64,000 nt of DNA from Limnobacter alexandrii (lineage in GTDB: Bacteria > Pseudomonadota > Gammaproteobacteria > Burkholderiales > Burkholderiaceae_B): NCBI RefSeq assembly GCF_005871185.1, contig NZ_SWKN01000006.1, positions 1,094,451-1,158,450 on the forward strand, read 5' to 3'. The notes below the pieces were generated by a model. The model searched no databases. It had not been told where the DNA came from and worked only from the letters and a program-made list of their open reading frames with translations. The stretch's first letter is position 1, and the number at the start of each line of letters is the position of its first letter. This document shows positions 1 through 64,000 of the stretch, piece after piece. The translations under genes and the position numbers were made by a program.

Positions 1-907
1 GTGGCGTTAAAACAATCGGATTCAATTTTTGTTTGACGGGTGTGCTGTCTGCAGCTTGATTGCTGCGCAGTTCGCTTGGCTTCGCGGCGCTAAGCCGAGC
101 ACAACTTTGCGCCGACAAATTGTTCATCTCGGTCAACATGTTGAACACCGCATGTTCAATCACCATGCGAACGCCTTTTTGAATGGGCTCCTGCGTGCGT
201 TCGGCAGCGTTGATGTCGACCAATCCATCACTGAACAGCCGGAAGTAACCACCATTCAATTCAGTGCCAATAATCTGTTTCTGAAGACTTTGTACATTGA
301 TGACTTCAAGTGTTTTTGTGTTCACAACACGCAAATCTACAGCGACATTCATGACGAAATAGCGCGCTGCCGCGCCAATGAATCGGATCGATGACTCCAG
401 GCTGCCACTGCGAATGTTGTAGTTCACCTCGGTGATGCCACCCACGATGTGATAGTCCGACCCTGGCAGCGAACCCGAAAAGATTTGCCGATGTGCTTTG
501 CTCTCAGGATTGTCTGTGATCAGTTTGTTGTCGGCATATTTCAGTTCCATGTCGGCAATCGACGGGTCGAATCGCTCGACCATTGGTACCCCTGTTTTCG
601 CCAATGCGGAAATGACCATCAGGGCGGCGCCCTGTGTAATGCGCTTGCCGTTGACCAGGTCTTCTTTGCCCGTGAAGTCGCTCACCCGGCCCACTGCAAA
701 TCGTTTGGCACTGGGTCCTCGGCCACCCACCAAGGGTTTCAGGCATTCAAGCGCCGGGCTGTAGCGCGTGGTGTTTTCTACGACGCTTGCGCCGTCGAAG
801 GGGCTGACATACTCCGCTTCACTAAAGGAGGGTAGTGTGGTACATGCACTGATCGATGCAGCCAGCACCGAGATGAATGCAAATTTTGGAAGCGGGTAGC
901 GGGACAT
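1..907 (-). CDS. hfaB: CsgG/HfaB-like outer-membrane lipoprotein (3' end cut by window edge)
   Basis: The frame is open from an ATG at 907 to the left edge, 302 codons, so the C-terminus is missing. The N-terminus is a lipoprotein signal with a lipobox ending at Cys22 (ISAC). The body resembles the CsgG/HfaB family: a segment around residues 70-105 (AVGRVSDFTGK, then ALMVISALAKTG) and a later stretch describing an invariant core (YHIVGGITEVNYNIRSG). CsgG-family proteins form outer-membrane secretion pores for curli or for holdfast anchors. It is the third gene of a leftward group after an HfaD-like and an HfaA-like protein, and this neighbourhood favours HfaB over a curli CsgG. Family assignment is good; the exact role is inferred. 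Confidence 0.7.
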   Translation of the reverse strand, partial: MSRYPLPKFAFISVLAASISACTTLPSFSEAEYVSPFDGASVVENTTRYSPALECLKPLVGGRGPSAKRFAVGRVSDFTGKEDLVNGKRITQGAALMVISALAKTGVPMVERFDPSIADMELKYADNKLITDNPESKAHRQIFSGSLPGSDYHIVGGITEVNYNIRSGSLESSIRFIGAAARYFVMNVAVDLRVVNTKTLEVINVQSLQKQIIGTELNGGYFRLFSDGLVDINAAERTQEPIQKGVRMVIEHAVFNMLTEMNNLSAQSCARLSAAKPSELRSNQAADSTPVKQKLNPIVLTP

Positions 908-950
908 AGTAGACCTTTGTTTATTCAGTATCGGTGAGTGACTTCAGTGC

Positions 951-1271
951 TCAGAAGCCGCCGTCGATGGATGCGTTTTGAGAGCCGTTGTTAATTTGGG
1001 TGGCATTAATGACCACCGTGTTGTTGTTGCCTTCCGTTTGCACATTGATCAGGTTGCCGATTGCGGTGGCGGCAAATCCCCAGCCAGGGGAGTCGACCTG
1101 GGTGCGATTGAAGTTGGCGTCGCGGCGGGTGCCAGCGGGTGAGTCAATGTCGGTGACGCTGCGCATGCCGAAAGGCGTTTCGAATGAGCTGACATTGCCT
1201 TCAAAGGTTTGTGCGTGTGCGCTGCCAAGGCCCAGGGCTAAAGTGGCAATACAAAGCTTGAGTAATTTCAT
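951..1271 (-). CDS. hfaA: HfaA-like small secreted surface protein
   Basis: A 106-residue protein with a clear Sec signal peptide (MKLLKLCIATLALGLGSAHA). I chose the ATG at 1271 because AAGGAAACC lies just upstream; a longer frame to 1325 would place residues before the signal peptide. The mature part carries SSFETPFGM followed by RRDANFNRTQVD, reminiscent of holdfast-anchor HfaA, and ends in an Asn/Gln-rich stretch (GNNNTVVINATQINNGSQN) with alternating hydrophobic residues, as in curlin-type beta-strands. It is 43 bp upstream of the CsgG/HfaB-like gene, consistent with being its secretion substrate. HfaA is the best guess; a curlin minor subunit is the alternative. Confidence 0.5.
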   Translation of the reverse strand: MKLLKLCIATLALGLGSAHAQTFEGNVSSFETPFGMRSVTDIDSPAGTRRDANFNRTQVDSPGWGFAATAIGNLINVQTEGNNNTVVINATQINNGSQNASIDGGF

Positions 1272-1369
1272 TCGATGGTTTCCTTGATCTTTCTGGATGG
1301 GACTTGTGGGGTGAGTTTGCCCCAAGCGACCTTTGGCTGTAGGTTGTCGCTTGGGGCTGGAAAGTTCAA

Positions 1370-1957
1370 TTAAGGGCGCACGCCGCCAATGGAAATGTTG
1401 TTGCCCACTGCTGTTGCAGAGGCGGTCAGGCGGGTAGGGTCCCAGCTATATTCGGCCAAAGCCACGTTGTCGCTGACGTTGCACTGGGCCACCGACAACT
1501 CAGCCAGGCTGGTGTTGTCCAGATTCAGGCTGAAGTTATTGCCAATAGAAACAGCCTCGATGAGTACTTCGCCGGTTTTGGAGGTGCTGCGTTGTGACAA
1601 GTTGACAGAGGCCAGCTGGTCGCCATAGTTGCTTTGGGAAATGTGGCGAACAGGCGCTGTGGATGTGGAACTGAGTGAAATGGCAATGTTGTTGCCCACG
1701 GCCTGTGCGGAGCCGGTGATGTTGCCATTGTCGCGCATGACCACATTTTTCAGGTCAACGATTGCTGCATTCGTACCGGTGTTGCTTTGGATAATGATGC
1801 CGTTGTGGTTTTCGCTCAGGTAGTAGCTGCTGTCGAATTCAATGTTGGCGTCGACTTCAACTTGACAGTCGTTGCCTTGACAGGTGGCAGAGGCTACCGA
1901 GTGCATGGACAGCAAGGCGGCAAGAATGGATAAGGATTTGAGTGATTGCTTCAACAT
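1370..1957 (-). CDS. HfaD-like repeat surface protein
   Basis: A 195-residue secreted protein starting at the ATG at 1957 (GGAG 10 bases upstream), with a signal peptide ending near VASA. The mature protein has three imperfect units built on A-[VI]-G-N-N-hydrophobic-x-hydrophobic (QAVGNNIAISL, VSIGNNFSLNL, TAVGNNISIGG). They are separated by Asn/Ser/Thr-rich beta-prone segments, the pattern expected of a surface adhesin or amyloid-like fibre. It is the first gene of the leftward hfa-like group; in Caulobacter the order is hfaA-hfaB-hfaD, so gene order differs here. It is much shorter than Caulobacter HfaD as I remember it. The name is tentative; the repeat pattern is directly visible. Confidence 0.45.
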   Translation of the reverse strand: MLKQSLKSLSILAALLSMHSVASATCQGNDCQVEVDANIEFDSSYYLSENHNGIIIQSNTGTNAAIVDLKNVVMRDNGNITGSAQAVGNNIAISLSSTSTAPVRHISQSNYGDQLASVNLSQRSTSKTGEVLIEAVSIGNNFSLNLDNTSLAELSVAQCNVSDNVALAEYSWDPTRLTASATAVGNNISIGGVRP

Positions 1958-2103
1958 GAAGAGTGCTCCGGGAATGTTGATAGGGGCTAAAGTTGACATC
2001 GCGCTTCGAGCAATTTGACGATTGGCGTTGTCGCATTAATCAAAATGCTCCCTTTGAGTGACTGGGCATACTTGAAAGTTCAGATCGCCCTTCGTTCTGG
2101 ATT

Positions 2104-2145
2104 TGCGGGATTTTCCGCATTCAAGCGAGTAAAATATGGTTTTAC
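2104..2145 (+). promoter_or_regulatory. Candidate nadA promoter/operator region
   Basis: Two palindromes lie just before nadA: TGCGG/CCGCA with a 6-nt loop at 2104-2119, and GTAAAA-TATGG-TTTTAC at 2129-2145. A possible sigma-70 pair (TTTCCG at 2112, TATGGT at 2135, 17-bp spacer) overlaps the second palindrome, an arrangement suited to a repressor. No regulator is identified. Low confidence. Confidence 0.3.
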
Positions 2146-2166
2146 CTGTCACCACCCGAGCGTTCA

Positions 2167-3318
2167 GTGAATCAAGTAGACATCAAGCCTGTTGAGTTCG
2201 ATTTGCCATCCCAGGCCAGCCCTGCTACCAGTTGTAAACCTGCTCAAGCGTGGGCCCGCGTGCCCCAGCAGCCGGGGCCTGAAGAAAGGGCTGACCTGAA
2301 AGCGGAAATCAGGGCTTTGCTCAAAGCACGCGATGCTGTGCTGGTTGCGCATTACTACGTGGATGCTGAATTGCAGGATTTGGCCGAGGAAACCGGTGGT
2401 TGTGTGTCTGATTCACTGGAAATGGCGCGTTTTGGACGCGAGAGCAAGCAGCAAAACCTGGTGGTGGCTGGTGTGCGATTCATGGGTGAAACCAGCAAAA
2501 TTCTGAATCCCGAAAAACGCGTTTTCATGCCTGATCTGGATGCAACCTGCTCACTCGATCTGGGGTGCCCCTCGGAAGAGTTCAATGCATTTTGCGACCA
2601 GCATCCAGACCGAAAAGTGGTGGTGTATGCCAACACCAGTGCAGCCGTGAAGGCGCGTGCTGACTGGATGGTCACGTCAAGCATTGCATTGGACATTGTC
2701 GGCCACTTGCATGCGCAGGGACAAAAGCTGATTTGGGCGCCCGATCGCCATTTGGGGCAGTACATTCAAAAACAGACTGGTGCCGATATGCTGCTGTGGC
2801 AGGGCTCATGCTTGGTGCATGACGAGTTCAAGGCCGAAGAGCTAAAAATGTTGAAAGCTCAACACCCGCAAGCCATGGTATTGGTACACCCGGAATCGCC
2901 TGCCGATGTGGTTGCGCTGGCGGATGTGGTGGGTTCTACCACGCAATTGATCAAGGCGACGCAAACCCCGGGTGTGGACACCTACATTGTGGCGACTGAC
3001 AACGGTATTCTTCACAAAATGCGACAGTTTGCACCTGGTAAAACATTGATTGAAGCGCCCACTGCCGGCAATTCAGCCACCTGTAAAAGCTGTGCCCATT
3101 GCCCCTGGATGGCCATGAATGGTTTGAAAAACCTGCGCGATGTTTTGAAGACCGGGTTTGACACCGGGTTGGGTGAAGTGCAGGTTGACCCAGCCTTGGG
3201 CAAGCAAGCCTTCCGTTGCATTGATCGTATGCTGGATTTCGCGAAAACGCATGGTATTTCCGGGCCACGTGGTCAGGGTCGCCTGGAACAGGCGCACAAG
3301 GGAGTGGGGCCAGCATGA
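2167..3318 (+). CDS. nadA: Quinolinate synthase NadA
   Basis: NadA condenses iminoaspartate with dihydroxyacetone phosphate to quinolinate, using an oxygen-sensitive [4Fe-4S] cluster. The 383-residue protein has the expected ligand regions: Cys128 ([11 protein letters not shown]), Cys215 (WQGSCLVH) and a Cys306/309/312 cluster (CKSCAHC). The start is a GTG at 2167 with only a weak ribosome-binding site. The first ~35 residues are a variable extension seen in many betaproteobacterial NadA proteins. nadC overlaps its stop by 4 bp and nadB lies just beyond on the opposite strand, so all three enzymes of de novo quinolinate and NaMN synthesis are adjacent. Confidence 0.96.
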
Positions 3319-4181
3319 GTCGTTCGGAACTGTTCCAATCGTTTGGGCCTGCGCTTGAACTGGCGTTGCTGAAGAATGTGCACGACGCCATTGCCGAGGA
3401 CATGGGCAATACGGACTGGACAGGGTTGTTGGTGCCAGATGGCAAGCGTTGCAAAGCGCAGCTGTTGTGCCGTGACAAGGCTGTGGTGTGTGGGCAGGAC
3501 TGGTTCAATGGTGTGTTCAATGCCCTGTGTGCGGATGCCTTGGTGCGCTGGCAAGTGCCAGAGGGGCAGGAAGTGCAGCCCGGCACCGTGGTGTGTGAAA
3601 TTGATGCGCATGCCCGCCCTTTACTGACGGCTGAGCGTTCTGCGATGAATTATTTGCAGCTGCTTTCGGCTGTGGCCACGCGTACCCGCCATTTCGTGCG
3701 TTTGATTGAAGGGACCAAGGCGTCTATTCTGGATACCCGAAAAACCCTGCCAGGCATGCGTTTGGCCCAGAAGTATGCCGTACGTGTGGGTGGTGGTTTG
3801 AATCAGCGACTGGCCTTGTACGATGGCATTTTGATCAAGGAAAACCACATTGCTGCTGCTGGAGGCATTGCCCCGGTGCTGGCCAATGCGGATGCCTTGG
3901 GTGCGCCGCATGTGAGTGTGCAAATTGAAGTGGAAAGTTTGGTTCAGCTTGAGGAGGCTTTGCAGGCTGGCGCCAAGTCGGTGCTGCTGGATAATTTTGG
4001 TCTTGAAGCCATGCGTGTGGCAGTCGAATTGAACAAAGGCCGCGCCATTCTTGAAGCTTCAGGTGGTGTGAATGAGCACACTGTGCGCGCGATCGCAGAA
4101 ACTGGTGTGGATCGAATTTCGATTGGATCGCTCACGAAAGACATTACGGCAGTTGATTACTCCTTGCGGGTGTTGGACTAA
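3315..4181 (+). CDS. nadC: Nicotinate-nucleotide pyrophosphorylase (carboxylating) NadC
   Basis: Converts quinolinate and PRPP to nicotinate mononucleotide and CO2. The 288-residue protein has family hallmarks: [12 protein letters not shown] (PRPP and quinolinate binding), [16 protein letters not shown], and the C-terminal barrel motifs LLDNFG and EASGGV followed by [11 protein letters not shown]. The ATG overlaps the nadA stop (ATGA), so translation is probably coupled. Ends 8 bp from the convergent nadB stop. Confidence 0.97.
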
Positions 4182-4189
4182 GTCCCAAG

Positions 4190-5797
4190 CTACTTCTTCT
4201 TGGGCCGATGCAACACCGTGGGGAATGCCTTGGGCAGCGTGCCCGGGTAGTCGGCACTGAAGTGCAAACCACGGCTTTCCTTGCGACTGAGTGCACTGGT
4301 CACGATCAAGTCGGCCACATCGACCAAATTGCGCAGTTCCAGCAAATCGCGGCTGACCCGGAAATTGCTGTAAAACTCGGAAATCTCCTCTCGAAGTAAT
4401 TGAATGCGGTGCTGTGCACGCTCTAGGCGTTTGTCGGTTCTTACAATGCCCACGTAGTTCCACATGGTCTGGCGCAGTTCTGCCCAGTTGTGGGAAATCA
4501 CAACCTCTTCATCGGGATCGGTCACACGGCTTTCGTCCCAGTCGGGCAGGCCCATGGTTTCGCGGTGAGGTTTGGTCAGAATGTGGTTGGCTGCCGCTTG
4601 CCCCAAGACGACACATTCAAGCAGGCTGTTGCTGGCCAAACGGTTGGCACCGTGTAAGCCTGTGTAGGCGGTTTCGCCCACGGCATACAGGCCGGGAATG
4701 TCAGTGCGGGCATTGTGATCGGTCACAACGCCGCCACAGGTGTAGTGCGCCGCGGGTACCACTGGAATGCCTTGCTTGGTGATGTCGATGCCCAGTTCAA
4801 GGCAGCGTTTGTAAATGGTCGGGAAGTGTTTTTTCAACTTTTCAGCCGGTTCGTGGCTGATGTCCAGGTACACGCAATCCAGGCCGCGTTTTTTCATTTC
4901 AAAGTCGATGGCGCGGGCTACTACATCGCGCGGGGCAAGTTCGGCGCGTTCATCATGTTCCGGCATGAAGCGTGTGCCATCGGGCAATTTCAACAGGCCG
5001 CCTTCACCACGCACCGCCTCGGTGATCAAGAAGCTTTTGGCATAGGGGTGGTACAGGCAGGTGGGGTGAAACTGGATGAATTCCATATTGGAAATTCGGC
5101 ACCCTGCACGCCAGGCCATGGCAATGCCGTCACCTGTCGCTGTGTCGGGGTTGGTCGTGTAGTTGTACACTTTGCCCGCACCGCCACAGGCCAGCACAAT
5201 GTAGGGGCAGGTCAGGGTGAGCACGCGTTGCGATTGCTCGTCCAGAACATAAGCACCCAAAATACCGGCCTTTTTCTCGCTCAGCCGGTCGCCGGTGATC
5301 AGGTCGATCACCATGTGGTGTTCAAACAATTGAATGTTGGGGTGGTTGCGTGCTTTGGCTTCCAGCGTGGTTTGAACGGCATCGCCTGTTGCATCGGCCA
5401 CATGAAGGATTCGTCGGCGGCTGTGGCCACCTTCCCGTGTCAGGTGAAATCCGTTGGGTTCGGTGTTGCTGGGGCCTTCTTCGTCTTCGCGAGAAAAGGG
5501 CACACCCTGTTCCACCAGCCAGTCGATGGATTTTGATGCATTTTCAAGAATGAATTGAACCGCATCTCGTTCACACAGGCCTCCGCCCGCCACCAGAGTG
5601 TCTTGCACGTGTTCGGCAACGCTGTCAGCCGGGTCGCGCACAGCGGCGATGCCACCCTGTGCCCAGCGGCTGGCGGAGTCGGACACCGAGCGTTTGCAAA
5701 TAATGGCCACTTTAAGCTTGTCTGCCAATTGCAGTGCAGTGGTGAGTCCTGCCAAGCCACTGCCAATGATGGCGACGTCAAACTGTTTCATTTTCAC
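4190..5797 (-). CDS. nadB: L-aspartate oxidase NadB
   Basis: FAD-dependent oxidation of L-aspartate to iminoaspartate, the substrate of NadA. The 535-residue protein starts with the dinucleotide-binding motif [13 protein letters not shown], then [10 protein letters not shown], the capping-domain stretch [10 protein letters not shown], and [13 protein letters not shown] near the second FAD contact. A basic C-terminal helical domain (succinate-dehydrogenase-flavoprotein fold) ends in a short Lys-rich tail. It faces nadA-nadC tail-to-tail, so the pathway is split over two transcripts. A 6-bp inverted repeat (CCCAAG/CTTGGG, 4184-4204) lies at the junction but has no T-run. Confidence 0.97.
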
Positions 5798-5896
5798 GGT
5801 GATGCTTTGGGTGTGTGAATAGTCATGTTCACATCATATCGAAGCAGGGGGTGCTCGGGTCAAATGCAGCCAGATTTGATGCGCTATTTGAATTGT

Positions 5897-7900
5897 TTAG
5901 AGTTGTTGAACCAGCTGGTCGTGGTTGCCAACCAGGTGTTTCAGTTTGAATTCTTCAAAGGAAATGGGTTTGGACAACCAGAAACCTTGCACATAGTCGG
6001 CCCCCAGCTTTTTAACCAGCTCATATTCAGCCTCTGTTTCCACCCCTTCGGTGGTGACCAGCAGGCCCATGATATGTCCCATTTCGATGGTTGATTCGAG
6101 AATGATTTGCCCATCGGTGTCCACATCCGCACCTTGTATCAGCGAGCGGTCAATTTTCAGTTCTGTGACTGGGAAACGCTTCAGATAAGCCAAGGAGGAA
6201 TAACCCGTTCCGAAGTCATCGATTGAAATCTGGAAACCCATGTTGGCAAGCTGCTTCAAGATGTCGAGCGCTTGTTCGGGGTCTCTCATTGCAGCGCTTT
6301 CCGTGATCTCAAGCACAATGTGGCGCGCTGCGTCTGGCCGTTGCTGGTGAAGATGCTGCATGAAATCAATCAGGCTGAAGTCTTCTAGATCCATGGCGGA
6401 CAGGTTGACTGACAACCTCATGTTTTGATTGGCACACAGATTGATGATGGCATAGGTTTGACTTAGAACAAATCGACTTATGTCGCGGATCATGCCGGTT
6501 TGCTCGGCGAGTTCAATGAATGCCCCTGGCGCGATCAAACCGTGTTTCGGGTGATTCCAGCGCAACAGTACTTCCGCCTGGTTGATGCTGCCGGTGCGCA
6601 GGTTCAGCTTGGGTTGAAAAAACAGGCAAAACTCCTCGTCGGTGATGGCTTTGCGCAATTGGGCAATCAGCTCCAGCCGGTTGGCTGAGCGTTGCTCCAG
6701 GCGTGGTTCAAACACTATGCTGGCCTGACGGGTTTTCTTGGCCAGTTGACGGGCAATTTCTGCACGTCGCATCAGGGTTTCGGGGCATTGGCCATGCTCT
6801 GGGTAATGCGCAAGGCCGGCGTGGCTTTGAATGTCCAGTTGATAGTTTTGAACACGCAGCGAGCCGTGGAGCATTCGTTTCAAGGTGTATTTCTTTAGCA
6901 TGTTTTCCAGCAAGGCCCTGGGCAAAAGCATGCAGAAAATATTGCCTTCAAGCCGCGCAATGACCAAGTTTTCCCGGCAAATTCGGCTGGCTTTGCGCGC
7001 CACCTTGATCAGCACTTTGTCGGCGACATCATGGCCCAGCACTTCATTGATATTGTCCAGGTTATCGACGCCCCAAATCACGATGCTTAATGCCTCGCGC
7101 GCACTTTGAGTGCGCTCTCGTAGGGCAAGTGTCAGGTAGGCGCGGTTGTCCAGTCCGGTTAACTGGTCTTTGTACGCCGTGCGCCGAATCACTTTGTCGC
7201 GTTCCTGCAGGCTTTTTGCCATGTGGTTGAAGGTGAACGCAAGTTGATTGATTTCACCAATTGAACTGTGGGGAAGTCGCCAATCGTAATTGCCATCGGC
7301 CATGAGTTGTGCGCTGGCTGTGATTTCCCCCAAGGGTTTGGTAATGGAGCGGCTGATCCAGCGACTGAACAAGGCACTGATGAGCAACACCAGGATGGCG
7401 AGACCAAGCGCATCCTCCACATTCATGTTGGGAAGCAAAGCGTCTGGAGTGTAGCTTGCCCACAGGGTGATGTCCTGGTTTGCGGTTTGCCCAGCCGGTA
7501 CGGTGGTTTGAAGGGCATGCAGGCGAATGCCGTTTTCACATTGAAAGTGATGAATTTCCAGTCGTGAAGTGATGGGCTCGGCACTGCATCCTTTGGGCCA
7601 GTGAAGCGTGGTCCGGGCGCTTTCCAGCGTGTCTTGATGGTAGTAAACCGGCGTCATTGCCAGCGAGTGATCCTGGCTCGGCGAATGATTAAGAGAGATG
7701 GCCTGGGCTTTGGCGCTGAGTATTTGATCGATGCGCGCGGCTTGCTGTGTGCTGAACTGATTGCTCAATATGGCATAAATGCACAGGGATAGCGCGACCA
7801 AAGCTGTGACGCAAACCAGCAAGGTGCGTGAATTGAGCGAGATAACAGCGCTGTTGGCGACATGTGCACGCAACGGTCCGTTTTTTTGCAATAAAAGCAT
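5897..7900 (-). CDS. Membrane GGDEF-EAL protein with degenerate GGDEF
   Basis: A 667-residue inner-membrane c-di-GMP protein. A transmembrane segment at about residues 25-48 is followed by a periplasmic sensor, a second segment near 165-185 and a HAMP linker (RSITKPLGEI). The GGDEF domain keeps DQLTGLDNRAYL but its signature reads EGNIF instead of GGDEF, so cyclase activity is unlikely. The EAL domain reads EVLLRW and keeps the other catalytic positions: VNLS, EITES, DDFGTGYSSL, ELKIDRS, TEGVE and VQGF. It is most likely a phosphodiesterase with a regulatory pseudo-GGDEF. Stands alone between nadB and trmB. Confidence 0.85.
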   Translation of the reverse strand: MLLLQKNGPLRAHVANSAVISLNSRTLLVCVTALVALSLCIYAILSNQFSTQQAARIDQILSAKAQAISLNHSPSQDHSLAMTPVYYHQDTLESARTTLHWPKGCSAEPITSRLEIHHFQCENGIRLHALQTTVPAGQTANQDITLWASYTPDALLPNMNVEDALGLAILVLLISALFSRWISRSITKPLGEITASAQLMADGNYDWRLPHSSIGEINQLAFTFNHMAKSLQERDKVIRRTAYKDQLTGLDNRAYLTLALRERTQSAREALSIVIWGVDNLDNINEVLGHDVADKVLIKVARKASRICRENLVIARLEGNIFCMLLPRALLENMLKKYTLKRMLHGSLRVQNYQLDIQSHAGLAHYPEHGQCPETLMRRAEIARQLAKKTRQASIVFEPRLEQRSANRLELIAQLRKAITDEEFCLFFQPKLNLRTGSINQAEVLLRWNHPKHGLIAPGAFIELAEQTGMIRDISRFVLSQTYAIINLCANQNMRLSVNLSAMDLEDFSLIDFMQHLHQQRPDAARHIVLEITESAAMRDPEQALDILKQLANMGFQISIDDFGTGYSSLAYLKRFPVTELKIDRSLIQGADVDTDGQIILESTIEMGHIMGLLVTTEGVETEAEYELVKKLGADYVQGFWLSKPISFEEFKLKHLVGNHDQLVQQL

Positions 7901-7990
7901 GCCGTGTTGAATTTGCAGGGATGAACCTGATTAAAGCAAATTCAGCCAAGGCAGGGCATACCGCAAGAGGGGAGGTCAGTTTGAACCGTA

Positions 7991-8695
7991 TTAGCGCACG
8001 CGGTATAGAAGGTCCCAAACACCGTGGCCCAGTTTCAGGCCGCGGTTTTCGAATTTGGTCAGCGGCCGGTCGTCGGGGCGAGGCGCAAATGGCGTTGAGT
8101 TCATGTTTTGCCAGTCGGGCGCTACGCTGAGTACATCATGCATGTGGTGGGCGTAGTTTTCCCAATCGGTGGCGCAGTGAAGCACACCGCCCGGCTTCAT
8201 TTTTTTGGCAAGCTTGGCCACGAATTCGGGCTGAATGAGCCGCCGTTTGTGATGACGGGCTTTGCGCCAGGGGTCGGGGAAATACAGCAGCACTTTGTCC
8301 AGGCTGGCATCGGGAATCATGTCGCGAAGTACATCCACCACGTCGTGCGAAATGATGCGAATGTTTTCAATGCCTTCTTCTTCAATCTTCTTGATCAGCG
8401 AACCGACGCCAGCGGTGTAAATTTCAACGCCCAGGTAATTCACATGGGGATGCGCCTTGGCAATTTTGGCGGTGGTTTCGCCCATGCCAAAACCGATTTC
8501 CAGCCAGTTGGCTAGGCCCGTGGTGCCCCATTGTTTGTCGAAATCAATGGGCGTTTGCGCGCTGTAGGCGATGCCCCATTTGGGCATGCCCTCTTCTACC
8601 GCCCGTTCTTGTGCGCGGGAAATGTGCCCCCGACGTTTCACAAAACTTTTGATGTGCTGGTCGCGAAACGGATTGTCGGGGGTTTGGTCTGTCAT
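7991..8695 (-). CDS. trmB: tRNA (guanine-N7-)-methyltransferase TrmB
   Basis: SAM-dependent methylation of G46 in the tRNA variable loop. The 234-residue protein shows the TrmB markers: [13 protein letters not shown] near the N-terminus, [11 protein letters not shown] (SAM motif I), [17 protein letters not shown] (substrate and catalytic loop), and [10 protein letters not shown]. The C-terminal [17 protein letters not shown] is also typical. Its ATG overlaps the thiG stop by 4 bp, so it is the last gene of a thiS-thiG-trmB unit. Confidence 0.96.
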
Positions 8696-9495
8696 TTTGA
8701 ACTGGAGGAAATAACGCCTTCCACAGGGGAAGAGGGGCTGGCCGTGTAAAACTTTTTCGGCATTCTACCCGCAAGAAAGGCATCGCGGCCGGCTAGTGTG
8801 GCCAAACGCATGGCACGTGCCATTTGCACCGGGTTTTGGGCTTTGGCAATGGCGGTGTTCATTAACACGCCCGCGCAACCCATTTCCATGGCAATGGCTG
8901 CATCGGAGGCTGTGCCCACGCCTGCGTCTACGATCACGGGCACCTGGGCTTTTTCCAGAATCAGGTTGATGTTCCAGGGGTTCAAAATACCCATGCCCGA
9001 ACCGATGAGCGAGGCTAGGGGCATAATCGCCAAACAACCCACGTCTTCCAGTTTGCGAGCATAGATTGGATCGTCGGAACAATACACCATCACGTCGAAA
9101 CCGTCGGCCACCAGTTCTTTGGCGGCAATCAGGGTTTCTTCCATGTCGGGGTACAGGTTGGTGGGGTCACCCAATACTTCGAGTTTGCACAGGTTGTGGC
9201 CATCCAGCAGCTCGCGGCCCAGGCGCAATGTGCGCACCGCGTCTTTGGCGGTGTAGCAACCCGCCGAGTTGGGCAGGTAAGTGAACTTGCTGGGAGGTAT
9301 GTAATCGAGCAGGCTGGCTTCGCCTGCATTCTGGCCAATGTTGGTGCGGCGTATGGCCACCGTCACTATTTCAGCGCCACTCTCGGTAATCGCTTCGCGG
9401 GTTTCGTCCAGGCTTGCGTATTTGCCGGTGCCCACCAGCAAGCGGCTGGTGAATTCACGACTTCCCACTGTCCAGGTGTCTTTGCTGTTTTGCAT
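8692..9495 (-). CDS. thiG: Thiazole synthase ThiG
   Basis: Forms the thiazole phosphate moiety of thiamine from deoxyxylulose 5-phosphate, dehydroglycine and ThiS-thiocarboxylate. The 267-residue protein is a TIM barrel with [10 protein letters not shown] at the start, a catalytic Lys in [23 protein letters not shown], and the phosphate-binding [16 protein letters not shown] chose the ATG at 9495, preceded by AGGAG; a longer frame to 9549 would run into thiS. The C-terminus carries a Ser/Pro-rich tail. Confidence 0.96.
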
Positions 9496-9517
9496 ATTGG
9501 GTACTGCTCCTGAGTGT

Positions 9518-9721
9518 TTAACCGCCGCCCACGGCAACCACAATTTCAAGGCTGGCCCCGGCTTTCAGTGGTGTGGTGGCGTGCTGGCTTTTTGGCACAA
9601 TTTCGCCGTTCATTTCCACGGCGATGCGTTTGCCGGTCAATTGAAGGCTTTCTACAAGGTGCGCCACGGTGCTGTTTTCGGGCATTTCACGATTTTCACC
9701 GTTGACTGTAACTTGAATCAT
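9518..9721 (-). CDS. thiS: Sulfur carrier protein ThiS
   Basis: A 67-residue beta-grasp carrier ending in the required Gly-Gly terminus (VAVGGG), which is adenylated and thiocarboxylated before donating sulfur to ThiG. The [17 protein letters not shown] segment is typical of ThiS. First gene of the thiS-thiG-trmB unit; no thiO, thiF or thiC is nearby, and no TPP riboswitch motif was found in the 140 bp shared with the divergent radical SAM gene. Confidence 0.95.
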
Positions 9722-9862
9722 GGCTTGAGCGAATGAGCTTGTGTAAGTTTGTTACTATCGATTAACGCGATAATCAAACCGCAGCAATCTTGCTTCCGAG
9801 CATTGATTCTCTCATTATCTGAAAACGAAATAACCGCGCGGCGCACAGAAACCGGAGCCTAC

Positions 9863-10819
9863 ATGCACTCAGTAGTTCATTTGTTGAAAAGTACCACCTT
9901 CCCCAGCGTGAAGCGCTTGAACCTGGAAACCATTCAGGTGAATTTGGGTTACCTGTGCAATCAAAGTTGTACCCATTGCCATGTGAATGCTGGCCCCAAC
10001 CGCACCGAGTTGATGCAAGACGAGCAAATTGATCAGCTTATTACCTTAATGAATCAGGGTTGGGTGAAAAAGCTTGATTTAACTGGCGGTGCACCCGAGA
10101 TGAACCCGCGCTTCAAGCGCCTGGTGGTGGCAGCCCGCAAGGCGGGTGTGCATGTGATTGACCGCTGTAACCTGACCATTTTGAGTGAGCCGGGTTATGA
10201 GGATTTGGCTGAATTTCTGGCTGAAAACCAGGTGGAAATTTTTGCTTCGTTGCCGTGTTACCTCGAGGACAACGTAGACAAACAACGCGGCAAGGGTGTG
10301 TTTGATGCCAGCATTGCCGGCCTGCAAAAACTGAATGCCTTGGGCTATGGCGACAAGCTGCGTTTGACCTTGGTGTTCAATCCGCAGGGCCCTTCCTTGC
10401 CACCCCCGCAAGAGGCGCTTGAAGCCGATTACAAAGCCGTGCTGTTCGAGAAGTTTGGCATTCGTTTTACCGGGCTGGTAACCATTACCAATATGCCGAT
10501 TGCCCGTTTCGGCAGTACCTTGATCAGCAAGGGCACCTTCGAGACCTACATGAACACGCTGAAGGGCGCCTACCGGGAAAGTAACCTGGATGCGGTGATG
10601 TGCCGCAGCCTGGTGTCGATTGACTACGAAGGTACGCTATACGATTGCGACTTCAACCAGCAACTGGGTTGGCCTGTGCGCGATTCACAAGGCCGCGCGC
10701 TGACTTTGGCAGATTTAACGCAAACTGCGCTGGATTCCATCGAAGTGGTGGTGGGCGACCATTGTTATGGTTGTACGGCGGGTCAGGGCAGCAGTTGTGG
10801 CGGTGCTTTGGCCGCTTGA
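9863..10819 (+). CDS. ArsS-like radical SAM/Cys-rich protein
   Basis: A 318-residue radical SAM enzyme. I chose the ATG at 9863, which has GGAG 5-6 bases upstream; a frame open from 9749 has no such site. The [4Fe-4S]/SAM motif is Cys32-x3-Cys36-x2-Cys39 (CNQSCTHC), followed by DLTGGAPEMNP. The C-terminal domain contains CRSLVSIDYEGTLYDCDFNQQLG and a Cys-rich end with CYGCTAGQGSSCGG. This architecture matches the family named for arsenosugar biosynthesis ArsS, in which some members use selenocysteine; here all positions are Cys. No arsM or ars gene is adjacent, so the substrate is unproven. Confidence 0.8.
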   Translation: MHSVVHLLKSTTFPSVKRLNLETIQVNLGYLCNQSCTHCHVNAGPNRTELMQDEQIDQLITLMNQGWVKKLDLTGGAPEMNPRFKRLVVAARKAGVHVIDRCNLTILSEPGYEDLAEFLAENQVEIFASLPCYLEDNVDKQRGKGVFDASIAGLQKLNALGYGDKLRLTLVFNPQGPSLPPPQEALEADYKAVLFEKFGIRFTGLVTITNMPIARFGSTLISKGTFETYMNTLKGAYRESNLDAVMCRSLVSIDYEGTLYDCDFNQQLGWPVRDSQGRALTLADLTQTALDSIEVVVGDHCYGCTAGQGSSCGGALAA

Positions 10820-12150
10820 TTGATGGGAGAGGCCAGTGCCGTGTGCTGGCTTTTTTCCATCAGGCGTTTGGCCAGGCGCAAGGCGCTCTCTGATTCTTGC
10901 GAGGCCGACTCAGCCACTTGTTCAACCTGGCTCAGCAAATTGGACCAGGCGGTTTGATTCACCGCCATGTATTCCGCCAGCTTGTTCGATTCATGCTGAC
11001 CCGCATTGATTTTCTGACTGGCCAGCACCAAACCCTCGATTGATTCTTTCAAAGCCTGCTGGCTTTGCTCCACCAATTGCTGCAATTGCCGGCTGTTTTC
11101 AGGCTCTGTTAGGGTGAGTTCCATTTGCGAAGCATCCAGCCGGCCCAGCAACTGACGGCTGACTTCACCGGCTTTTCGCAAGCCCTGTGCAGCACTTCGA
11201 ATGTCGGAGCGCAAACCTTCGAGCTGAGTTTGCATGATTTCCATGTGGCTTTCAGCTTTGGCGTTGCGCTGCTCGCTGTTCAACGTTGATTTCACCACCT
11301 GGGTGCCTTGGGTCGACAGCTGGTGAAATGATTTCGCAAACTGCAATACCGCCCTTCCGCTTTGGTTCAGTTCTTCCAGCTGTTGGCCAATTTGCATCAG
11401 CGTGCCACGGTGCTCCAGCTGTTGGTTGCTGTTCAGTGCTTTCAGCACTCCCTCAAGCGCAGCGTGAGCGCCTTCCCGTTTCTGGTCATTTTCCTGTTGG
11501 CTGTGCAGCGCGCGACTTAGCATTTGCACGCGGCGACCCAAGGCAAGTGTTTTCCGGTGGGTGTTCCATTGAACGCCCAAGGCAAGGCCGATCGCGGCCA
11601 GCAAGGTGGCCAGGCCAAACAGCAACACCAGGTAACCATTGGTGGCTTGGGCAATGTGCGCCTTCAGTTGGGCAAGTTTGGGCAGTGTATCGAGCCGAAG
11701 CTGTGTTTCAAGTTGGCGCTGGGTTTCCAGGCTGGAATTGACACCAGCCACGGGGCGCGAGAGTGCTTCAATGGTTTGGGTCAACAGCACCTGAAGGGTT
11801 TGGCTGTGCAGCGCACCGAACCACTGTGCCCCTTTGTTTTGCTGGCTGACTTGTTGCCCCAAGCCCAGCAGGGCCTTCAAGCCTTGGGGTTGAACGGTTT
11901 CAGTGCCTGGACTGTTGAGGGCCAGCAATTCTTGCTGAATGCGGCCTTCGACCAAATTGATTTGGGTCAGCTGTGTATTGCGAATGCTGTCCGATTGGCT
12001 TTTGGCCAACACACCGATCGCCAACAACACAAACGCCGCGATCAGCAAACCTGCGGAAAATTGCCCCAATTGCCGAACAAACTTGGGCCTGACCGGCGTT
12101 GGGGCGTGGTCTTCAAACGCTTTGGCGGGGTCGGCTTGCGGTTCGGTCAT
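10783..12150 (-). CDS. Membrane-anchored coiled-coil protein, MCP-like topology
   Basis: A 455-residue protein with transmembrane segments near residues 30-50 and 172-195 enclosing a Gln/Leu-rich, probably helical periplasmic domain. A long cytoplasmic coiled coil follows, rich in Gln, Glu, Ser and Leu. The topology is that of a chemoreceptor, but I see no conserved methyl-accepting hairpin tip or HAMP signature, so it may be a structural or sensory relative. Its 3' end overlaps the convergent radical SAM gene by 37 bp. It has no chemotaxis neighbours. Function unknown. Confidence 0.6.
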   Translation of the reverse strand: MTEPQADPAKAFEDHAPTPVRPKFVRQLGQFSAGLLIAAFVLLAIGVLAKSQSDSIRNTQLTQINLVEGRIQQELLALNSPGTETVQPQGLKALLGLGQQVSQQNKGAQWFGALHSQTLQVLLTQTIEALSRPVAGVNSSLETQRQLETQLRLDTLPKLAQLKAHIAQATNGYLVLLFGLATLLAAIGLALGVQWNTHRKTLALGRRVQMLSRALHSQQENDQKREGAHAALEGVLKALNSNQQLEHRGTLMQIGQQLEELNQSGRAVLQFAKSFHQLSTQGTQVVKSTLNSEQRNAKAESHMEIMQTQLEGLRSDIRSAAQGLRKAGEVSRQLLGRLDASQMELTLTEPENSRQLQQLVEQSQQALKESIEGLVLASQKINAGQHESNKLAEYMAVNQTAWSNLLSQVEQVAESASQESESALRLAKRLMEKSQHTALASPINQAAKAPPQLLP

Positions 12151-12171
12151 TGATCCATGGTTTTCGGGTTT

Positions 12172-12336
12172 TTAGATTTGAGTCATCTCAAAATCTTCTT
12201 TGCGGGCGCCACATTCGGGACAGACCCAGTTGGGTGGAACATCTTCCCATTTGGTGCCGGGGGCAATGCCTTCATCGGGCACACCCGCTGCTTCATCGTA
12301 TACCCAACCGCAAATCAAACAAATCCAAGTATTCAT
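12172..12336 (-). CDS. Rubredoxin
   Basis: A 54-residue one-iron electron carrier read from the ATG at 12336. The four ligands are Cys6 and Cys9 (CLICG) and Cys39 and Cys42 (CPECG), at standard spacing, with the usual aromatic core (WVYDE, PGTKWEDVP, WVCP). It is divergently transcribed from thiD. Electron partners are not encoded nearby. Confidence 0.96.
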   Translation of the reverse strand: MNTWICLICGWVYDEAAGVPDEGIAPGTKWEDVPPNWVCPECGARKEDFEMTQI

Positions 12337-12392
12337 TCTGAGCTACTTCCAGAAAAAAAATTGCAACGGGTGGATAATACTGAGTTTGGCAG

Positions 12393-12420
12393 CCGACTAC
12401 AAAGGTTGTCGGTCTTTTTT
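12393..12420 (+). terminator. Stem-loop plus T-run immediately before thiD
   Basis: CCGACTAC and GTTGTCGG form an 8-position stem with one mismatch and an AAAG loop, followed by TCTTTTTT. It ends 9 bp before the thiD ATG, so an mRNA started upstream would have to pass it. It could attenuate thiD or end transcription from outside. No TPP riboswitch consensus accompanies it. Confidence 0.5.
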
Positions 12421-12429
12421 GGGTTTTGA

Positions 12430-13245
12430 ATGACACTGACTGTACCCTTGGTGCTGACCTTTTCAGCATCAGATCCCACTGCTGGCGCGGGTTTGCAAGC
12501 CGATGCCCTGACTGTTTCCGCACTTGGCGCACATCCCTTGACCATTCTGACTGGGCTGACGGCCCAGAACACGGTTGGGGTTGCACGGTTTGAAGCCTGT
12601 TCTGCCGACTGGATTGACGATCAGTTGAAAACCTTGCTCGATGACAACATTGTACCCAGTGCCATTAAAACCGGTGTGTTGGGCAGTTTGGCAGCGGTGG
12701 CGGCGGTGTTGAAAGCAAAGAAGCTGTGGCCAGCGGTGCCGCTGGTGGTAGACCCTGTGCGAGCCTCTGGCCGGGGAGATGCATTTGGCGGGCAGGCCCT
12801 GTTCGACAGTTACAGAAACGAGCTGTTTCCGGCGGTCGATTTGCTGACGCCCAACTGGCCAGAAGCACAGGCATTCACCGGTGCTTCAAGTGTAGATGAG
12901 GCCGGTGAGCGCCTGATGCAAATGGGATGCAAGGCTGTGTTGTTGAAAGGCGAACACCTTGAGTCAGGCGATGTGGTTAACCGATTGTATGTGGCGGGCA
13001 AGCATGTTGTTGAATTTCCCTGTGAGCGCCTGCCCGGGCAATACCATGGCTCGGGCTGTACCTTGGCCAGTGCCTGTGCCGTTGGGCTTGGGCAGGGTTT
13101 AAGCGTGCATGAAGCGGTTGAATTGGCACTGGAGTACACCTGGCAGGCCTTGAGTTGTGGCTTTGCCGTGGGCCAAGGCCAGTTGATCCCTGATCGCATG
13201 CATTTGATGCAGCATTTGGGTGAGGACGAGGATTTTGATGAGTGA
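12430..13245 (+). CDS. thiD: Hydroxymethylpyrimidine/phosphomethylpyrimidine kinase ThiD
   Basis: Phosphorylates HMP and HMP-P to HMP-PP for thiamine synthesis. The 271-residue ribokinase-fold protein shows TFSASDPTAGAGLQAD at the N-terminus, KTGVLGS, VVDPVRASGRGD, LTPNWPEA and the C-terminal anion hole with catalytic Asp replaced in context HGSGCTLASACA. The last motif reads YHGSGCTL, which aligns with the usual GTGCTLS. The upstream ribosome-binding site is weak and partly buried behind the T-run of the stem-loop. thiE overlaps its end by 8 bp. Confidence 0.94.
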   Translation: MTLTVPLVLTFSASDPTAGAGLQADALTVSALGAHPLTILTGLTAQNTVGVARFEACSADWIDDQLKTLLDDNIVPSAIKTGVLGSLAAVAAVLKAKKLWPAVPLVVDPVRASGRGDAFGGQALFDSYRNELFPAVDLLTPNWPEAQAFTGASSVDEAGERLMQMGCKAVLLKGEHLESGDVVNRLYVAGKHVVEFPCERLPGQYHGSGCTLASACAVGLGQGLSVHEAVELALEYTWQALSCGFAVGQGQLIPDRMHLMQHLGEDEDFDE

Positions 13246-13903
13246 TTTGAGCGATCAGGCAATCAAAGGCGTTTACGCCATCACGCCCGAGCGGTCGGAA
13301 GTCTGGACGCCGGAGGCGATTGTGGATTGTGTGGCTGCCGCCTTGGAGGGCGGTGTGCGCTTGTTTCAATGCAGGCAAAAAAATTGGGACCAAGCCGAGC
13401 TGATCGACTTTGTGGGGCAATTGAATGCCTTGTGTGAGAAGTACGATGCAGTCCTGATTTTGAACGATGTCCCCTCTGGCGAGTTCGCTAAATTTGAGGG
13501 TGGTGCGGTGGCGGGTGTGCATTTGGGCAAAGCCGACGAAGCCATCGCGCAGGCGCGAAGCCGCCTTGGGGCCAAATGGCTGGTGGGTGCTTCTTGTTAC
13601 AATCAGTTTGAACTGGCAGAACAAGCTGTGCGCGATGGTGCCAGTTACGTCGCATTTGGTGCCATGTACCCCAGCAGCACCAAACCCAGCGCAGTGCGTG
13701 CTGAACTTGGCTTGTTTTCACTGGCCCGAGATTTGGGTGTGCCCACCGTGGCCATTGGTGGAATTACGATTGAGCGGGTGCCTGAATTGTTGAAAGCGGG
13801 TGCCCATGCTGTGGCCGTTGTGAATGGTTTGTTTGGCATGAAACCCGATGCGGGGCTGGTTTGTAGTGTGGCGCAGCAGTGGGTGGATGCAGTGAATGCA
13901 TGA
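13238..13903 (+). CDS. thiE: Thiamine-phosphate synthase ThiE
   Basis: Couples HMP-PP with thiazole phosphate to thiamine monophosphate. I chose the ATG at 13238 (221 residues), which overlaps the thiD stop. The TIM barrel shows GVRLFQCRQKNW (usual QxRxK), LILNDVP, VHLGKADE, GASCYN, YVAFGAMYPSSTKP, and AIGGIT near the phosphate site, all ThiE signatures. It follows thiD and precedes hemL on the same strand. Confidence 0.94.
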   Translation: MSDLSDQAIKGVYAITPERSEVWTPEAIVDCVAAALEGGVRLFQCRQKNWDQAELIDFVGQLNALCEKYDAVLILNDVPSGEFAKFEGGAVAGVHLGKADEAIAQARSRLGAKWLVGASCYNQFELAEQAVRDGASYVAFGAMYPSSTKPSAVRAELGLFSLARDLGVPTVAIGGITIERVPELLKAGAHAVAVVNGLFGMKPDAGLVCSVAQQWVDAVNA

Positions 13904-13927
13904 AATTAAATAATCTGGAGTTTGAAG

Positions 13928-15223
13928 ATGAGTAGCAAGGATGTGAGCCAGAATGAAGTGCTGTTTGAACGGGCACAGAAAACAATTCCCGGTGGCGTGA
14001 ATTCGCCGGTTCGCGCATTCCGTTCTGTGGGCGGCACGCCGCGCTTTTTCAAGCGTGCCAATGGCCCCTATGTGTGGGATGCCGATGACAAGCGCTACAT
14101 TGATTACATTGGCTCGTGGGGCCCAGCGGTGTTGGGCCATGCTCACCCCGAAGTGATCAAGGCCGTGCAGGAAGCTGCTGTGGGTGGTCTTAGTTTTGGT
14201 GCCCCCACCGAGGGCGAGATCGTGATGGCTGAAACCCTGTGCGAAATGCTGCCTTCGCTGGAGCAAGTGCGCTTGGTGAGTTCTGGTACCGAAGCCACCA
14301 TGAGCGCCATTCGATTGGCCCGTGGCTTCACCGGCCGAGACACCATTGTGAAGTTTGAAGGTTGTTACCACGGCCATGCCGACAGCCTGCTGGTGAAGGC
14401 GGGTTCCGGTTTGCTGACCTTCGGCAACCCAACCTCGGCTGGTGTTCCCGAAGATTTTGCCAAGCACACTCGCGTGCTGGACTACAACAATGTGGAGCAA
14501 CTGCACGAACTGTTCAAAGCCAGTGGCAGCAGCATTGCCTGCGTAATCGTCGAGCCTGTGGCAGGCAACATGAATTTGATCAAACCCACGCGCGAGTTTT
14601 TGAACACGCTGCGCGAGCTGTGCACCCAGCACGGTGCGGTGTTGATATTTGATGAGGTCATGACAGGGTTCCGCGTAGGGCCACAAGGCGTGCAAGGCGT
14701 ATACGACATCACGCCAGACCTAACCACGCTTGGAAAAATTATTGGCGGTGGCATGCCCATGGGCGCTTTTGGTGGTCGCAAAGACATCATGGCTTGCATT
14801 GCACCTTTGGGTTCTGTGTATCAGGCAGGTACCTTGAGCGGCAACCCTGTTGCGGTGGCAGCAGGTTTGACCACCATGTGTCTGTTGAAGCAGACCGGTT
14901 TTTACGAGAAATTGGAAACCCAAACCCGCAAGCTGGTGGAAGCGTTTAACCAAGTGGCCTACGCCCATGGCGAAACGTTCTGTGCGGACAGCATTGGTGG
15001 CATGTTCGGAATTTACTTCAGCGAAAAAGTACCCACCAGTTTTGCAGAAGTGAGCGCATCGAATCGAGACCGTTTCAACAAATTCTTCCACGCGATGCTG
15101 GACGCGGGTGTGTACCTTGCACCGTCGGCTTACGAAGCAGGGTTTGTGTCAGTGACGCACGACGACGCAGTGATTGAAGCCACCAAGGTGGCGATTGACA
15201 AGGCATTTTCTGCAATCAAATAA
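13928..15223 (+). CDS. hemL: Glutamate-1-semialdehyde 2,1-aminomutase HemL
   Basis: PLP-dependent conversion of glutamate-1-semialdehyde to 5-aminolevulinate for tetrapyrroles. The 431-residue protein shows [31 protein letters not shown], the cofactor-binding [27 protein letters not shown], and the Schiff-base lysine in [18 protein letters not shown]. The ATG at 13928 has GGAG upstream; a TTG two codons earlier is possible. Last gene of the rightward thiD-thiE-hemL run, closed by a strong terminator. Confidence 0.97.
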
Positions 15224-15244
15224 AATTTTAGATTGGGTTGCCAT

Positions 15245-15283
15245 AAAAAAACCGCCCGGGTTTGCACCCGAGGCGGTTTTTTT
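15245..15283 (+). terminator. Intrinsic terminator after hemL
   Basis: CCGCC/GGCGG plus GGG/CCC form a GC-rich stem with a TTTGCA loop, flanked by a seven-A tract and a seven-T tract. It works in both directions, so it can also end the convergent MAPEG transcript. Confidence 0.93.
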
Positions 15284-15298
15284 GTTGCGGAGTATTGC

Positions 15299-15703
15299 TT
15301 AGCAGACCAGCAAATACACCATGTACAAGGTAATGAACACCTGAATCAGGAAGAAAGTGGCACGCAGCATCACCAGAATAAATGACGTGCCAAGAATGTG
15401 CGAAACGCTTTGGCCGATTCGGGCATAAAGCACAAACACGGCAACCGCGCTGATCGCTTCCACTTCGCCCATTAACCCGGCCATGGCCACAACACCTGCG
15501 AATACAGGAAAGTTCTCCAGGCAGTTCAAGTGCGCCGATTTTGCACGTTGCAGGAACATCGGATCGGTGGATTCCTTGCCGCGCTCCCAGCTGTCAATCC
15601 GCTTTTGGCCCAGCAGGGCTTGGGGTACACGGGGCAAAGCGTAAAACAAGGCCAGAACCAGAATCCATCCGGCGTAAAGCAATACGGTGGTGTAAGCGTT
15701 CAC
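15299..15703 (-). CDS. MAPEG family membrane protein
   Basis: A 134-residue integral membrane protein with four predicted helices, starting with the GTG at 15703, which has AAAGGAG upstream. A longer frame to 15784 lacks such a site. RAKSAHLNCLENFPVFAG is the conserved MAPEG loop between helices 1 and 2, and YARIGQSVSHILG follows the third helix. MAPEG proteins include microsomal glutathione transferases; the substrate here is unknown. Confidence 0.85.
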   Translation of the reverse strand: MNAYTTVLLYAGWILVLALFYALPRVPQALLGQKRIDSWERGKESTDPMFLQRAKSAHLNCLENFPVFAGVVAMAGLMGEVEAISAVAVFVLYARIGQSVSHILGTSFILVMLRATFFLIQVFITLYMVYLLVC

Positions 15704-15808
15704 TGTTTTGTCTCCTTTTTTATTGATTGAACCAGTTTGAGTGCACAAAATTTCACCGCTGATTATGGGTGAAGGCACCTGCACTGACCATCATAAGTTC
15801 GGACAAAA

Positions 15809-17311
15809 TCAGTCTTCCTTGGCTTTCTTCACCACCGCATAGCGTTCAAGCGTTTTCTTTCGGGCCACATCGTGTTCCACCACCGGCCTGGGGTAGGTTT
15901 CACCCAGAACCACACCCGCCATTTGCAATTCAAACGGTGGGCATTCAGCGGGGTTGTGAATGTGCTTGTTGGAAAGCTTGGCCAGTTCCGGGCAGTACTT
16001 GCGGATGAACTTGCCGTCCGCATCGAATTTTTCAGATTGACTGTAGGGGTTGAAAATACGGAAGTAGGGCTGCGCGTCGCAGCCGCTGCTGGCGGCCCAT
16101 TGCCAACCACCGTTGTTGGCCGACAAATCGAAGTCGTTCAGATGTTCGGCAAAGTATTTTTCGCCCCAGCGCCAGTCGATGCCAAGGTCTTTGGTCAAAA
16201 AGCTGGCGGTGACCATGCGCAGGCGGTTGTGTTGAAAACCGGTCTGGTTCAACTGTCGCTGCGCGGCGTCCACCAGCGGGTAACCGGTCTTGCCTTCGCA
16301 CCAAGCCTTAAACAGTTTTTGTGCTTTTTCATCGTCATCCCAGCGAATTTGGTCGTACTCGGGTTTGAAGGCTTTTTCGGCAGCATCGGGGCGGTGGAAA
16401 ATAATTTGAAAGTAAAAGTCTCGCCAAATCAGTTCGTTCAACCAACCCATGGCGCCCTCGCTGCCGTCGAACTTGAAACGGTCATAAGCAGCTTTGGCCA
16501 GCCTGCGAATGGAAATGGTGCCAAAGCGGTTGTGCACACTCAGGTAGCTCACCCCCTTGATTGCCGGAAAGTCGCGCGCCACCTTGTACTTGTCCATGCG
16601 GTTCAGGAAGTCCTCAAAGGCATCCAGGGCACCTTCCTCGCCGGGCTTGATCATCTCCAGCAAATTGGTGCGTTTAAAGCCCATGTCTTCTAGGTTGGGG
16701 ACTGGCAGGTTTTTGCCAGCAGCCAGCGACTGCAGGCGGGCTTCACTGGGGTAGGGGGTCAGGTGAAATTCATCCAGCTTTTTCAGGCAGGCATTTTTGA
16801 ACGGCGTGAACACACTGAAAAATTTGCCGGCTTGGGTCAGCACTTCATCTTCTTCAAATATGGCTTGGTCTTTGAAGCGGAACAGCACAACGCCACTGCC
16901 CTGCAGGGTCTTGCCCACGGTAATGTCGCGGTCAATTGCAGCCGGTTCATAGTCTTTGTTGGTGAACACAGCCTGCACGCCCAATTTGATTGCCAACTCT
17001 GGAATGGCTTTCTCGGCATGGTCGTACACCAGGTGCAAGTCGCCGCCAAAACCTTGCAGCTTTGTTTTCAGGGCCATGCAGCTTTCCCAAATAAACTCCA
17101 CCCGGCGGTCGGCTTTGTTGCTCAGTTCATTCAGAATTGTTTTGTCAAACACAAACACGCAATGCACCTGTTTGCAGTGTTTCAGTGCATAAAACAGGGC
17201 GGCGTTGTCGTGGGTGCGCAGGTCGCGTCGAAACCACATCAAGCCTTTGGTGTACTGGCTTGGCTTGGGTTGAGTGGACAGTGGGTGGTTTTCCAGAAGT
17301 GAAGCAGGCAT
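15809..17311 (-). CDS. phrB: Deoxyribodipyrimidine photolyase
   Basis: Light-driven repair of cyclobutane pyrimidine dimers. The 500-residue class I protein has the N-terminal antenna domain (LMWFRRDLRTHDNAAL) and a C-terminal FAD-binding helical domain. The latter contains WNELIWRDFYFQI, LVDAAQRQLNQTGFQHNRLRM and the tryptophan-rich NNGGWQWAASSG. The first 20 residues are a short unstructured lead, so a later start is possible but no better ATG is seen. A single-gene transcript, divergent from yqgE. Confidence 0.95.
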   Translation of the reverse strand: MPASLLENHPLSTQPKPSQYTKGLMWFRRDLRTHDNAALFYALKHCKQVHCVFVFDKTILNELSNKADRRVEFIWESCMALKTKLQGFGGDLHLVYDHAEKAIPELAIKLGVQAVFTNKDYEPAAIDRDITVGKTLQGSGVVLFRFKDQAIFEEDEVLTQAGKFFSVFTPFKNACLKKLDEFHLTPYPSEARLQSLAAGKNLPVPNLEDMGFKRTNLLEMIKPGEEGALDAFEDFLNRMDKYKVARDFPAIKGVSYLSVHNRFGTISIRRLAKAAYDRFKFDGSEGAMGWLNELIWRDFYFQIIFHRPDAAEKAFKPEYDQIRWDDDEKAQKLFKAWCEGKTGYPLVDAAQRQLNQTGFQHNRLRMVTASFLTKDLGIDWRWGEKYFAEHLNDFDLSANNGGWQWAASSGCDAQPYFRIFNPYSQSEKFDADGKFIRKYCPELAKLSNKHIHNPAECPPFELQMAGVVLGETYPRPVVEHDVARKKTLERYAVVKKAKED

Positions 17312-17407
17312 GGGGACAACTTAAATTTGGGTTGATCTGTGCGCTTTAAGGCGGGTAGAGGAACACCCACCCGCTTTTGCACAGTTAAAAGGCATTACAA
17401 TTTTGGC

Positions 17408-17992
17408 ATGAGCGAGACCGAAATTTCCACACCCGATGAATTTAGCTTGTCCGGTCAGTTGCTGATCGCCATGCCAAACATGCTCGACCCGAGTTTTGCG
17501 GGGTCCGTGGTCTATTTGTGTGAGCATTCCGGCAAGGGTGCCATGGGTTTGGTCATCAATCGCCCCACCGACCTGGCCATTGAAGGTTTGTTGGAAAAAA
17601 TCAATGTGGAAGTTCAAGGCTTCATGCCCGCGCATTTCCCGGTCATGATGGGAGGCCCGGTAGCGGCCGAGCGCGGGTTTGTTTTGCACACCGAGCCTTT
17701 GAACTGGAATTCATCGCTGAAAGTGAACGATGAGATATCGCTGACCACCTCTCGCGATATTCTCGAAGCGGTGGCCCGCGGTGAAGCACCGGGCAAGTGG
17801 CTCATCACCCTGGGCTATGCAGGTTGGGGCGAGGGGCAGCTTGAAGAAGAGCTAGCCCAGAATGCCTGGCTGACGGTGCCCGCCAATCATGAAATACTGT
17901 TCGACACGCCCCTGGAGGAGCGCTTTGCCAGCGCTTATGCCATGCTGGGCATCGACCCCGCCTTGATGAGCGGCGCTGCGGGGCATGCTTAA
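17408..17992 (+). CDS. yqgE: YqgE/AlgH family protein (UPF0301)
   Basis: A 194-residue cytoplasmic protein with the family signatures LIAMPNMLDPSFAGSVVYLCEH and GAMGLVINRP near the N-terminus, GGPVAAERGFVLH in the middle and GYAGWGEGQLEEELAQNAWL later. Biochemical role is not established for the family. I chose the ATG at 17408 because homology begins there. It is the first gene of a tightly packed run: yqgE, yqgF, pyrR, pyrB, pyrC' and plsC. Confidence 0.93.
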   Translation: MSETEISTPDEFSLSGQLLIAMPNMLDPSFAGSVVYLCEHSGKGAMGLVINRPTDLAIEGLLEKINVEVQGFMPAHFPVMMGGPVAAERGFVLHTEPLNWNSSLKVNDEISLTTSRDILEAVARGEAPGKWLITLGYAGWGEGQLEEELAQNAWLTVPANHEILFDTPLEERFASAYAMLGIDPALMSGAAGHA

Positions 17993-17995
17993 TCA

Positions 17996-18430
17996 ATGAC
18001 CAAGCCCTTGCAATCGCCCAACCCCACTCAGTACCTGGCGTTTGATTTCGGTTTGAAGCGAATTGGTGTTGCGTTTGGCAATTCCCTGACCAAAACAGCC
18101 AGTGGTGTGGCTGTGGTTGATGCGCAAAATGATGAGCAGCGGTTTGACAAAATTGAAAAGCTGATCAAGGAATGGCAGCCAGAGGGGCTGGTGGTGGGCG
18201 TGCCCCGGCATGCGGATGGTGCCGACAACGAACTGACCACGCGTTGTGAACGTTTCGCCCGCCAGCTTGAAGGGCGCTTTGCCTTGCCCTGCGCCAGGGT
18301 TGATGAGCGTTACACCAGTGCAATCATGGAAAGCTGTATGGGAGGCAAGGCCGCCCGCGAGAACAAAGGCCGAGTCGACATGGGCAGTGCCTGCCTGATT
18401 CTGGAACAATTTTTTCTGGAGGGACGATGA
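17996..18430 (+). CDS. yqgF: Putative pre-16S rRNA nuclease YqgF (RuvX)
   Basis: A 144-residue RNase H-fold protein. Conserved acidic positions appear in LAFDFGLKRIGVAFG (first Asp), VVGVPRHADG and RVDERYTSAIM, as in the YqgF/RuvX family, which processes the 5' end of 16S rRNA and was earlier proposed as a Holliday-junction resolvase. The start lies 3 bp after the yqgE stop, and the stop overlaps pyrR by 4 bp. Confidence 0.93.
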   Translation: MTKPLQSPNPTQYLAFDFGLKRIGVAFGNSLTKTASGVAVVDAQNDEQRFDKIEKLIKEWQPEGLVVGVPRHADGADNELTTRCERFARQLEGRFALPCARVDERYTSAIMESCMGGKAARENKGRVDMGSACLILEQFFLEGR

Positions 18431-18933
18431 GCCTGCCCAACCCCGAAGCCCTGTATGCCCGCCTGCGTGATCAAATCGACAAGGCATTTCCCGATCGGTC
18501 TGAGCTTGGATTGATTGGTGTGCACAGCGGAGGTGCCTGGATCGCCGAGCGTTTGCATGCCGACTTGGGTTTTGCCCTGCCTTGCGGATTCCTCGACAGT
18601 GCTTTTTACCGCGACGACTTCTCGGAGCGTGGCTTGAAAGAGGCGCCCAAACCCGCAGAGGTTCCCTTTGAGGTGCAAGGTCGAACCATTTTGCTGGTGG
18701 ATGACGTGCTGTACACCGGCCGCACCACGCGTGCCATTGTGAACCATTTGTTCGACTTTGGCCGCCCCGCAAAAATTGAGTTGGCGGTGTTGCTGGACAG
18801 GGGCGGCCGCGAGTTGCCAATTGATGCGCAGTACGTGGGCAAGCACCTGCCGCTTAAGCCCAATGAGGCGTTTGTATTGACCCAAGATGATCAAGGTGCT
18901 TTCCGCCTGGAGCTGGAGGTAAAACCAAATTGA
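18427..18933 (+). CDS. pyrR: PyrR-type uracil phosphoribosyltransferase/regulator
   Basis: A 168-residue type I phosphoribosyltransferase with the PRPP motif [27 protein letters not shown] and the PyrR features [11 protein letters not shown] and DSAFYRDDF. In Gram-positives PyrR binds pyr mRNA; in proteobacteria the role is less clear. The start overlaps yqgF (ATGA) and the stop overlaps pyrB (TTGA). No obvious pyr attenuator precedes it inside this crowded operon. Confidence 0.93.
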
Positions 18934-19901
18934 ATAACCCTCAACTGAACGCCGCAGGTGAGCTGATTCACCTGTTGAGCATTGAAGGGCTGCCCAAGGC
19001 GATGATTCACCGCATTCTGGACACGGCTGAATCGTTTTTGTCGGTAACCGATCGCGAAGTGAAACAAGTGCCCTTGTTGCGCGGCAAGTCGGTGTTCAAT
19101 GTGTTTTTTGAAAACTCCACTCGAACCCGCACCACGTTCGAGATTGCGGCCAAGCGTTTGTCGGCCGATGTGGTGAACCTGAATATTGGGTCCTCGTCGA
19201 CCAGCAAGGGTGAATCCCTGATCGACACCATCGACAACCTGGCTGCCATGTCGGCGGACATGTTTGTAATGCGTCATTCTGAAAGTGGTGCCCCCACCTT
19301 CATGGCCCAGCACTTGAACCGCACCAGTGGCGGCACCATTCATGTGATCAATGCAGGCGATGGGCGGCATGCCCACCCAACACAAGCGCTGCTCGACATG
19401 TACACCATTCGCCACTACAAGCAAGATTTCACCAGGCTGCGCGTGGCGATTGTTGGCGATATTTTGCATAGCCGGGTGGCGCGTTCCGACATTCATGCGT
19501 TGACCACGCTGGGTTGCCCGGAAGTGCGCGCAGTGGGGCCCAGCACCTTGTTGCCCAGCCACCTGGATAACATGGGTGTGCGGGTGTACCACGACCTGGT
19601 GGAGGGCATCAAAGATTGCGATGTGATCATCATGCTGCGCTTGCAGAAGGAGCGCATGACAGGCGCCTTGATTCCCTCGGCCCAAGAGTATTTCAAACAC
19701 TTTGGGCTGACCGAGGAGAAGCTGCGCCATGCCAAACCCGATGCCATTGTGATGCACCCTGGCCCCATGAACCGGGGCGTTGAAATTGATTCGGCAGTGG
19801 CAGACGGCCCGCAAAGCGTGATTTTGAACCAGGTGACATTCGGGATTGCCGTGCGCATGGCGGTGATGAGTATTCTGGCTTCGTCCAGCAAAGGCGCTTA
19901 A
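18930..19901 (+). CDS. pyrB: Aspartate carbamoyltransferase catalytic subunit PyrB
   Basis: Carbamoylates aspartate in de novo pyrimidine synthesis. The 323-residue protein has the carbamoyl-phosphate motif [12 protein letters not shown], the 80s-loop region [13 protein letters not shown], and the Asp-binding [10 protein letters not shown]. The start is a TTG overlapping the pyrR stop by 4 bp, with GGAGGT at 18915-18920 at good spacing. The next gene is a dihydroorotase-like protein lacking metal ligands, the known dodecamer partner in pseudomonads and relatives. Confidence 0.97.
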
Positions 19902-19922
19902 ATTGAACTACGAGGAAAGACA

Positions 19923-21239
19923 ATGCGAGTGTTGATTTCTGGCGGGCGCGTAATTGACCCAAGCATCGGCGCTGATGCAGTGATGGACGTGGCCGTGGCT
20001 GCAGGCAGGGTGGTGGCCGTGGCGCCCAAAGGCGAAATGCCAGCCGATTTTGCACCCAGCAAAACCATTGATGCCACTGGGCTGTGGGTGTTGCCGGGCT
20101 TGGTCGATTTGTCGGCAAGGCTGCGCGAACCGGGCTATGAATACCGCGCCACGCTGGAAAGTGAAATGGAAGCGGCCATGGCTGGTGGTATTACTTCACT
20201 CGTTTGCCCGCCCGATACCGAGCCCGTGCTGGATGAACCCGGCCTGGTTGAAATGCTGAAATTCAAGGCACGCCAGTTGAACCTGGCCAAGGTGTACCCG
20301 TTGGGTGCCTTGACCACGGGTTTGAATGGCGAAACCCTGACTGAAATGGCCGAGCTGACCGAGGCGGGTTGTGTGGGGTTTAGTCAGGCTGAATCGCCCA
20401 TTCGTGATTTGCGCGTGTTGCTGCAAGCCATGAAGTACGCTCGCAACTTTGGTTTCACCGTGTTTCTGCGGCCCACCGAGCCCAATTTCAGCAAGGGTGG
20501 CGTGGCCCACGCTGGTGCTTATGCTTCCCGCATGGGTTTGAGCGGTATTCCCGTGATGGCTGAAACCATTGCCTTGCAGGCCTATTTTGAGTTGGTTCGT
20601 TCGACAGGCACACGCATGCACATTTGCCGCATCAGTTCGGCCAAAGGCATTGAGCTGGTTCGCCAAGCCAAGGCCGAGGGCTTGCCGGTCACCTGCGATG
20701 TGTCCATTCACCATGTTCACCTCACCGATCTGGACATTGGTTTTTTCGACCCCAATGCTCACCTGATTCCACCATTGCGCGAGCAGCGCGACCGCGATGC
20801 CATTCGCGCCGGTTTGCTTGATGGCACCATTGATGCAATTTGTTCTGACCACACGCCTGTGGACGACGATGCCAAATTGTTGCCCTTTGCGGAGAGTGAA
20901 GCGGGTGCGACCGGGCTTGAATTGCTGCTGACCCTGGCTGTGAAATGGATGCGGGAGCAGAACGTGCCACCTGCACGAATTGTTGAACTGTTGTGCGGCA
21001 ACCCGGCCGACATCATCCGGGTTCAAGCAGGTAGTTTGCGCACCGGCATGCCTGCCGACCTGTGCCTGTTCAACCCAGACGTGGATTGGGTGGTGGGTGA
21101 GGCCAGTTTGATTAGTCAGGGCAAGCACACGCCATTCAACGGTTTTCCCATGCAGGGCAAAGTGCAGCTGACCATGGTGAATGGCAACGTGGGCTACAGC
21201 AGCCTTGAAAAAAGCAAAATGAAAGTGCTGGCGGTCTGA
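19923..21239 (+). CDS. pyrC': Dihydroorotase-like protein PyrC' (probably inactive)
   Basis: A 438-residue amidohydrolase-fold protein with clear dihydroorotase homology (GLWVLPGLVDL, AMAGGITSLVCPPDT, CDVSIHHVHLTDLD, CSDHTPVDDD, CGNPADIIRV). The zinc-binding D-x-H-x-H motif after the first strand is changed to D62-L-S-A-R66, so both His ligands are lost. This is typical of the non-catalytic PyrC' (PyrX) subunit that assembles with PyrB. It follows pyrB by 21 bp. A functional dihydroorotase must be encoded elsewhere. Confidence 0.92.
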   Translation: MRVLISGGRVIDPSIGADAVMDVAVAAGRVVAVAPKGEMPADFAPSKTIDATGLWVLPGLVDLSARLREPGYEYRATLESEMEAAMAGGITSLVCPPDTEPVLDEPGLVEMLKFKARQLNLAKVYPLGALTTGLNGETLTEMAELTEAGCVGFSQAESPIRDLRVLLQAMKYARNFGFTVFLRPTEPNFSKGGVAHAGAYASRMGLSGIPVMAETIALQAYFELVRSTGTRMHICRISSAKGIELVRQAKAEGLPVTCDVSIHHVHLTDLDIGFFDPNAHLIPPLREQRDRDAIRAGLLDGTIDAICSDHTPVDDDAKLLPFAESEAGATGLELLLTLAVKWMREQNVPPARIVELLCGNPADIIRVQAGSLRTGMPADLCLFNPDVDWVVGEASLISQGKHTPFNGFPMQGKVQLTMVNGNVGYSSLEKSKMKVLAV

Positions 21240-21250
21240 GGCAACACGCG

Positions 21251-22009
21251 ATGCGCAAAACCTGGATGATGCTTCGCCTGATTGCCCACCTGCTGTACGG
21301 TTTTGTGGTGGCCTTGGTATTTTGGCCTGTGTTAAGCCAAGCGCTGAAAGAGGCCATTGAAAAGCGCTGGGCCCGCCAGTTGCTGGGCATTTTGAATGTG
21401 CAGGTGAAGGTGGTGTATGAATCACCTGAATCGAATTACGCCGTTCACAAGCCCTGCCTGTTGTACAGCACCCATGTGTCCTGGCTGGACATATTTGCTT
21501 TCAACAGCGTTCACCCCGTCACCTTCATCGCCAAGTCTGAAATTTCAAAATGGCCCATCGGCGGCTTGCTCGCCAAACGCAGCGGCACCTTGTTCATTGA
21601 GCGTGGCAAACGCCATGCGGTGCGCGATGTGATTCATGCTGCAGTCAAGGTGCTGGGCACCGGCCGGTGTGTGGCTGTGTTTCCGGAAGGAACCACGGGT
21701 GCGGGTGATACGCCCTTGCATTTCCACAGCAACTTTGTGCAACCCGCCATTCAAGCGCAGGTGCCTTTGTTGCCGGTCAGCCTGCAGTACTTCACACCCG
21801 ATGGAAAGTTTTCTTCACAACCTGCTTTCATCGGCGAACAAACCTTGTTGGAAAACATACAGGTGTTGTTGAACAGCAAAACCGGGTTTGTGGTGCAACT
21901 GTACATTCATGCCCCCATCAACACCGATGGGCGAACCCGACATGAACTGAGTGATGAAGCGCACCTTCGGATTCGCGAATTGTGCCGACAAACCAGTGGT
22001 GCGGTTTAG
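21251..22009 (+). CDS. plsC: 1-acyl-sn-glycerol-3-phosphate acyltransferase (PlsC family)
   Basis: Acylates lysophosphatidate to phosphatidate at the inner membrane. The 252-residue protein has an N-terminal membrane helix (LLYGFVVALVFWPVL), the catalytic H-x4-D motif in HVSWLDIFAF, KWPIGGLLAKRSGTLFIERG, and FPEGTTG in the substrate-binding block. It lies 11 bp after pyrC' in the same operon and ends 16 bp from the convergent apaH. It could also act on ornithine lipids; sequence alone does not settle this. Confidence 0.9.
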   Translation: MRKTWMMLRLIAHLLYGFVVALVFWPVLSQALKEAIEKRWARQLLGILNVQVKVVYESPESNYAVHKPCLLYSTHVSWLDIFAFNSVHPVTFIAKSEISKWPIGGLLAKRSGTLFIERGKRHAVRDVIHAAVKVLGTGRCVAVFPEGTTGAGDTPLHFHSNFVQPAIQAQVPLLPVSLQYFTPDGKFSSQPAFIGEQTLLENIQVLLNSKTGFVVQLYIHAPINTDGRTRHELSDEAHLRIRELCRQTSGAV

Positions 22010-22025
22010 AAAGTAGAAGCCAGTT

Positions 22026-22871
22026 TTAAGGAATGGTAGGCAGGGGTGGCTCGACCGCTTCCACCTGAACAATCGCCTCATCTTCCAGGCGAAGTGCCGT
22101 AAGCTGTCCGCCCCACACGCACCCTGTGTCCAGGCAATAACCCGCCTTGTTTTTCAATTGGCCCAAGGTGGACCAGTGGCCGAAAATGATCGGACCTTCT
22201 CCTGGAAATTCTCGTTCAAGTTCAAACCAGGGCTTCAGCTCGGGCGGTGCGTCAGCGGGTTCAAGTTTGTATTTGAAGTCTATTTTGCCGTCGTCGCGAA
22301 CCATGCGCATGCGGGTAAATACATTCACGATCAAGCGCAGGCGATCGAATCCTTCCAATGACGAATCCCAGCGATTGGGCTTATTGCCATACAGTTCAGC
22401 CATGAAGGCCTGCCAGTTCGGGCCGGAAAGCACTTGTTGAACTTCGTGTGACAAAGCCAATGCGTCATCAAAACTCCACTGCGACAAAATACCGGCGTGG
22501 GTTAGAAGCGAATTGTTCAAGTTATTTTTGGTGGCGGGCAGGCGAAGGGCCAAGGGCTGGCTGCGCAGCCAGTCCACCAGTTCTTCGCCATCAGGCGCAT
22601 TCACCACTTCGGCAATCGTGTCGCTTTCATGGCTACGACCACTGTTGCACCACAAGGCCAACAGGTGCAAATCGTGGTTGCCCAGCACCGTATGAGCCTT
22701 GTCGCCCAGGTCGTGCACAAAACGCAAAGTGTCCAGGGAACGGGGGCCGCGGTTGACCAGGTCGCCCGCAAACCACAGCACGTCCTTCTGGGAGTTGAAT
22801 TGCACCTTGTCCAGAAGCTGGAGTAAAGAATCCAGACAACCTTGAACGTCGCCAATCACATAGTTGGCCAT
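22026..22871 (-). CDS. apaH: Bis(5'-nucleosyl)-tetraphosphatase, symmetrical, ApaH
   Basis: Hydrolyses Ap4A to two ADP. The 281-residue metallophosphatase starts at the ATG at 22871 (MANYVIGD) and carries GDVQGCLDSL, FAGDLVNRGPRSLD, LGNHDLHLLAL, LTHAGI and IFGHWSTLG, the full set of metal-binding motifs. Proteins of this family also remove Np4 caps from RNA. Single gene, divergent from the phosphohexomutase. Confidence 0.96.
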   Translation of the reverse strand: MANYVIGDVQGCLDSLLQLLDKVQFNSQKDVLWFAGDLVNRGPRSLDTLRFVHDLGDKAHTVLGNHDLHLLALWCNSGRSHESDTIAEVVNAPDGEELVDWLRSQPLALRLPATKNNLNNSLLTHAGILSQWSFDDALALSHEVQQVLSGPNWQAFMAELYGNKPNRWDSSLEGFDRLRLIVNVFTRMRMVRDDGKIDFKYKLEPADAPPELKPWFELEREFPGEGPIIFGHWSTLGQLKNKAGYCLDTGCVWGGQLTALRLEDEAIVQVEAVEPPLPTIP

Positions 22872-22984
22872 ATTGAAAACAAACCAAAACAACGAAAGTA
22901 GTATTATGCATGGTGTAAATGGCAGTGGCGCGACAATGGCTCTGCAGCATTATTTTCTACTTCGACTATTTCAGGTATTGACCC

Positions 22985-24376
22985 ATGAGCATCTCCCCCT
23001 CTATTTTCAAAGCCTATGACATCCGCGGTATTGTTGACGACACCCTGACCGAAGACGCTGCTTATTGTGTAGGCCGTGCTTTGGGGCAATTGGCACTGAG
23101 CCGGGGCAAGAACGAGGCGGTGGTGGGGCGCGATGGGCGCTTGAGCGGACCACGCTTGTGCGGCGCCTTGGCCGATGGTTTTCGGGATGCAGGCGTGAAT
23201 GTGGTGGACGTGGGCATGGTGGCAACCCCACTGGTTTACTTTGCTACCTTTTTGCTGGGCAACGGCACGGGTGTGCAGGTGACTGGCAGCCACAACCCCC
23301 CGCAGTACAACGGCCTGAAAATGATGGTGGCGGGAGAAACCCTGTATGGCGACACCATTCAAGGTTTGTTGAAATGGATTCAAACCGAAAAGCCAGTGCG
23401 TGGTGTTGTACCCGGTGTGCAGCGTGGCGGCTACCGCGAACTGAATGTATGGCCCGATTACCTGGGTAATATTCTTGGCCACATCAAATTGGCGCGGCCC
23501 ATGAAAATTGCTGTTGATTGCGGAAACGGTGTGGCCGGTGCTTTCGCAAAAACCTTGTATGAAGCTTTGGGCTGCGAAGTCACCGAGCTGTTTTGTGAAG
23601 TGGATGGCAATTTCCCCAACCACCACCCAGACCCTGCCCACCCCGAGAACTTGCAAGACCTGATTGCTTGTGTAAAAAATGGTGATGCTGAAATTGGTTT
23701 GGCCTTTGACGGCGATGGAGACCGCCTTGGCGTTGTCACCAAAGACGGTGAAATCATTTACCCGGACCGTCAACTGATTTTGTTTGCCCGCGACGTAATC
23801 GCCCGCAACCCGGGAGCCATGGTGATTTATGACGTGAAATGCACGCGCCATGTGGCCAAAGCGGTGAAGGCGGCGGGTGGCGAGCCCCTGATGTGGAAAA
23901 CGGGTCATTCTCTGATCAAGGCCAAATTGAAGGAAACCGGCGCACCGTTGGCAGGCGAGATGAGCGGCCATGTGTTTTTTAAAGAACGCTGGTTTGGTTT
24001 TGATGATGGTTTGTACGCAGGTGTTCGTCTGCTTGAAATTCTGTCGCGCGGCAGTGATCCGAGCGCAGAACTGAATGCGTTGCCGAACTCATCAAGTACC
24101 CCTGAATTGCAGTTGCAAACTGCCGAAGGCGTGAATTTTGACATTGTGAAACGCCTGCAGGCCGAGGGTAAGTTTCCAAGTTCGGAATCGGTCAACACCA
24201 TTGATGGCGTGCGGGCCGAGTATGCGGATGGTTTTGGTTTGGCCCGTCCGTCCAACACCACACCGGTGGTGGTGATGCGTTTTGAAGCCGACAGCGATTC
24301 GGCACTGGCCCGCATTCAAGGCGAGTTCAAGGCCGCCATTCTGGCAGTGGCCCCCGATGTGAAGTTGCCGTTTTAA
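22985..24376 (+). CDS. Phosphomannomutase/phosphoglucomutase
   Basis: A 463-residue alpha-D-phosphohexomutase that interconverts hexose 1- and 6-phosphates for polysaccharide precursors. It has FKAYDIRGIVDD at the N-terminus, the phosphoserine loop QVTGSHNPPQYNGLK, the metal loop AFDGDGDRLG, sugar-binding GEMSGHVFFKERWFGFDDG and the C-terminal phosphate site RPSNTTPVVVMRFEA. Closest in type to Pseudomonas AlgC. The DUF1415 gene begins on the base after its stop codon. Confidence 0.94.
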   Translation: MSISPSIFKAYDIRGIVDDTLTEDAAYCVGRALGQLALSRGKNEAVVGRDGRLSGPRLCGALADGFRDAGVNVVDVGMVATPLVYFATFLLGNGTGVQVTGSHNPPQYNGLKMMVAGETLYGDTIQGLLKWIQTEKPVRGVVPGVQRGGYRELNVWPDYLGNILGHIKLARPMKIAVDCGNGVAGAFAKTLYEALGCEVTELFCEVDGNFPNHHPDPAHPENLQDLIACVKNGDAEIGLAFDGDGDRLGVVTKDGEIIYPDRQLILFARDVIARNPGAMVIYDVKCTRHVAKAVKAAGGEPLMWKTGHSLIKAKLKETGAPLAGEMSGHVFFKERWFGFDDGLYAGVRLLEILSRGSDPSAELNALPNSSSTPELQLQTAEGVNFDIVKRLQAEGKFPSSESVNTIDGVRAEYADGFGLARPSNTTPVVVMRFEADSDSALARIQGEFKAAILAVAPDVKLPF

Positions 24377-24949
24377 ATGACCCACGCAACTGATATTGAA
24401 ATGATTGAAGCCACCCGCCGCTGGGTAGAGCAGGTGGTGGTGGCATTTAATTTGTGCCCTTTTGCCAAGCGCGAACTGGTGAAAGAGCGCGTGCGTTTTG
24501 TGGTGAGCAAGGCAGTGGATGAAGCAACTTTGCTCGATGAGCTGGCCCATGAGCTGGCACGATTGAATGTGGATGAATCGGTGGAAACCACTTTGCTGAT
24601 TCATCCCCTGGTATTGCAAGATTTTTACCGATACAACGATTTTCTGGAACTGGCTGACCAGTTATTGGCGGACATGGACCTGGAAGGTGTGTATCAAGTG
24701 GCCAGCTTTCATCCCGATTATCAATTTGGTGGTACTGAACCTGATGATGCGGAAAACTACACAAACCGCTCTCCTTACCCCATGCTTCACCTGTTGCGTG
24801 AAGACAGCCTCAGTGAGGCCATCGACAACTACCCGGAAGTTGATCTGATCCCGGAGCGCAACATTGAGCGCATGAACGAGCAGGGTGTGGAGAAAATGCG
24901 CGCTTTGCTTGAAGCCTGTTTGCACAACAAATCCGGTGCGAGCAATTGA
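24377..24949 (+). CDS. DUF1415 family protein
   Basis: A 190-residue cytoplasmic protein. The N-terminal VVAFNLCPFAKRELVKERVRF and the central LLIHPLVLQDFYRYNDFL and FHPDYQFGGTEPDDAENYTNRSPYP match the DUF1415 family, whose function is unknown. Conserved Cys and His residues (NLCPF, FHPDY) could bind a metal or act in redox chemistry; that is inference. The gene abuts the phosphohexomutase with no spacer, so they are co-transcribed. Confidence 0.85.
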   Translation: MTHATDIEMIEATRRWVEQVVVAFNLCPFAKRELVKERVRFVVSKAVDEATLLDELAHELARLNVDESVETTLLIHPLVLQDFYRYNDFLELADQLLADMDLEGVYQVASFHPDYQFGGTEPDDAENYTNRSPYPMLHLLREDSLSEAIDNYPEVDLIPERNIERMNEQGVEKMRALLEACLHNKSGASN

Positions 24950-25037
24950 GCCTGAATACGGTTCATATTGTGAATTAACGTTACAGGTGTCATGAAATGC
25001 TGTTACTTTCTTGGTTCCAACCACCACGGGAGTAAAC

Positions 25038-25442
25038 ATGAGCTTGTTCAGCAAAATTTTATCCAAACTTGGTTTTGGCGACGACAAACCTGAGTCATCC
25101 GCACCAGCGCCGCAAGCAGCAGTGGCTGCCGCCTCAGCGCCTGCTGCACCCGCCACAGCACCCGCAGTGCAGGCCGTACCAGTAGTTGACGTGGTGGCCA
25201 AGCTGGAAAATATGGCCAAGGCCAACCCTGAGAAGTTGAACTGGAAAGTGTCGATTGTCGACTTGATGAAGTTGTTGGGCTTGGACAGCAGCCTGGCTGC
25301 AAGAAAAGAATTGGCCGCTGAATTGGGTTGCCCAGCCGAGAAGATGGGTGATTCTGCCCAAATGAATATGTGGTTGCACAAAACCGTGCTTCAAAAACTT
25401 GCTGACAATGGTGGCAATATTCCTGCCGATTTGCTGGATTAA
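25038..25442 (+). CDS. DUF3597 domain protein
   Basis: A 134-residue protein starting at the ATG at 25038, preceded by GGGAG. A short N-terminal segment (SLFSKILSKLGFG) and an Ala/Pro-rich linker (residues about 20-50) lead to a compact C-terminal domain with VDVVAKLENMAKANPEKLNWKVS and ELGCPAEKMGDSAQMNMWL, resembling DUF3597 (a LysM-neighbouring helical domain). Function unknown. Monocistronic, 88 bp after the DUF1415 gene. Confidence 0.8.
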   Translation: MSLFSKILSKLGFGDDKPESSAPAPQAAVAAASAPAAPATAPAVQAVPVVDVVAKLENMAKANPEKLNWKVSIVDLMKLLGLDSSLAARKELAAELGCPAEKMGDSAQMNMWLHKTVLQKLADNGGNIPADLLD

Positions 25443-25521
25443 CTGTTGAATGTTTGTGGCTAACACCACAATCTTTCCAATTGGGTTTTTAACTCTAATT
25501 TGAGAAAAGAAAACACCCGCT

Positions 25522-25550
25522 TTGACGCAAAGCAAAGCGCTGGTTATATT
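25522..25550 (+). promoter_or_regulatory. Near-consensus sigma-70 promoter for the candidate RNA
   Basis: TTGACG at 25522-25527 and TATATT at 25545-25550 are separated by exactly 17 bp. Transcription would start near 25557. No coding region follows for about 240 bp, so the immediate product is untranslated RNA. Confidence 0.8.
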
Positions 25551-25556
25551 ACAGCG

Positions 25557-25727
25557 GTTTTTGAATTTTTCTTCTAGTCGAAAACCTTGGATGTAACTCT
25601 GGAGTTTCGAGGAAAGCCTCGAAAAATCTAGTTGAAAGGAAATCGGGGTGCTTGCAAACTAAGAGCTCACATCCCTCCTCTTTTGCTTCTGAGGTTTGCC
25701 CGATTAACCATATCGGGCATTTTTTTT
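25557..25727 (+). ncRNA. Candidate ~170-nt structured RNA or leader upstream of queE
   Basis: The segment lies between a strong promoter and an intrinsic terminator and has no convincing reading frame. It holds a perfect 8-bp hairpin with an AAAG loop (TTTCGAGG/CCTCGAAA, 25605-25624). Longer-range complementarity pairs GGATGT (25589-25594) with ACATCC (25669-25674) and CTCT (25597-25600) with AGAG (25662-25665), giving a rod around the hairpin. Length and rod shape would suit 6S RNA, but I do not recognise 6S, 4.5S, preQ1, TPP, SAM or cobalamin consensus elements. Either an independent small RNA or a transcription-attenuating leader of queE-queD. Confidence 0.6.
25697..25727 (+). terminator. 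Intrinsic terminator of the candidate RNA
   Basis: TGCCCGAT and ATCGGGCA form a perfect 8-bp stem with a 7-nt loop, followed by eight T. It stands 69 bp before the queE GTG, so any transcript from the upstream promoter must read through to express queE. Confidence 0.92.
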
Positions 25728-25795
25728 GCCCATTTTCTGGGCAGCGTTTCCCAATTCAAGTAGCATTGCGCCTGTAACAAACAAGCGAAATTACC

Positions 25796-26446
25796 GTGGC
25801 CACTTACACCGTCAAAGAGATGTTTTATACCCTGCAGGGCGAAGGTGCCCAAGCGGGGCGCGCGGCTGTGTTTTGTCGTTTTGCTGGGTGCAACCTGTGG
25901 ACGGGTCGCGAAGAAGACAGGGCCACCGCAGTTTGCAAATTCTGCGACACGGACTTCGTGGGCACAGATGGCGTGGGCGGTGGCAAGTTCAAAAATGCTG
26001 AAACACTGGCCAAGGCAATCGCCGACACTTACCAGGGTGGTGTTGGTACAGGCGTGCCGTATGTGGTGTTCACCGGCGGAGAGCCCACCTTGCAACTGGA
26101 TGCGGCATTGATCGAGGCTGTGCATGCCCAAGGGTTTGAGATCGCGATTGAAACCAACGGCACTTTGCCGGTGCCAGCGGGTGTTGACTGGATTTGTGTC
26201 AGCCCGAAGTTTGGCAGTGAACTGGTGCAAACCTCAGGACAGGAATTGAAAGTGGTGGTGCCCCAGCTGGGTCAAGATCTGGATGCCTTGGGGCGACTGA
26301 ACTTCGCGCATTATTTTGTGCAGGCCATGGACGACGCAGACCCTGTGAAAAAAACCAAAAACATGCAGGTGGCCATTCAAACCTGCCTGAACAAACCCCT
26401 GTGGCGTTTGAGCGTTCAAACCCACAAAGTGATCGGAATGCCATGA
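25796..26446 (+). CDS. queE: 7-carboxy-7-deazaguanine synthase QueE
   Basis: Radical SAM ring contraction of 6-carboxytetrahydropterin to 7-carboxy-7-deazaguanine in queuosine synthesis. The 216-residue protein starts with a GTG at 25796. It shows the variant cluster motif C32-x14-C47-x2-C50 (GCNLW then CKFCDTDF), an arrangement known from Burkholderia-type QueE, as well as YTLQGEGAQAGRAAVFCRFAG at the N-terminus and FTGGEPTLQ and IETNGT further on. The queD homologue overlaps its stop by 4 bp. Confidence 0.95.
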   Translation: MATYTVKEMFYTLQGEGAQAGRAAVFCRFAGCNLWTGREEDRATAVCKFCDTDFVGTDGVGGGKFKNAETLAKAIADTYQGGVGTGVPYVVFTGGEPTLQLDAALIEAVHAQGFEIAIETNGTLPVPAGVDWICVSPKFGSELVQTSGQELKVVVPQLGQDLDALGRLNFAHYFVQAMDDADPVKKTKNMQVAIQTCLNKPLWRLSVQTHKVIGMP

Positions 26447-26793
26447 AAGTTTTCAAACAATTTACCTTCGACGTTGCACATCAATTGCCAGACTGGCCAG
26501 GTTTGCATGGTCACAGCTACACAGCCGAGGTGTGGTTCGAGGGCCCAGCCACGGATGGTTATGTGGTGCCTGAAAGTTTGTTGAGCACACAGGTGGGGGC
26601 GGTGCACAAAAAGCTGGACCATTCGTATTTGAATGAATTCATTGAGATGCCGACCTCGGAAAACATTGCCCGCTGGATTTGGGACCAACTGCGCCCTGTG
26701 GGGCCTTTGGTCAAAGTGAAGGTGTTTCGTGGGTCTATCGGGTTTGGGGTTGAGTTTGACCTTGAGGATGCGAAGGCGGAAGGCAGAGCGTGA
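26443..26793 (+). CDS. queD: QueD-like 6-carboxytetrahydropterin synthase homologue without catalytic Cys
   Basis: A 116-residue T-fold protein of the QueD/PTPS family. Zinc ligands are kept (H13 in FDVAHQLP, H22 and H24 in LHGHSY), as are the Asp-His pair (D59, H60 in KLDHSYLNE) and PTSENIARWIWDQLRPVGPL. The loop that in E. coli QueD carries the catalytic Cys (HKCGRLHGH) is shortened to DWPGLHGH, and the protein has no cysteine at all. The pterin-anchoring Glu near the C-terminus also appears replaced (VFRGSIGFG where E. coli has VKETCTAG). Context with queE argues for a queuosine role, but the usual mechanism cannot operate. Confidence 0.85.
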   Translation: MKVFKQFTFDVAHQLPDWPGLHGHSYTAEVWFEGPATDGYVVPESLLSTQVGAVHKKLDHSYLNEFIEMPTSENIARWIWDQLRPVGPLVKVKVFRGSIGFGVEFDLEDAKAEGRA

Positions 26794-26811
26794 CGGTGTA
26801 GCTTCTTGCCA

Positions 26812-27316
26812 CCTCGGCGTGGGTTACTTGTGCCGCCTGTCATTGGTGATTTTTGAGCTGAACTTGAAGGGTCACCGCTGCCCGAAAACTTGGCATATCG
26901 ACTTGTCAGCTTGAGCCTGCACTAAGCCAAGCCCTCCAAAAGTAACGGTCGGGTCTTGGCTTTCGCGCCAGGGCGCGATCGCTTGTCTCGGCGCGCCAAG
27001 CCGGCAAGTTTTCTGACCGGTCATCGTGCGACCCATTGCAAGTTCAGCTCTGCGTCACCGCAGGGTTCACCGCCCAATCGGCGGCGGTGTTTCGATCGCC
27101 TCGCCTTCAAGAAAACCTGCCCGTTTGAATTCACCCGCCACGGTCGGCCGAAGGCCGGCACCGAGACTCGGCCCGCCTTTTTGCCGAGCGAGGTGAGTCA
27201 GGGTGAATCTCAAAAAGGGAAAACCAGGTTTTCAGGCGAGAGATTGGAACCCAAGCCGAGTGGGCGATTAAGAAGCCCCGAGAGATTGAAACCCAAGCCG
27301 ATCGGGCAGTTGACCG
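26812..27316 (+). repeat. Dispersed structured repeat, locus A (between convergent queD and GGDEF-EAL gene)
   Basis: About 505 bp closely matching locus B (49.4 kb): the first ~240 bases align with few mismatches, A then lacks roughly 37 bases present in B, and similarity resumes through the hairpin core. The 5' part contains AAGCCAAG/CTTGGCTT around the conserved AAAGTAACGGTCGGGT and a near-palindrome TCGCGCC-AG-GGCGCGA. The core hairpin (27102-27238) is followed by two degenerate tail units containing ACCCAAGCCG (27249, 27291). No gene is seen in 26794-27340; a short frame extending queD-side reading into the repeat is shared with B only because the DNA is repeated. Confidence 0.9.
27102..27238 (+). 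repeat. 137-nt three-way-junction core, copy A
   Basis: Outer stem: CGCCT/AGGCG, GAAAACCTG/CAGGTTTTC, CCC/GGG, then TTTGA/TCAAA with ATTCACCC/GGGTGAAT. Inside are a small hairpin (CGGCC-GAA-GGCCG) and a larger one (CACC and CTCGGC pairing with GCCGAG and GGTG, T-rich loop). The same fold is found in copies B, C1 and C2 with compensating stem changes. Confidence 0.85.
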
Positions 27317-27340
27317 GCAGGCGAGCGGACGGTCAAGTGC

Positions 27341-29737
27341 TTATGCCAGAATTTTCTTGGCCTTGTCGCTGGTAATTTGCTGGGCCCACACAAACTGGCG
27401 TGAATCATCCGCGGTCATTGGTCTGGCCAAGCCAAAGCCTTGCAGTTCTAGCACACCCGACTCAATCAAAAAGTCTCGTTGCTCGGCGGTTTCAACCCCC
27501 TCGGCCACCACGCCCAAGCCCAAGGCCTGGGCCATTGCCAACACGGTGCGCGACAAAATAACGCTGTCGGTTTTGTTGGGCAGGTTGCTGACAAATGAGC
27601 GATCCAGTTTGATGGATTGAACCGGCATCCGGTGCAGGGTGGCCAGTGATGAATAACCAGTGCCAAAGTCGTCGATCGACAAGGAAACGCCAAGTTCATG
27701 CAAGCGGTTCAGGTCGTGCAATACGGTTTCCTGATTCTGCATCAACACGGTCTCAGTCAGCTCAAGTTCGAGTAGCTTGGGTGGCAGGCCTGTCAGTTTC
27801 AGTACCTTTTCAACTGTGCCGCACAGCTTGCCATCCAGCAGTTGAATTCCCGAGACATTCACTGAAACGCTAATCGGATTCTTCAGTTTTTTGTTGGTGT
27901 CTTTCAGCCATTTGCAGGCCTTGCGCATCACCTGCTCGCCCATCGGAATGATTAAACCGGTTTCTTCGGCAATCGGAATGAACTGTGCCGGTGGAATCAA
28001 TTCACCCGTGCGTGAACGCATGCGCGCTAGGGCCTCAACCGAGCAAATAGAGCCATTGGCGCTAAAGCGTGGCTGGTAGTGCAATTCAATTCGGTCATGC
28101 AAAATTGCATCGTGCAAATCGTTTTCCAGGTCCACCTTGGTTTGCAGGGTGGCGCTCATATTGGCGTGGAATACGCGCACGGTGTTCTTGCCCGCCTGCT
28201 TGGCTTGGTACATGGCAATGTCGGCATGTTTCAGCAGGCCTTCTACATCAGTGGCGTCAGTTGGAAATAACGCGACCCCCACAGAGGCACCCACATAAAT
28301 TTTCTTCTCGCCCAGCTCAAACGGTTTTTTGCTGACTGCATCTACCACCTTTCGGCCCACATTGAATGCAGTGTCCTGGTCGGCAATGTAAGGCAGGGTA
28401 ATCACAAATTCATCGCCCGACAATCGGGCCACAATGTCTGAGTTTCGCACCACGCTGCGCAAGCGTTTGGATACGGCAATTAGCAGATCATCGCCACGGT
28501 CATGGCCCAGCGTGTCATTCACCGCTTTGAAACCATCCAGATCAATAAACAGCAGGCCGAGTTTGAAATCCTGAACCTGGTCATTGCCCAGCAATTCTTG
28601 CAGGGTTTGCGACAAAGCCAGGCGGTTCGGCAGCCCCGTGAGTGGATCGTGTGTGGCTTGATGGCGCATTTTATTTTCGTTGCGCTTGATTGAACTGATG
28701 TCGGTGAAGAAAATCGAAATCAGTTCTTCACTTGGGTAAGCCTTCACCTGGTACCACATGTCATTGGCGGGGTCTTGCCACTGAAAGGTCTCTGGCTGCA
28801 TGCTGCCTTTGGCCTGATTCACGTACTTGAACAAGGGTGTTTTTTTCAAGTGGGGTGCGCGTTCCCAAACCATGCGACCCAACAACAGCGCTGCGGTTTT
28901 GCCCAGCAGTTCTGCACCTTTTTCATTCAGGTAATTCACATAGCCGTTCATGTCGATGGCGAAAAAAGCATCGTCCATCGATTCGAGGATGTTGTTGATT
29001 CTCTCTTCGCTTTTCAGCAAGGCTTCTTCAAGATGAATATTGCTGGAACGCCCAATCAGCAAAATGTCAGCGCCAATGCAGGCTGCTGTCCAGTCGAAGT
29101 AAACCACATCATTGAAGGTGTTGCGCAGGCGAAAAGAACCATCGGTGGAACCAGTTTGGTATTTCACCTGATCAAGCAGCCGCTTGAACTGGCCCACATC
29201 GGTGCGAAACACCAGGTTCGCGGCATCCAGGTTTTCCAGTTGTGCGCTGCTTTGGCCTAAAAATTCTTCCAGCGATGGGCTTAGTTTTTTGATTCGTCCT
29301 TTGTCGTCCACATTCAGCAAGACACTGGTGGGAATTTTCTTGTCTGTGCTTTCGGCGGGCTCAAGGCGTTGTTCAGGCGTAGTGGTACCGGAAAACGGGG
29401 AAGGCGATTGGGCCAGCTTGGCATTGTGTTCCTGGAGTACGCCAAACTCACCGTGGGCCAGCATTTGTAAACGCAGCCATTGCTGGTCTACTTTCACATG
29501 GCCGGTCCAGCCTTGTTGTCGACGCAGTGCATTGGACAGTGCCCGATAAATTGCCATGCCGTAACGGTTCACAATCAGTTCACTGCCTGATTTGAATCCT
29601 AGTTCTTGCCGAAACAGTTTGCTCGCAGCAATCAGGCTGAGTTCTTCGCCCACATGCCCCAACAGCGCATAACGTGCATTGCCACTGTCCAGCAGTTCAC
29701 TGATCAGTGGATCGTCAAGAACATTGCTCAGGCTCAT
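27341..29737 (-). CDS. PAS-GGDEF-EAL c-di-GMP protein
   Basis: A 798-residue cytoplasmic protein. After an N-terminal ~130-residue region of unknown fold come two PAS-like domains (about 140-235 and 245-360), a GGDEF domain and an EAL domain. The GGDEF signature is SGDEF with an RNSD inhibitory-site motif upstream. The EAL domain is complete (VEALARM, VNVSG, LTETVL, IDDFGTGYSSL, IKLDRS, AEGVE, LQGF). Both activities are therefore plausible. Its start overlaps the stop of the upstream membrane sensor by 4 bp, so the sensor may control it. The stop adjoins repeat locus A. Confidence 0.9.
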   Translation of the reverse strand: MSLSNVLDDPLISELLDSGNARYALLGHVGEELSLIAASKLFRQELGFKSGSELIVNRYGMAIYRALSNALRRQQGWTGHVKVDQQWLRLQMLAHGEFGVLQEHNAKLAQSPSPFSGTTTPEQRLEPAESTDKKIPTSVLLNVDDKGRIKKLSPSLEEFLGQSSAQLENLDAANLVFRTDVGQFKRLLDQVKYQTGSTDGSFRLRNTFNDVVYFDWTAACIGADILLIGRSSNIHLEEALLKSEERINNILESMDDAFFAIDMNGYVNYLNEKGAELLGKTAALLLGRMVWERAPHLKKTPLFKYVNQAKGSMQPETFQWQDPANDMWYQVKAYPSEELISIFFTDISSIKRNENKMRHQATHDPLTGLPNRLALSQTLQELLGNDQVQDFKLGLLFIDLDGFKAVNDTLGHDRGDDLLIAVSKRLRSVVRNSDIVARLSGDEFVITLPYIADQDTAFNVGRKVVDAVSKKPFELGEKKIYVGASVGVALFPTDATDVEGLLKHADIAMYQAKQAGKNTVRVFHANMSATLQTKVDLENDLHDAILHDRIELHYQPRFSANGSICSVEALARMRSRTGELIPPAQFIPIAEETGLIIPMGEQVMRKACKWLKDTNKKLKNPISVSVNVSGIQLLDGKLCGTVEKVLKLTGLPPKLLELELTETVLMQNQETVLHDLNRLHELGVSLSIDDFGTGYSSLATLHRMPVQSIKLDRSFVSNLPNKTDSVILSRTVLAMAQALGLGVVAEGVETAEQRDFLIESGVLELQGFGLARPMTADDSRQFVWAQQITSDKAKKILA

Positions 29738-31158
29738 ACGTCGAACCTCGAGAGCCGCTTTTCCATTTCGCGCATCAATTCATCCGAGCGCAAAATGGTT
29801 TGTACTGTGCTGCCCAGGGTGCGGAATGCGCTTTCAGTGCGTGCCTGCATGCCTTCCATGGCGCCCAGCACTTCCCAGCCCTGGCGTTGATTGCCATGGC
29901 CGTTTTCAACCCATTGGTGTGTGGCACGGTCAATCGACACCAACTGGTTTTCAATGGCGCTAAGGCCGCTTTTCAGCAAGTCCATTCTGGCCATGAATCC
30001 GTTGGTGCGTTCGTTCAGGTTGTCCAGCGTGCCCAGTGTGGTGTGCAGCTGCTGTGCGGCAGCGGGTGACAGTTCTTTTTGAAATTCTTTGTGCAAGGTG
30101 TGAATTTGCTGGCTTGAATCAAAGGCCTGTTTGCTGATGCGTTGCAATTGTTCTAAAGATTGATTCAGCTCATTGAGCAGATCAAAGCTGTCTTCAGTCA
30201 CTTTTTTGGACAACTCGGCCGTGCTTTGACCCATGCGGGTTTGATTGCCCAGGCTTTGAACAAAATCGCGAAGCTTTTTGGATGCCTGTGAGCTGTCTTC
30301 CATTTGCTGGGTGTTGTCGGCACCCAGTTCTTTGGCAATTTGCGACAACTCGCGGATGTCTGCCCGAAGCATTTTAAATGCAGCCACCACGAATGCCATG
30401 TTGTCGGCGTAGTCGTTGAACACCTGCCCCATGGGTGACATTCGGCCTTGCTCATCGGTTTGTGCCCGAACGCGCAGGTTAATCCCCTTTTCCTTGTCCA
30501 GGTAAGCAAGCAGTTTGCCGCTTTCCTCGGCAGCCAGGGCATGTTGTCGCAACACTTGCGCAATCACTGACAACAGCAACACTTCCGTGGCCACATAGAA
30601 GCCGTGCAAAGCCACTGCAGGCATGCCGGAAAATGGTCCCCGAAACACGTAGCATTCGAAACCTGCTTGCTGAAGCATGTCGAACACAATGTGATGGATC
30701 ACAATGAACAAGCCCATGCTGAGCAGTGGGCGTGTGTCCCGGTAGGCCAGCATGACAGGCAGCAACATGAAGAAGCTGAAGTGATATTCCGGCAAACCCC
30801 GCGCCAGGTGCACATGCAATGCGCCCATGCCAACCAGCAACAAGGCGTTGATGTGCATGGTCAAAGCATGCCCTGCGTACAGTCGGGTGACCACCAGGCT
30901 ACCCAGAAACAAGGGGATTCCCCAGCCAAAGGCTTGGGCCAGATTGTTGTAGGCCATGCCTTCCAGCACAGCAAAGGCAAGGCACACAAAACTGACCACT
31001 ACACACAGCCAGTCAGCATTGATGCGAATCGAGTTGAGATCTGTCGCGTTGGGCGCTGCGCCAGACAGCTTGCTCAAAAAGGTGAAAAAACCATTGCTGG
31101 TTTGTTGTGCCCGGGCTTGGGAGGCTTGTGTATTCAGGGCCGAGTGCTGGGCTTGCAT
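29734..31158 (-). CDS. Multi-helix membrane sensor with cytoplasmic coiled coil (chemoreceptor-like)
   Basis: A 474-residue protein with about six transmembrane helices in residues 45-215. The segment YHFSFFMLLPVMLAYRDTRPLL followed by IHHIVFDMLQ resembles the His-containing membrane domain of a class of chemoreceptors. The cytoplasmic part (about 220-474) is a long Gln/Leu/Ser coiled coil, but I do not see the strongly conserved receptor hairpin tip, so CheA/CheW coupling is doubtful. It overlaps the GGDEF-EAL gene by 4 bp, suggesting input to c-di-GMP signalling instead. Confidence 0.7.
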   Translation of the reverse strand: MQAQHSALNTQASQARAQQTSNGFFTFLSKLSGAAPNATDLNSIRINADWLCVVVSFVCLAFAVLEGMAYNNLAQAFGWGIPLFLGSLVVTRLYAGHALTMHINALLLVGMGALHVHLARGLPEYHFSFFMLLPVMLAYRDTRPLLSMGLFIVIHHIVFDMLQQAGFECYVFRGPFSGMPAVALHGFYVATEVLLLSVIAQVLRQHALAAEESGKLLAYLDKEKGINLRVRAQTDEQGRMSPMGQVFNDYADNMAFVVAAFKMLRADIRELSQIAKELGADNTQQMEDSSQASKKLRDFVQSLGNQTRMGQSTAELSKKVTEDSFDLLNELNQSLEQLQRISKQAFDSSQQIHTLHKEFQKELSPAAAQQLHTTLGTLDNLNERTNGFMARMDLLKSGLSAIENQLVSIDRATHQWVENGHGNQRQGWEVLGAMEGMQARTESAFRTLGSTVQTILRSDELMREMEKRLSRFDV

Positions 31159-31255
31159 GGTGAATTCTCGAATGTAACTTTGTCCAAATGTTAAATTCGA
31201 GAATACCGGAGATTGTTTTTAATCAATCACCTGAATAGAGTGGATTTTCTCCCCT

Positions 31256-32278
31256 TCAGAATCGTTCTTCCGGAGTCAGCAAACGCCACTGACCTACGGG
31301 CAGGTCGCCGAGCATCACGCGCCCAATTCGGACACGCTTCAAACCCACCACTTTCAAGCCAACAATTTCGCACATGCGGCGAATTTGTCGCTTCTTGCCT
31401 TCGTTCAGAATAAAGCGCAGTTGGTCTTCGTTTTGCCAGCTTACACGGGCCGGTTTCAGCGCTTCGCCGTCCAGGCTCAGGCCATAACGCAGCATTTCAA
31501 GCCCGCGGTCCGTCAGCTCGCCTTCTACACGCACCAGGTACTCTTTTTCCACGGTGCTGTTGGCATCGATCAATTGTTTGGCGATACGACCATCCTGGGT
31601 CAGTACCAGCAGGCCGGTGGAGTCGATGTCGAGGCGGCCGGCAGGAGCCAAACCTTTCAGCATGGCGGGCTGAAAGGGCGTAGAGGTTTTGCGGTCGGCC
31701 TGGTTTTCAAGGCTCAGGCATTCCATGGCGGCCTTGTACCGGCCTTCAGGTTGTCCTGACACTACGCCGATTGGCTTGTGGTAAAGAATGGTGACTTGCT
31801 TGCCCAGCACATTTTTTGCGCGGGCGTCCAGGTCGATGGTCACGGTTGGAAGTACTTTGGCGCCCAGTTCGTCGACCACTTTGCCATTGACGCGCACCCA
31901 GCCGTTTTCAATCAGGTAGTCGGCCTCGCGGCGTGAACACAGCCCTTTGGCCGCCATGATTTTGCTCAGGCGTTGTGGCTCAAACGGGTCGAGCATGTCC
32001 AGCGTGTTTGTGCCAGTGACTTTGCTTCGGCGTGGGCGGGCTGTACCTGCGGAGGGGGCAGCAGGTGCGCTTCGCATCGCGGCGCGATTGCGATCGGGTT
32101 TTGCGGCGGCAGGCGTTGTTGCCTTGCCAGCTGCGCTACCAGGGCGGCCACGGCCCGGTGCTGCGGGCTTTGCCGGGGCTACTGTTTTATTGCGGTTGCT
32201 TGGGCGTGCCGGTGGGCCGGAACGGCCCGAGTCGCCACCTCGGCCTGCGCTACTATTGCGGCCTGCGGGTTTTTTCAT
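31256..32278 (-). CDS. RsuA/RluB/RluF-family pseudouridine synthase
   Basis: A 340-residue rRNA pseudouridine synthase. Residues 1-95 are a low-complexity Arg/Gly/Ala/Pro/Lys-rich extension, followed by an S4 RNA-binding domain (RLSKIMAAKGLCSRREADYLI) and the catalytic domain with Asp in GRLDIDSTGLLVLTQDG. The end segments EKEYLVRVEG and GKKRQIRRMCEIVGLKV with GQWRLLT resemble RluF (23S U2604) more than RluB in my comparison from memory; the target position is not settled. The basic extension probably adds non-specific RNA affinity. Confidence 0.88.
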   Translation of the reverse strand: MKKPAGRNSSAGRGGDSGRSGPPARPSNRNKTVAPAKPAAPGRGRPGSAAGKATTPAAAKPDRNRAAMRSAPAAPSAGTARPRRSKVTGTNTLDMLDPFEPQRLSKIMAAKGLCSRREADYLIENGWVRVNGKVVDELGAKVLPTVTIDLDARAKNVLGKQVTILYHKPIGVVSGQPEGRYKAAMECLSLENQADRKTSTPFQPAMLKGLAPAGRLDIDSTGLLVLTQDGRIAKQLIDANSTVEKEYLVRVEGELTDRGLEMLRYGLSLDGEALKPARVSWQNEDQLRFILNEGKKRQIRRMCEIVGLKVVGLKRVRIGRVMLGDLPVGQWRLLTPEERF

Positions 32279-32336
32279 GATTTCAGAGTGTCCTTGTGCA
32301 TTGAGGCCGTATTGTAGGTGAAATCAATGGCTTAGG

Positions 32337-35300
32337 CTATGTCCTCTGCAAGTCGGGTGGCAACAGTTTGTACAACACAGGCGTAACCAGGCGGCCGATG
32401 AAGGTGGAGGAAATAAGGCCGCCGATAATGACCCAGGCCAGCGGTGAATAAAGCCCGCCACCTTGCAGTGCCAGTGGCATCAGGCCGCCCACAGCGGTGG
32501 CGCTGGTCAGCAAAATTGGCAAAAAGCGTGTGCGACCCGCTTCTTCAATCGATTCGTCCAGCCCCTTGCCTTCCTCGCGCAACTGGTTGGTAAAGTCCAC
32601 GAGAAGAATCGAGTTTTTGATCTCAATCCCGATCAGTGCAATGAATCCGATCATGGCCGTGAAGCTGAGCGAGTTGCCAGTCAGGAACAAGGTCACCATG
32701 CCCCCAGTGACCCCCAGCGGGATTACGAACAGCACAATTAGCGTGCTTTTGAAACTGCCAAACTCCAGAACAAGAATGGCCAGAATGCCAAACACTGTGA
32801 TCAGGATGGCAGTGCCAAAACCAGCAAAGCTTTCTTGTCTGCTTTTTACTTCACCAGCCATGGCATAGCGGTAACCCGTGGGCAGACCCATCTCGTCAAT
32901 TTGCTTGGCAATTTCATTGCTGATTTTTTCAGTGTTGTAGCCGGTGCGCGTGTACGCAGTCAACAATACGGCACGCTCGCGGTCAAAGCGGTAAATGCTG
33001 TTCAGGTTGTCGTCGAGTTCCAGAGTGGTCAGTTGCGTCAGTGGCACTGCCTGCCCTGTGCGGGAAATGACATGAAAGTCATCCAGTGCACTCAGGCTGC
33101 TTCGCGCACCAGCGGGGCCACGCACGCTGATGGTGTAGGCATCGCCATCGCTTTGACGAATTTCACCGGCGTTGGCGCCTGCAATGGCCAAGCGCACGGC
33201 TTGGTCCAGCTCGGCCGAGTTCACGCCCAGCAAACCGGCTTTTTCGAAGTGCACTTTCAAGCGCAAGTCGCTACGCCCGGTGCGTTGTGGGTTGTCCACG
33301 TTTTGGGTGCCCGGGTTGGCGATCATGATTCGCTCAACTTGGGCAGACAGTTCACGCAAGGTTTCAATTTCAGGACCAACCAAACGAATGCCAATGGGCG
33401 CATCAATGGGTGGGCCATTTTCGAACTCACGCACAATCAGGTTGGCACCCGCAATCGTTTTCAATTCATTGCGAATATTGTCGAGCAGCTTGGGCGTGTC
33501 GTCGTTGTATTCCTTGAGTTGCACAAACAGTTCACCGACGTTCGATTGTTTGTCCTGCTGAAACACGTTGTAATAAATTTGCGGATTGCCTTCGCCCACT
33601 GTCGCCATGACCGCGGTAATTTCTTCAAATTGTGTCAGCTTGTTCTCGACCTGCTTCACCACATTGTCGGTGGCGGTGAGGCTGGAGCCCGGTGGCAGGC
33701 CCACCTCAATGACAAATTGCGGAGTGTTGGCTTTGGGAAACAGCGACATGCCCATCAGGGGTGCCAAACCCAGGCTGGCCACGAACAGCACCAGCGAGGC
33801 AGCCACCACGGTTTTAGGCGTTTGCAAGGCACGGTGCAGCAAGGGGGTGTAGATTTTGTCGATCAAGCCCATCAGCTTTTGCAGCACAATGTTGCCGTGT
33901 TCATTTTCTTCTTTTTTCAGCACGCGGCTGGCCAGAAAAGGAATGATGGTCAGTGCAACAAACAGCGAAGCAATCACAGTGAATACCACCGCCACGGGCA
34001 GCGAGCGGATGAATTTCCCGGCGTTGTCTGGCAACATCAACAAGGGCAAGAAGGCGAACAACAGCGTGGCCGTGCAACCCAGTACAGCCAGTGAAATTTG
34101 TTTGGTGGCCAGGCGTGCAGCATCAGTGCGGTTGTAGCCCATGCGCAGGTAGCGGGCAATGTTTTCAATCACCACAATCGAATCATCAACCAGCAAACCC
34201 AAGGCGACCACGAGGCCTGCGATTGAAAGCTGGTTGAGAGAAAAGCCAGCGTAATAAAGGCAGGCCAAACCGGTGAGCAGCGACAGCGGCACACTCACCA
34301 TCACAATGCCCGAGGCGCGCAAGCCCAATGGCAACAAGGTAATCAGCACCAGCGTTACGGCAAGGCCGAAGTCGAAGGTCAGGCGATCAATTCGCTTTTC
34401 CACGTTTTTGTATTGTTCAAATCCGCGTTCAAGTTTGATGTTCGGGGGCAGGGTTTTTTCAAACTCGTCAGCGGTTTCCTGCAATGCTTTTTGGGTCACA
34501 AAAATATTGCGTTCGTCTTTCTGGTTGGCGGTAACAAACACCGCGCGCTGGCCATTGAAACGGGCCATCACTTCCTGGTTTTCATAGTCCCATTGCACGT
34601 CGGCCACATCGCCCACGCGCACCAGGCGACCACCCAAATCACCGCCCGTGCCGGTGCCCGCAATCACGGTGTTTCTGATTTCTTCAACGCTGCGGTATTG
34701 GCCCGAGGTTTGCACGTTCAAGCGGCGCGCACCTTCTTCAACAGGGCCGCCCGGAATGTTCAGCGACTCGCCTTGAATCACCCGTGCCACATCGGCAGCC
34801 TGTATGCCCAGTTCCGCCAGTTTTTTAAAGTTCAGGCTGACTCGCACCTGTTGCTTGGGGTAGGCCCAGCTTTCGCTTTCGCGCACTGAAGAAATGCGCT
34901 CGAACGCTTCCGACAAATCTTCTGCATATTCGGCCAGGTCTGCATAGCTGGCCGTTTCCGACACCAGTGAATATTGAATGATGTTGGTGAAGCCGGGGTT
35001 GATTCGCTCAATCTCCAGCTTCTGAATACCTGCTGGCAATTGGTCTCGAATGCTGTTGAGCTCACGGTTTACTTCGTCGAACTTTTTGTCGACATCCACT
35101 TCTGCATTGAAGCGAACAAACACCACCCCACCACTGTTTCGCGAGGTTGACAGCATTTCTTTCAAGTCATCGAGGCTGCGAAGTGCATCCTCAATCGGCT
35201 TGGCCACCTGTTGTTCCATCTCGCGCGGGTCAGCACCAGGGTAAATGACGTTGATGCGAAAGGCACTGATGTCGAAATAGGGGTCTTCAGTTCTGGGAAT

Positions 35301-35393
35301 GTTTTGATAGGCGCTGATCCCGATGGCGGTCAGCAGGAAAAAAATCACCAGCGTGAACTGGTAATTCTTGATTGAAAAGTCCGAGAGTTTCAT
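32337..35393 (-). CDS. RND efflux permease
   Basis: A 1018-residue inner-membrane proton antiporter of the AcrB superfamily with 12 helices and two large periplasmic loops. The proton-relay acids lie in VVALGLLVDDSIVVIENIARYL and the partner Lys in GIEIKNSILLVDF. N-terminal IKNYQFTLVIFFLLTAIGISAYQNIPRTEDP and PGADPREMEQQVAKPIEDAL are typical of the shorter RND group. Substrate unknown. Last gene of a tetR-tolC-mfp-rnd operon, 5 bp after the adaptor gene. Confidence 0.93.
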   Translation of the reverse strand: MKLSDFSIKNYQFTLVIFFLLTAIGISAYQNIPRTEDPYFDISAFRINVIYPGADPREMEQQVAKPIEDALRSLDDLKEMLSTSRNSGGVVFVRFNAEVDVDKKFDEVNRELNSIRDQLPAGIQKLEIERINPGFTNIIQYSLVSETASYADLAEYAEDLSEAFERISSVRESESWAYPKQQVRVSLNFKKLAELGIQAADVARVIQGESLNIPGGPVEEGARRLNVQTSGQYRSVEEIRNTVIAGTGTGGDLGGRLVRVGDVADVQWDYENQEVMARFNGQRAVFVTANQKDERNIFVTQKALQETADEFEKTLPPNIKLERGFEQYKNVEKRIDRLTFDFGLAVTLVLITLLPLGLRASGIVMVSVPLSLLTGLACLYYAGFSLNQLSIAGLVVALGLLVDDSIVVIENIARYLRMGYNRTDAARLATKQISLAVLGCTATLLFAFLPLLMLPDNAGKFIRSLPVAVVFTVIASLFVALTIIPFLASRVLKKEENEHGNIVLQKLMGLIDKIYTPLLHRALQTPKTVVAASLVLFVASLGLAPLMGMSLFPKANTPQFVIEVGLPPGSSLTATDNVVKQVENKLTQFEEITAVMATVGEGNPQIYYNVFQQDKQSNVGELFVQLKEYNDDTPKLLDNIRNELKTIAGANLIVREFENGPPIDAPIGIRLVGPEIETLRELSAQVERIMIANPGTQNVDNPQRTGRSDLRLKVHFEKAGLLGVNSAELDQAVRLAIAGANAGEIRQSDGDAYTISVRGPAGARSSLSALDDFHVISRTGQAVPLTQLTTLELDDNLNSIYRFDRERAVLLTAYTRTGYNTEKISNEIAKQIDEMGLPTGYRYAMAGEVKSRQESFAGFGTAILITVFGILAILVLEFGSFKSTLIVLFVIPLGVTGGMVTLFLTGNSLSFTAMIGFIALIGIEIKNSILLVDFTNQLREEGKGLDESIEEAGRTRFLPILLTSATAVGGLMPLALQGGGLYSPLAWVIIGGLISSTFIGRLVTPVLYKLLPPDLQRT

Positions 35394-35398
35394 GGTGA

Positions 35399-36445
35399 TT
35401 ACTCCTGAACTTTCACGGTTTCACCGTCTTGCAGATAGGCCGCGCCCGTACTGACCACGAGTGTGCCTTCGGGCAGTGGGTCGAGCAGGGCAAGTCGGTC
35501 GCCCTGAATGAATGCAACCTGAACAGTTTGTCGCTTCACGGTGTTGTCGCTTTGTACCGTGTAAATCCACGCAGCTTTGTTGTCGCCTTCCACCACGGCT
35601 TCAATGGGCACATAACTGCGTGTGCCGCTGAAATTGGCGGGTTCAATTCGAGTGCGGCCTTGCATGCCAGAGAGCAGGTTTAGCTGTTCATTGGCACGGG
35701 TGTCTACCTCGACCAGTACACCGTAGGTGCCGGTGGCTGGGTCTGCTGCCTGGCTTAGTTCGATAACCTTGGCTGGCCATTTGACTCCGGGAAGCGCATC
35801 AAATTGCACCTCTGCTTTTGCACCCAGTTGAACGTGTATGGCCTGTTTGTCAGCAAGGCTTGCTTTCATGACAAAGCCGCTGCTTTTGCTCCCAAGCAGT
35901 AATATCGGTTGGCCTGGTGACACCACTTCACCGCTTTGCGCAAAGCGCTTGAGCACCACGCCGTTGGCCTGTGCCTGAATTTCAGCGGTTTGGCTTGCAA
36001 ACTGGGCTTGGCTAAGCTGTGCACGTGCGGCTTGTGCTGCGGTTTCCAGATTGTCGAGCTGTACCTTGGAAATGACTTCCTGGTCACGCAGCAACTTGCC
36101 ACGTTGCAAGTCGCGTTGGGCTTTCTCAAACCCTGCGCTGGCCTGGCTTACAGCAGCATTCACATCTTGTTTGTTCAAAGCGGCAAGGCGTTGGCCTTTC
36201 TCCACGGTTTCACCTTCACGCACATTGATCCGCTCTATCACGCCGCCTACCTTGAAGCTCAATCGGGTTTCGTCGCGAAAGGCGCCAATGCCGGGCACTT
36301 CAATCAGGTTGGCAGCAGGACCGGTTTGAACGGTTTCGGTTTTCACCAAACGGTATTCTGCTGCGGGAGCTTCTTCGGGTGTGGCTGGGCCACAGGCCGC
36401 CAGAACCAACAGGGAAAGTGTTGAAAGAACAATTGCGGATTTCAT
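35399..36445 (-). CDS. RND efflux periplasmic adaptor lipoprotein
   Basis: A 348-residue membrane-fusion protein starting at the ATG at 36445, with a strong GGAAGGAG upstream. A lipoprotein signal ends in LAACGPA. The adaptor layout is visible: biotinyl-lipoyl half (FKVGGVIERINVREGETVEKGQRLAALN), an alpha-helical hairpin (residues about 105-165), the second lipoyl half (QANGVVLKRFAQSGEVVSPGQPI) and a beta-barrel. Its start overlaps the outer-membrane factor gene by 4 bp. Confidence 0.92.
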   Translation of the reverse strand: MKSAIVLSTLSLLVLAACGPATPEEAPAAEYRLVKTETVQTGPAANLIEVPGIGAFRDETRLSFKVGGVIERINVREGETVEKGQRLAALNKQDVNAAVSQASAGFEKAQRDLQRGKLLRDQEVISKVQLDNLETAAQAARAQLSQAQFASQTAEIQAQANGVVLKRFAQSGEVVSPGQPILLLGSKSSGFVMKASLADKQAIHVQLGAKAEVQFDALPGVKWPAKVIELSQAADPATGTYGVLVEVDTRANEQLNLLSGMQGRTRIEPANFSGTRSYVPIEAVVEGDNKAAWIYTVQSDNTVKRQTVQVAFIQGDRLALLDPLPEGTLVVSTGAAYLQDGETVKVQE

Positions 36446-37905
36446 GGTTGAGCTCCTTCCTGTGGGCTTGGCTCGGGAATGTTTCGGTTGTTGTACTGCC
36501 AAACGGCATGGTCAATTCGGGCTTGATACACCGCAGTGACCAAGCCCAAACGTGCGCGTGTCGCGCTTTGTTCGGCACTCAAAAATTCAACTTGCGTGGT
36601 TTCACCTGCATCGCGTTTGCGTTCATTGATTCGCAGGCTTTCTTCCGATGCAGCCTGTTGGGCCATGCGGGCCTGAATGCTGTCCAGCGACACCAGGAGG
36701 TTCTCCTTGGCTTGCAATTTGGCGAGCTGAAGTTGCCGGTTCACCTGCCGTGCGCGTGCTTCAAGTGCCTGTACCTGCGCCTGGCTGCGTGCGACTTCGC
36801 TGCTGCGAATACCGGCATCTGCCAATGTCCAGTTCAGTACAAGCGAGGCACTGGCGAAACCGGTGTTGGGACCGGTGTTGTAATCGCGGCCTTGGTAGCC
36901 GCCTTCAATGGAGTAGCCCAGTGTGGGTTTGTATGTGGCACGGCTGGCGTCCAGCTGGGCACGTTGGGCGGCCAGGCTGCGTTCAAGCCGGGTGAGGGCA
37001 GGCGCAGGTGTATTGCCTTGCGTTTTCGGCGTGAGCTCTTCCAGCAGTGTTTGAATGGCGCTGGGGTTCAGCTCCTCTTGCGGCAGTTCGACCGCACTGT
37101 CATTGGGTGCATAGCGCAGCAGGTTGAAATATTCTTTGGCCAGCAAGGCTTGTGTTTGGGCTTGCCGCAGGGCCACCTGAATTTCCAGGGTTTCAGCTTC
37201 GGCGCGTTTGGGTGCATCCAGTGTGGTTTCCCCGGCTTTGTAGAGCACTGTGTTGATGCGCTCGTTTTCTTTCAGTGTTCGCAGGCTGGCTTCAAGAATG
37301 GTGATCCGGGCCATGGCCTGCGCGTATTGCCAGTAGGCGGTGTGCAGGTCGCGAATCAACTCTTCTTTCACTTGCAACTGGGCGGCTTCTTGTGCGCCCA
37401 CAGCTTGGGTTTGCGCTTGCAGCTGCCGGTCCAGTACAGGTTCGTAGATCGGACCGCGCACAATCAGGCGGGTGTCTTGTTCGGTGGGGCGCAACAGCGG
37501 AATGGATTGGTTTTCCACTGTGGGAAAGCGTGCAGGCTGCCCCGCTGCAACCGCCTGCGCATTCAGGGTGGCGTACACCGGGTTGAGCAAATCACCTGCC
37601 GGGAAGTCGATGGTGCGCCCGCCTTCAGCCACGGTGGCCCGTGCTTGCAGCGCAAGGCTCGGGTAAAAACGCGCACGCAAATTTTCCAGTCGCTGGCGTT
37701 CGGCCTCTACTTCAAAACTGACTTGCGCCAAGGCAGGGTTGTTGGCCATGGCTTGGTTCAGGTAGTTGTCAAGCGGAGTACCGGCAAGGCCTGCTTGCTG
37801 AAATTGAGAAGCCATCAACAGCAGTGCAGCCATTAGACGCTTGTCAAATAAACCGTAAAAAAAAGCGCCCCTTCTCTGGGCGCCCGCACGATTGTTGATG
37901 ATCAT
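36442..37905 (-). CDS. TolC-family outer-membrane efflux protein
   Basis: A 487-residue outer-membrane factor with two helical-repeat halves, rich in Gln, Ala and Leu, consistent with TolC. I chose the ATG at 37905, which overlaps the tetR stop (ATGA). The stretch before MAALLLMASQFQQAGLAG is longer than a normal signal peptide, so the Met at that position is a possible alternative start. Features include LARVSF-like N-terminal helix and GAQEAAQLQVKEELIRDLHTAYWQYAQ. Confidence 0.9.
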   Translation of the reverse strand: MIINNRAGAQRRGAFFYGLFDKRLMAALLLMASQFQQAGLAGTPLDNYLNQAMANNPALAQVSFEVEAERQRLENLRARFYPSLALQARATVAEGGRTIDFPAGDLLNPVYATLNAQAVAAGQPARFPTVENQSIPLLRPTEQDTRLIVRGPIYEPVLDRQLQAQTQAVGAQEAAQLQVKEELIRDLHTAYWQYAQAMARITILEASLRTLKENERINTVLYKAGETTLDAPKRAEAETLEIQVALRQAQTQALLAKEYFNLLRYAPNDSAVELPQEELNPSAIQTLLEELTPKTQGNTPAPALTRLERSLAAQRAQLDASRATYKPTLGYSIEGGYQGRDYNTGPNTGFASASLVLNWTLADAGIRSSEVARSQAQVQALEARARQVNRQLQLAKLQAKENLLVSLDSIQARMAQQAASEESLRINERKRDAGETTQVEFLSAEQSATRARLGLVTAVYQARIDHAVWQYNNRNIPEPSPQEGAQP

Positions 37906-38567
37906 TTTTTGCCTCCGCCATTGCGGTTGATCAAGGATTGCATGACCAGTTCTACTGCCTGGTTCATGAATGATTCTTTGCTGATGCCCATGCTCGCCAT
38001 GAAGTTGGCTTTGGTTTGGGCCAGTTGAATGGTGCCATGCGTGAAGCCCCACAAGGTGATGGAAATTTGCATCAAATTGTCCAGGTCGTCCCGCAGTGTT
38101 TTGTCAGCCATGCCCCTGGCCAGTGCCAATACGGTTTGTTCATGCACTTGTTGCCCGGCCTGCACCATTTCCAGTGTGGCTGAACAGGGATCATCCATCG
38201 CGGCTTCGTGGTTAGAGGCTTCAAACCTGGACATGGCGGCGAAGTGTGTTGGGTATTCTTCGGAGAACTGCATATAGGCCTGGCCGATTGCCCGAATTTG
38301 ATCCTCGCCAGTGGCATGCTGTGTACGCGCCTGTTCAAACATTTCCCGCAGTATTCGCAAACCCCGCAAGCAAATGGCCAAATGCAAGGCCGCTTTGTCT
38401 TTGAAGTACACATACACCAGCGCGCGCGACACTCTCGCCTTGCGTGCAACCTGGTCCATGGTGGCTGCGTCAAAGCCTTTTTCAGAAAAAACAAGTTCAG
38501 CCGCATCCAGAATTTCTTCCCGGCGGCGTTCCTTTTCTTCTTCGCGACGTTCGATGACATAGTTCAT
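37902..38567 (-). CDS. TetR-family regulator of the efflux operon
   Basis: A 221-residue repressor with an N-terminal helix-turn-helix (ILDAAELVFSEKGFDAATMDQVARKARVSRALVYVYFKDKAALHLAI) and a helical ligand domain. First gene of the operon, so it is probably autoregulatory. Two matching palindromes in the upstream region are candidate operators. Confidence 0.93.
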   Translation of the reverse strand: MNYVIERREEEKERRREEILDAAELVFSEKGFDAATMDQVARKARVSRALVYVYFKDKAALHLAICLRGLRILREMFEQARTQHATGEDQIRAIGQAYMQFSEEYPTHFAAMSRFEASNHEAAMDDPCSATLEMVQAGQQVHEQTVLALARGMADKTLRDDLDNLMQISITLWGFTHGTIQLAQTKANFMASMGISKESFMNQAVELVMQSLINRNGGGKK

Positions 38568-38593
38568 GGAATGGATGTTAGTTTAGCCGTTGA

Positions 38594-38635
38594 CATTGTG
38601 TCAATGAATTTCTGTCTCCTCTCATTGAAACAATG
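38594..38635 (-). promoter_or_regulatory. Two candidate TetR operators CATTG-n3-CATTG complement
   Basis: CATTG-TGT-CAATG at 38594-38606 and CATTG-AAA-CAATG at 38623-38635 are perfect palindromes with identical half-sites, centres 29 bp apart, 27-68 bp before the tetR start and 80-125 bp before the divergent LuxR-type regulator. The first also forms TTGACA-TTG-TGTCAA (38590-38604). Confidence 0.65.
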
Positions 38636-38717
38636 ATTTGAGTCGATTTCCCGAGCTTGTTTCCCGCACAGGCCGACCGCTTCGTCAATTAAAGTTAAAT
38701 CATGGTGAATTGTTTCT

Positions 38718-39383
38718 GTGAGAAGTGCGGTGGTAAAAAAACTCGACGGCCTTGAACGGCAAGTGGTTTATGTGATTGATGATCACCCAATTGTGAGTTT
38801 CGGATTGGTTGAAATGGTGAAAGACGTGGCACCCCATGCCCGTATTCGCCAGTTTTCAACTTTGAAGGAAGCCGCTCGACACGCCGTTGAAGAGTTTCCC
38901 GCCTTGATCATCACTGATTTTCATTTGCGCGATGTTCAGGCCGAGACTTTTATTGGTTTGTTCGAAACCCTGTTTCCTGAGATTCCGGTATTGATTACTG
39001 CGAACGACGAGAAGGTGATGGGGCAACTAAAGCGCCACCAACTGGATCGATTTATTGCGTTTTCAAAGTTCACTCCCTTTGCAAAAATGATCGACCTGAT
39101 CCGGGTGGGTTTGAGCCAGGCCAACATTGAGCTGCTTCAAATACCGGTTCTTTCCAGGTCGTTGACGCACAAGCAGGTCGAGGTGCTTGAATTGATCGGT
39201 GCGGGCCACAGCAACAAGGAAATAGCCATTCTGTTGAAGATCAGTGTGGAAACTGTCAAAGGGCATGTGAAGGACATTCTCGAAAGGCTCAAAGCCAAGA
39301 ACCGGATGGAGGCTTCCATCATTTACAGACACACCCAAATTCAAAAACACAGCCTTCCAGAACCGAGCTTGCACAATAATTAG
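38718..39383 (+). CDS. LuxR-type response regulator
   Basis: A 221-residue regulator with a receiver domain (acidic pair D21/D22, phospho-acceptor D67 in IITDFHL) and a C-terminal LuxR helix-turn-helix (LTHKQVEVLELIGAGHSNKEIAILLKISVETVKGHVKDI). The start is a GTG at 38718. No kinase is adjacent, so it is an orphan here. It shares the intergenic region and the palindromes with the divergent tetR-efflux operon. Confidence 0.9.
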   Translation: MRSAVVKKLDGLERQVVYVIDDHPIVSFGLVEMVKDVAPHARIRQFSTLKEAARHAVEEFPALIITDFHLRDVQAETFIGLFETLFPEIPVLITANDEKVMGQLKRHQLDRFIAFSKFTPFAKMIDLIRVGLSQANIELLQIPVLSRSLTHKQVEVLELIGAGHSNKEIAILLKISVETVKGHVKDILERLKAKNRMEASIIYRHTQIQKHSLPEPSLHNN

Positions 39384-39559
39384 TCAGCCCATCTAATTCC
39401 TCATGTTTTGAATGGCTTGGACTACTTGTCCACATGCTATCCCCTAGGTTGTGCCCACTTTTTGGGGATATCCACAGAAATCCAGAGTGCTCAATTTCAA
39501 TCGATTCGGTAAACTGCTTACACGCAGTCCCACGTCGTCCTTACACAGGAGAAAAAGAG

Positions 39560-40909
39560 ATGAGCAGCTCGCCAGAATTAGAAGAGTTCATGAATGGACT
39601 GATTCGCAGAAATCCCGGCGAACCAGAGTTTCACCAGGCTGTGCATGAAGTTGCGCAGCACATCATTCCATTTGTCGCCAAAAATCCGAAGTACGAGGCT
39701 GCGCAAATTTTGCAGCGCCTGACCGAACCAGACCGGATTGTCAGTTTTCGCGTGTGTTGGGAAGACGACCAGGGCAATGTGCGAACTCAACGTGGCTACC
39801 GGGTTCAACACAGCAACGCGATTGGCCCTTACAAAGGTGGCATTCGGTTTCACGACAACGTGACCCAGAGCATTTTGAAGTTCCTCGCCTTTGAACAAAC
39901 TTTCAAGAACAGCCTGACCGGTTTGCCCATGGGCGGCGGTAAAGGTGGTTCAGATTTCAATCCGAAAGGCAAAAGCGATCGCGAGATCATGCGTTTCTGT
40001 CAGGCCTTCATGACTGAGCTCTCGCGTCACATTGGCCCATTCACCGATGTACCTGCCGGTGACATCGGTGTGGGTGGTCGCGAGATTTCTTACATGTTTG
40101 GCCAATACAAAAGAATTCGTAATGAATTCACCGGTGTGCTTACTGGCAAGGGCTTGGCGTTCGGGGGCAGCGAGATTCGCGTTGAGGCAACCGGTTATGG
40201 CGTGGTGTACTTCATGGAAGACATGCTTAGCCACAAGGGCCTGAAGTTTGACGGCAAGGTGTGTTCGGTCAGTGGTTCTGGCAACGTGGCGCAGTATGCA
40301 GTTGAAAAAATTCTGGCACTGGGTGGCAAGGTCATCACCATGTCCGATTCTTCCGGAACGCTTCATGACAAAGACGGGATCACGCTGGAGAAGCTGGCCC
40401 ACATCAAAGAGTTGAAAGAAGTGAAACGCGCACGCATCAGCGAGTACCTGGAAAAGTATCCAGAGGCTGAGTTTATTGCAGACAAGCGCCCCTGGCATAT
40501 TCCATGTGACCTGGCTTTTCCGTGTGCAACGCAAAATGAAATCAATGCCGAAGAAGCGGCCATGTTGGTCAAGAACGGGTGCATGGGGGTTTCTGAAGGC
40601 GCGAACATGCCCTCTGAAAAAGGCGCGATTGATGTGTTCCAGAAGGCACGTATTTTGTTTGCACCGTCCAAGGCAGCCAATGCAGGTGGCGTTGCAGTGT
40701 CTGGCCTGGAGATGACCCAAAACAGCATGCGCCTGTCTTGGTCTCGCGATGAGTTGAACCAGCGTCTGCGCACTATCATGGGCGATATTCACAAGCGCTG
40801 TGTGAAGTATGGTGCCGAAGAAGACGGCCACATCGATTACCTGAAGGGTGCCAATGTGGGCGGCTTTGTGAAGGTGGCTGACGCCATGCTGGCTTACGGT
40901 GTTATTTAA
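39560..40909 (+). CDS. gdhA: NADP-specific glutamate dehydrogenase
   Basis: Reversible amination of 2-oxoglutarate. The 449-residue hexameric-type enzyme starts at the ATG at 39560 with AGGAG upstream. It shows GLPMGGGKGGSDFNPKGKSD (catalytic Lys region), PAGDIGVGGREI, the Rossmann motif GSGNVAQYA and a C-terminal ANAGGVAVSGLEMTQNSMRL. Single-gene transcript with a strong terminator. Together with the cyanate operon it points to ammonium assimilation. Confidence 0.96.
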   Translation: MSSSPELEEFMNGLIRRNPGEPEFHQAVHEVAQHIIPFVAKNPKYEAAQILQRLTEPDRIVSFRVCWEDDQGNVRTQRGYRVQHSNAIGPYKGGIRFHDNVTQSILKFLAFEQTFKNSLTGLPMGGGKGGSDFNPKGKSDREIMRFCQAFMTELSRHIGPFTDVPAGDIGVGGREISYMFGQYKRIRNEFTGVLTGKGLAFGGSEIRVEATGYGVVYFMEDMLSHKGLKFDGKVCSVSGSGNVAQYAVEKILALGGKVITMSDSSGTLHDKDGITLEKLAHIKELKEVKRARISEYLEKYPEAEFIADKRPWHIPCDLAFPCATQNEINAEEAAMLVKNGCMGVSEGANMPSEKGAIDVFQKARILFAPSKAANAGGVAVSGLEMTQNSMRLSWSRDELNQRLRTIMGDIHKRCVKYGAEEDGHIDYLKGANVGGFVKVADAMLAYGVI

Positions 40910-40942
40910 ACGCTCAATTTAAATGCAGCGTTGTTTGAACTG

Positions 40943-40980
40943 AAAAGGGGTTGCGCAGGGTTTGGCAACCCCTTTTCTTT
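40943..40980 (+). terminator. Intrinsic terminator after gdhA
   Basis: AAAAGGGGTTGC and GCAACCCCTTTT form a perfect 12-bp stem with a 10-nt loop, followed by CTTTT. Confidence 0.9.
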
Positions 40981-41021
40981 TGGTAGCATGGCTGATCACT
41001 TTTTTGAAAGACACCCACGCC

Positions 41022-41723
41022 ATGAATGTTCTCATTGTGCATGCACACCCCGAGCCCCAATCATTTTGCACTGCGATGATGCAAGGCATGCAACGCCGTT
41101 TCGAGGCGCAAGGCCATGTCGTGACTGTGTCGGATTTGTATGCGAAGCAGTTCAACCCTGTGGCCAGTGCAGCCGATTTCCCTGAGCGCAGCAACCCGGA
41201 TTATCTGGTGTATGCGCTCGAGCAGCGGCACGCCCAGAAAAACAATGCTTTGCCTGACGACATTGCTGAAGAACTAGCCTTGCTTCAGAAGTGCGATTTA
41301 TTGATTCTTAATTTCCCCTTGTACTGGTTCTCTTTGCCCGCCATTTTGAAAGGCTGGATCGACCGGGTGTTTTTGTCGGGTGTGGTGTACGGCGGTCGAA
41401 ATTTCTACGACCGTGGGCTTATGAAAGGCAAACAGGCCTGGCTGACGTTCACACTGGGAGGGCGAGAACACATGTTTGGCGACAACGCGGTTCACGCTGA
41501 TTTGAACACCATGTTGCGCCCCGTGCTGCGTGGCAGTTTGGGCTATGCCGGCTTCGATGTGCTGGAGCCCTTTGCGGCTTATCATGTGCCTTACATTTCG
41601 CAGGAAGCCCGTGTTGAAATGCTGGACCAACTCGATACCGCAGTCGACACGCTGAATACGCGTGCGCGAATCACCTACCCAAGTCTGGACGATTTCGATC
41701 CTCAGATGAATCCATTGAAATAA
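41022..41723 (+). CDS. NAD(P)H dehydrogenase (quinone)/flavodoxin-fold oxidoreductase
   Basis: A 233-residue flavodoxin_2-family protein, starting at the ATG at 41022. FMN-binding segments are visible: VLIVHAHPEPQSFCTAM, LLILNFPLYWFSLPAILKGWIDRVF, and LTFTLGGREHMFG. It resembles NQO-type or KefF/MdaB reductases. Two hairpins follow between it and the convergent histone-like gene. Confidence 0.88.
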   Translation: MNVLIVHAHPEPQSFCTAMMQGMQRRFEAQGHVVTVSDLYAKQFNPVASAADFPERSNPDYLVYALEQRHAQKNNALPDDIAEELALLQKCDLLILNFPLYWFSLPAILKGWIDRVFLSGVVYGGRNFYDRGLMKGKQAWLTFTLGGREHMFGDNAVHADLNTMLRPVLRGSLGYAGFDVLEPFAAYHVPYISQEARVEMLDQLDTAVDTLNTRARITYPSLDDFDPQMNPLK

Positions 41724-41735
41724 GCAGGCAATAAA

Positions 41736-41765
41736 AAACCCGTGGTGCTTTCGCACGACGGGTTT
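41736..41765 (-). terminator. Bidirectional terminator, stronger on the minus strand
   Basis: AAACCCGT/ACGGGTTT enclose GGTGC/GCACG with a TTTC loop (GAAA on the minus strand). On the minus strand the stem runs into TTTTTTAT, as expected for a terminator of the histone-like gene. A second perfect 8-bp hairpin without a T-run lies at 41783-41802. Confidence 0.75.
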
Positions 41766-41836
41766 CAATGAAGTCTACAGAAGACCTTTCATACGAAAGG
41801 TCGTGTAGCGGTCTTATTGTTTTTGCTATTTCTGGA

Positions 41837-42445
41837 TTACTTCATGCCCAGTTGCTTTTTGATCTTGGCGATCACGTCAGTTTGAACTGACTTGACCATG
41901 CCCTTGACTTGTTTCTCAAGGTCCTTGATCTGCTTCTGAACATCGCTCAACAATTTCTTGCGATCAGTTGCGCTGAAAACTGATTTGGCTGCTGCGGCTT
42001 TCGCCTTGGCGGCTGGCTTTGCTTTGGCCACAGTTTTCTTGGCCCTGGCTGCGGCATTCGCTACGCTGGCAGTGGCTGCCTTTGCGCGGGATGTTGCTGG
42101 CTTCTTGGCGGCTGGTTTCGCTGCTGGTTTTTTAGCAACTGGTTTTTTAGCAACTGGTTTCTTGGCTGCTGGCTTTGCAGCTGCTGGCTTTTTCGCGGCA
42201 GCTGGTTTCGCAGCGGCGGGCTTTTTGGCAGCAGCAGGTTTAGCGGCTGGTTTCTTGGCAGCGGCTGGTTTTGCAGCAGCTGGTTTTTTCGCGGCAGCGG
42301 GTTTTGCTGCAGCTGGTTTTTTCGCTGCTGCAGGTTTTGCAGCGGCTGGTTTTTTAGCAGCGGGTTTTCTTGCTGCTGGTTTTTTTGGAGCTGGGGTTGC
42401 TTTGCTTGCCTCGGCTTCGACTGGCTTTTGATCTGTTGTAACCAT
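41837..42445 (-). CDS. AlgP-like histone H1-like protein with AAKPA repeats
   Basis: A 202-residue, very basic protein. Residues about 20-120 are a run of Lys/Ala/Pro repeats of five to eight residues (KKPAAAKPAA type), with variants KKPVA. A further Lys/Ala-rich part follows, and the C-terminal ~50 residues (SATDRKKLLSDVQKQIKDLEKQVKGM) form a predicted coiled coil. Such proteins bind DNA and resemble eukaryotic H1 tails and Pseudomonas AlgP. AAGGAAGG precedes the ATG. The repeats are prone to copy-number change. Confidence 0.88.
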   Translation of the reverse strand: MVTTDQKPVEAEASKATPAPKKPAARKPAAKKPAAAKPAAAKKPAAAKPAAAKKPAAAKPAAAKKPAAKPAAAKKPAAAKPAAAKKPAAAKPAAKKPVAKKPVAKKPAAKPAAKKPATSRAKAATASVANAAARAKKTVAKAKPAAKAKAAAAKSVFSATDRKKLLSDVQKQIKDLEKQVKGMVKSVQTDVIAKIKKQLGMK

Positions 42446-42625
42446 GTTGTGTAACCTTCCTTAAACGGTGTGGTGAGTTATGTGTACATCAAATTTTATT
42501 AACTGAAAAGCTTTTTTCATCAATACATGATCAACAACCCGTTTGTGTGTAATTTTCAATAACTTTTGTGGTTTTTTTTTCGCACCATGTGTGTGCGATT
42601 TTCAAATTTTTTTTCCCGATTTTGT

Positions 42626-42641
42626 TGGCACTGCTCTTGCT
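42626..42641 (+). promoter_or_regulatory. Sigma-54 (-24/-12) promoter
   Basis: TGGCAC-TGCTC-TTGCT matches the sigma-54 consensus TGGCAC-N5-TTGCW, with GG and GC exactly ten bases apart. It lies 35 bp upstream of the histidine-kinase GTG, implying RpoN and an enhancer-binding activator. The activator site is not identified. Confidence 0.75.
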
Positions 42642-42675
42642 AATTTGATGTTGATTCAACTTCAGGTGCACTGCT

Positions 42676-43821
42676 GTGTTCAAGCATCTTTCCAAACTTT
42701 CTCATCACGCTGCCTGGCGAAGGCAACTTGAATTGTTGCTCGACTCCACTGGCGAAGGCATCTACGGAATCGACCTGAAGGGGCGTTGCGTTTTCATCAA
42801 CAAAGCCGGTGCAGAAATGTTGGGTTATTCGGCCGATGAAGTGTTGGGAAGAAACATGCACTACCTGATGCACCACTCCTATGCCAACAACGATTTGATG
42901 CCTGTTTGCGAGTGCCATATTTTTCGAGCATTTCAGGAGAACAAAGGTTGCCGTGTCGACAACGAAGTGCTGTGGCGAAGGGATGGAACCTGCTTCCATG
43001 CCGAGTATGCTTCGTACCCAATCTTTGAAGAGCAAGCAGTGGTGGGCGCTGTGGTCACATTCAACGACATCAGCGAGCGGGTTGAAGCGCAAAACATTCG
43101 CGCTGCTGCACAGGTAGAACTGGAACGCAGAGTGGTTGAACGCACTGCACAATTGCAAAAAGCACACGACAGAATGCGCAGACTTTCTGCACACCTGACT
43201 ACAGTTCGCGAAGAGGAACGGACCCGAATTGCACGCGAGATGCATGACGACCTGGGTGCAAAGTTGACGGCATTTGACCTGGAGTTGAAAGCGCTTTCCT
43301 ATCGCTGCGCCAATGATGAAAAACTCACCCTGAGAATTGAAAGCATGTTGGATCTCGCCCAAGGGGCGATGGACAGTTTGCGCCGAATACTTTCCGACCT
43401 TCGTCCCGGTGTTCTGGATCATCTTGGGCTTTGGGCTGCGGTTGAACATTTGTTGGGTGAGTTTTCACAACGCACCAAAGTGGTGAGTTCGCTCGACCTT
43501 GAGCCTGCGCTTGAACATGTTCGTTTGAGCAAAGCCACCGAGACCGCCCTGTACCGAATTTTGCAAGAGGCCTTGAACAATGTGAGCAAGCACTCGGGCG
43601 CAAGCAAAGTGGAAGTGCGCGCACACACCGAGGGGCGGGCAGTGATATTTCAAGTCAAAGACAACGGCCGGGGCATGGCGGTACGCACTTTCAATGCAGG
43701 CTTCGGCTTGATGGGCATTGAGGAAAGGGCTTGGGACATTGGCGCGCGTTGCTCGATTGATTCCATTTTGGGGCAGGGTGTGTGCATCAAGCTGCGTTTG
43801 CCTGAGGTGCTGGCCTTATGA
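42676..43821 (+). CDS. PAS-containing histidine kinase (HisKA_3)
   Basis: A 381-residue soluble kinase starting with a GTG at 42676. A PAS domain (about 15-135, with FINKAGAEMLGYSADEVLG and VVTFNDISERVEAQ) is followed by a coiled coil and a NarX-type dimerisation domain with the phospho-His in REMHDDLGAKLTAFDLELKAL (residue about 191). The ATPase domain has NNVSKHSGASKVEV and DNGRGM. No membrane segment, so it senses a cytoplasmic signal. The response-regulator ATG overlaps its stop (ATGA). Confidence 0.93.
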   Translation: MFKHLSKLSHHAAWRRQLELLLDSTGEGIYGIDLKGRCVFINKAGAEMLGYSADEVLGRNMHYLMHHSYANNDLMPVCECHIFRAFQENKGCRVDNEVLWRRDGTCFHAEYASYPIFEEQAVVGAVVTFNDISERVEAQNIRAAAQVELERRVVERTAQLQKAHDRMRRLSAHLTTVREEERTRIAREMHDDLGAKLTAFDLELKALSYRCANDEKLTLRIESMLDLAQGAMDSLRRILSDLRPGVLDHLGLWAAVEHLLGEFSQRTKVVSSLDLEPALEHVRLSKATETALYRILQEALNNVSKHSGASKVEVRAHTEGRAVIFQVKDNGRGMAVRTFNAGFGLMGIEERAWDIGARCSIDSILGQGVCIKLRLPEVLAL

Positions 43822-44441
43822 ATATTTTGATTGTGGACGATCACATGATCATTCGCCGTGGTCTGATTCAAATTCTGGATGAGTTTGATGGCCAGTACAA
43901 CAGCGAGCAAGCAGCCGATGGCGTCGAGGCCATGCAGAAACTTCGCAAGGGAAACTTCGATGCGGTATTGCTGGACGTTGCCTTGGGTGAGCGTGACGGG
44001 TTTGATGTACTCAAGAGTGTGCGCAGTGAATTTCCGAGGCTGGGTGTGGTGATGTTGTCGGTGTACCCGGAAGCGCAGTTTGCCTTGCGTGCCATTCGCA
44101 GCGGTGCCAATGCCTACCTGAACAAAGGTTGCTCGCCAGCCGAGTTGACGCAGGCGCTTCAAATGGCTTGCATGGGGCAGGTTTACTTAACCCCGGCCAC
44201 AGCCAACTTGATGGCCAATGATTTGCGCAAACCTGCCGACAGACCACCGCACGAGAGATTGTCCAACCGTGAAATGCAGGTGCTGCGTTTGATGGCACAA
44301 GGCGAAACTGTTCAACACATTGCACAAGCACTTTGCCTGTCGGGCAACACGGTTTCAACTTACCGCGCCCGCGTGTTTGAAAAACTGGAATTGAAGAACC
44401 TGGTGGACTTGGTCAACTACACCAAGCTGCATGGGCTGTAG
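43818..44441 (+). CDS. LuxR/NarL-type response regulator
   Basis: A 207-residue regulator with receiver acids D7/D8, phospho-acceptor D53 (LLDVAL) and a NarL-type helix-turn-helix (LSNREMQVLRLMAQGETVQHIAQALCLSGNTVSTYRARV). It is the cognate partner of the preceding kinase by overlap. The cyanate operon follows 127 bp downstream on the same strand, so control of that operon is plausible but not shown. Confidence 0.93.
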   Translation: MNILIVDDHMIIRRGLIQILDEFDGQYNSEQAADGVEAMQKLRKGNFDAVLLDVALGERDGFDVLKSVRSEFPRLGVVMLSVYPEAQFALRAIRSGANAYLNKGCSPAELTQALQMACMGQVYLTPATANLMANDLRKPADRPPHERLSNREMQVLRLMAQGETVQHIAQALCLSGNTVSTYRARVFEKLELKNLVDLVNYTKLHGL

Positions 44442-44568
44442 GCACTCCGCTTGTCGTTTTCTTGTAGGGCCAGCACTACAACACAATCACAAATGGCGTG
44501 ATACCCAGCACAAAGCAGGCACGGCACACTGAATTCATATTTAACGCAGTGTTGCCGGAGAAGCGCCA

Positions 44569-45249
44569 ATGGCCAGAATGCAAGGTTTCAGACTGGGTGT
44601 GTATGTGTTCAAGGAAGCCGAGGTGGTGGATTACGCAGCCCCCTATGGTGTGTTCTCGGTGGCCAAGCGTTTTGACCCTGAGCTGGAAGTATTCCTGATT
44701 GCTGAGAGCATGCGGCCTATTCAAACACAAGCGGGTTTCACTGTGCTGCCCAACTACTCATTCGCCGACACACCGGCCATGGACGCATTCCTGATTCCCG
44801 GTGGCTTTGGTACCCGCCAGGAAATGAACAACGGGAATTTGCACCGCTACATTCGGGCACTGCCCAACACCTGCTTGCTGACCAGCGTGTGCACGGGCTC
44901 ATGGATATACGCCCGTATGGGCCTGCTGGATGGCCTGGCTGCCACCAACCGCAAAGAACCCGATCGGCTTGAAGCCTCACACCTTGGCAAAACTCCAATT
45001 GACCGCCTTGCAGAAATAGCACCTGCTTGCCAGGTAAGCAGAGCCCGTGTGGTGGATGCTGGCCGCATTGTGACTGGCGGTGGAATTGCCAGCGGCATGG
45101 AAGTGGGTTTTCACATTCTGCGCCGCGCAGGATACGACGAAGAATTTATTGCCGAGGTGGCCCGCGTGATGGAGTACAGCAAGGCCTACCAGCAATACCA
45201 ACACGACATTGATTATTTTCGCCCCGCCTTGAACCGCGCTTCAGCATAG
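44569..45249 (+). CDS. DJ-1/PfpI family protein in the cyanate operon
   Basis: A 226-residue class-I glutamine-amidotransferase-like protein. The nucleophile elbow carries C108 (LLTSVCTGSWIYARMGLLDG), with an upstream acidic residue in EVVDYAAPYGVFSV, as in isonitrile hydratase and other DJ-1-like hydrolases. Lacks the AraC helix-turn-helix of GlxA regulators. It starts 14 bp before the cyanate transporter gene's own start and leads the operon. It may act on a nitrile- or isonitrile-like compound related to cyanate; this is inferred from family and context only. Confidence 0.8.
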   Translation: MARMQGFRLGVYVFKEAEVVDYAAPYGVFSVAKRFDPELEVFLIAESMRPIQTQAGFTVLPNYSFADTPAMDAFLIPGGFGTRQEMNNGNLHRYIRALPNTCLLTSVCTGSWIYARMGLLDGLAATNRKEPDRLEASHLGKTPIDRLAEIAPACQVSRARVVDAGRIVTGGGIASGMEVGFHILRRAGYDEEFIAEVARVMEYSKAYQQYQHDIDYFRPALNRASA

Positions 45250-45262
45250 TAAGGAGTTCACC

Positions 45263-46624
45263 ATGTCTTTTTTCAAGAACCCGTTCGACCCCAATACACG
45301 CCTTGGCATGCGTTGCGCCTGTGGCCAACACAACAGCCAGGCCGAGCATGATCAACAACTGGCTGTGCAACAGATGGAAGAGCGTGCGGTTGAGAATGCC
45401 GTGATGCACGCCCTGTTCCCGAACGACCAGTTGCGCCGCAATTTCCTGCGCGCTGTGGGCAGCGGTACCGCCATGGCTGCAATTGGCAGCCTGTTTCCAT
45501 TGGCGGCAGCCAAAGAGGCCTTTGCACAAAGCAATGGCCCCTTGGAAAAGCAAAAGCTGAAAGTGGGCTTCATTCCAATTACTTGTGCAACACCCATCAT
45601 CATGGCGCAGCCCTTGGGCTTTTACGCCAAGCAGGGTCTGGATGTTGAAGTGGTAAAAACTGCAGGTTGGGCCGTGGTTCGCGACAAGTCGCTGGCCAAG
45701 GAATACGACGCGGCGCACATGTTGTCGCCCATGCCACTGGCGATCTCAATGGGTGTGGGTTCGAACGCCATTCCATGGACCATGCCTGCTGTTGAGAACA
45801 TCAATGGCCAGGCAATCACCTTGGCGATGAAGCACAAAGACAAGCGCAATCCAAAAGACTGGAAAGGCTTTAAGTTTGCAGTGCCATTTGACTACTCCAT
45901 GCACAACTACCTGCTGCGCTATTACCTGGCTGAAGCAGGTTTGGACCCAGACCGCGATGTGCAAATTCGTTCGGTACCACCTCCCGAAATGGTGGCCAAT
46001 ATGCGGGCTGACAACATCGACGGCTTTTTGGCACCTGACCCCGTGAACCAGCGTGCGGTGTACGACGGCGTGGGCTTCATTCACATTCTGTCGAAAGAAA
46101 TTTGGTCCGGACACCCATGCTGTGCATTTGCAGCCAGCAAAGAATTTGTGACACAAAACCCCAACAGCTACAAAGCCCTGTTGAAGGCCGTGCTGGATGC
46201 GACCGCATACGCCCGAAAAGCCGAGAACCGCAAGGAAATTGCAGCGGCCATTGCACCGACCAATTATTTGAACCAGCCATTGACTGTGGTGGAGCAGGTT
46301 TTGACTGGTACCTACGCCGATGGTTTGGGCGGCATCAAGAAAGACCCGCAGCGCATCGACTTCGATCCGTTCCCCTACCAAAGCTTCGCGATCTGGATTC
46401 TGACCCAGATGAAACGCTGGGGACAGATCAAGGGCGATGTGGACTACAACAAGATTGCCAAAGATGTGTTCCTGGCCACCGATGCCACCCGCTTGATGAA
46501 GGAAGTGGGCATGCAGCCACCCGCATCGCTGGACAAAAAGTTCAGTGTGATGGGCAAGCCGTTTGATCCCAAGAAGCCAGAGGAATACCTCAACAGCTTC
46601 GCAATTTCGCGAACCAAGGGTTGA
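45263..46624 (+). CDS. cynA: Cyanate/nitrate-type ABC substrate-binding protein
   Basis: A 453-residue CmpA/NrtA-family solute-binding protein. An unusually long ~57-residue N-region with RCACGQH precedes a twin-arginine signal (RRNFL at residues 58-62, then a hydrophobic stretch and AFAQ cleavage site). Binding segments include LKVGFIPITCATPIIMAQ, YDAAHMLSPMPLAISMG, and FLAPDPVNQRAV. The operon ends in cyanase, so cyanate is the probable ligand; nitrate or bicarbonate relatives exist in the family. Confidence 0.9.
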   Translation: MSFFKNPFDPNTRLGMRCACGQHNSQAEHDQQLAVQQMEERAVENAVMHALFPNDQLRRNFLRAVGSGTAMAAIGSLFPLAAAKEAFAQSNGPLEKQKLKVGFIPITCATPIIMAQPLGFYAKQGLDVEVVKTAGWAVVRDKSLAKEYDAAHMLSPMPLAISMGVGSNAIPWTMPAVENINGQAITLAMKHKDKRNPKDWKGFKFAVPFDYSMHNYLLRYYLAEAGLDPDRDVQIRSVPPPEMVANMRADNIDGFLAPDPVNQRAVYDGVGFIHILSKEIWSGHPCCAFAASKEFVTQNPNSYKALLKAVLDATAYARKAENRKEIAAAIAPTNYLNQPLTVVEQVLTGTYADGLGGIKKDPQRIDFDPFPYQSFAIWILTQMKRWGQIKGDVDYNKIAKDVFLATDATRLMKEVGMQPPASLDKKFSVMGKPFDPKKPEEYLNSFAISRTKG

Positions 46625-46629
46625 TTGTC

Positions 46630-47478
46630 ATGAAAGACTTCAGCAAGCAAAAATGGGCGCCCTGGGCCTTGTCAGCGTTGATTCTGGTGGTGCTGGTTTC
46701 CATTTGGAGCATTGCCACCCTGCCTGAAGAGGCAGCAGTGAATGTAGATCCCGAATATGCGGCATTGGTGGGGCAGGCTGCTTCCACGGGCAGCAAAACC
46801 CCATTGCCCACCCCGGGCGATGTGGGTGAAAAGCTGTGGGGCCACGTGAGCGATCCGTTCTACGACCGTGGCACCAACGACAAAGGCATCGGCATTCAAC
46901 TGGGCTATTCCATTTTTCGCGTGCTTGTGGGATTTGGTTTGGCTGCACTGGTGGCCATTCCCTTGGGTTTTGTCATTGGCATGTCGCCCTTGCTGTACAA
47001 GGCACTTGATCCTTTCATTCAAATTTTGAAACCTGTGTCGCCTTTGGCATGGATGCCGCTGGCCTTGTACACCATTCAAGACAGCGACACCTCTGCCATT
47101 TTTGTGATCTTCATATGCTCCATTTGGCCCATGCTGGTGAACACGGCTTTTGGCGTGGCGGGTGTTCGGCGTGATTGGTTGAACGTGGCCAAAACGCTGG
47201 AGGTGAGTTCCTTGCGCACGGCGTTTCAAGTGATATTGCCCGCAGCGGCGCCGACCATCATGACTGGCATGCGTATTTCCGTGGGCATTGCCTGGTTGGT
47301 AATTGTTGCTGCCGAAATGCTGGTGGGTGGTACAGGGATTGGCTACTTCGTGTGGAACGAGTGGAACAACCTGTCGATTGCCAACATCATCAGCGCAATT
47401 TTGTTCATCGGCTTGATCGGCATGTTGCTCGACACGCTGTTGGCCCGCATGGCCAAGCTGGTCAGCTACAAGGAGTAA
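46630..47478 (+). CDS. cynB: Cyanate ABC transporter permease
   Basis: A 282-residue NrtB-type permease. I chose the ATG at 46630 over a TTG at 46621 that overlaps the previous stop. It has an N-terminal anchor helix, a periplasmic loop with GDVGEKLWGHVSDPFYD, then five core helices with VAKTLEVSSLRTAFQVILPAAAPTIMTGMRI (EAA-loop region) that contacts the ATPase. Confidence 0.9.
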   Translation: MKDFSKQKWAPWALSALILVVLVSIWSIATLPEEAAVNVDPEYAALVGQAASTGSKTPLPTPGDVGEKLWGHVSDPFYDRGTNDKGIGIQLGYSIFRVLVGFGLAALVAIPLGFVIGMSPLLYKALDPFIQILKPVSPLAWMPLALYTIQDSDTSAIFVIFICSIWPMLVNTAFGVAGVRRDWLNVAKTLEVSSLRTAFQVILPAAAPTIMTGMRISVGIAWLVIVAAEMLVGGTGIGYFVWNEWNNLSIANIISAILFIGLIGMLLDTLLARMAKLVSYKE

Positions 47479-47484
47479 ACAACA

Positions 47485-48471
47485 ATGACAAAGACTGAAC
47501 ACAAGATATTCAGCAAAGACTTGGTGCCTTCTGAGAAAGCGGCTGCCTTTTTGCAAGTGGAAGGCTTGGTGAAAAGCTACGCCCCTTCCGATGCCTCCGT
47601 TCCACCCGTGTTTGAGGCGGTGAACTTCGACATTCAGAAAGGCGAGTTTGTTTGCATCATCGGCCATTCGGGCTGCGGCAAAAGCACCATTCTGAACATT
47701 CTGGCCGGCCTGGATGAAGCCACTCAGGGCTACGTGATTATGAACGGCAAGGAAGTGGTTGGCCCATCACTGGATCGCGGTGTGGTGTTCCAAAGTCATG
47801 CATTGATGCCTTGGATGACTGCACTGAAAAACGTAGAGTTCGGCGTACGTTCACGTTGGCCTGAGAAGTCACCTGAGGAAATCAGCGAACATGCCATGAA
47901 GTATCTGGACATGGTGGGTTTGGGCAAGGCCGCCAACAAAAAACCGCATGAACTTTCAGGCGGTATGAAGCAGCGTGTGGGCATTGCCCGCGCCTTCGCT
48001 ATTCAGCCGCAAATGCTGTTGCTGGACGAGCCCTTCGGTGCGCTCGACGCACTGACCCGCGGCACCATTCAAGACGAGTTGTTGCAAATCGTGAAGGCCA
48101 CGGGGCAAACCGTGTTCATGATTACGCACGATGTGGATGAGGCTATTTTGCTGGCCGACAAAGTGATGCTGATGAGCCATGGTCCGCGCGCCCGCATTGC
48201 TGAAATTGTTGAAAACACCATGCCGCGCGAGCGTACCCGCAGCACCGTGCATCACGACCCGCAGTACTACGCCATACGCAATCACCTGGTTGATTTTCTG
48301 GTGAACCGTGCTGCGCCTGCAACAAACACAGAGCCCGACGGCAACAAGTTGACTGCTGAACTACACAAACAACCCACGGTGGTTCGCCCTGGCTTAAAGG
48401 CCTTGAGCAACACGAAAATTAGCACCGAGACAACACCCCCACTAAATTTGATTCAAAGGAGTGCACCATGA
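47485..48471 (+). CDS. cynD: Cyanate ABC transporter ATP-binding protein
   Basis: A 328-residue ATPase with Walker A GHSGCGKST, signature LSGGMKQRVGIARA, Walker B LLLDEPFGALD and H-loop THDVDEA. AAGGAG precedes the ATG. The ~60-residue C-terminal extension is longer than in NrtD-type ATPases and has no recognised domain. cynS overlaps the stop by 4 bp. Confidence 0.93.
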   Translation: MTKTEHKIFSKDLVPSEKAAAFLQVEGLVKSYAPSDASVPPVFEAVNFDIQKGEFVCIIGHSGCGKSTILNILAGLDEATQGYVIMNGKEVVGPSLDRGVVFQSHALMPWMTALKNVEFGVRSRWPEKSPEEISEHAMKYLDMVGLGKAANKKPHELSGGMKQRVGIARAFAIQPQMLLLDEPFGALDALTRGTIQDELLQIVKATGQTVFMITHDVDEAILLADKVMLMSHGPRARIAEIVENTMPRERTRSTVHHDPQYYAIRNHLVDFLVNRAAPATNTEPDGNKLTAELHKQPTVVRPGLKALSNTKISTETTPPLNLIQRSAP

Positions 48472-48911
48472 AAAGAACTGACGTCACCGAAATGATTGTA
48501 TTGGCCAAGCGCAAGAAAAAATGCACTTGGGACGACTGCGCCAAAGTATTGGGCCAGTCCAAAGAGTGGAGCACTGCTGCACTGCTGGGGCAAATGACCT
48601 TGACCGAGGAACAGGCCAAGAAGATTGGCGAGTACCTGGCCTTGCCACCTGAAGCGGTAGATTGCCTGCAAGTGGTGCCTTACAAGGGATCACTGCCCAC
48701 CGCTGTGCCCACCGATCCGCTGATCTATCGTTTTTATGAATTGATCAGCGTGTACGGCACCACCTTCAAGGAGCTGATTCATGAAGAGTTCGGTGACGGC
48801 ATCATGAGCGCCATCGATTTCAAAATGGACTTGCAGCGTGAGCCACACCCCATGGGCGACCGGGTCAGCATCAATATGAGCGGCAAATTCCTGCCTTACA
48901 AAACCTATTGA
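48468..48911 (+). CDS. cynS: Cyanate hydratase (cyanase) CynS
   Basis: Converts cyanate and bicarbonate to ammonia and CO2. The 147-residue protein has the N-terminal helical domain (MIVLAKRKKKCTWDDCAKVLGQS) and the C-terminal decamer active site with the conserved Arg and Glu (IYRFYELISVYG) and Ser (GIMSAIDF). Ends the five-gene operon with the DJ-1-like gene and cynABD. No carbonic anhydrase gene is adjacent. Confidence 0.96.
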   Translation: MKRTDVTEMIVLAKRKKKCTWDDCAKVLGQSKEWSTAALLGQMTLTEEQAKKIGEYLALPPEAVDCLQVVPYKGSLPTAVPTDPLIYRFYELISVYGTTFKELIHEEFGDGIMSAIDFKMDLQREPHPMGDRVSINMSGKFLPYKTY

Positions 48912-48991
48912 TTTCAAGGCTGAATTTTCAGCTGACTGAATGCCCCGGGTTAGAATAGACGCTTGTTTTAATTCTTACCTGGGGTAATGCC

Positions 48992-49360
48992 GTGACTGAC
49001 TCAACCAACAACGCCGCCGCTGGCGACGAACTTGTACTGCCTTCTGGCGTGAAGCTGACTTTCAAAAAGCGCGGCACCGGCACGCAAAAGCCAACACCCA
49101 ATTCAATTGTGGAAGTGCACTATGAAGGTACATTTCTGGATGGTCGGGTGTTCGACAGTTCGATCAAGCGCAATGAGAAAATCTCCTTTCCGTTGAACCG
49201 CGTGATTCCTGCCTGGACACAGGCTTTGTGCGAAATGGTGGTTGGCGATCGGGCAATCGTGTTCTGCCCGTCTGACACTGCATATGGCGCGCGTGGTGCA
49301 GGTCCGATTCCGGGCAACACCGACTTGGTGTTTGATGTTGAGTTGTTCGACATCCGATAA
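48992..49360 (+). CDS. FKBP-type peptidyl-prolyl isomerase
   Basis: A 122-residue cytoplasmic rotamase, starting with a GTG at 48992. The FKBP core is evident: VEVHYEGTFLDGRVFDSSIKR, PLNRVIPAWTQAL and PSDTAYGARGAGPIPGNTDLVFDVEL. No signal peptide, unlike FkpA. Its stop lies 12 bp before repeat locus B. Confidence 0.93.
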   Translation: MTDSTNNAAAGDELVLPSGVKLTFKKRGTGTQKPTPNSIVEVHYEGTFLDGRVFDSSIKRNEKISFPLNRVIPAWTQALCEMVVGDRAIVFCPSDTAYGARGAGPIPGNTDLVFDVELFDIR

Positions 49361-49372
49361 GGTTTTCTGCCC

Positions 49373-49968
49373 ACTCGACGTGGGTTACTTGTGCCGCATG
49401 TCACTAGTGACTCTTGATCTGAACTTGAAGGGTCACCGCTGCCCGAAAACTTGGCATCTCGTCTTGTCTGCTTGAGTCTGCACTAAGCCAAGCCCTCCAA
49501 AAGTAACGGTCGGGTCTTGGCTTTCGCGCCATGGCGCGATCGTTAGTCTCTGCGCCCCAAGCCGGCAAGTTTTCTGACTGGTCATCGTGCGACCACTTGC
49601 AAGTTCAGCTCCTGAGTCACCGGCACCAGCGTCTCTCCACCACCGCGCAACTCACCGCTGGGTTCAACGCCCAATCGGCGGCGGTGTTTCGATCGCTTCG
49701 CCTTCAAGAAAACCTGCCCGTTTGAATTCACCCGCCACGGTCGGCCAAAGGCCGGCACCGAGACTCGGCCCGCCTTTTTGCCGAGCGAGGTGAGTCAGGG
49801 TGAATGTCAAAAAGGGAAAACCAGGTTTTCAGGCGAGAGATCGGAACCCAAGCCGATCGGGGCAGTTAACGAACCGTCGAGAAAGCGGAACCCAAGCCGA
49901 TCGGGCAGTTAACGAACAGTCGAGAAAGCGGAACCCAAGCCGATCGGGGCAGTTAACGCGCGGTCGAG
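49373..49968 (+). repeat. Dispersed structured repeat, locus B (between convergent FKBP and TVP38 genes)
   Basis: About 595 bp. The 5' module (49373-49690) matches locus A and includes AAGCCAAG/CTTGGCTT around AAAGTAACGGTCGGGT and the palindrome TCGCGCC-AT-GGCGCGA. The core hairpin is at 49699-49835. Three near-identical 43-44 bp units follow and run to the TVP38 stop codon. No gene seen in 49361-49972. Confidence 0.9.
49699..49835 (+). repeat. 137-nt three-way-junction core, copy B
   Basis: Same stems as copy A. The small internal hairpin reads CGGCC-AAA-GGCCG and the larger one pairs CACC/GGTG and CTCGGC/GCCGAG. Confidence 0.85.
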
Positions 49969-49971
49969 AAA
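49842..49971 (+). repeat. Three tandem 43-44 bp tail units of locus B
   Basis: CGGAACCC begins at 49842, 49886 and 49929, each unit continuing with AAGCCGATCGGG, CAGTTAACG and GTCGAGAAAG. Unit differences are single bases and one G insertion. Confidence 0.9.
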
Positions 49972-49972
49972 G

Positions 49973-50662
49973 CTAAGCCGCCTTTCGCAGTTGAAACTGC
50001 CGCGTTCCCCAAGAAATGAGAAACGGCACCAAAGCCAGCGCTGCCAGAGAAACAAGCACTTCCAGTGAAATCAATTCTTCCAGCCGGTTTACTTTGGATA
50101 ACTCATTGCCCGCATTCACATACAGCATGGTGCCTGGCAGCATGCCCAGAAAACTGGTCCACAGGAATGTCCACGGCTTTACACGCGTCAAGCCAGCCAG
50201 CAAATTGAATGCAACAAATGGAATGATGGGGGCCAGGCGCAGGCTCAGCAAATAGGCCACTTCGTTTTTCTCAATGCCCTTGTTGATGTCGTTTAGCTTG
50301 TTTGAAAAACGGTTTTCAACCGATGACCGAAAGAAGTGCCGGGCAAACAACATGGTGAGCAAGGCACCCAAAGCCGAGGCTGCTGTGGACACCACCATGC
50401 ACAAGCCAAACCCCATGCAACCACCACCCACCAGCATCAGTACCCCTGCGCCCGGTAGGCACAAGGCGGTGATCAATACAAACACGCCAAAGTAAATCAA
50501 GGTGACCAGCGTTGGGTTGTCCATAAAATGCATGGCCAATTCGCGCTGTGCCGCCAGCATGTCTTGCAGCGACACATCTGCACTCAACCACACCAGCATC
50601 AGCACGGCTGCAACCAGCAGCAGTGTGGTTTTCCTCCAGTGTTGTTGAACAGCTTGTGGCAT
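49973..50662 (-). CDS. TVP38/TMEM64 (VTT-domain) membrane protein
   Basis: A 229-residue DedA-superfamily protein with about six hydrophobic segments. The core motifs are FVLITALCLPGAGVLMLVGGGCMGFG and LRLAPIIPFVAFNLLAGLTRVKPWTFLWTSFLGMLPGTMLYVNAG. The superfamily is linked to lipid scrambling and small-ion transport. Located immediately downstream (11 bp) of the SelD fusion on the same strand, hence probably co-transcribed. Confidence 0.85.
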   Translation of the reverse strand: MPQAVQQHWRKTTLLLVAAVLMLVWLSADVSLQDMLAAQRELAMHFMDNPTLVTLIYFGVFVLITALCLPGAGVLMLVGGGCMGFGLCMVVSTAASALGALLTMLFARHFFRSSVENRFSNKLNDINKGIEKNEVAYLLSLRLAPIIPFVAFNLLAGLTRVKPWTFLWTSFLGMLPGTMLYVNAGNELSKVNRLEELISLEVLVSLAALALVPFLISWGTRQFQLRKAA

Positions 50663-50673
50663 GCGGCGCTTCC

Positions 50674-52962
50674 TTAGCCTTTCAATACAATCGGTTCAAT
50701 GGCCTCGCCTTGCGGCAATATGCGGCCAATGATGGCAGTGTGTTCGTAGCCCAGCTTCTTTAATGCAGCAACACAGGCTTCGGCTTGGTCGCCAGGCACT
50801 GTCGCCAACAAACCCCCCGCGGTTTGTGGATCGAAAATCAGTGGGTAGCGCGGATCGTTCACATAATCAGCCTGATTTCGAATGGCGCGACGCAAGCGAA
50901 CATTGGCTGGTTGAAGCGAACTCACAATGCCAGCGCTGACCATTTCAAGGGCGCCATCCAGCAAGGGCAGGGCACTTAAATCTAGTTCAGCATCTACCTC
51001 GGAAGGGCGCGTCATTTCAACCAAGTGGCCCAATAGCCCAAAACCAGTCAAGTCGGTACAGGCTTTCGATCCATATTCACGCAGGCACTGAGCCCCAATG
51101 CGGTTGCTCTTTACCATCGATTCCAGTGCCGCATCAATCCAGCGACCTTTGGTTTTCAGCTGTGGCAGCGCAGCGAACAGTGTTCCGGTGCCAATTGGCT
51201 TGGTCAGCAAAATGGCATCGCCGGGGCGCATGCCACCCTTGATCATCACACCATCCATGTTTTCATCCACCAGGCCGTTGATGGCAAAACCCAGTGCCAG
51301 CTCGCGGCCTTCGCCAGTGTGCCCACCCACCAAGGCGCAACCAGCGTCGTTTAAAACCTCCACTGCACCACTCATCATCTGGAACAGCAATTCTTCAACT
51401 TTCGATTCAAGCCCCGGTGGCACGGTGACCACGGCGGTGGCCGATTGCGCTTCACCGCCCATGGCGAACACATCGCCCAGTGCGTGGTTGGCGGCCACTT
51501 TGCCAAAAATATAAGGGTCGTCCACAAAGGCCCGGAAAAAATCAACGGTGTGCACCATGGCTTTGCCCGGTGGCACTTTCACAATGGCGGCATCGTCGGG
51601 CGCGTGCAGGCCAACCAATACATCTTCGCGATCCACTGGCTTTAGGTTACCCAGTGCGCGAGATAAAACAGTGGAGCCCACCTTGGCACCGCAACCGCCA
51701 CAGCGCATAGCGATGGCTGAAATTGCTTGAAGGCTTTCTTCCTGAGTCAGCGCCAAATTCGGTGTGCTGTTGCCGCCAGTTGGCTTTGTGTTGGGGTCCA
51801 TGTCAGGAAAGTCACTGAATTTCGCCATGAAGCGGCGGTCAATCCAGTCTTTCCATTGCCACACCCAGGCACCTGCAAAGCCCAGCGACCCTTTGGACGC
51901 CACCGCATATTTGTCGCCTGTGCTGATCAAGGCCAGCCATGTTTTTTGGGGGCGGTATTCAAGCAGGTCGGCGCCTTGCACAAACAGGTGCAGGTTCTTG
52001 GTCAGTGGTTTGCCCATGCGCACAGCGAATACACCAGCTTTTTCAAGCGGTGTGCTGGTCAGGTTTGCAATGTCGCCAGCGGCAAAAATTTTTGGATCTC
52101 GCGAGGTTTGCAGCGTAGGGCCCACATTGATGAAGCCACGGGAATCCAGTTCAAGGTCGGTGTTCTTCAGCCATGCTGCGCCGCCCGCTTGGGTTACCCA
52201 CATAATTTCGTCGGCATGCAGGCGTTCACCACCCTTGGTTTGCAGGGTGTGGCCGTCCAGTTGCACCACCTCGGCATCGCGGTGCAATACCACGCCACGT
52301 TCATTCAAGACCTTCTCGAAGCGCTTCCGCACACCAGCGTTGTGGGTGGGCAGTACATCGGCATCGGCCGTGAACAGGTGAAATTCCAGTTCGTCGGGGT
52401 TGCGGCCCATGGCACTTAATTCATTGCGCAGGCGGAACTGCATGGCCAAGGCCAGTTCAACACCGCCAGCACCGCCACCCACCACGGCAATGGTGGTTTT
52501 GCCGGCATGGGTTTTGACACGTTCCAGCAAATTGACCCAGCGCTGATTGAAACGTGCAATCGGCTTCACAGGCACTGCATTTTCCAGGGCACCCGGCACC
52601 AGCTGTACTTGTGGTGTACTGCCAATGTTGATCGACAGGGCATCGTAAGCCACCGGTGGGCGGTTCTTGCAAATCACTTTTTGATTGGCGCGGTCAATGC
52701 CCACCACTTCGTCTTTGAACAGGCGCGCACCTGCAAACGCGCAAAGGCGGCCCAAGTCGATGTGCACATCGTCGTAGCTGTAGTGGCCCGCAATATAGCC
52801 GGGCAGCATGCCGGAGTAGGGTGTGTGAATGTCGGTACAAATCAGGGTAAGCCGAACACCGGGCCATGGCTTCATGCCAAACATGCGCAGCACACCCACA
52901 TGGCTGTGGCCTCCGCCTACCAGCACGATGTCGCGAAGAATGGGTTGATCAGATGTTTGCAT
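50674..52962 (-). CDS. FAD/NAD oxidoreductase-selenide,water dikinase fusion (SenC-like)
   Basis: A 762-residue two-domain protein. Residues 1-370 are a pyridine-nucleotide-disulfide oxidoreductase-type domain (LVGGGHSHVGVL, TPYSGMLPGYIAGHY, VVGGGAGGVELA, FAAGDIANL). Residues about 410-762 are SelD, with catalytic Cys in RCGGCGAKVG, DAIVKVPPGK-type Mg/ATP loops, GGHTGEGRELALG and FDPQTAGGLL. SelD makes selenophosphate. Next to a SenB-type glycosyltransferase the protein most likely serves as SenC in selenoneine synthesis; a role in selenocysteine or selenouridine tRNA cannot be excluded. Starts 14 bp inside senB. Confidence 0.88.
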   Translation of the reverse strand: MQTSDQPILRDIVLVGGGHSHVGVLRMFGMKPWPGVRLTLICTDIHTPYSGMLPGYIAGHYSYDDVHIDLGRLCAFAGARLFKDEVVGIDRANQKVICKNRPPVAYDALSINIGSTPQVQLVPGALENAVPVKPIARFNQRWVNLLERVKTHAGKTTIAVVGGGAGGVELALAMQFRLRNELSAMGRNPDELEFHLFTADADVLPTHNAGVRKRFEKVLNERGVVLHRDAEVVQLDGHTLQTKGGERLHADEIMWVTQAGGAAWLKNTDLELDSRGFINVGPTLQTSRDPKIFAAGDIANLTSTPLEKAGVFAVRMGKPLTKNLHLFVQGADLLEYRPQKTWLALISTGDKYAVASKGSLGFAGAWVWQWKDWIDRRFMAKFSDFPDMDPNTKPTGGNSTPNLALTQEESLQAISAIAMRCGGCGAKVGSTVLSRALGNLKPVDREDVLVGLHAPDDAAIVKVPPGKAMVHTVDFFRAFVDDPYIFGKVAANHALGDVFAMGGEAQSATAVVTVPPGLESKVEELLFQMMSGAVEVLNDAGCALVGGHTGEGRELALGFAINGLVDENMDGVMIKGGMRPGDAILLTKPIGTGTLFAALPQLKTKGRWIDAALESMVKSNRIGAQCLREYGSKACTDLTGFGLLGHLVEMTRPSEVDAELDLSALPLLDGALEMVSAGIVSSLQPANVRLRRAIRNQADYVNDPRYPLIFDPQTAGGLLATVPGDQAEACVAALKKLGYEHTAIIGRILPQGEAIEPIVLKG

Positions 52963-54013
52963 GGTGTACTTTTGCTTTTGTGTTGTTTTGAACTGCTCTT
53001 TGTACGAGTCGAATTAACTGGTTTTGTTCGTTTTCAGGGGCAAATAATTTGGCGCGCTCTGCACATTGGCTTTTCAGCTTGGTGTATAAACTGGATTTAC
53101 CCGGGGGCAGTGGTTTCGGATTCACAATGTCTTCGAGCAGTTGGGTAAGCATGTTTGCAAGTGCATGTGAATTGCCCAAGGGGAAATAACCCGGGTAACC
53201 TGAACCCAACATGCCGGTGTTGCCGTCTATGTAGCTGGCCACCACTGGGGTGCCGCTGCACACGGCCTCCATGACTACATGCGCCCCACCTTCCATTTTG
53301 CTGGCATGTACCAGCACATGGGCGCGTTGAATGCGTGTGCGGGTGGCCCCATGGGGCTGATTGCCCAGCCAGCGGTAGTTGGGGCAGGCCTGCATGGTTT
53401 CTTCTGCGGCTTGGGCCAGCTCAAGGTCGAGCGGGCCACCAATGTGATCAATGTAAATATCAGGGTAGCCACGCAACAGCACTGCAGCTTCCATCAGGGT
53501 TTGAGGCATTTTTTCGTCTCGCAAATGGCCCACCATGACCACCTTCAAACGGCGCTTGGGCTTGCTCAGGGTTTTGCGGGACGTGGTGGACTGAAAAATG
53601 ACCGATGTTTTTTTTTGCAGGCTTTCACTGAGTTTTTCAGTGCCCTTTTCTTGCAGTACGATCAAATGCCGCGCCAGCTGCAGCGACTTTTGCGCGGTTT
53701 CATCGGTTTCAATGTCGCGGTACAGGTCGGTCCCGGTCAGGGCCAGCACCAAGCCCGGGCTGCCTTGTTCATTCACGCCACGGCTTTGTGCCCAAGCGGC
53801 AATTGAATCAGCAGATCGCCTCGCATGCAGCGCAATCATCGCAACATCCTGTTCAGTAGCAGCTGTGTTTTCCCAATGCTTCACAATGCGCACATTGAAA
53901 TGTTCAGACAAGAACAATTGCCAGCGGCGGGCGGTTTGCCAGTTGCCGTTGTTGGAATCGGCAAGGGCAGGGCTAACAATGACGATAGACGGTTTAATCA
54001 AGACAACAACCAC
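52949..54013 (-). CDS. senB: SenB-type selenosugar synthase (glycosyltransferase)
   Basis: A 354-residue GT-B glycosyltransferase of the group found beside SelD in bacteria that make selenoneine. Characteristic stretches: IVSPALADSNNGNWQTARRW, IALHARRSADSIAAW, LALTGTDLYRDIETD, VGHLRDEKMP, IGGPLDLEL, YRWLGNQPHG and the donor-binding EGGAHVVMEAVCSGTPVVAS. SenB joins selenophosphate to a UDP-sugar, giving a selenosugar. The start is a GTG at 54013 without clear ribosome-binding site; a TTG at 54001 is possible. Overlaps the SelD fusion by 14 bp. Confidence 0.85.
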   Translation of the reverse strand: MVVVLIKPSIVIVSPALADSNNGNWQTARRWQLFLSEHFNVRIVKHWENTAATEQDVAMIALHARRSADSIAAWAQSRGVNEQGSPGLVLALTGTDLYRDIETDETAQKSLQLARHLIVLQEKGTEKLSESLQKKTSVIFQSTTSRKTLSKPKRRLKVVMVGHLRDEKMPQTLMEAAVLLRGYPDIYIDHIGGPLDLELAQAAEETMQACPNYRWLGNQPHGATRTRIQRAHVLVHASKMEGGAHVVMEAVCSGTPVVASYIDGNTGMLGSGYPGYFPLGNSHALANMLTQLLEDIVNPKPLPPGKSSLYTKLKSQCAERAKLFAPENEQNQLIRLVQRAVQNNTKAKVHHANI

Positions 54014-54119
54014 TTAATTGGATGGGGGGATGAATTGAGGTGCAAACCACTCGAGGTGATACACTGCGACCCTGAAGAAGTTTACACGAACCAACACGCC
54101 ATTCACCGCGAGAACCCGC

Positions 54120-55313
54120 ATGCAATCAGCCCAAGAAACCCCTGCAATCCAATGGATCAAAGGTGATGAAACCTTCAGTGCGCGCTGGCAGTCGGAGCGC
54201 AATTTGGCGGTACCTGCCAAGGTGATCGTGGCTGACGACACCCTGACCGCCGACATGGCTTACCGCCTGGCTTGCGAGGGCAATGTGTTTTTGTGGCAAA
54301 GCGACTTTCAAAATGCTCGCCAGTTGATGCAGGCCTTGGTGCGCCGTGTGGACAAAAATGCCGAGCACAAGAAAAGCAAAGCAGCCAAAGCGAACAAGGC
54401 TGATGTTGAATATCCCCAGAAATTTCACCTCTACCGTCAGACCCAGGCCCAGCGTGCGCGAATTCTTGGTTCTATCCTGATTCCCCTCAATGCCGACTAC
54501 AGCATTCCCTTGCGCCGCGCACCCGATGTGCTGGCGGCCTGCACGGAAGCGTGGGGCGAGCCGCAAGCTGAAGGCCCAATGATTGTGACTTCACTGCGCG
54601 AAATGATGGGCGTGGTGGGTGCGCATGAGTGGCGCAAAAAGGGCGTGGACGTTCCCGCCCTTGGTGATCCGCCCAATAACCGCATTCATCCGTATTACGG
54701 CGTTTTCTCGCCAGTGCGGGGCGAGTATATTGATTTGGTGCTGAAAGCGCCTTTGCCCAAAGCCTGTGAAGTGAATGGCTCGGCAGTGGATGTGGGTACG
54801 GGCACTGGAGTGTTGGCTGCAGTGCTCGCCCAGCGTTGGTTAAGTAACATTGTGGCCACCGACAACGACCCACGCGCACTGGAATGCGCGCAATTCAATA
54901 TTGAGAATTTGGGCATGGGCAAGCAGGTGAAAGTGGTGCAAGCCGACCTGTTTCCTGACAGCAAAGCCGACTTGATTGTGTGCAACCCGCCTTGGTTGCC
55001 TGGCAAACCCACCTCACCGATTGAACGCGCCATTTACGACGAAAACAGCGGCATGCTGAAAGCGTTTCTGGCTGGTTTGGCTGCGCATTTGAATGCAGGC
55101 GGTGAGGGCTGGTTGATTTTGTCTGACTTGGCAGAGCACCTGAAGCTGCGCACGCGGGAAGAGTTGCTGGGCTGGATTGAGCTGGCAGGTTTGAAAGTAT
55201 TGGGCCGGCTGGATGCCAAGCCCAAGCACGGAAAAGCCTTTGATGCGAATGATGCGCTGTTCGATGCAAGGTCGAAGGAAGTGACCAGTTTGTGGCGATT
55301 GGCGGCTGCGTGA
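54120..55313 (+). CDS. Class I SAM-dependent methyltransferase with NPPW motif
   Basis: A 397-residue protein, divergent from senB by 106 bp. The C-terminal half is a Rossmann methyltransferase: motif I VDVGTGTGVLAAVLAQRW, ATDNDPRAL, and the NPPW catalytic loop CNPPWLPGKP (residue about 288), as in amide/N-methyltransferases such as PrmB/PrmC and some rRNA enzymes. The N-terminal ~180 residues include a Lys-rich segment (KKSKAAKANKA) and match nothing I recognise. Substrate unknown; location next to senB is suggestive only. Confidence 0.75.
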   Translation: MQSAQETPAIQWIKGDETFSARWQSERNLAVPAKVIVADDTLTADMAYRLACEGNVFLWQSDFQNARQLMQALVRRVDKNAEHKKSKAAKANKADVEYPQKFHLYRQTQAQRARILGSILIPLNADYSIPLRRAPDVLAACTEAWGEPQAEGPMIVTSLREMMGVVGAHEWRKKGVDVPALGDPPNNRIHPYYGVFSPVRGEYIDLVLKAPLPKACEVNGSAVDVGTGTGVLAAVLAQRWLSNIVATDNDPRALECAQFNIENLGMGKQVKVVQADLFPDSKADLIVCNPPWLPGKPTSPIERAIYDENSGMLKAFLAGLAAHLNAGGEGWLILSDLAEHLKLRTREELLGWIELAGLKVLGRLDAKPKHGKAFDANDALFDARSKEVTSLWRLAAA

Positions 55314-55405
55314 GCCGACGTGTGCTTTGTCGCTTAATCAGCGCACGTTGTATCGCTTAATCGACGGGTACGCTATCACTTAATCGTCGCGCATCCCAAT
55401 GCGTT

Positions 55406-55542
55406 CGCCTGAAAACCTGTAAATCCCTTTTTGAAATTCACACTGACTCACCAAGCTTGGCAAAAAAGATGGCCAAGCCTTGGTGTCAGCCTACGGCTGA
55501 ACGTGGCGTGTGAATTCAAACGGGCAGGTTTTCTTGAAGGCG
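55406..55542 (-). repeat. 137-nt three-way-junction core, copy C1
   Basis: On the minus strand: CGCCT/AGGCG and GAAAACCTG/CAGGTTTTC as in A and B. The inner hairpins are TCAGCC-GTA-GGCTGA and CACCAAG plus CTTGGC pairing with GCCAAG and CTTGGTG; in A and B the same positions are CACC, CTCGGC, GCCGAG and GGTG. Both sides of each stem changed together. Confidence 0.85.
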
Positions 55543-55703
55543 AAACGATTGGGACATCGCTGCCGATTGCGCGATAGGACGGTGACGGATTAACCGGACA
55601 GGTGTGTAACAAGAACACCCAACACCCGTTGATTCGGCGGGTGGTGTTAGGTGACCCGCGGCTCCCCGCGCTTTCGCCAACTCGGCAGTGGGTTTGCCTG
55701 TTT

Positions 55704-55843
55704 CGCACATTCAAGAAAACCGCCCCGGTTTGGATTTATTCGTAGCGTTTGGCTTTAAGCCAACACCGAGGCTCGGCCATGTTTTTTGCCGAGCTCGGTG
55801 AGCAAGAATTAATTCAAAAAGGGATTAAGCGGTTTTCTGTGCG
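55704..55843 (+). repeat. 140-nt three-way-junction core, copy C2
   Basis: The outer stem is CGCACA/TGTGCG and GAAAACCGC/GCGGTTTTC, replacing CGCCT/AGGCG and GAAAACCTG/CAGGTTTTC. Inner hairpins: TTGGCT-TTA-AGCCAA and CACCGAG plus CTCGGC pairing with GCCGAG and CTCGGTG. Confidence 0.85.
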
Positions 55844-55949
55844 AAATCGGGCAACCCCGTCGAGGTGGCGAACGAAGCTGGCGACTCAAAATCGTCAACC
55901 CCGCCGAGTTAGCGAATGAAACAGGCAACCCCGCCGGATTGGTTGCCGC

Positions 55950-56921
55950 TCAGGCCGCCGCCCAAAACACCGCAAACTTCTGTTCCGGATCGGTATACGC
56001 CTTGCAAGCACCGAAGCCAGCCCGCTTTAGCAAATCTTCAAACCCGGTCAGTGTCCATTTGTAAGAGTTTTCAGTGTGAATGCGTTCGCCTTCCACAAAG
56101 GCACGCTCTCCGCCTTCCCACTGAACCACCACATCCCGTAGCGCTTCAAGGTGCATTTCAATCCGGTTCAGTTCGGCGTTGTACAGGCCAATGTGTTTCC
56201 AGTCTTCCAGTTTGAAATTGGTGCCTGCCAGCGTGTTGAAGTGCAGCAGCATATTGCGGTTAAATGCGGCTGTTACGCCCAAGGCGTCGTCGTAAGCCGC
56301 TTCAAGTACAGCCTTGCTTTTTACCAGGTCAACACCAATCAACAAGCCACCACCCGTGGCTGTGCCGCACACGGCATGCACCTGTTTCAAAAACAGCAGC
56401 GCCTCTTCAGGCGTGAAGTTACCAATGCTGGAGCCCGGGTAAAACATCACCCTGGGCTGCGCGGGTTTGAGCGCCAAACCAGCGGGCAAGTTGAGTTCAC
56501 TGGAAAAGTCCAGGCCGACACCCGCCATTTCCAGCTCGGGGAATTGCCGCTGTAGGCATTCCAGCGAACCTTTCAAAAAGTCCACGGAAATATCCACAGC
56601 CACATAGCGTGCAGGATGAAACACATTGAAAAGTTTGGCTGCCTTTTCACAATTGCCCGCACCCAGGTCAATGAACACAGCGCCTTTGGGAACCTGGCGC
56701 GCCATGTCATGGCCGTGGCTGTCGAAAATCAGTGCTTCTGTGCGGGTGGGGTAGTACTCGGGTATGCAGGTAATTGCTTCAAACAGTTTGGAGCCCAGTT
56801 CGTCATACAGGTATTTGGGTGAGGTGTGCGCTTTGCTTGCACGCAGGCCACTGAGCAACTCTTCCCGAATGTGTTCGGCTTGTGCTTGGTAGATTTGTAT
56901 GAATTGTGGTGTTGGGTTCAT
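55950..56921 (-). CDS. egtD: L-histidine N-alpha-methyltransferase EgtD
   Basis: Trimethylates histidine to hercynine, the precursor of ergothioneine and selenoneine. The 323-residue protein shows KYLYDELGSKLFEAITCIPEYYPTRTEA, DLGAGNCEKA, FYPGSSIGNFTPEEA, GVDLVKSKAVLEAAYDD and the C-terminal NSYKW with FGACKAYTDPEQKFAVFW, all EgtD landmarks. It lies 25 bp downstream of the second PhnE-type permease on the same strand, with no terminator between, so it is probably the last gene of that transporter operon. egtB/senA is not in the window. Confidence 0.94.
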   Translation of the reverse strand: MNPTPQFIQIYQAQAEHIREELLSGLRASKAHTSPKYLYDELGSKLFEAITCIPEYYPTRTEALIFDSHGHDMARQVPKGAVFIDLGAGNCEKAAKLFNVFHPARYVAVDISVDFLKGSLECLQRQFPELEMAGVGLDFSSELNLPAGLALKPAQPRVMFYPGSSIGNFTPEEALLFLKQVHAVCGTATGGGLLIGVDLVKSKAVLEAAYDDALGVTAAFNRNMLLHFNTLAGTNFKLEDWKHIGLYNAELNRIEMHLEALRDVVVQWEGGERAFVEGERIHTENSYKWTLTGFEDLLKRAGFGACKAYTDPEQKFAVFWAAA

Positions 56922-56946
56922 GGCTTCAATCGGTTGTGCTGGGGCA

Positions 56947-57765
56947 TCATTGGGTCATCTTGCGGCGCAGGTGGTAACTCATGCTGTCGACAATCGCGAC
57001 CAGCAGCAGCATCGCTGCCAGTATGGTTGCAGTTTTGCCCATCTGGAACAAGCCCATGTGAAACGAGAGCAATTGACCCAGGCCACCTGCACCGACCACG
57101 CCCAGAATTGCGGCGGCACGAATGTTGTTTTCCCAGCGGTAAAGGGCGTAACTCATCAGTTGTGGAATAACCTGCGGCAGGGTAGTGAAGTAAAAAACAC
57201 GCAGACTGCCAACACCTTGCGTACGAAGGGCATCGGCTGGTTCGGGTGATGCATTTTCAATGGATTCCGCAAATAACCTGCCCAGTACACCGGTGGTGTG
57301 AAAGGCCAGTGCCAATGTTCCAGCGAAAGGCCCAAGGCCGGCGGAAATCAGCAGCAGTGCCGCCCACACCAATTCAGGGATGGAGCGAAGTGCATTCAGC
57401 ACCCAGCGGGTGGGGGTACGCATCAAGCCTTTGTCATTGCTGTGCAACTTGCTGGCCGGGATAGCCAAAGCCAATCCGGCCACCGCCGCCAGGGCTGTTC
57501 CCATCAATGACATGGCCAGCGTTTCAACAGTGCCCCAGCCTACTTTGGTCAGAAATTCAGGGTCTGTTTCCATGGGAAAAAATTCGGCGACGAAACGCCC
57601 CATGGACTGGAAAGCTTCGAGCGATAAAAAATCACCCCACTTCAAGCCCAAGGTCCAGAAGCTTGCCACAATCAAAGTCAGCATGCCCAGCAGCAAGGCG
57701 GCGGTTCCGCCTTTCATCACGGCGGGTGCTTTGGTGGGGCAGGTGTTGTTTCGCACGGCGCTCAT
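56947..57765 (-). CDS. phnE: PhnE-type ABC permease 2
   Basis: A 272-residue permease with about six helices and the inner-loop signature GVLGRLFAESIENASPEPADALRTQGVGSLRVFYFTTLPQVIPQL. Ends with a GAGGLGQLLSFHMGLFQMGKTATILAAMLLLVAIVDS segment typical of PhnE. The ATG overlaps the first permease by 4 bp. Forms a heterodimeric channel with the upstream permease. Confidence 0.9.
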   Translation of the reverse strand: MSAVRNNTCPTKAPAVMKGGTAALLLGMLTLIVASFWTLGLKWGDFLSLEAFQSMGRFVAEFFPMETDPEFLTKVGWGTVETLAMSLMGTALAAVAGLALAIPASKLHSNDKGLMRTPTRWVLNALRSIPELVWAALLLISAGLGPFAGTLALAFHTTGVLGRLFAESIENASPEPADALRTQGVGSLRVFYFTTLPQVIPQLMSYALYRWENNIRAAAILGVVGAGGLGQLLSFHMGLFQMGKTATILAAMLLLVAIVDSMSYHLRRKMTQ

Positions 57766-58610
57766 AGCAGCCTCTTGCGGAAAAATGCACTGACTGTGTC
57801 AGCCAGGGCCACCAGCAAGATGAACACAATCAGCATGGTGGACACTTCACCGCCATTGAACATTTTCATGGAGTTGTCCAGTTCCTGACCCAAGCCACCC
57901 GCACCCACGAAACCCAGCACCACGGAGGATCGAATGGCACACTCCCAGCGGTACACCGTGTAGGAGGTCAGCTCCATCACGTTTTGAGGCAACAAACCGT
58001 AAAAAAAGGCTTGCAGGCGCCCGCTGCCATTGCGCAGCAAGGTTTCTGTTGCAGTGCTTTCACCACTTTCTAGAATTTCACCGTATACCTTGCCCAGCAT
58101 GCCGCCGTAGGTCAGGGCAATGGCCAACACGCCTGCCGTAGGCCCCAGCCCCACCACGCGGACAAACACAAGCGCCCAGACCAGTTCGGGAATGCTTCGC
58201 AGAAAAATTAGCACCCAGCGAATGGTTTGCCGCACCAGGAATGGCAATGCGTTCATGCGCCCTGAAATGGCGGAAATTGAAAGCACACGTGTGGACAAAA
58301 TGGTCAGGGGAAATGCAATGATCAGTGCCATTACCATGCCAGCCGTGGCAATTGCGACGGTGGTCCAGGTGGCGTCAACGATTCTCCAAAGCAGGTCGGG
58401 CTCTAGAACTGGCGGGAAAAAGCTGCCGATGAATTCAGCACTGATTCGCCTATTTTCGGCCTCAAACAGCACGCCAGGGCGAAATTCCGTGGCCACAGCC
58501 AGGGGCCAAATCAAAACAAGAGCGAAAACAATCCAAAACAGGCGCTGGTGCCAGGCCGGGTCACGCAACGGGACGTCAAAGCGGGGGTTGTGTACGGGCA
58601 GGCTGCTCAT
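57762..58610 (-). CDS. phnE: PhnE-type ABC permease 1
   Basis: A 282-residue permease. I chose the ATG at 58610, which overlaps the phnC stop (ATGA); a TTG at 58616 is possible. The contact loop is GMLGKVYGEILESGESTATETLLRNGSGRLQAFFYGLLPQ, and the C-terminal VLGFVGAGGLGQELDNSMKMFNGGEVSTM resembles the second permease. Confidence 0.9.
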   Translation of the reverse strand: MSSLPVHNPRFDVPLRDPAWHQRLFWIVFALVLIWPLAVATEFRPGVLFEAENRRISAEFIGSFFPPVLEPDLLWRIVDATWTTVAIATAGMVMALIIAFPLTILSTRVLSISAISGRMNALPFLVRQTIRWVLIFLRSIPELVWALVFVRVVGLGPTAGVLAIALTYGGMLGKVYGEILESGESTATETLLRNGSGRLQAFFYGLLPQNVMELTSYTVYRWECAIRSSVVLGFVGAGGLGQELDNSMKMFNGGEVSTMLIVFILLVALADTVSAFFRKRLL

Positions 58611-59449
58611 CTGCAATTGTTAACCACGACTGTGGGTGTAACGCGCTCGAATTGCTTTTCGATCAATTCGCGGTCTTGTTGGCCCAAAAGTTCGTGCTCG
58701 TATTGGGAGTACAGAGACTTCAGCATGGCGGGGGTCACCTGCTCTGTGGGCAGGTCAAATTCGATGCGCCCGTGGCGCAGGCCCACAATGCGCTTGAAGA
58801 ACGCAAGCGCCATGTCAACCTGGTGCAAAGTGCACACCAGGGTAATTCCTTTTTCCGCCGCGGATTCGGTCAGTGCAGACATCGCAAGCCGGGCCCGGGT
58901 GGGGTCTAGTGCAGACAAGGGTTCATCTACCAGCCACAATTGGGCAGGCGATACGAACAGGCGTGCCAAACCCACGCGCTGTCGCTCTCCGCCCGACAAG
59001 CGGTCTACACGCTCAAAAATTTTCTCAGGCAAATCGAGTTTGCTCAGCGCACTGTGTGCTGCCGGAATATCGACTGGATAAAACAGCGATTTGATGCTTT
59101 GAACAAGACCCATGGCGGGAAGTCTGCCCGCAAGCACGGAGGTAATAACACGTTGTCTCGGGGGAAGCGGGGGCACTTGTGGGGCCACGATCAGTTTGCC
59201 CCGAAGCTTCTGAAGCTTGCGCTTGCTGAGCTGCCAGGGCTGTTGCCCCTGCAGTTGAATTGATCCTTCAAGCGGTTTGAGCGAGCAGGAAAGCACCTGA
59301 AGCAGGGTTGTTTTTCCTGCGCCAGAAGGCCCAATCAGCGCAACCTGTTCGCCGCTGCCGATTTGAAAACTCATTTCCTTGATCGCCGGGGTACTTCCAG
59401 TTGGCGCCGAGGGGTGGCAGGCACTCAAGTCCTGAATATCAAGTTTCAC
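58607..59449 (-). CDS. phnC: PhnC-type ABC ATPase
   Basis: A 280-residue ATPase with Walker A GPSGAGKT, signature LSGGERQRVGLARL, Walker B LWLVDEPLSALDP and switch His in CTLHQVDMA. The central PVDIPAAHSALSKLDLPEKIFERVDRL is PhnC-like. No C-P lyase or phosphonatase gene is nearby. Confidence 0.92.
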   Translation of the reverse strand: MKLDIQDLSACHPSAPTGSTPAIKEMSFQIGSGEQVALIGPSGAGKTTLLQVLSCSLKPLEGSIQLQGQQPWQLSKRKLQKLRGKLIVAPQVPPLPPRQRVITSVLAGRLPAMGLVQSIKSLFYPVDIPAAHSALSKLDLPEKIFERVDRLSGGERQRVGLARLFVSPAQLWLVDEPLSALDPTRARLAMSALTESAAEKGITLVCTLHQVDMALAFFKRIVGLRHGRIEFDLPTEQVTPAMLKSLYSQYEHELLGQQDRELIEKQFERVTPTVVVNNCR

Positions 59450-59476
59450 TGCGTTGCCTTCCCCATCCTACTGCGG

Positions 59477-59493
59477 AGGCCCTGCATGGGCCC
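59477..59493 (-). promoter_or_regulatory. Stem-loop between phnD and phnC
   Basis: GGCCC-TGCAT-GGGCC (59478-59492) forms a GC-rich hairpin in the 59-bp gap after phnD. Such stem-loops often protect or partially terminate the binding-protein transcript, giving more binding protein than ATPase. No T-run. Confidence 0.4.
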
Positions 59494-59508
59494 CCTTCCT
59501 TCACGTGA

Positions 59509-60384
59509 TTATAACAAGCCTGCACTTTTCGCTGCAGCCTCAAGGCCTTTGTAGTTCTCGGGCTTGGTGTCGATGTAGCGCGTAGCACGGTTTAACTTCA
59601 GGATTTCAGCATGTTCTGGCACAGCGGGGTCCAGGTCAAACAGGGCTTTCTGGATTTTGTTGCGCAAATCGGCTGGCATGTCTTGATGCACGGTCCAGTT
59701 GTAGTTGTAGTAAGGCGGTGTGGTGTAAAACACATTCACTGCATTGGTGTCGACCTTGTTGGCGTCCACAAATTTTTTCCAAACGGTGATGTCCAGTGCA
59801 GCTGCATCCACTTTGCCGCTCACTACTGAAGCGATTGTGGCGTCGTGCGCGCCTGAATAGGCAACACGCTTGAACGCCTTTTCAGGCTCCAGGCCGGCTT
59901 CCAGCAGGAAGTTTCGGGGCATCAAGTGGCCAGAGGTGCTGCTTTGAGAACCAAATGACACCTGCTTGCCTTTCATGTCCTGCAGGGTTTTGATACCAGA
60001 ATCTGTCTTTGCAATGAACACAGATTGAAACTTGGTGTCTTCGACCCGCTGGGCAATCGGAATAACTTTGCCACCAGAACGACGCGATGCCTGAATGTGC
60101 GTGAACCCGCCCAGCCAAACCAAGTCAACCTTTTTGTTGGCCAGCGCCTCAACGGCTGCGGGGTAGTCGCTCACCGGCGTGAACTCTACTTTCATGCCGA
60201 TTGTTTTGGACAGGTAATTGGCCAGGGGCTCGAACTTGCGAATTTGCTCGGTGGCGGCTTCTTCGGGAATTGTGCTGACCTTCAAGACCTGTTCAGCATG
60301 CGCAGACACTGAAAAGCCAGCAGCCAGCGCGATGGCTGCCACAGAGAAGAGACGACGTGAAATAGAGAGTGCTGAACTTTTCAT
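59509..60384 (-). CDS. phnD: PhnD-type phosphonate/phosphite-family binding protein
   Basis: A 291-residue periplasmic solute-binding protein starting at the ATG at 60384. The signal peptide contains SISRRLFSVA (a twin-arginine-like pair) and ends SAHA. Ligand-loop motifs include DLVWLGGFTHIQASRRSGG, FGSQSSTSGHLMPRNFLLEAG and YSGAHDATIASVVSGKVDAAA. This family binds phosphonates, phosphite or hypophosphite; the ligand here is not predictable. First gene of phnD-phnC-phnE-phnE-egtD. Confidence 0.9.
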   Translation of the reverse strand: MKSSALSISRRLFSVAAIALAAGFSVSAHAEQVLKVSTIPEEAATEQIRKFEPLANYLSKTIGMKVEFTPVSDYPAAVEALANKKVDLVWLGGFTHIQASRRSGGKVIPIAQRVEDTKFQSVFIAKTDSGIKTLQDMKGKQVSFGSQSSTSGHLMPRNFLLEAGLEPEKAFKRVAYSGAHDATIASVVSGKVDAAALDITVWKKFVDANKVDTNAVNVFYTTPPYYNYNWTVHQDMPADLRNKIQKALFDLDPAVPEHAEILKLNRATRYIDTKPENYKGLEAAAKSAGLL

Positions 60385-60505
60385 GAGTACCTCGTTGTAT
60401 AGAACGATTGGAAATAACCCGAAAATTGATAATCGCACAAACAATTCAGCTTTTAACCGTGAAATGTTTGTACGACTGTTTTTTTAACTTTTAATTGCTT
60501 GGCAT

Positions 60506-61105
60506 TCAGCTGCCCAGCTTTCCGGCGGCTTGAACTTCAGCAGCCTGTTCTTCACCGCTCTTGTAGTGAGGCACGCGAACCACCAGTCGTTTTGCACGCT
60601 GAATGAAGCTGTTGTTGCCTTTCACTTCTTGTTCCCAGTATTCGTCGGCCAATGCGATGTTCTTGTCCATTTCCAACTCGAAGGCGGCTTGCGATACCGT
60701 GCCGCCAAAAATATAGGTTTTGCCATTCACCACGCGGAAGTCGCTTGCGTTACCGCCCCAAGGAATGCCAAACATGATGCCGTTGGCGCAGTAACCGCCA
60801 TATTGGGGAATGTATTGGGTAGGTTCAGCGTCGAAAAGCGCCTTGTGCTCAGCGCTTGAGAAGTGGAAGTCCACTTCCTGATAAGTGCTTTTGAATTCCG
60901 GAGTGCCTTGTACATAGGCATTTTGAGTGATGTAGGCCACCACGTCCGCGCCAAACAGCATCAGTCGGTCGGCTCCTTCCATTTCCGCAGCATTCACGGG
61001 CGTCAGTTCACTCGCGGGGTTTTGGGCTGTCATGGCGCCGCAGCCGCTCAGGCCGAGCACCAGGCTGGCTGCCATCAATAGCTTGTGGGTGCGTGTCATT
61101 GTCAA
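60506..61105 (-). CDS. YHS-domain lipoprotein
   Basis: A 199-residue lipoprotein (lipobox LSGCG) with one YHS-type domain: DRLMLFGADVVAYITQ, DFHFSSAEHKALFDAEPTQYIPQYGGYCANGIMFG, and NGKTYIFGG. YHS domains bind metals; the Cys in GYCANG is conserved. I chose the TTG at 61105, whose TTGA overlap with the preceding stop and spacing from AGGAG fit better than the ATG at 61099. Third gene of a DUF547-ATP-grasp-YHS unit. Confidence 0.8.
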   Translation of the reverse strand: MTMTRTHKLLMAASLVLGLSGCGAMTAQNPASELTPVNAAEMEGADRLMLFGADVVAYITQNAYVQGTPEFKSTYQEVDFHFSSAEHKALFDAEPTQYIPQYGGYCANGIMFGIPWGGNASDFRVVNGKTYIFGGTVSQAAFELEMDKNIALADEYWEQEVKGNNSFIQRAKRLVVRVPHYKSGEEQAAEVQAAGKLGS

Positions 61106-62457
61106 AATACTTCTCCTGTGCGTGGTTGAATCAAGTCCATAAGCTGACCTGTTTCGCTGAAAACAGTTCCAGCAGGGTCTTCAAGGTAAGGTGCTGGCCA
61201 ACCCAGTATGGCACTGGCCTGCTCACAGCGCTTGCGCAAATCTCGCGGGTTTTCGCCACCCAGGTGAACAATGCCGTAGCGGTAGCTGCGCAGCCACTTG
61301 AAGTCTCGGTGCAATTCTTTGGCGTCTTTGGGATACTCAAACAGCAAGGCATCGGGAAATGTTTTCCTGAAAGCGGCTTTTTGTGCAAAGCCGGGAAAAG
61401 GCACCGCAGCTTTGGGATCGAATGAGCGATACACAAAGCTGGCTGTGGCGCCTGCTGTGGGTGCCTTGCGTGCCAGTGTTGCGGGGTCAATGCCGTGGGC
61501 CAGTGCAAATGCAATTTCATGCAGGTCAATGCCGTCCACACGCAGGTACAAATCGGAAAACTGTGAGGCCATGCGTGGATTGAATTCAATCACAGTAATT
61601 TTGTCCGTCGCTTCGTCATGGAAAAACTCCATGTTGAACAAGCCATGATCAAAACCCACTGCATTCAGAAATCGCCTTGCCACATCGGCTGCGCGTGCCT
61701 GCACCTCAACATGCAGCTTGCTCGGGTATTCAAACCGCATAAAAGCGTCAGTGTTGGGGTACATCACCTCGTCGACCACGCCCAGCGGGCGAACCTCGCC
61801 CTGCCACACATAACCATCGAGGTTGTATTGCCGCCCTCGCATGGGGGCCTCCAGCATCATGCTGTGCGCAGTGCCTGCCTCGGGAAGCCGCTTTTTTGCA
61901 ATTCGTTCGAAGGGCTCCACCAGGTGTTTGATCACCCAAAGTTCCCATGGGCCAAAGCGGGTGTGGTCGTGCAGTTCCTGGGCATTTTTAACTTGTCGTG
62001 AAAGCACCGAAAATGCGGCTTTCACGGGTTTCACAAATTGAGGGTATTCAATGCCTTGGGGAACCGGGCCGCCGTAGGCTGCATTCAGCCGGGCGAAGGG
62101 CAGGTTGGCTTCTGGGGCAACTTGTTGCAAAACCTCGCGGGCATGCAATTTGTGCTGGCAAGCCAGAATTGAATTGACTGGTGTGCCAGGCCAGCCCATT
62201 TTTTCAGCGAGCAAGGCTGCACACAGCGCACCAAATTGTTCGTGGCTGGAGGCAACCGCCTTGGCACCATGCAGTTTGGCCAGCACGGCCGCTTTGGCTA
62301 CAAAGCGTTCGGTGTCAAACCAGGCTAGGCGCGCATTGCTGGGAAAGGTGAATAAATCAAAGCCCGACACCACACTGGGCCACTGGGTGCGAAGCCGGTT
62401 TGCACCTTGCTCATCCCAGTCGTAATTGAACAGCAGCAGAGTTGTTGGGTGAGGCAT
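61102..62457 (-). CDS. ATP-grasp domain protein
   Basis: A 451-residue ligase-type enzyme. After an N-terminal preATP-grasp region comes the central ATP-binding domain (FVKPVKAAFSVLSRQV) and the metal site near VIEFNPRMASQFSDLYLRVDGIDL. Substrate unknown; ATP-grasp enzymes ligate carboxylates to amines or thiols. It sits between a secreted DUF547 protein and a YHS lipoprotein. The start is the ATG at 62457, 17 bp after DUF547. Confidence 0.8.
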   Translation of the reverse strand: MPHPTTLLLFNYDWDEQGANRLRTQWPSVVSGFDLFTFPSNARLAWFDTERFVAKAAVLAKLHGAKAVASSHEQFGALCAALLAEKMGWPGTPVNSILACQHKLHAREVLQQVAPEANLPFARLNAAYGGPVPQGIEYPQFVKPVKAAFSVLSRQVKNAQELHDHTRFGPWELWVIKHLVEPFERIAKKRLPEAGTAHSMMLEAPMRGRQYNLDGYVWQGEVRPLGVVDEVMYPNTDAFMRFEYPSKLHVEVQARAADVARRFLNAVGFDHGLFNMEFFHDEATDKITVIEFNPRMASQFSDLYLRVDGIDLHEIAFALAHGIDPATLARKAPTAGATASFVYRSFDPKAAVPFPGFAQKAAFRKTFPDALLFEYPKDAKELHRDFKWLRSYRYGIVHLGGENPRDLRKRCEQASAILGWPAPYLEDPAGTVFSETGQLMDLIQPRTGEVF

Positions 62458-62474
62458 TTGATCGAGAAATAGGG

Positions 62475-63281
62475 TTAGCGTTTGATGTCGTTGAGTGACC
62501 AGTCGTATTCTGTATACGCTAGGGGAAAGGATTTGGATGCGATTTTATCGACTATTTCCGGGCTAGAACTCATGTCTTTGGCCCACTTCGCAAATACATC
62601 CTTCACTTCCTTAAAACCTTGATGGCCCTTTTCAAAGTCTTCAGCAAACCATTTGAAAATCGGACTAACCTGCAACTCGCCGTTCTTTACACGGTTGCGG
62701 CTTGGGTCGCTTAGAAACCGCCGCATTCCATCGTCAAGCTGGGCATTCAGTTTTGTTGCGGTGAAGGCTTCGTTGCGCAATGCCGGGCAGCCAATGCTGG
62801 CGCAGTTCACGGCAGCATGAATGCGGGGTTCTTTGTACCTGGGCCGAAGTTGTTCATGTTCAATCCAGTCCAAGTGGCGCTTTTCTCCCAACAGTGTGAA
62901 AAATTCCTGCTTCCAAGGGCTGCCAAACAGCCCACCTATTTCCTTGATGGACTTGATGTTGGGGTATTTGGTCAAAATCAGTTCAATGGTGAAGCCATTG
63001 TAGGCATTGATTAAAAATGCCATTTGCTGGTTTTTCGAGAAGTTATTGAATTCGTTCTGATCAAGCGCAGACCATTCATTCAAGACAGATTTCAGGGCCT
63101 GGCGGTCTTGCTGAAAACCTGCGTAGTCCACAACGGTTTGTTTGTTGCTGGGCAACCACTTCACATGCTTGGCCACAAGGCCATTCCAGGCCGAGTAATT
63201 GTGGTCAAATTCAGCAGCAAAACCAGCGTTGGTCAGTGCCAATGTGGAAACCAGTAAAAGTGTTCTTAAAAATTTCAGCAT
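62475..63281 (-). CDS. DUF547 secreted protein
   Basis: A 268-residue exported protein starting at the ATG at 63281, with signal peptide ending GFAA. The DUF547 core is visible: QQMAFLINAYNGFTIELIL, GGLFGSPWKQEFFTLLG, EHEQLRPRYKEPRIHAAVNCASIGCPALRNEAF. The HAAVNCAS-x-GCP motif with two Cys is the family hallmark and may form a catalytic Cys-His site. Function unknown. Confidence 0.88.
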   Translation of the reverse strand: MLKFLRTLLLVSTLALTNAGFAAEFDHNYSAWNGLVAKHVKWLPSNKQTVVDYAGFQQDRQALKSVLNEWSALDQNEFNNFSKNQQMAFLINAYNGFTIELILTKYPNIKSIKEIGGLFGSPWKQEFFTLLGEKRHLDWIEHEQLRPRYKEPRIHAAVNCASIGCPALRNEAFTATKLNAQLDDGMRRFLSDPSRNRVKNGELQVSPIFKWFAEDFEKGHQGFKEVKDVFAKWAKDMSSSPEIVDKIASKSFPLAYTEYDWSLNDIKR

Positions 63282-63415
63282 GGTTATTTGAATCGCGATC
63301 AATGTCGGTTGGAGTTGAACTGGCTACCACTGGTTCAACCCATTAACGAGAGTATTCGTCCGGTGAGGCAATTTGGTTACACTACCGCAGATTCGTCAAT
63401 TCATTTGGAGTTGCC

Positions 63416-63763
63416 ATGCCCGCTGTGCCGGTCACCATTGCCATGTTGCTGATCAGCAATATTTTCATGACCTTTGCATGGTATGCCCATTTGAAAGACA
63501 TGAGCCAGAAGCCATGGATTATTGCGGCGCTGGTCAGTTGGGGCATTGCCTTGTTTGAGTATCTGTTTCAGGTGCCCGCCAACCGGATCGGTTACACGGT
63601 GCTTTCGGTGGGCCAGTTAAAGGTGATGCAGGAAATCATCACGCTGACGGTGTTTGTGCCTTTTGCTGTGTTTTACATGAAGGAGCCGCTGAAGCTGGAT
63701 TACTTGTGGGCTGGTTTGTGCCTGGTGGGCGCGGCTTATTTTATGTTCAGGGACAAGCTGTAG
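63416..63763 (+). CDS. DUF486/DMT-like small membrane protein
   Basis: A 115-residue, four-helix membrane protein (PVTIAMLLISNIFMTFAWY, IAALVSWGIALFEYLFQVPANRIGY, ITLTVFVPFAVFYMKEPL, LCLVGAAYFMF). The FEYLFQVPANRIGY and YMKEPL segments match DUF486, a relative of the drug/metabolite transporters. GGAG precedes the ATG. No substrate is known. Confidence 0.85.
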   Translation: MPAVPVTIAMLLISNIFMTFAWYAHLKDMSQKPWIIAALVSWGIALFEYLFQVPANRIGYTVLSVGQLKVMQEIITLTVFVPFAVFYMKEPLKLDYLWAGLCLVGAAYFMFRDKL

Positions 63764-63776
63764 TGCCACTGGGTGC

Positions 63777-64000
63777 TCACACTGCCTTTTGTTCAAATTG
63801 CGTCATGAAGTGTTCAATGGCCTGCGTAAACATTTGACCTTGACCACCTTTTTCAGCAACCTGAATTCGGCCTGCGGCCTGTTGTTCCAATTGCCTGGGC
63901 AGTTCTTCTTCAGTGGACTGAACAATCACTGGTGTGTGTAGGCAATATTCAAGCAGAAAGCGGGCGGTGTTTTCTGCTTTCGAATCGCTGAGGTTCAGGT
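63777..64000 (-). CDS. C-terminal part of an unrecognised gene (cut by window edge)
   Basis: An open frame on the minus strand with its TGA at 63777-63779 runs off the right edge (about 73 codons). The visible end reads ...FLLEYCLHTPVIVQSTEEELPRQ and closes with AIEHFMTQFEQKAV. It resembles a folded soluble domain, but the family cannot be named from this part. It converges on the DUF486 gene, 13 bp apart. Confidence 0.6.
   Translation of the reverse strand, partial: LNLSDSKAENTARFLLEYCLHTPVIVQSTEEELPRQLEQQAAGRIQVAEKGGQGQMFTQAIEHFMTQFEQKAV

Follow-up and report, generated by a model that had tools for sequence, protein, structure and literature searches.

Two-ended Elements with Three-Way-Junction Ends in Limnobacter: A Tentative REPIN-like Family

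Limnobacter genomes carry a family of intergenic elements with two ends of unlike class, set in inverted orientation, each end built on a core of about 140 nt whose consensus fold is a three-way junction. We tentatively read the family, with confidence a little below even, as non-autonomous, REPIN-like and putatively mobile, the ends being three-way-junction hairpins lengthened by imperfect stems. The family is marked by strict pairing of the two end classes, by stems that covary across relatives, and by the exchange of single ends at sites that species have in common.

Results

Paired cores in the window

The window, a stretch of 64,000 nt from Limnobacter alexandrii, had been described in a sequence-only reading as holding four copies of one structured element. 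All four cores are present where that reading placed them, and a covariance model gives them 134 to 162 bits, though the two copies near 55 kb (at 55406 and 55704) match by construction, since both are among the 33 cores from which the model was built. The model identifies six cores rather than four, the two missed earlier being minus-strand matches of 33 and 37 bits, and the six form three inverted pairs in which a minus-strand core on the left and a plus-strand core on the right have their 5′ ends facing each other. Rather than solo copies of one element, the cores are the ends of two-ended elements, each of which joins an end of class I to an end of class II, with tandem units at a spacing of 42 to 44 nt outside several ends and, in a few relatives, genes between the ends. 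All three elements in the window lie between convergent genes (Table 1).

Table 1. Coordinates of the three elements in the window (bits from covariance model R1; z from DNA folding of the lone core).
Feature	Position	Strand	Details
Element 1, entire intergenic stretch	26794..27340		Convergent genes 26401-26793 (+) and 27341-29737 (-) flank it
Element 1, class II end, type D core	26879..27021	-	33.2 bits, E 5e-5; z -3.1, 1/200 shuffles equally good; type by pattern
Element 1, class I end, type A core	27102..27238	+	151.9 bits; z -7.5
Element 1, outer units beside class I end	27237..27307	+	29-nt repeat, two copies, 42 nt apart
Element 2, entire intergenic stretch	49361..49972		Convergent genes 48992-49360 (+) and 49973-50662 (-) flank it
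Element 2, class II end, type D core	49440..49582	-	37.4 bits, E 4.7e-6; z -4.0
Element 2, class I end, type A core	49699..49835	+	152.4 bits; z -7.6
Element 2, outer tandem units	49834..49948	+	Three copies, 43-44 nt spacing
Element 3, entire intergenic stretch	55314..55949		Convergent genes 54120-55313 (+) and 55950-56921 (-) flank it; a pair of large hairpins forms over 55340-55910 (z -11.6)
Element 3, class I end, type A core	55406..55542	-	161.5 bits; z -8.0
Element 3, spacer between ends	55543..55703		Orthologous G015 element holds two genes here
Element 3, class II end, type B core	55704..55843	+	134.2 bits over 55706-55842; z -8.1

Fold and covariation

The 33 cores behind the model come from the L. 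alexandrii genome and its relatives and include both copies near 55 kb; genome searches with it return many more copies in this genome and in relatives. The proposal that the stems are kept by compensated changes is borne out by the covariation test. When one copy supplies the complete structure, pairing holds in 92.5% of cells across the 33 sequences, and 24 of the 44 pairs change on both sides (mean of shuffles 13.1). The covariation score reaches 0.241 compared to 0.104; none of 500 shuffles reaches any of these three values, and sliding the structure along the alignment gives at most 0.061. The picture is the same for 144 distinct sequences in an alignment fitted to the model, where 93.2% of cells pair, 38 of 44 pairs have changed on both sides, and the score is 0.397 compared to 0.128 (0/500 shuffles; slid structure at most 0.062). 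RNAalifold, applied to the 33 sequences, gives 32 pairs, 19 of them with compensated double changes.

Covariation within the window itself rests on few independent copies, owing to the near identity of the cores at 27102 and 49699, and it is the sequences of relatives, rather than the window copies, that carry the case. The claim of one shared fold stands for the consensus, which is a three-way junction shown by covariation, but not for every copy folded alone, the GC-rich copies at 27102 and 49699 having a lowest-energy fold with other inner pairing. As lone DNA copies, the four cores first described fold with z of -7.5, -7.6, -8.0 and -8.1, and the two added cores with -3.1 and -4.0. Inner and outer arms lengthen the core stem, and the folds are stable on both strands.

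Some unpaired letters, such as the T run of the loop and, next to the outer stem, T6 and A8, are near-invariant amid many variable stem columns. On average, though, conservation is no higher in unpaired columns (mean entropy 0.85, compared to 0.76 for paired columns). In the larger alignment the core strand has 133 G-T pairs compared to 68 A-C mismatches, the shuffled counts being 388 and 358; the asymmetry is weak in the smaller alignment (28 to 23). This excess mildly favours the core strand, without separating RNA from DNA.

Among letters that hardly change, a bulge of 5 nt on the 3′ side of the outer stem varies strongly (window 55420-55424 on the minus strand, and the equivalent position of other class I cores): 136 cores have 38 different 5-mers, some of them common to core types A and C. 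We considered the bulge as a target guide and rejected the idea: in eight tests on the 136 cores, each with 60 permutations, seven results fell within the permuted range, and the eighth, which counted complementary 4-mers 13 nt inside the foot of the core, lay just above it (13 compared to a permuted maximum of 12).

Two end classes and their spread

The outer stem sorts the cores into class I (types A, C and G) and class II (types B, B′ and D). There are 78 distinct (-,+) pairs less than 400 nt apart, and each of the 75 with both ends classified joins a class I end to a class II end, the other three having one end unclassified; this count took in all loci retrieved, treated orthologous pairs separately, and left 31 of 297 pattern matches unclassified. 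Neighbouring cores within 400 nt occur in no orientation other than (-,+). The exception lies beyond that distance, in G002, where a pair 1,055 nt apart (L215, 1501-1624 on the minus strand and 2680-2804 on the plus strand) has the outer stem and bulge letters common to both ends and paired inner stems that are wholly different. This is perhaps an older state.

Using one core as a BLAST query gives 44 matches in the L. alexandrii genome (E up to 10, some of them short), and another core gives 35 (E up to 1). Reading the loci yields 32 elements, and typing by pattern yields 56 cores, the rules being hand-made and liable to miss diverged ends. Of the 32 loci, 24 hold a complete pair whose spacer is 84 to 171 nt long, and the remaining eight have one typed core; in two of these eight there is a further end, type E, which has the same layout in unrelated sequence and of which five examples were folded in all.

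The complete, single-contig relatives G015 and G004 have 88 and 44 cores. When an element was searched together with its flanking genes, 11 of 16 genomes of the genus returned 34 to 63 matches each, four (G001, G002, G007 and G013) returned 1 to 3, which are possibly the flanking genes, and the incomplete G008 returned none. In G002 the model locates two cores, with a third adjoining one of them. Among 300 genomes of the order, searched under stricter filters, matches are confined to two of Limnobacter (L. alexandrii and G002). Element 3 (window 55280-55960) has no match among phage and plasmid records, and the single match of the outer-stem pattern in viral contigs (L145) was rejected, as it lacks the fold by eye. 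At least 102 related stretches were listed, from which 19 loci were removed by eye because they matched without the fold, and 83 were kept for the model search and placement counts.

Placement behind genes

Every one of the 32 elements in the L. alexandrii genome is intergenic, 18 lying between convergent and 14 between codirectional genes, with none between divergent genes. Much the same holds for 67 elements in related loci (42 convergent, 23 codirectional, 2 divergent), and both divergent cases (L050 and L065) adjoin a cargo gene of the element itself; other gaps in these loci, which were chosen for holding a core and in which orthologous sites are counted more than once, number 240 codirectional, 68 divergent and 35 convergent. 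In the window, which was chosen without regard to placement, an element occupies three of four convergent gaps longer than 80 nt and none of nine divergent gaps.

Such placement, taken with loci largely common to species and folds that are stable on both strands, would suit an element maintained by the host at gene ends, whose hairpins would work at the RNA level, limiting read-through or exonucleases where convergent or tandem genes have their 3′ ends, and whose copies would be homogenised by gene conversion. We regard this as doubtful. Intrinsic terminators are not above shuffles (2 compared to 1.3; 0 compared to 1.1), nor are promoters, and the strict pairing of two classes, the restriction to the genus and the cargo would all be unexpected. 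REPs and other mobile repeats likewise avoid upstream regions, so the placement of the elements may merely reflect tolerated sites.

At three loci (L026 near 1136, L032 near 1197 and L021 near 1114) the stop codon of the left gene lies in or beside the outer unit of the element (..TGAACTTGAAGG..), as if the unit had been substituted for the gene's own end.

Turnover between species

We compared 14 of the 32 L. alexandrii loci with G004 and G014, and 12 of those also with G005. Most sites are common to the species, with end types differing. For instance, the site of L031 in four genomes has the ends B-C, D-C, B-A and D-A, which are all four combinations, and the element at the site of L018 is reversed in G005. 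Elements are absent from the site of L011 in G004 and G014, from those of L015, L026 and L032 in G014, and from the element 3 site in G004, G009 and G014. Apparent pieces of the outer units are retained at the L026 site in G014 and at the element 3 site in G004 and G009, and these cases are thus read as losses. The empty sites are 75-90% alike to the L. alexandrii flanks, several have remnants, and no target duplication is readable there. In G011 the element 3 site (G011:C6:103777-115033) holds about 11 kb of other DNA, of which only the two edges were read.

Cores of the same type are barely more alike at the same locus than across permuted loci, with identities of 0.912 and 0.901 (43 pairs, 2,000 permutations, p 0.01). 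Together with the differing end types at shared sites, this indicates that ends are replaced or homogenised separately. The unit of turnover is the single end and not the whole element, whose jumping is not proved.

The same small difference in identity would be expected of passive palindromes, that is, of old repeats without function that are homogenised by recombination, with template switching in the hairpins copying changes from one arm to the other and so mimicking selection on the fold. Half-changed pairs are indeed few relative to double changes, and decayed or single ends are common (8 of the 32 L. alexandrii loci have one typed core). Passive copying would still have to explain why loop and bulge letters stay nearly invariant, and the strand is kept, while many stem columns vary, why class I is joined to class II, and why the five type E examples repeat the layout in unrelated sequence, and we think it quite unlikely.

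Genes between the ends

Cargo occurs in three separate loci with both ends and in one one-sided case. At the element 3 site of G015 two genes lie between the ends, one of them C92 YaeF/YiiX-like (1.2e-7). A similar situation is found at the site of L016, an L. alexandrii element without cargo, where the corresponding loci L161 and L065 hold an NlpC/P60 gene (4.3e-16 and 1.6e-16) and a partner, and L050 a broken version of the pair. The cargo of G002 is a weakly M15-like gene (E 0.18, below cut-off) whose partner has an in-frame stop. The one-sided case is in G010, where a single core adjoins a decayed pair made up of an Xre-type antitoxin-like piece (0.0019, below cut-off) and, after it, a RES fragment (1.2e-7). 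The partners in L065, L050 and L153 start with what appears by eye to be a lipobox or signal sequence.

Compared to solved structures, the NlpC/P60 cargo is like LytE and MepS (2e-12 to 1e-9) and the C92 cargo weakly like YiiX (0.003), and the M15-like gene has no match. Every NCBIfam match of the cargo is below cut-off, and PADLOC gives one weak match, taken as chance. From sequence, a fair reading of the wall-hydrolase cargo is as putative effector–immunity pairs. The T6SS sheath gene VipB is present in 14 of the 16 genomes (absent from G002 and G007); in G000, G004, G005, G014 and G015 it is separated from an element by about 3.3 to 3.6 kb (G000:C1:343310-344221 and relatives).

Cargo is rare, being found in 2 of 31 joined pairs in G015 and in 0 of 17 in G004, a count that omits one 43-nt match in G004. 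A joined pair of 3.9 kb in G015 was rejected as a false join, as it encloses ordinary chromosomal genes.

Discussion

Comparison with known systems

The sequence-only reading knew of no family with this layout, and the window indeed has no Rfam match at gathering scores; under permissive settings (E up to 5) element 3 matches two miRNA families, with E of 0.6 and 0.9. In the open-access part of the literature we found no description of the element.

The nearest designs are REPINs and MITEs. REPINs and BIMEs with their RAYT are extragenic palindromes in dispersed inverted doublets with a short spacer, as here, and REPINs are thought to move in trans as folded single strands (PMC3116915, PMC2817692, PMC3733652, PMC8266576). 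REPs are of 20-40 nt, whereas Limnobacter ends are about 140 nt, form a three-way junction, belong to two obligate classes and at some loci enclose cargo. In a direct test for REPs, cores measure 134-146 nt, and of 110 typed cores just one has a GTAG or CGTC tag no more than 12 nt from its foot. RAYT systems have a Y1 transposase, whose profile (PF01797) is found in only 1 of the 16 genus genomes (G012, with contamination of 6%) and gives no match in that of L. alexandrii, where controls were positive. Bacterial MITEs such as ERIC, Correia/NEMIS, RUP and CIR are likewise non-autonomous intergenic repeats of about 100-200 bp with long stem-loops; Limnobacter elements differ in having no terminal TA or target duplication that we could see, in their paired branched ends and in the exchange of ends at fixed loci (PMC2229807). 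Relative to REPINs and MITEs, then, the Limnobacter family differs in size, in its two end classes, in separate end exchange, in cargo and in that its enzyme was not found.

Other systems offer likeness in part. Fold-back transposons and the T-shaped terminal hairpins of rolling-hairpin replicons also have inverted, self-folding, branched ends around variable contents, a likeness of design only; the present elements, unlike them, are bacterial and dispersed, have ends of two classes, and have no replication protein known here. The attC cassettes of integrons are long imperfect palindromes kept in structure more than in sequence, and carry cargo of toxin–antitoxin type, as do a few Limnobacter elements. 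HEARO/IscB RNAs are stand-alone structured repeats in many copies.

That the family is simply one of the last two, an integron attC site or a HEARO/IscB-type RNA, is highly improbable, though both kinds of likeness count towards it, stand-alone copies of HEARO/IscB-type RNAs and toxin–antitoxin cargo in integrons being known, and though the integron integrase profile (TIGR02249) is above cut-off in two of the 16 genomes (G015 and G010). It is not above cut-off in the L. alexandrii genome; matches below cut-off occur in all 16 genomes and in all 14 controls, and are read as other tyrosine recombinases. The G015 integrase is about 203 kb from the nearest listed core, and the boxes of its array (GCCTAAC/GTTAGGC) are unlike the cores. 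An attC identity was thus rejected, the outer stem (GAAAACC..GGTTTTC) being unlike true attC boxes and no integrase lying nearby, and the elements being dispersed inverted pairs rather than an array. The suggested comparison with HEARO/IscB-associated RNAs found no support either: no Rfam model matches, and none of the 16 genus genomes responds to the IscB profile (PF14239), though control genomes are silent too, so that absence of IscB is not established.

The integrase of G015 belongs to a full integron (L216, G015:C1:2428500-2448400) whose array of cassettes has attC boxes; the integrase itself spans 2438434-2439375 (444 bits). Shorter integrase matches are seen in G010, G001, G012 and G011.

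A REPIN-like reading and its meaning

The REPIN-like reading that we tentatively prefer is favoured by the joining of class I to class II in 75 of 75 pairs and by the sole (-,+) orientation, by covariation, and by the near-invariant loop letters, as well as by the 24 of 32 complete pairs in L. alexandrii, the 88 and 44 cores in relatives, the cargo loci and the excess of G-T pairs. It is weakened by the presence of a Y1 transposase in just 1 of 16 genomes, by the fact that no insertion event was seen, and by sites that are mostly shared and of which several, when empty, look like losses; single-end turnover, the weak strand asymmetry, the G002 pair with the same outer stem and the large majority of pairs that hold no gene weigh in the same direction.

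Under the REPIN-like reading, each end would act as a folded single strand, more probably of DNA than of RNA, and an enzyme supplied in trans would recognise it by its shape and a few unpaired letters. That enzyme, or ordinary recombination between copies, may overwrite resident ends, and toxin–immunity or toxin–antitoxin pairs would at times be captured between two ends. The system would then work like a REPIN moved by a RAYT, but with much larger, unlike ends and a different enzyme. A bolder version, which we think unlikely, would make these elements a new kind of mobile cassette in prokaryotes, with two unlike branched hairpin ends that are recognised by shape as single strands by an undiscovered enzyme, that overwrite resident ends, and that carry toxin–immunity or toxin–antitoxin cargo between gene ends.

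The family provides a large natural set of DNA ends in which sequence drifts while the fold and certain unpaired letters stay, and 11 of the 16 genomes of the genus contribute 34 to 63 matches apiece. Mobile elements of this sort would point to an enzyme that belongs to none of the known REP, attC and IS200 systems; if they are not mobile, they would represent a gene-end element under covariation. Their tie to wall-hydrolase and toxin–antitoxin type pairs suggests a route by which orphan antibacterial genes may enter genomes.
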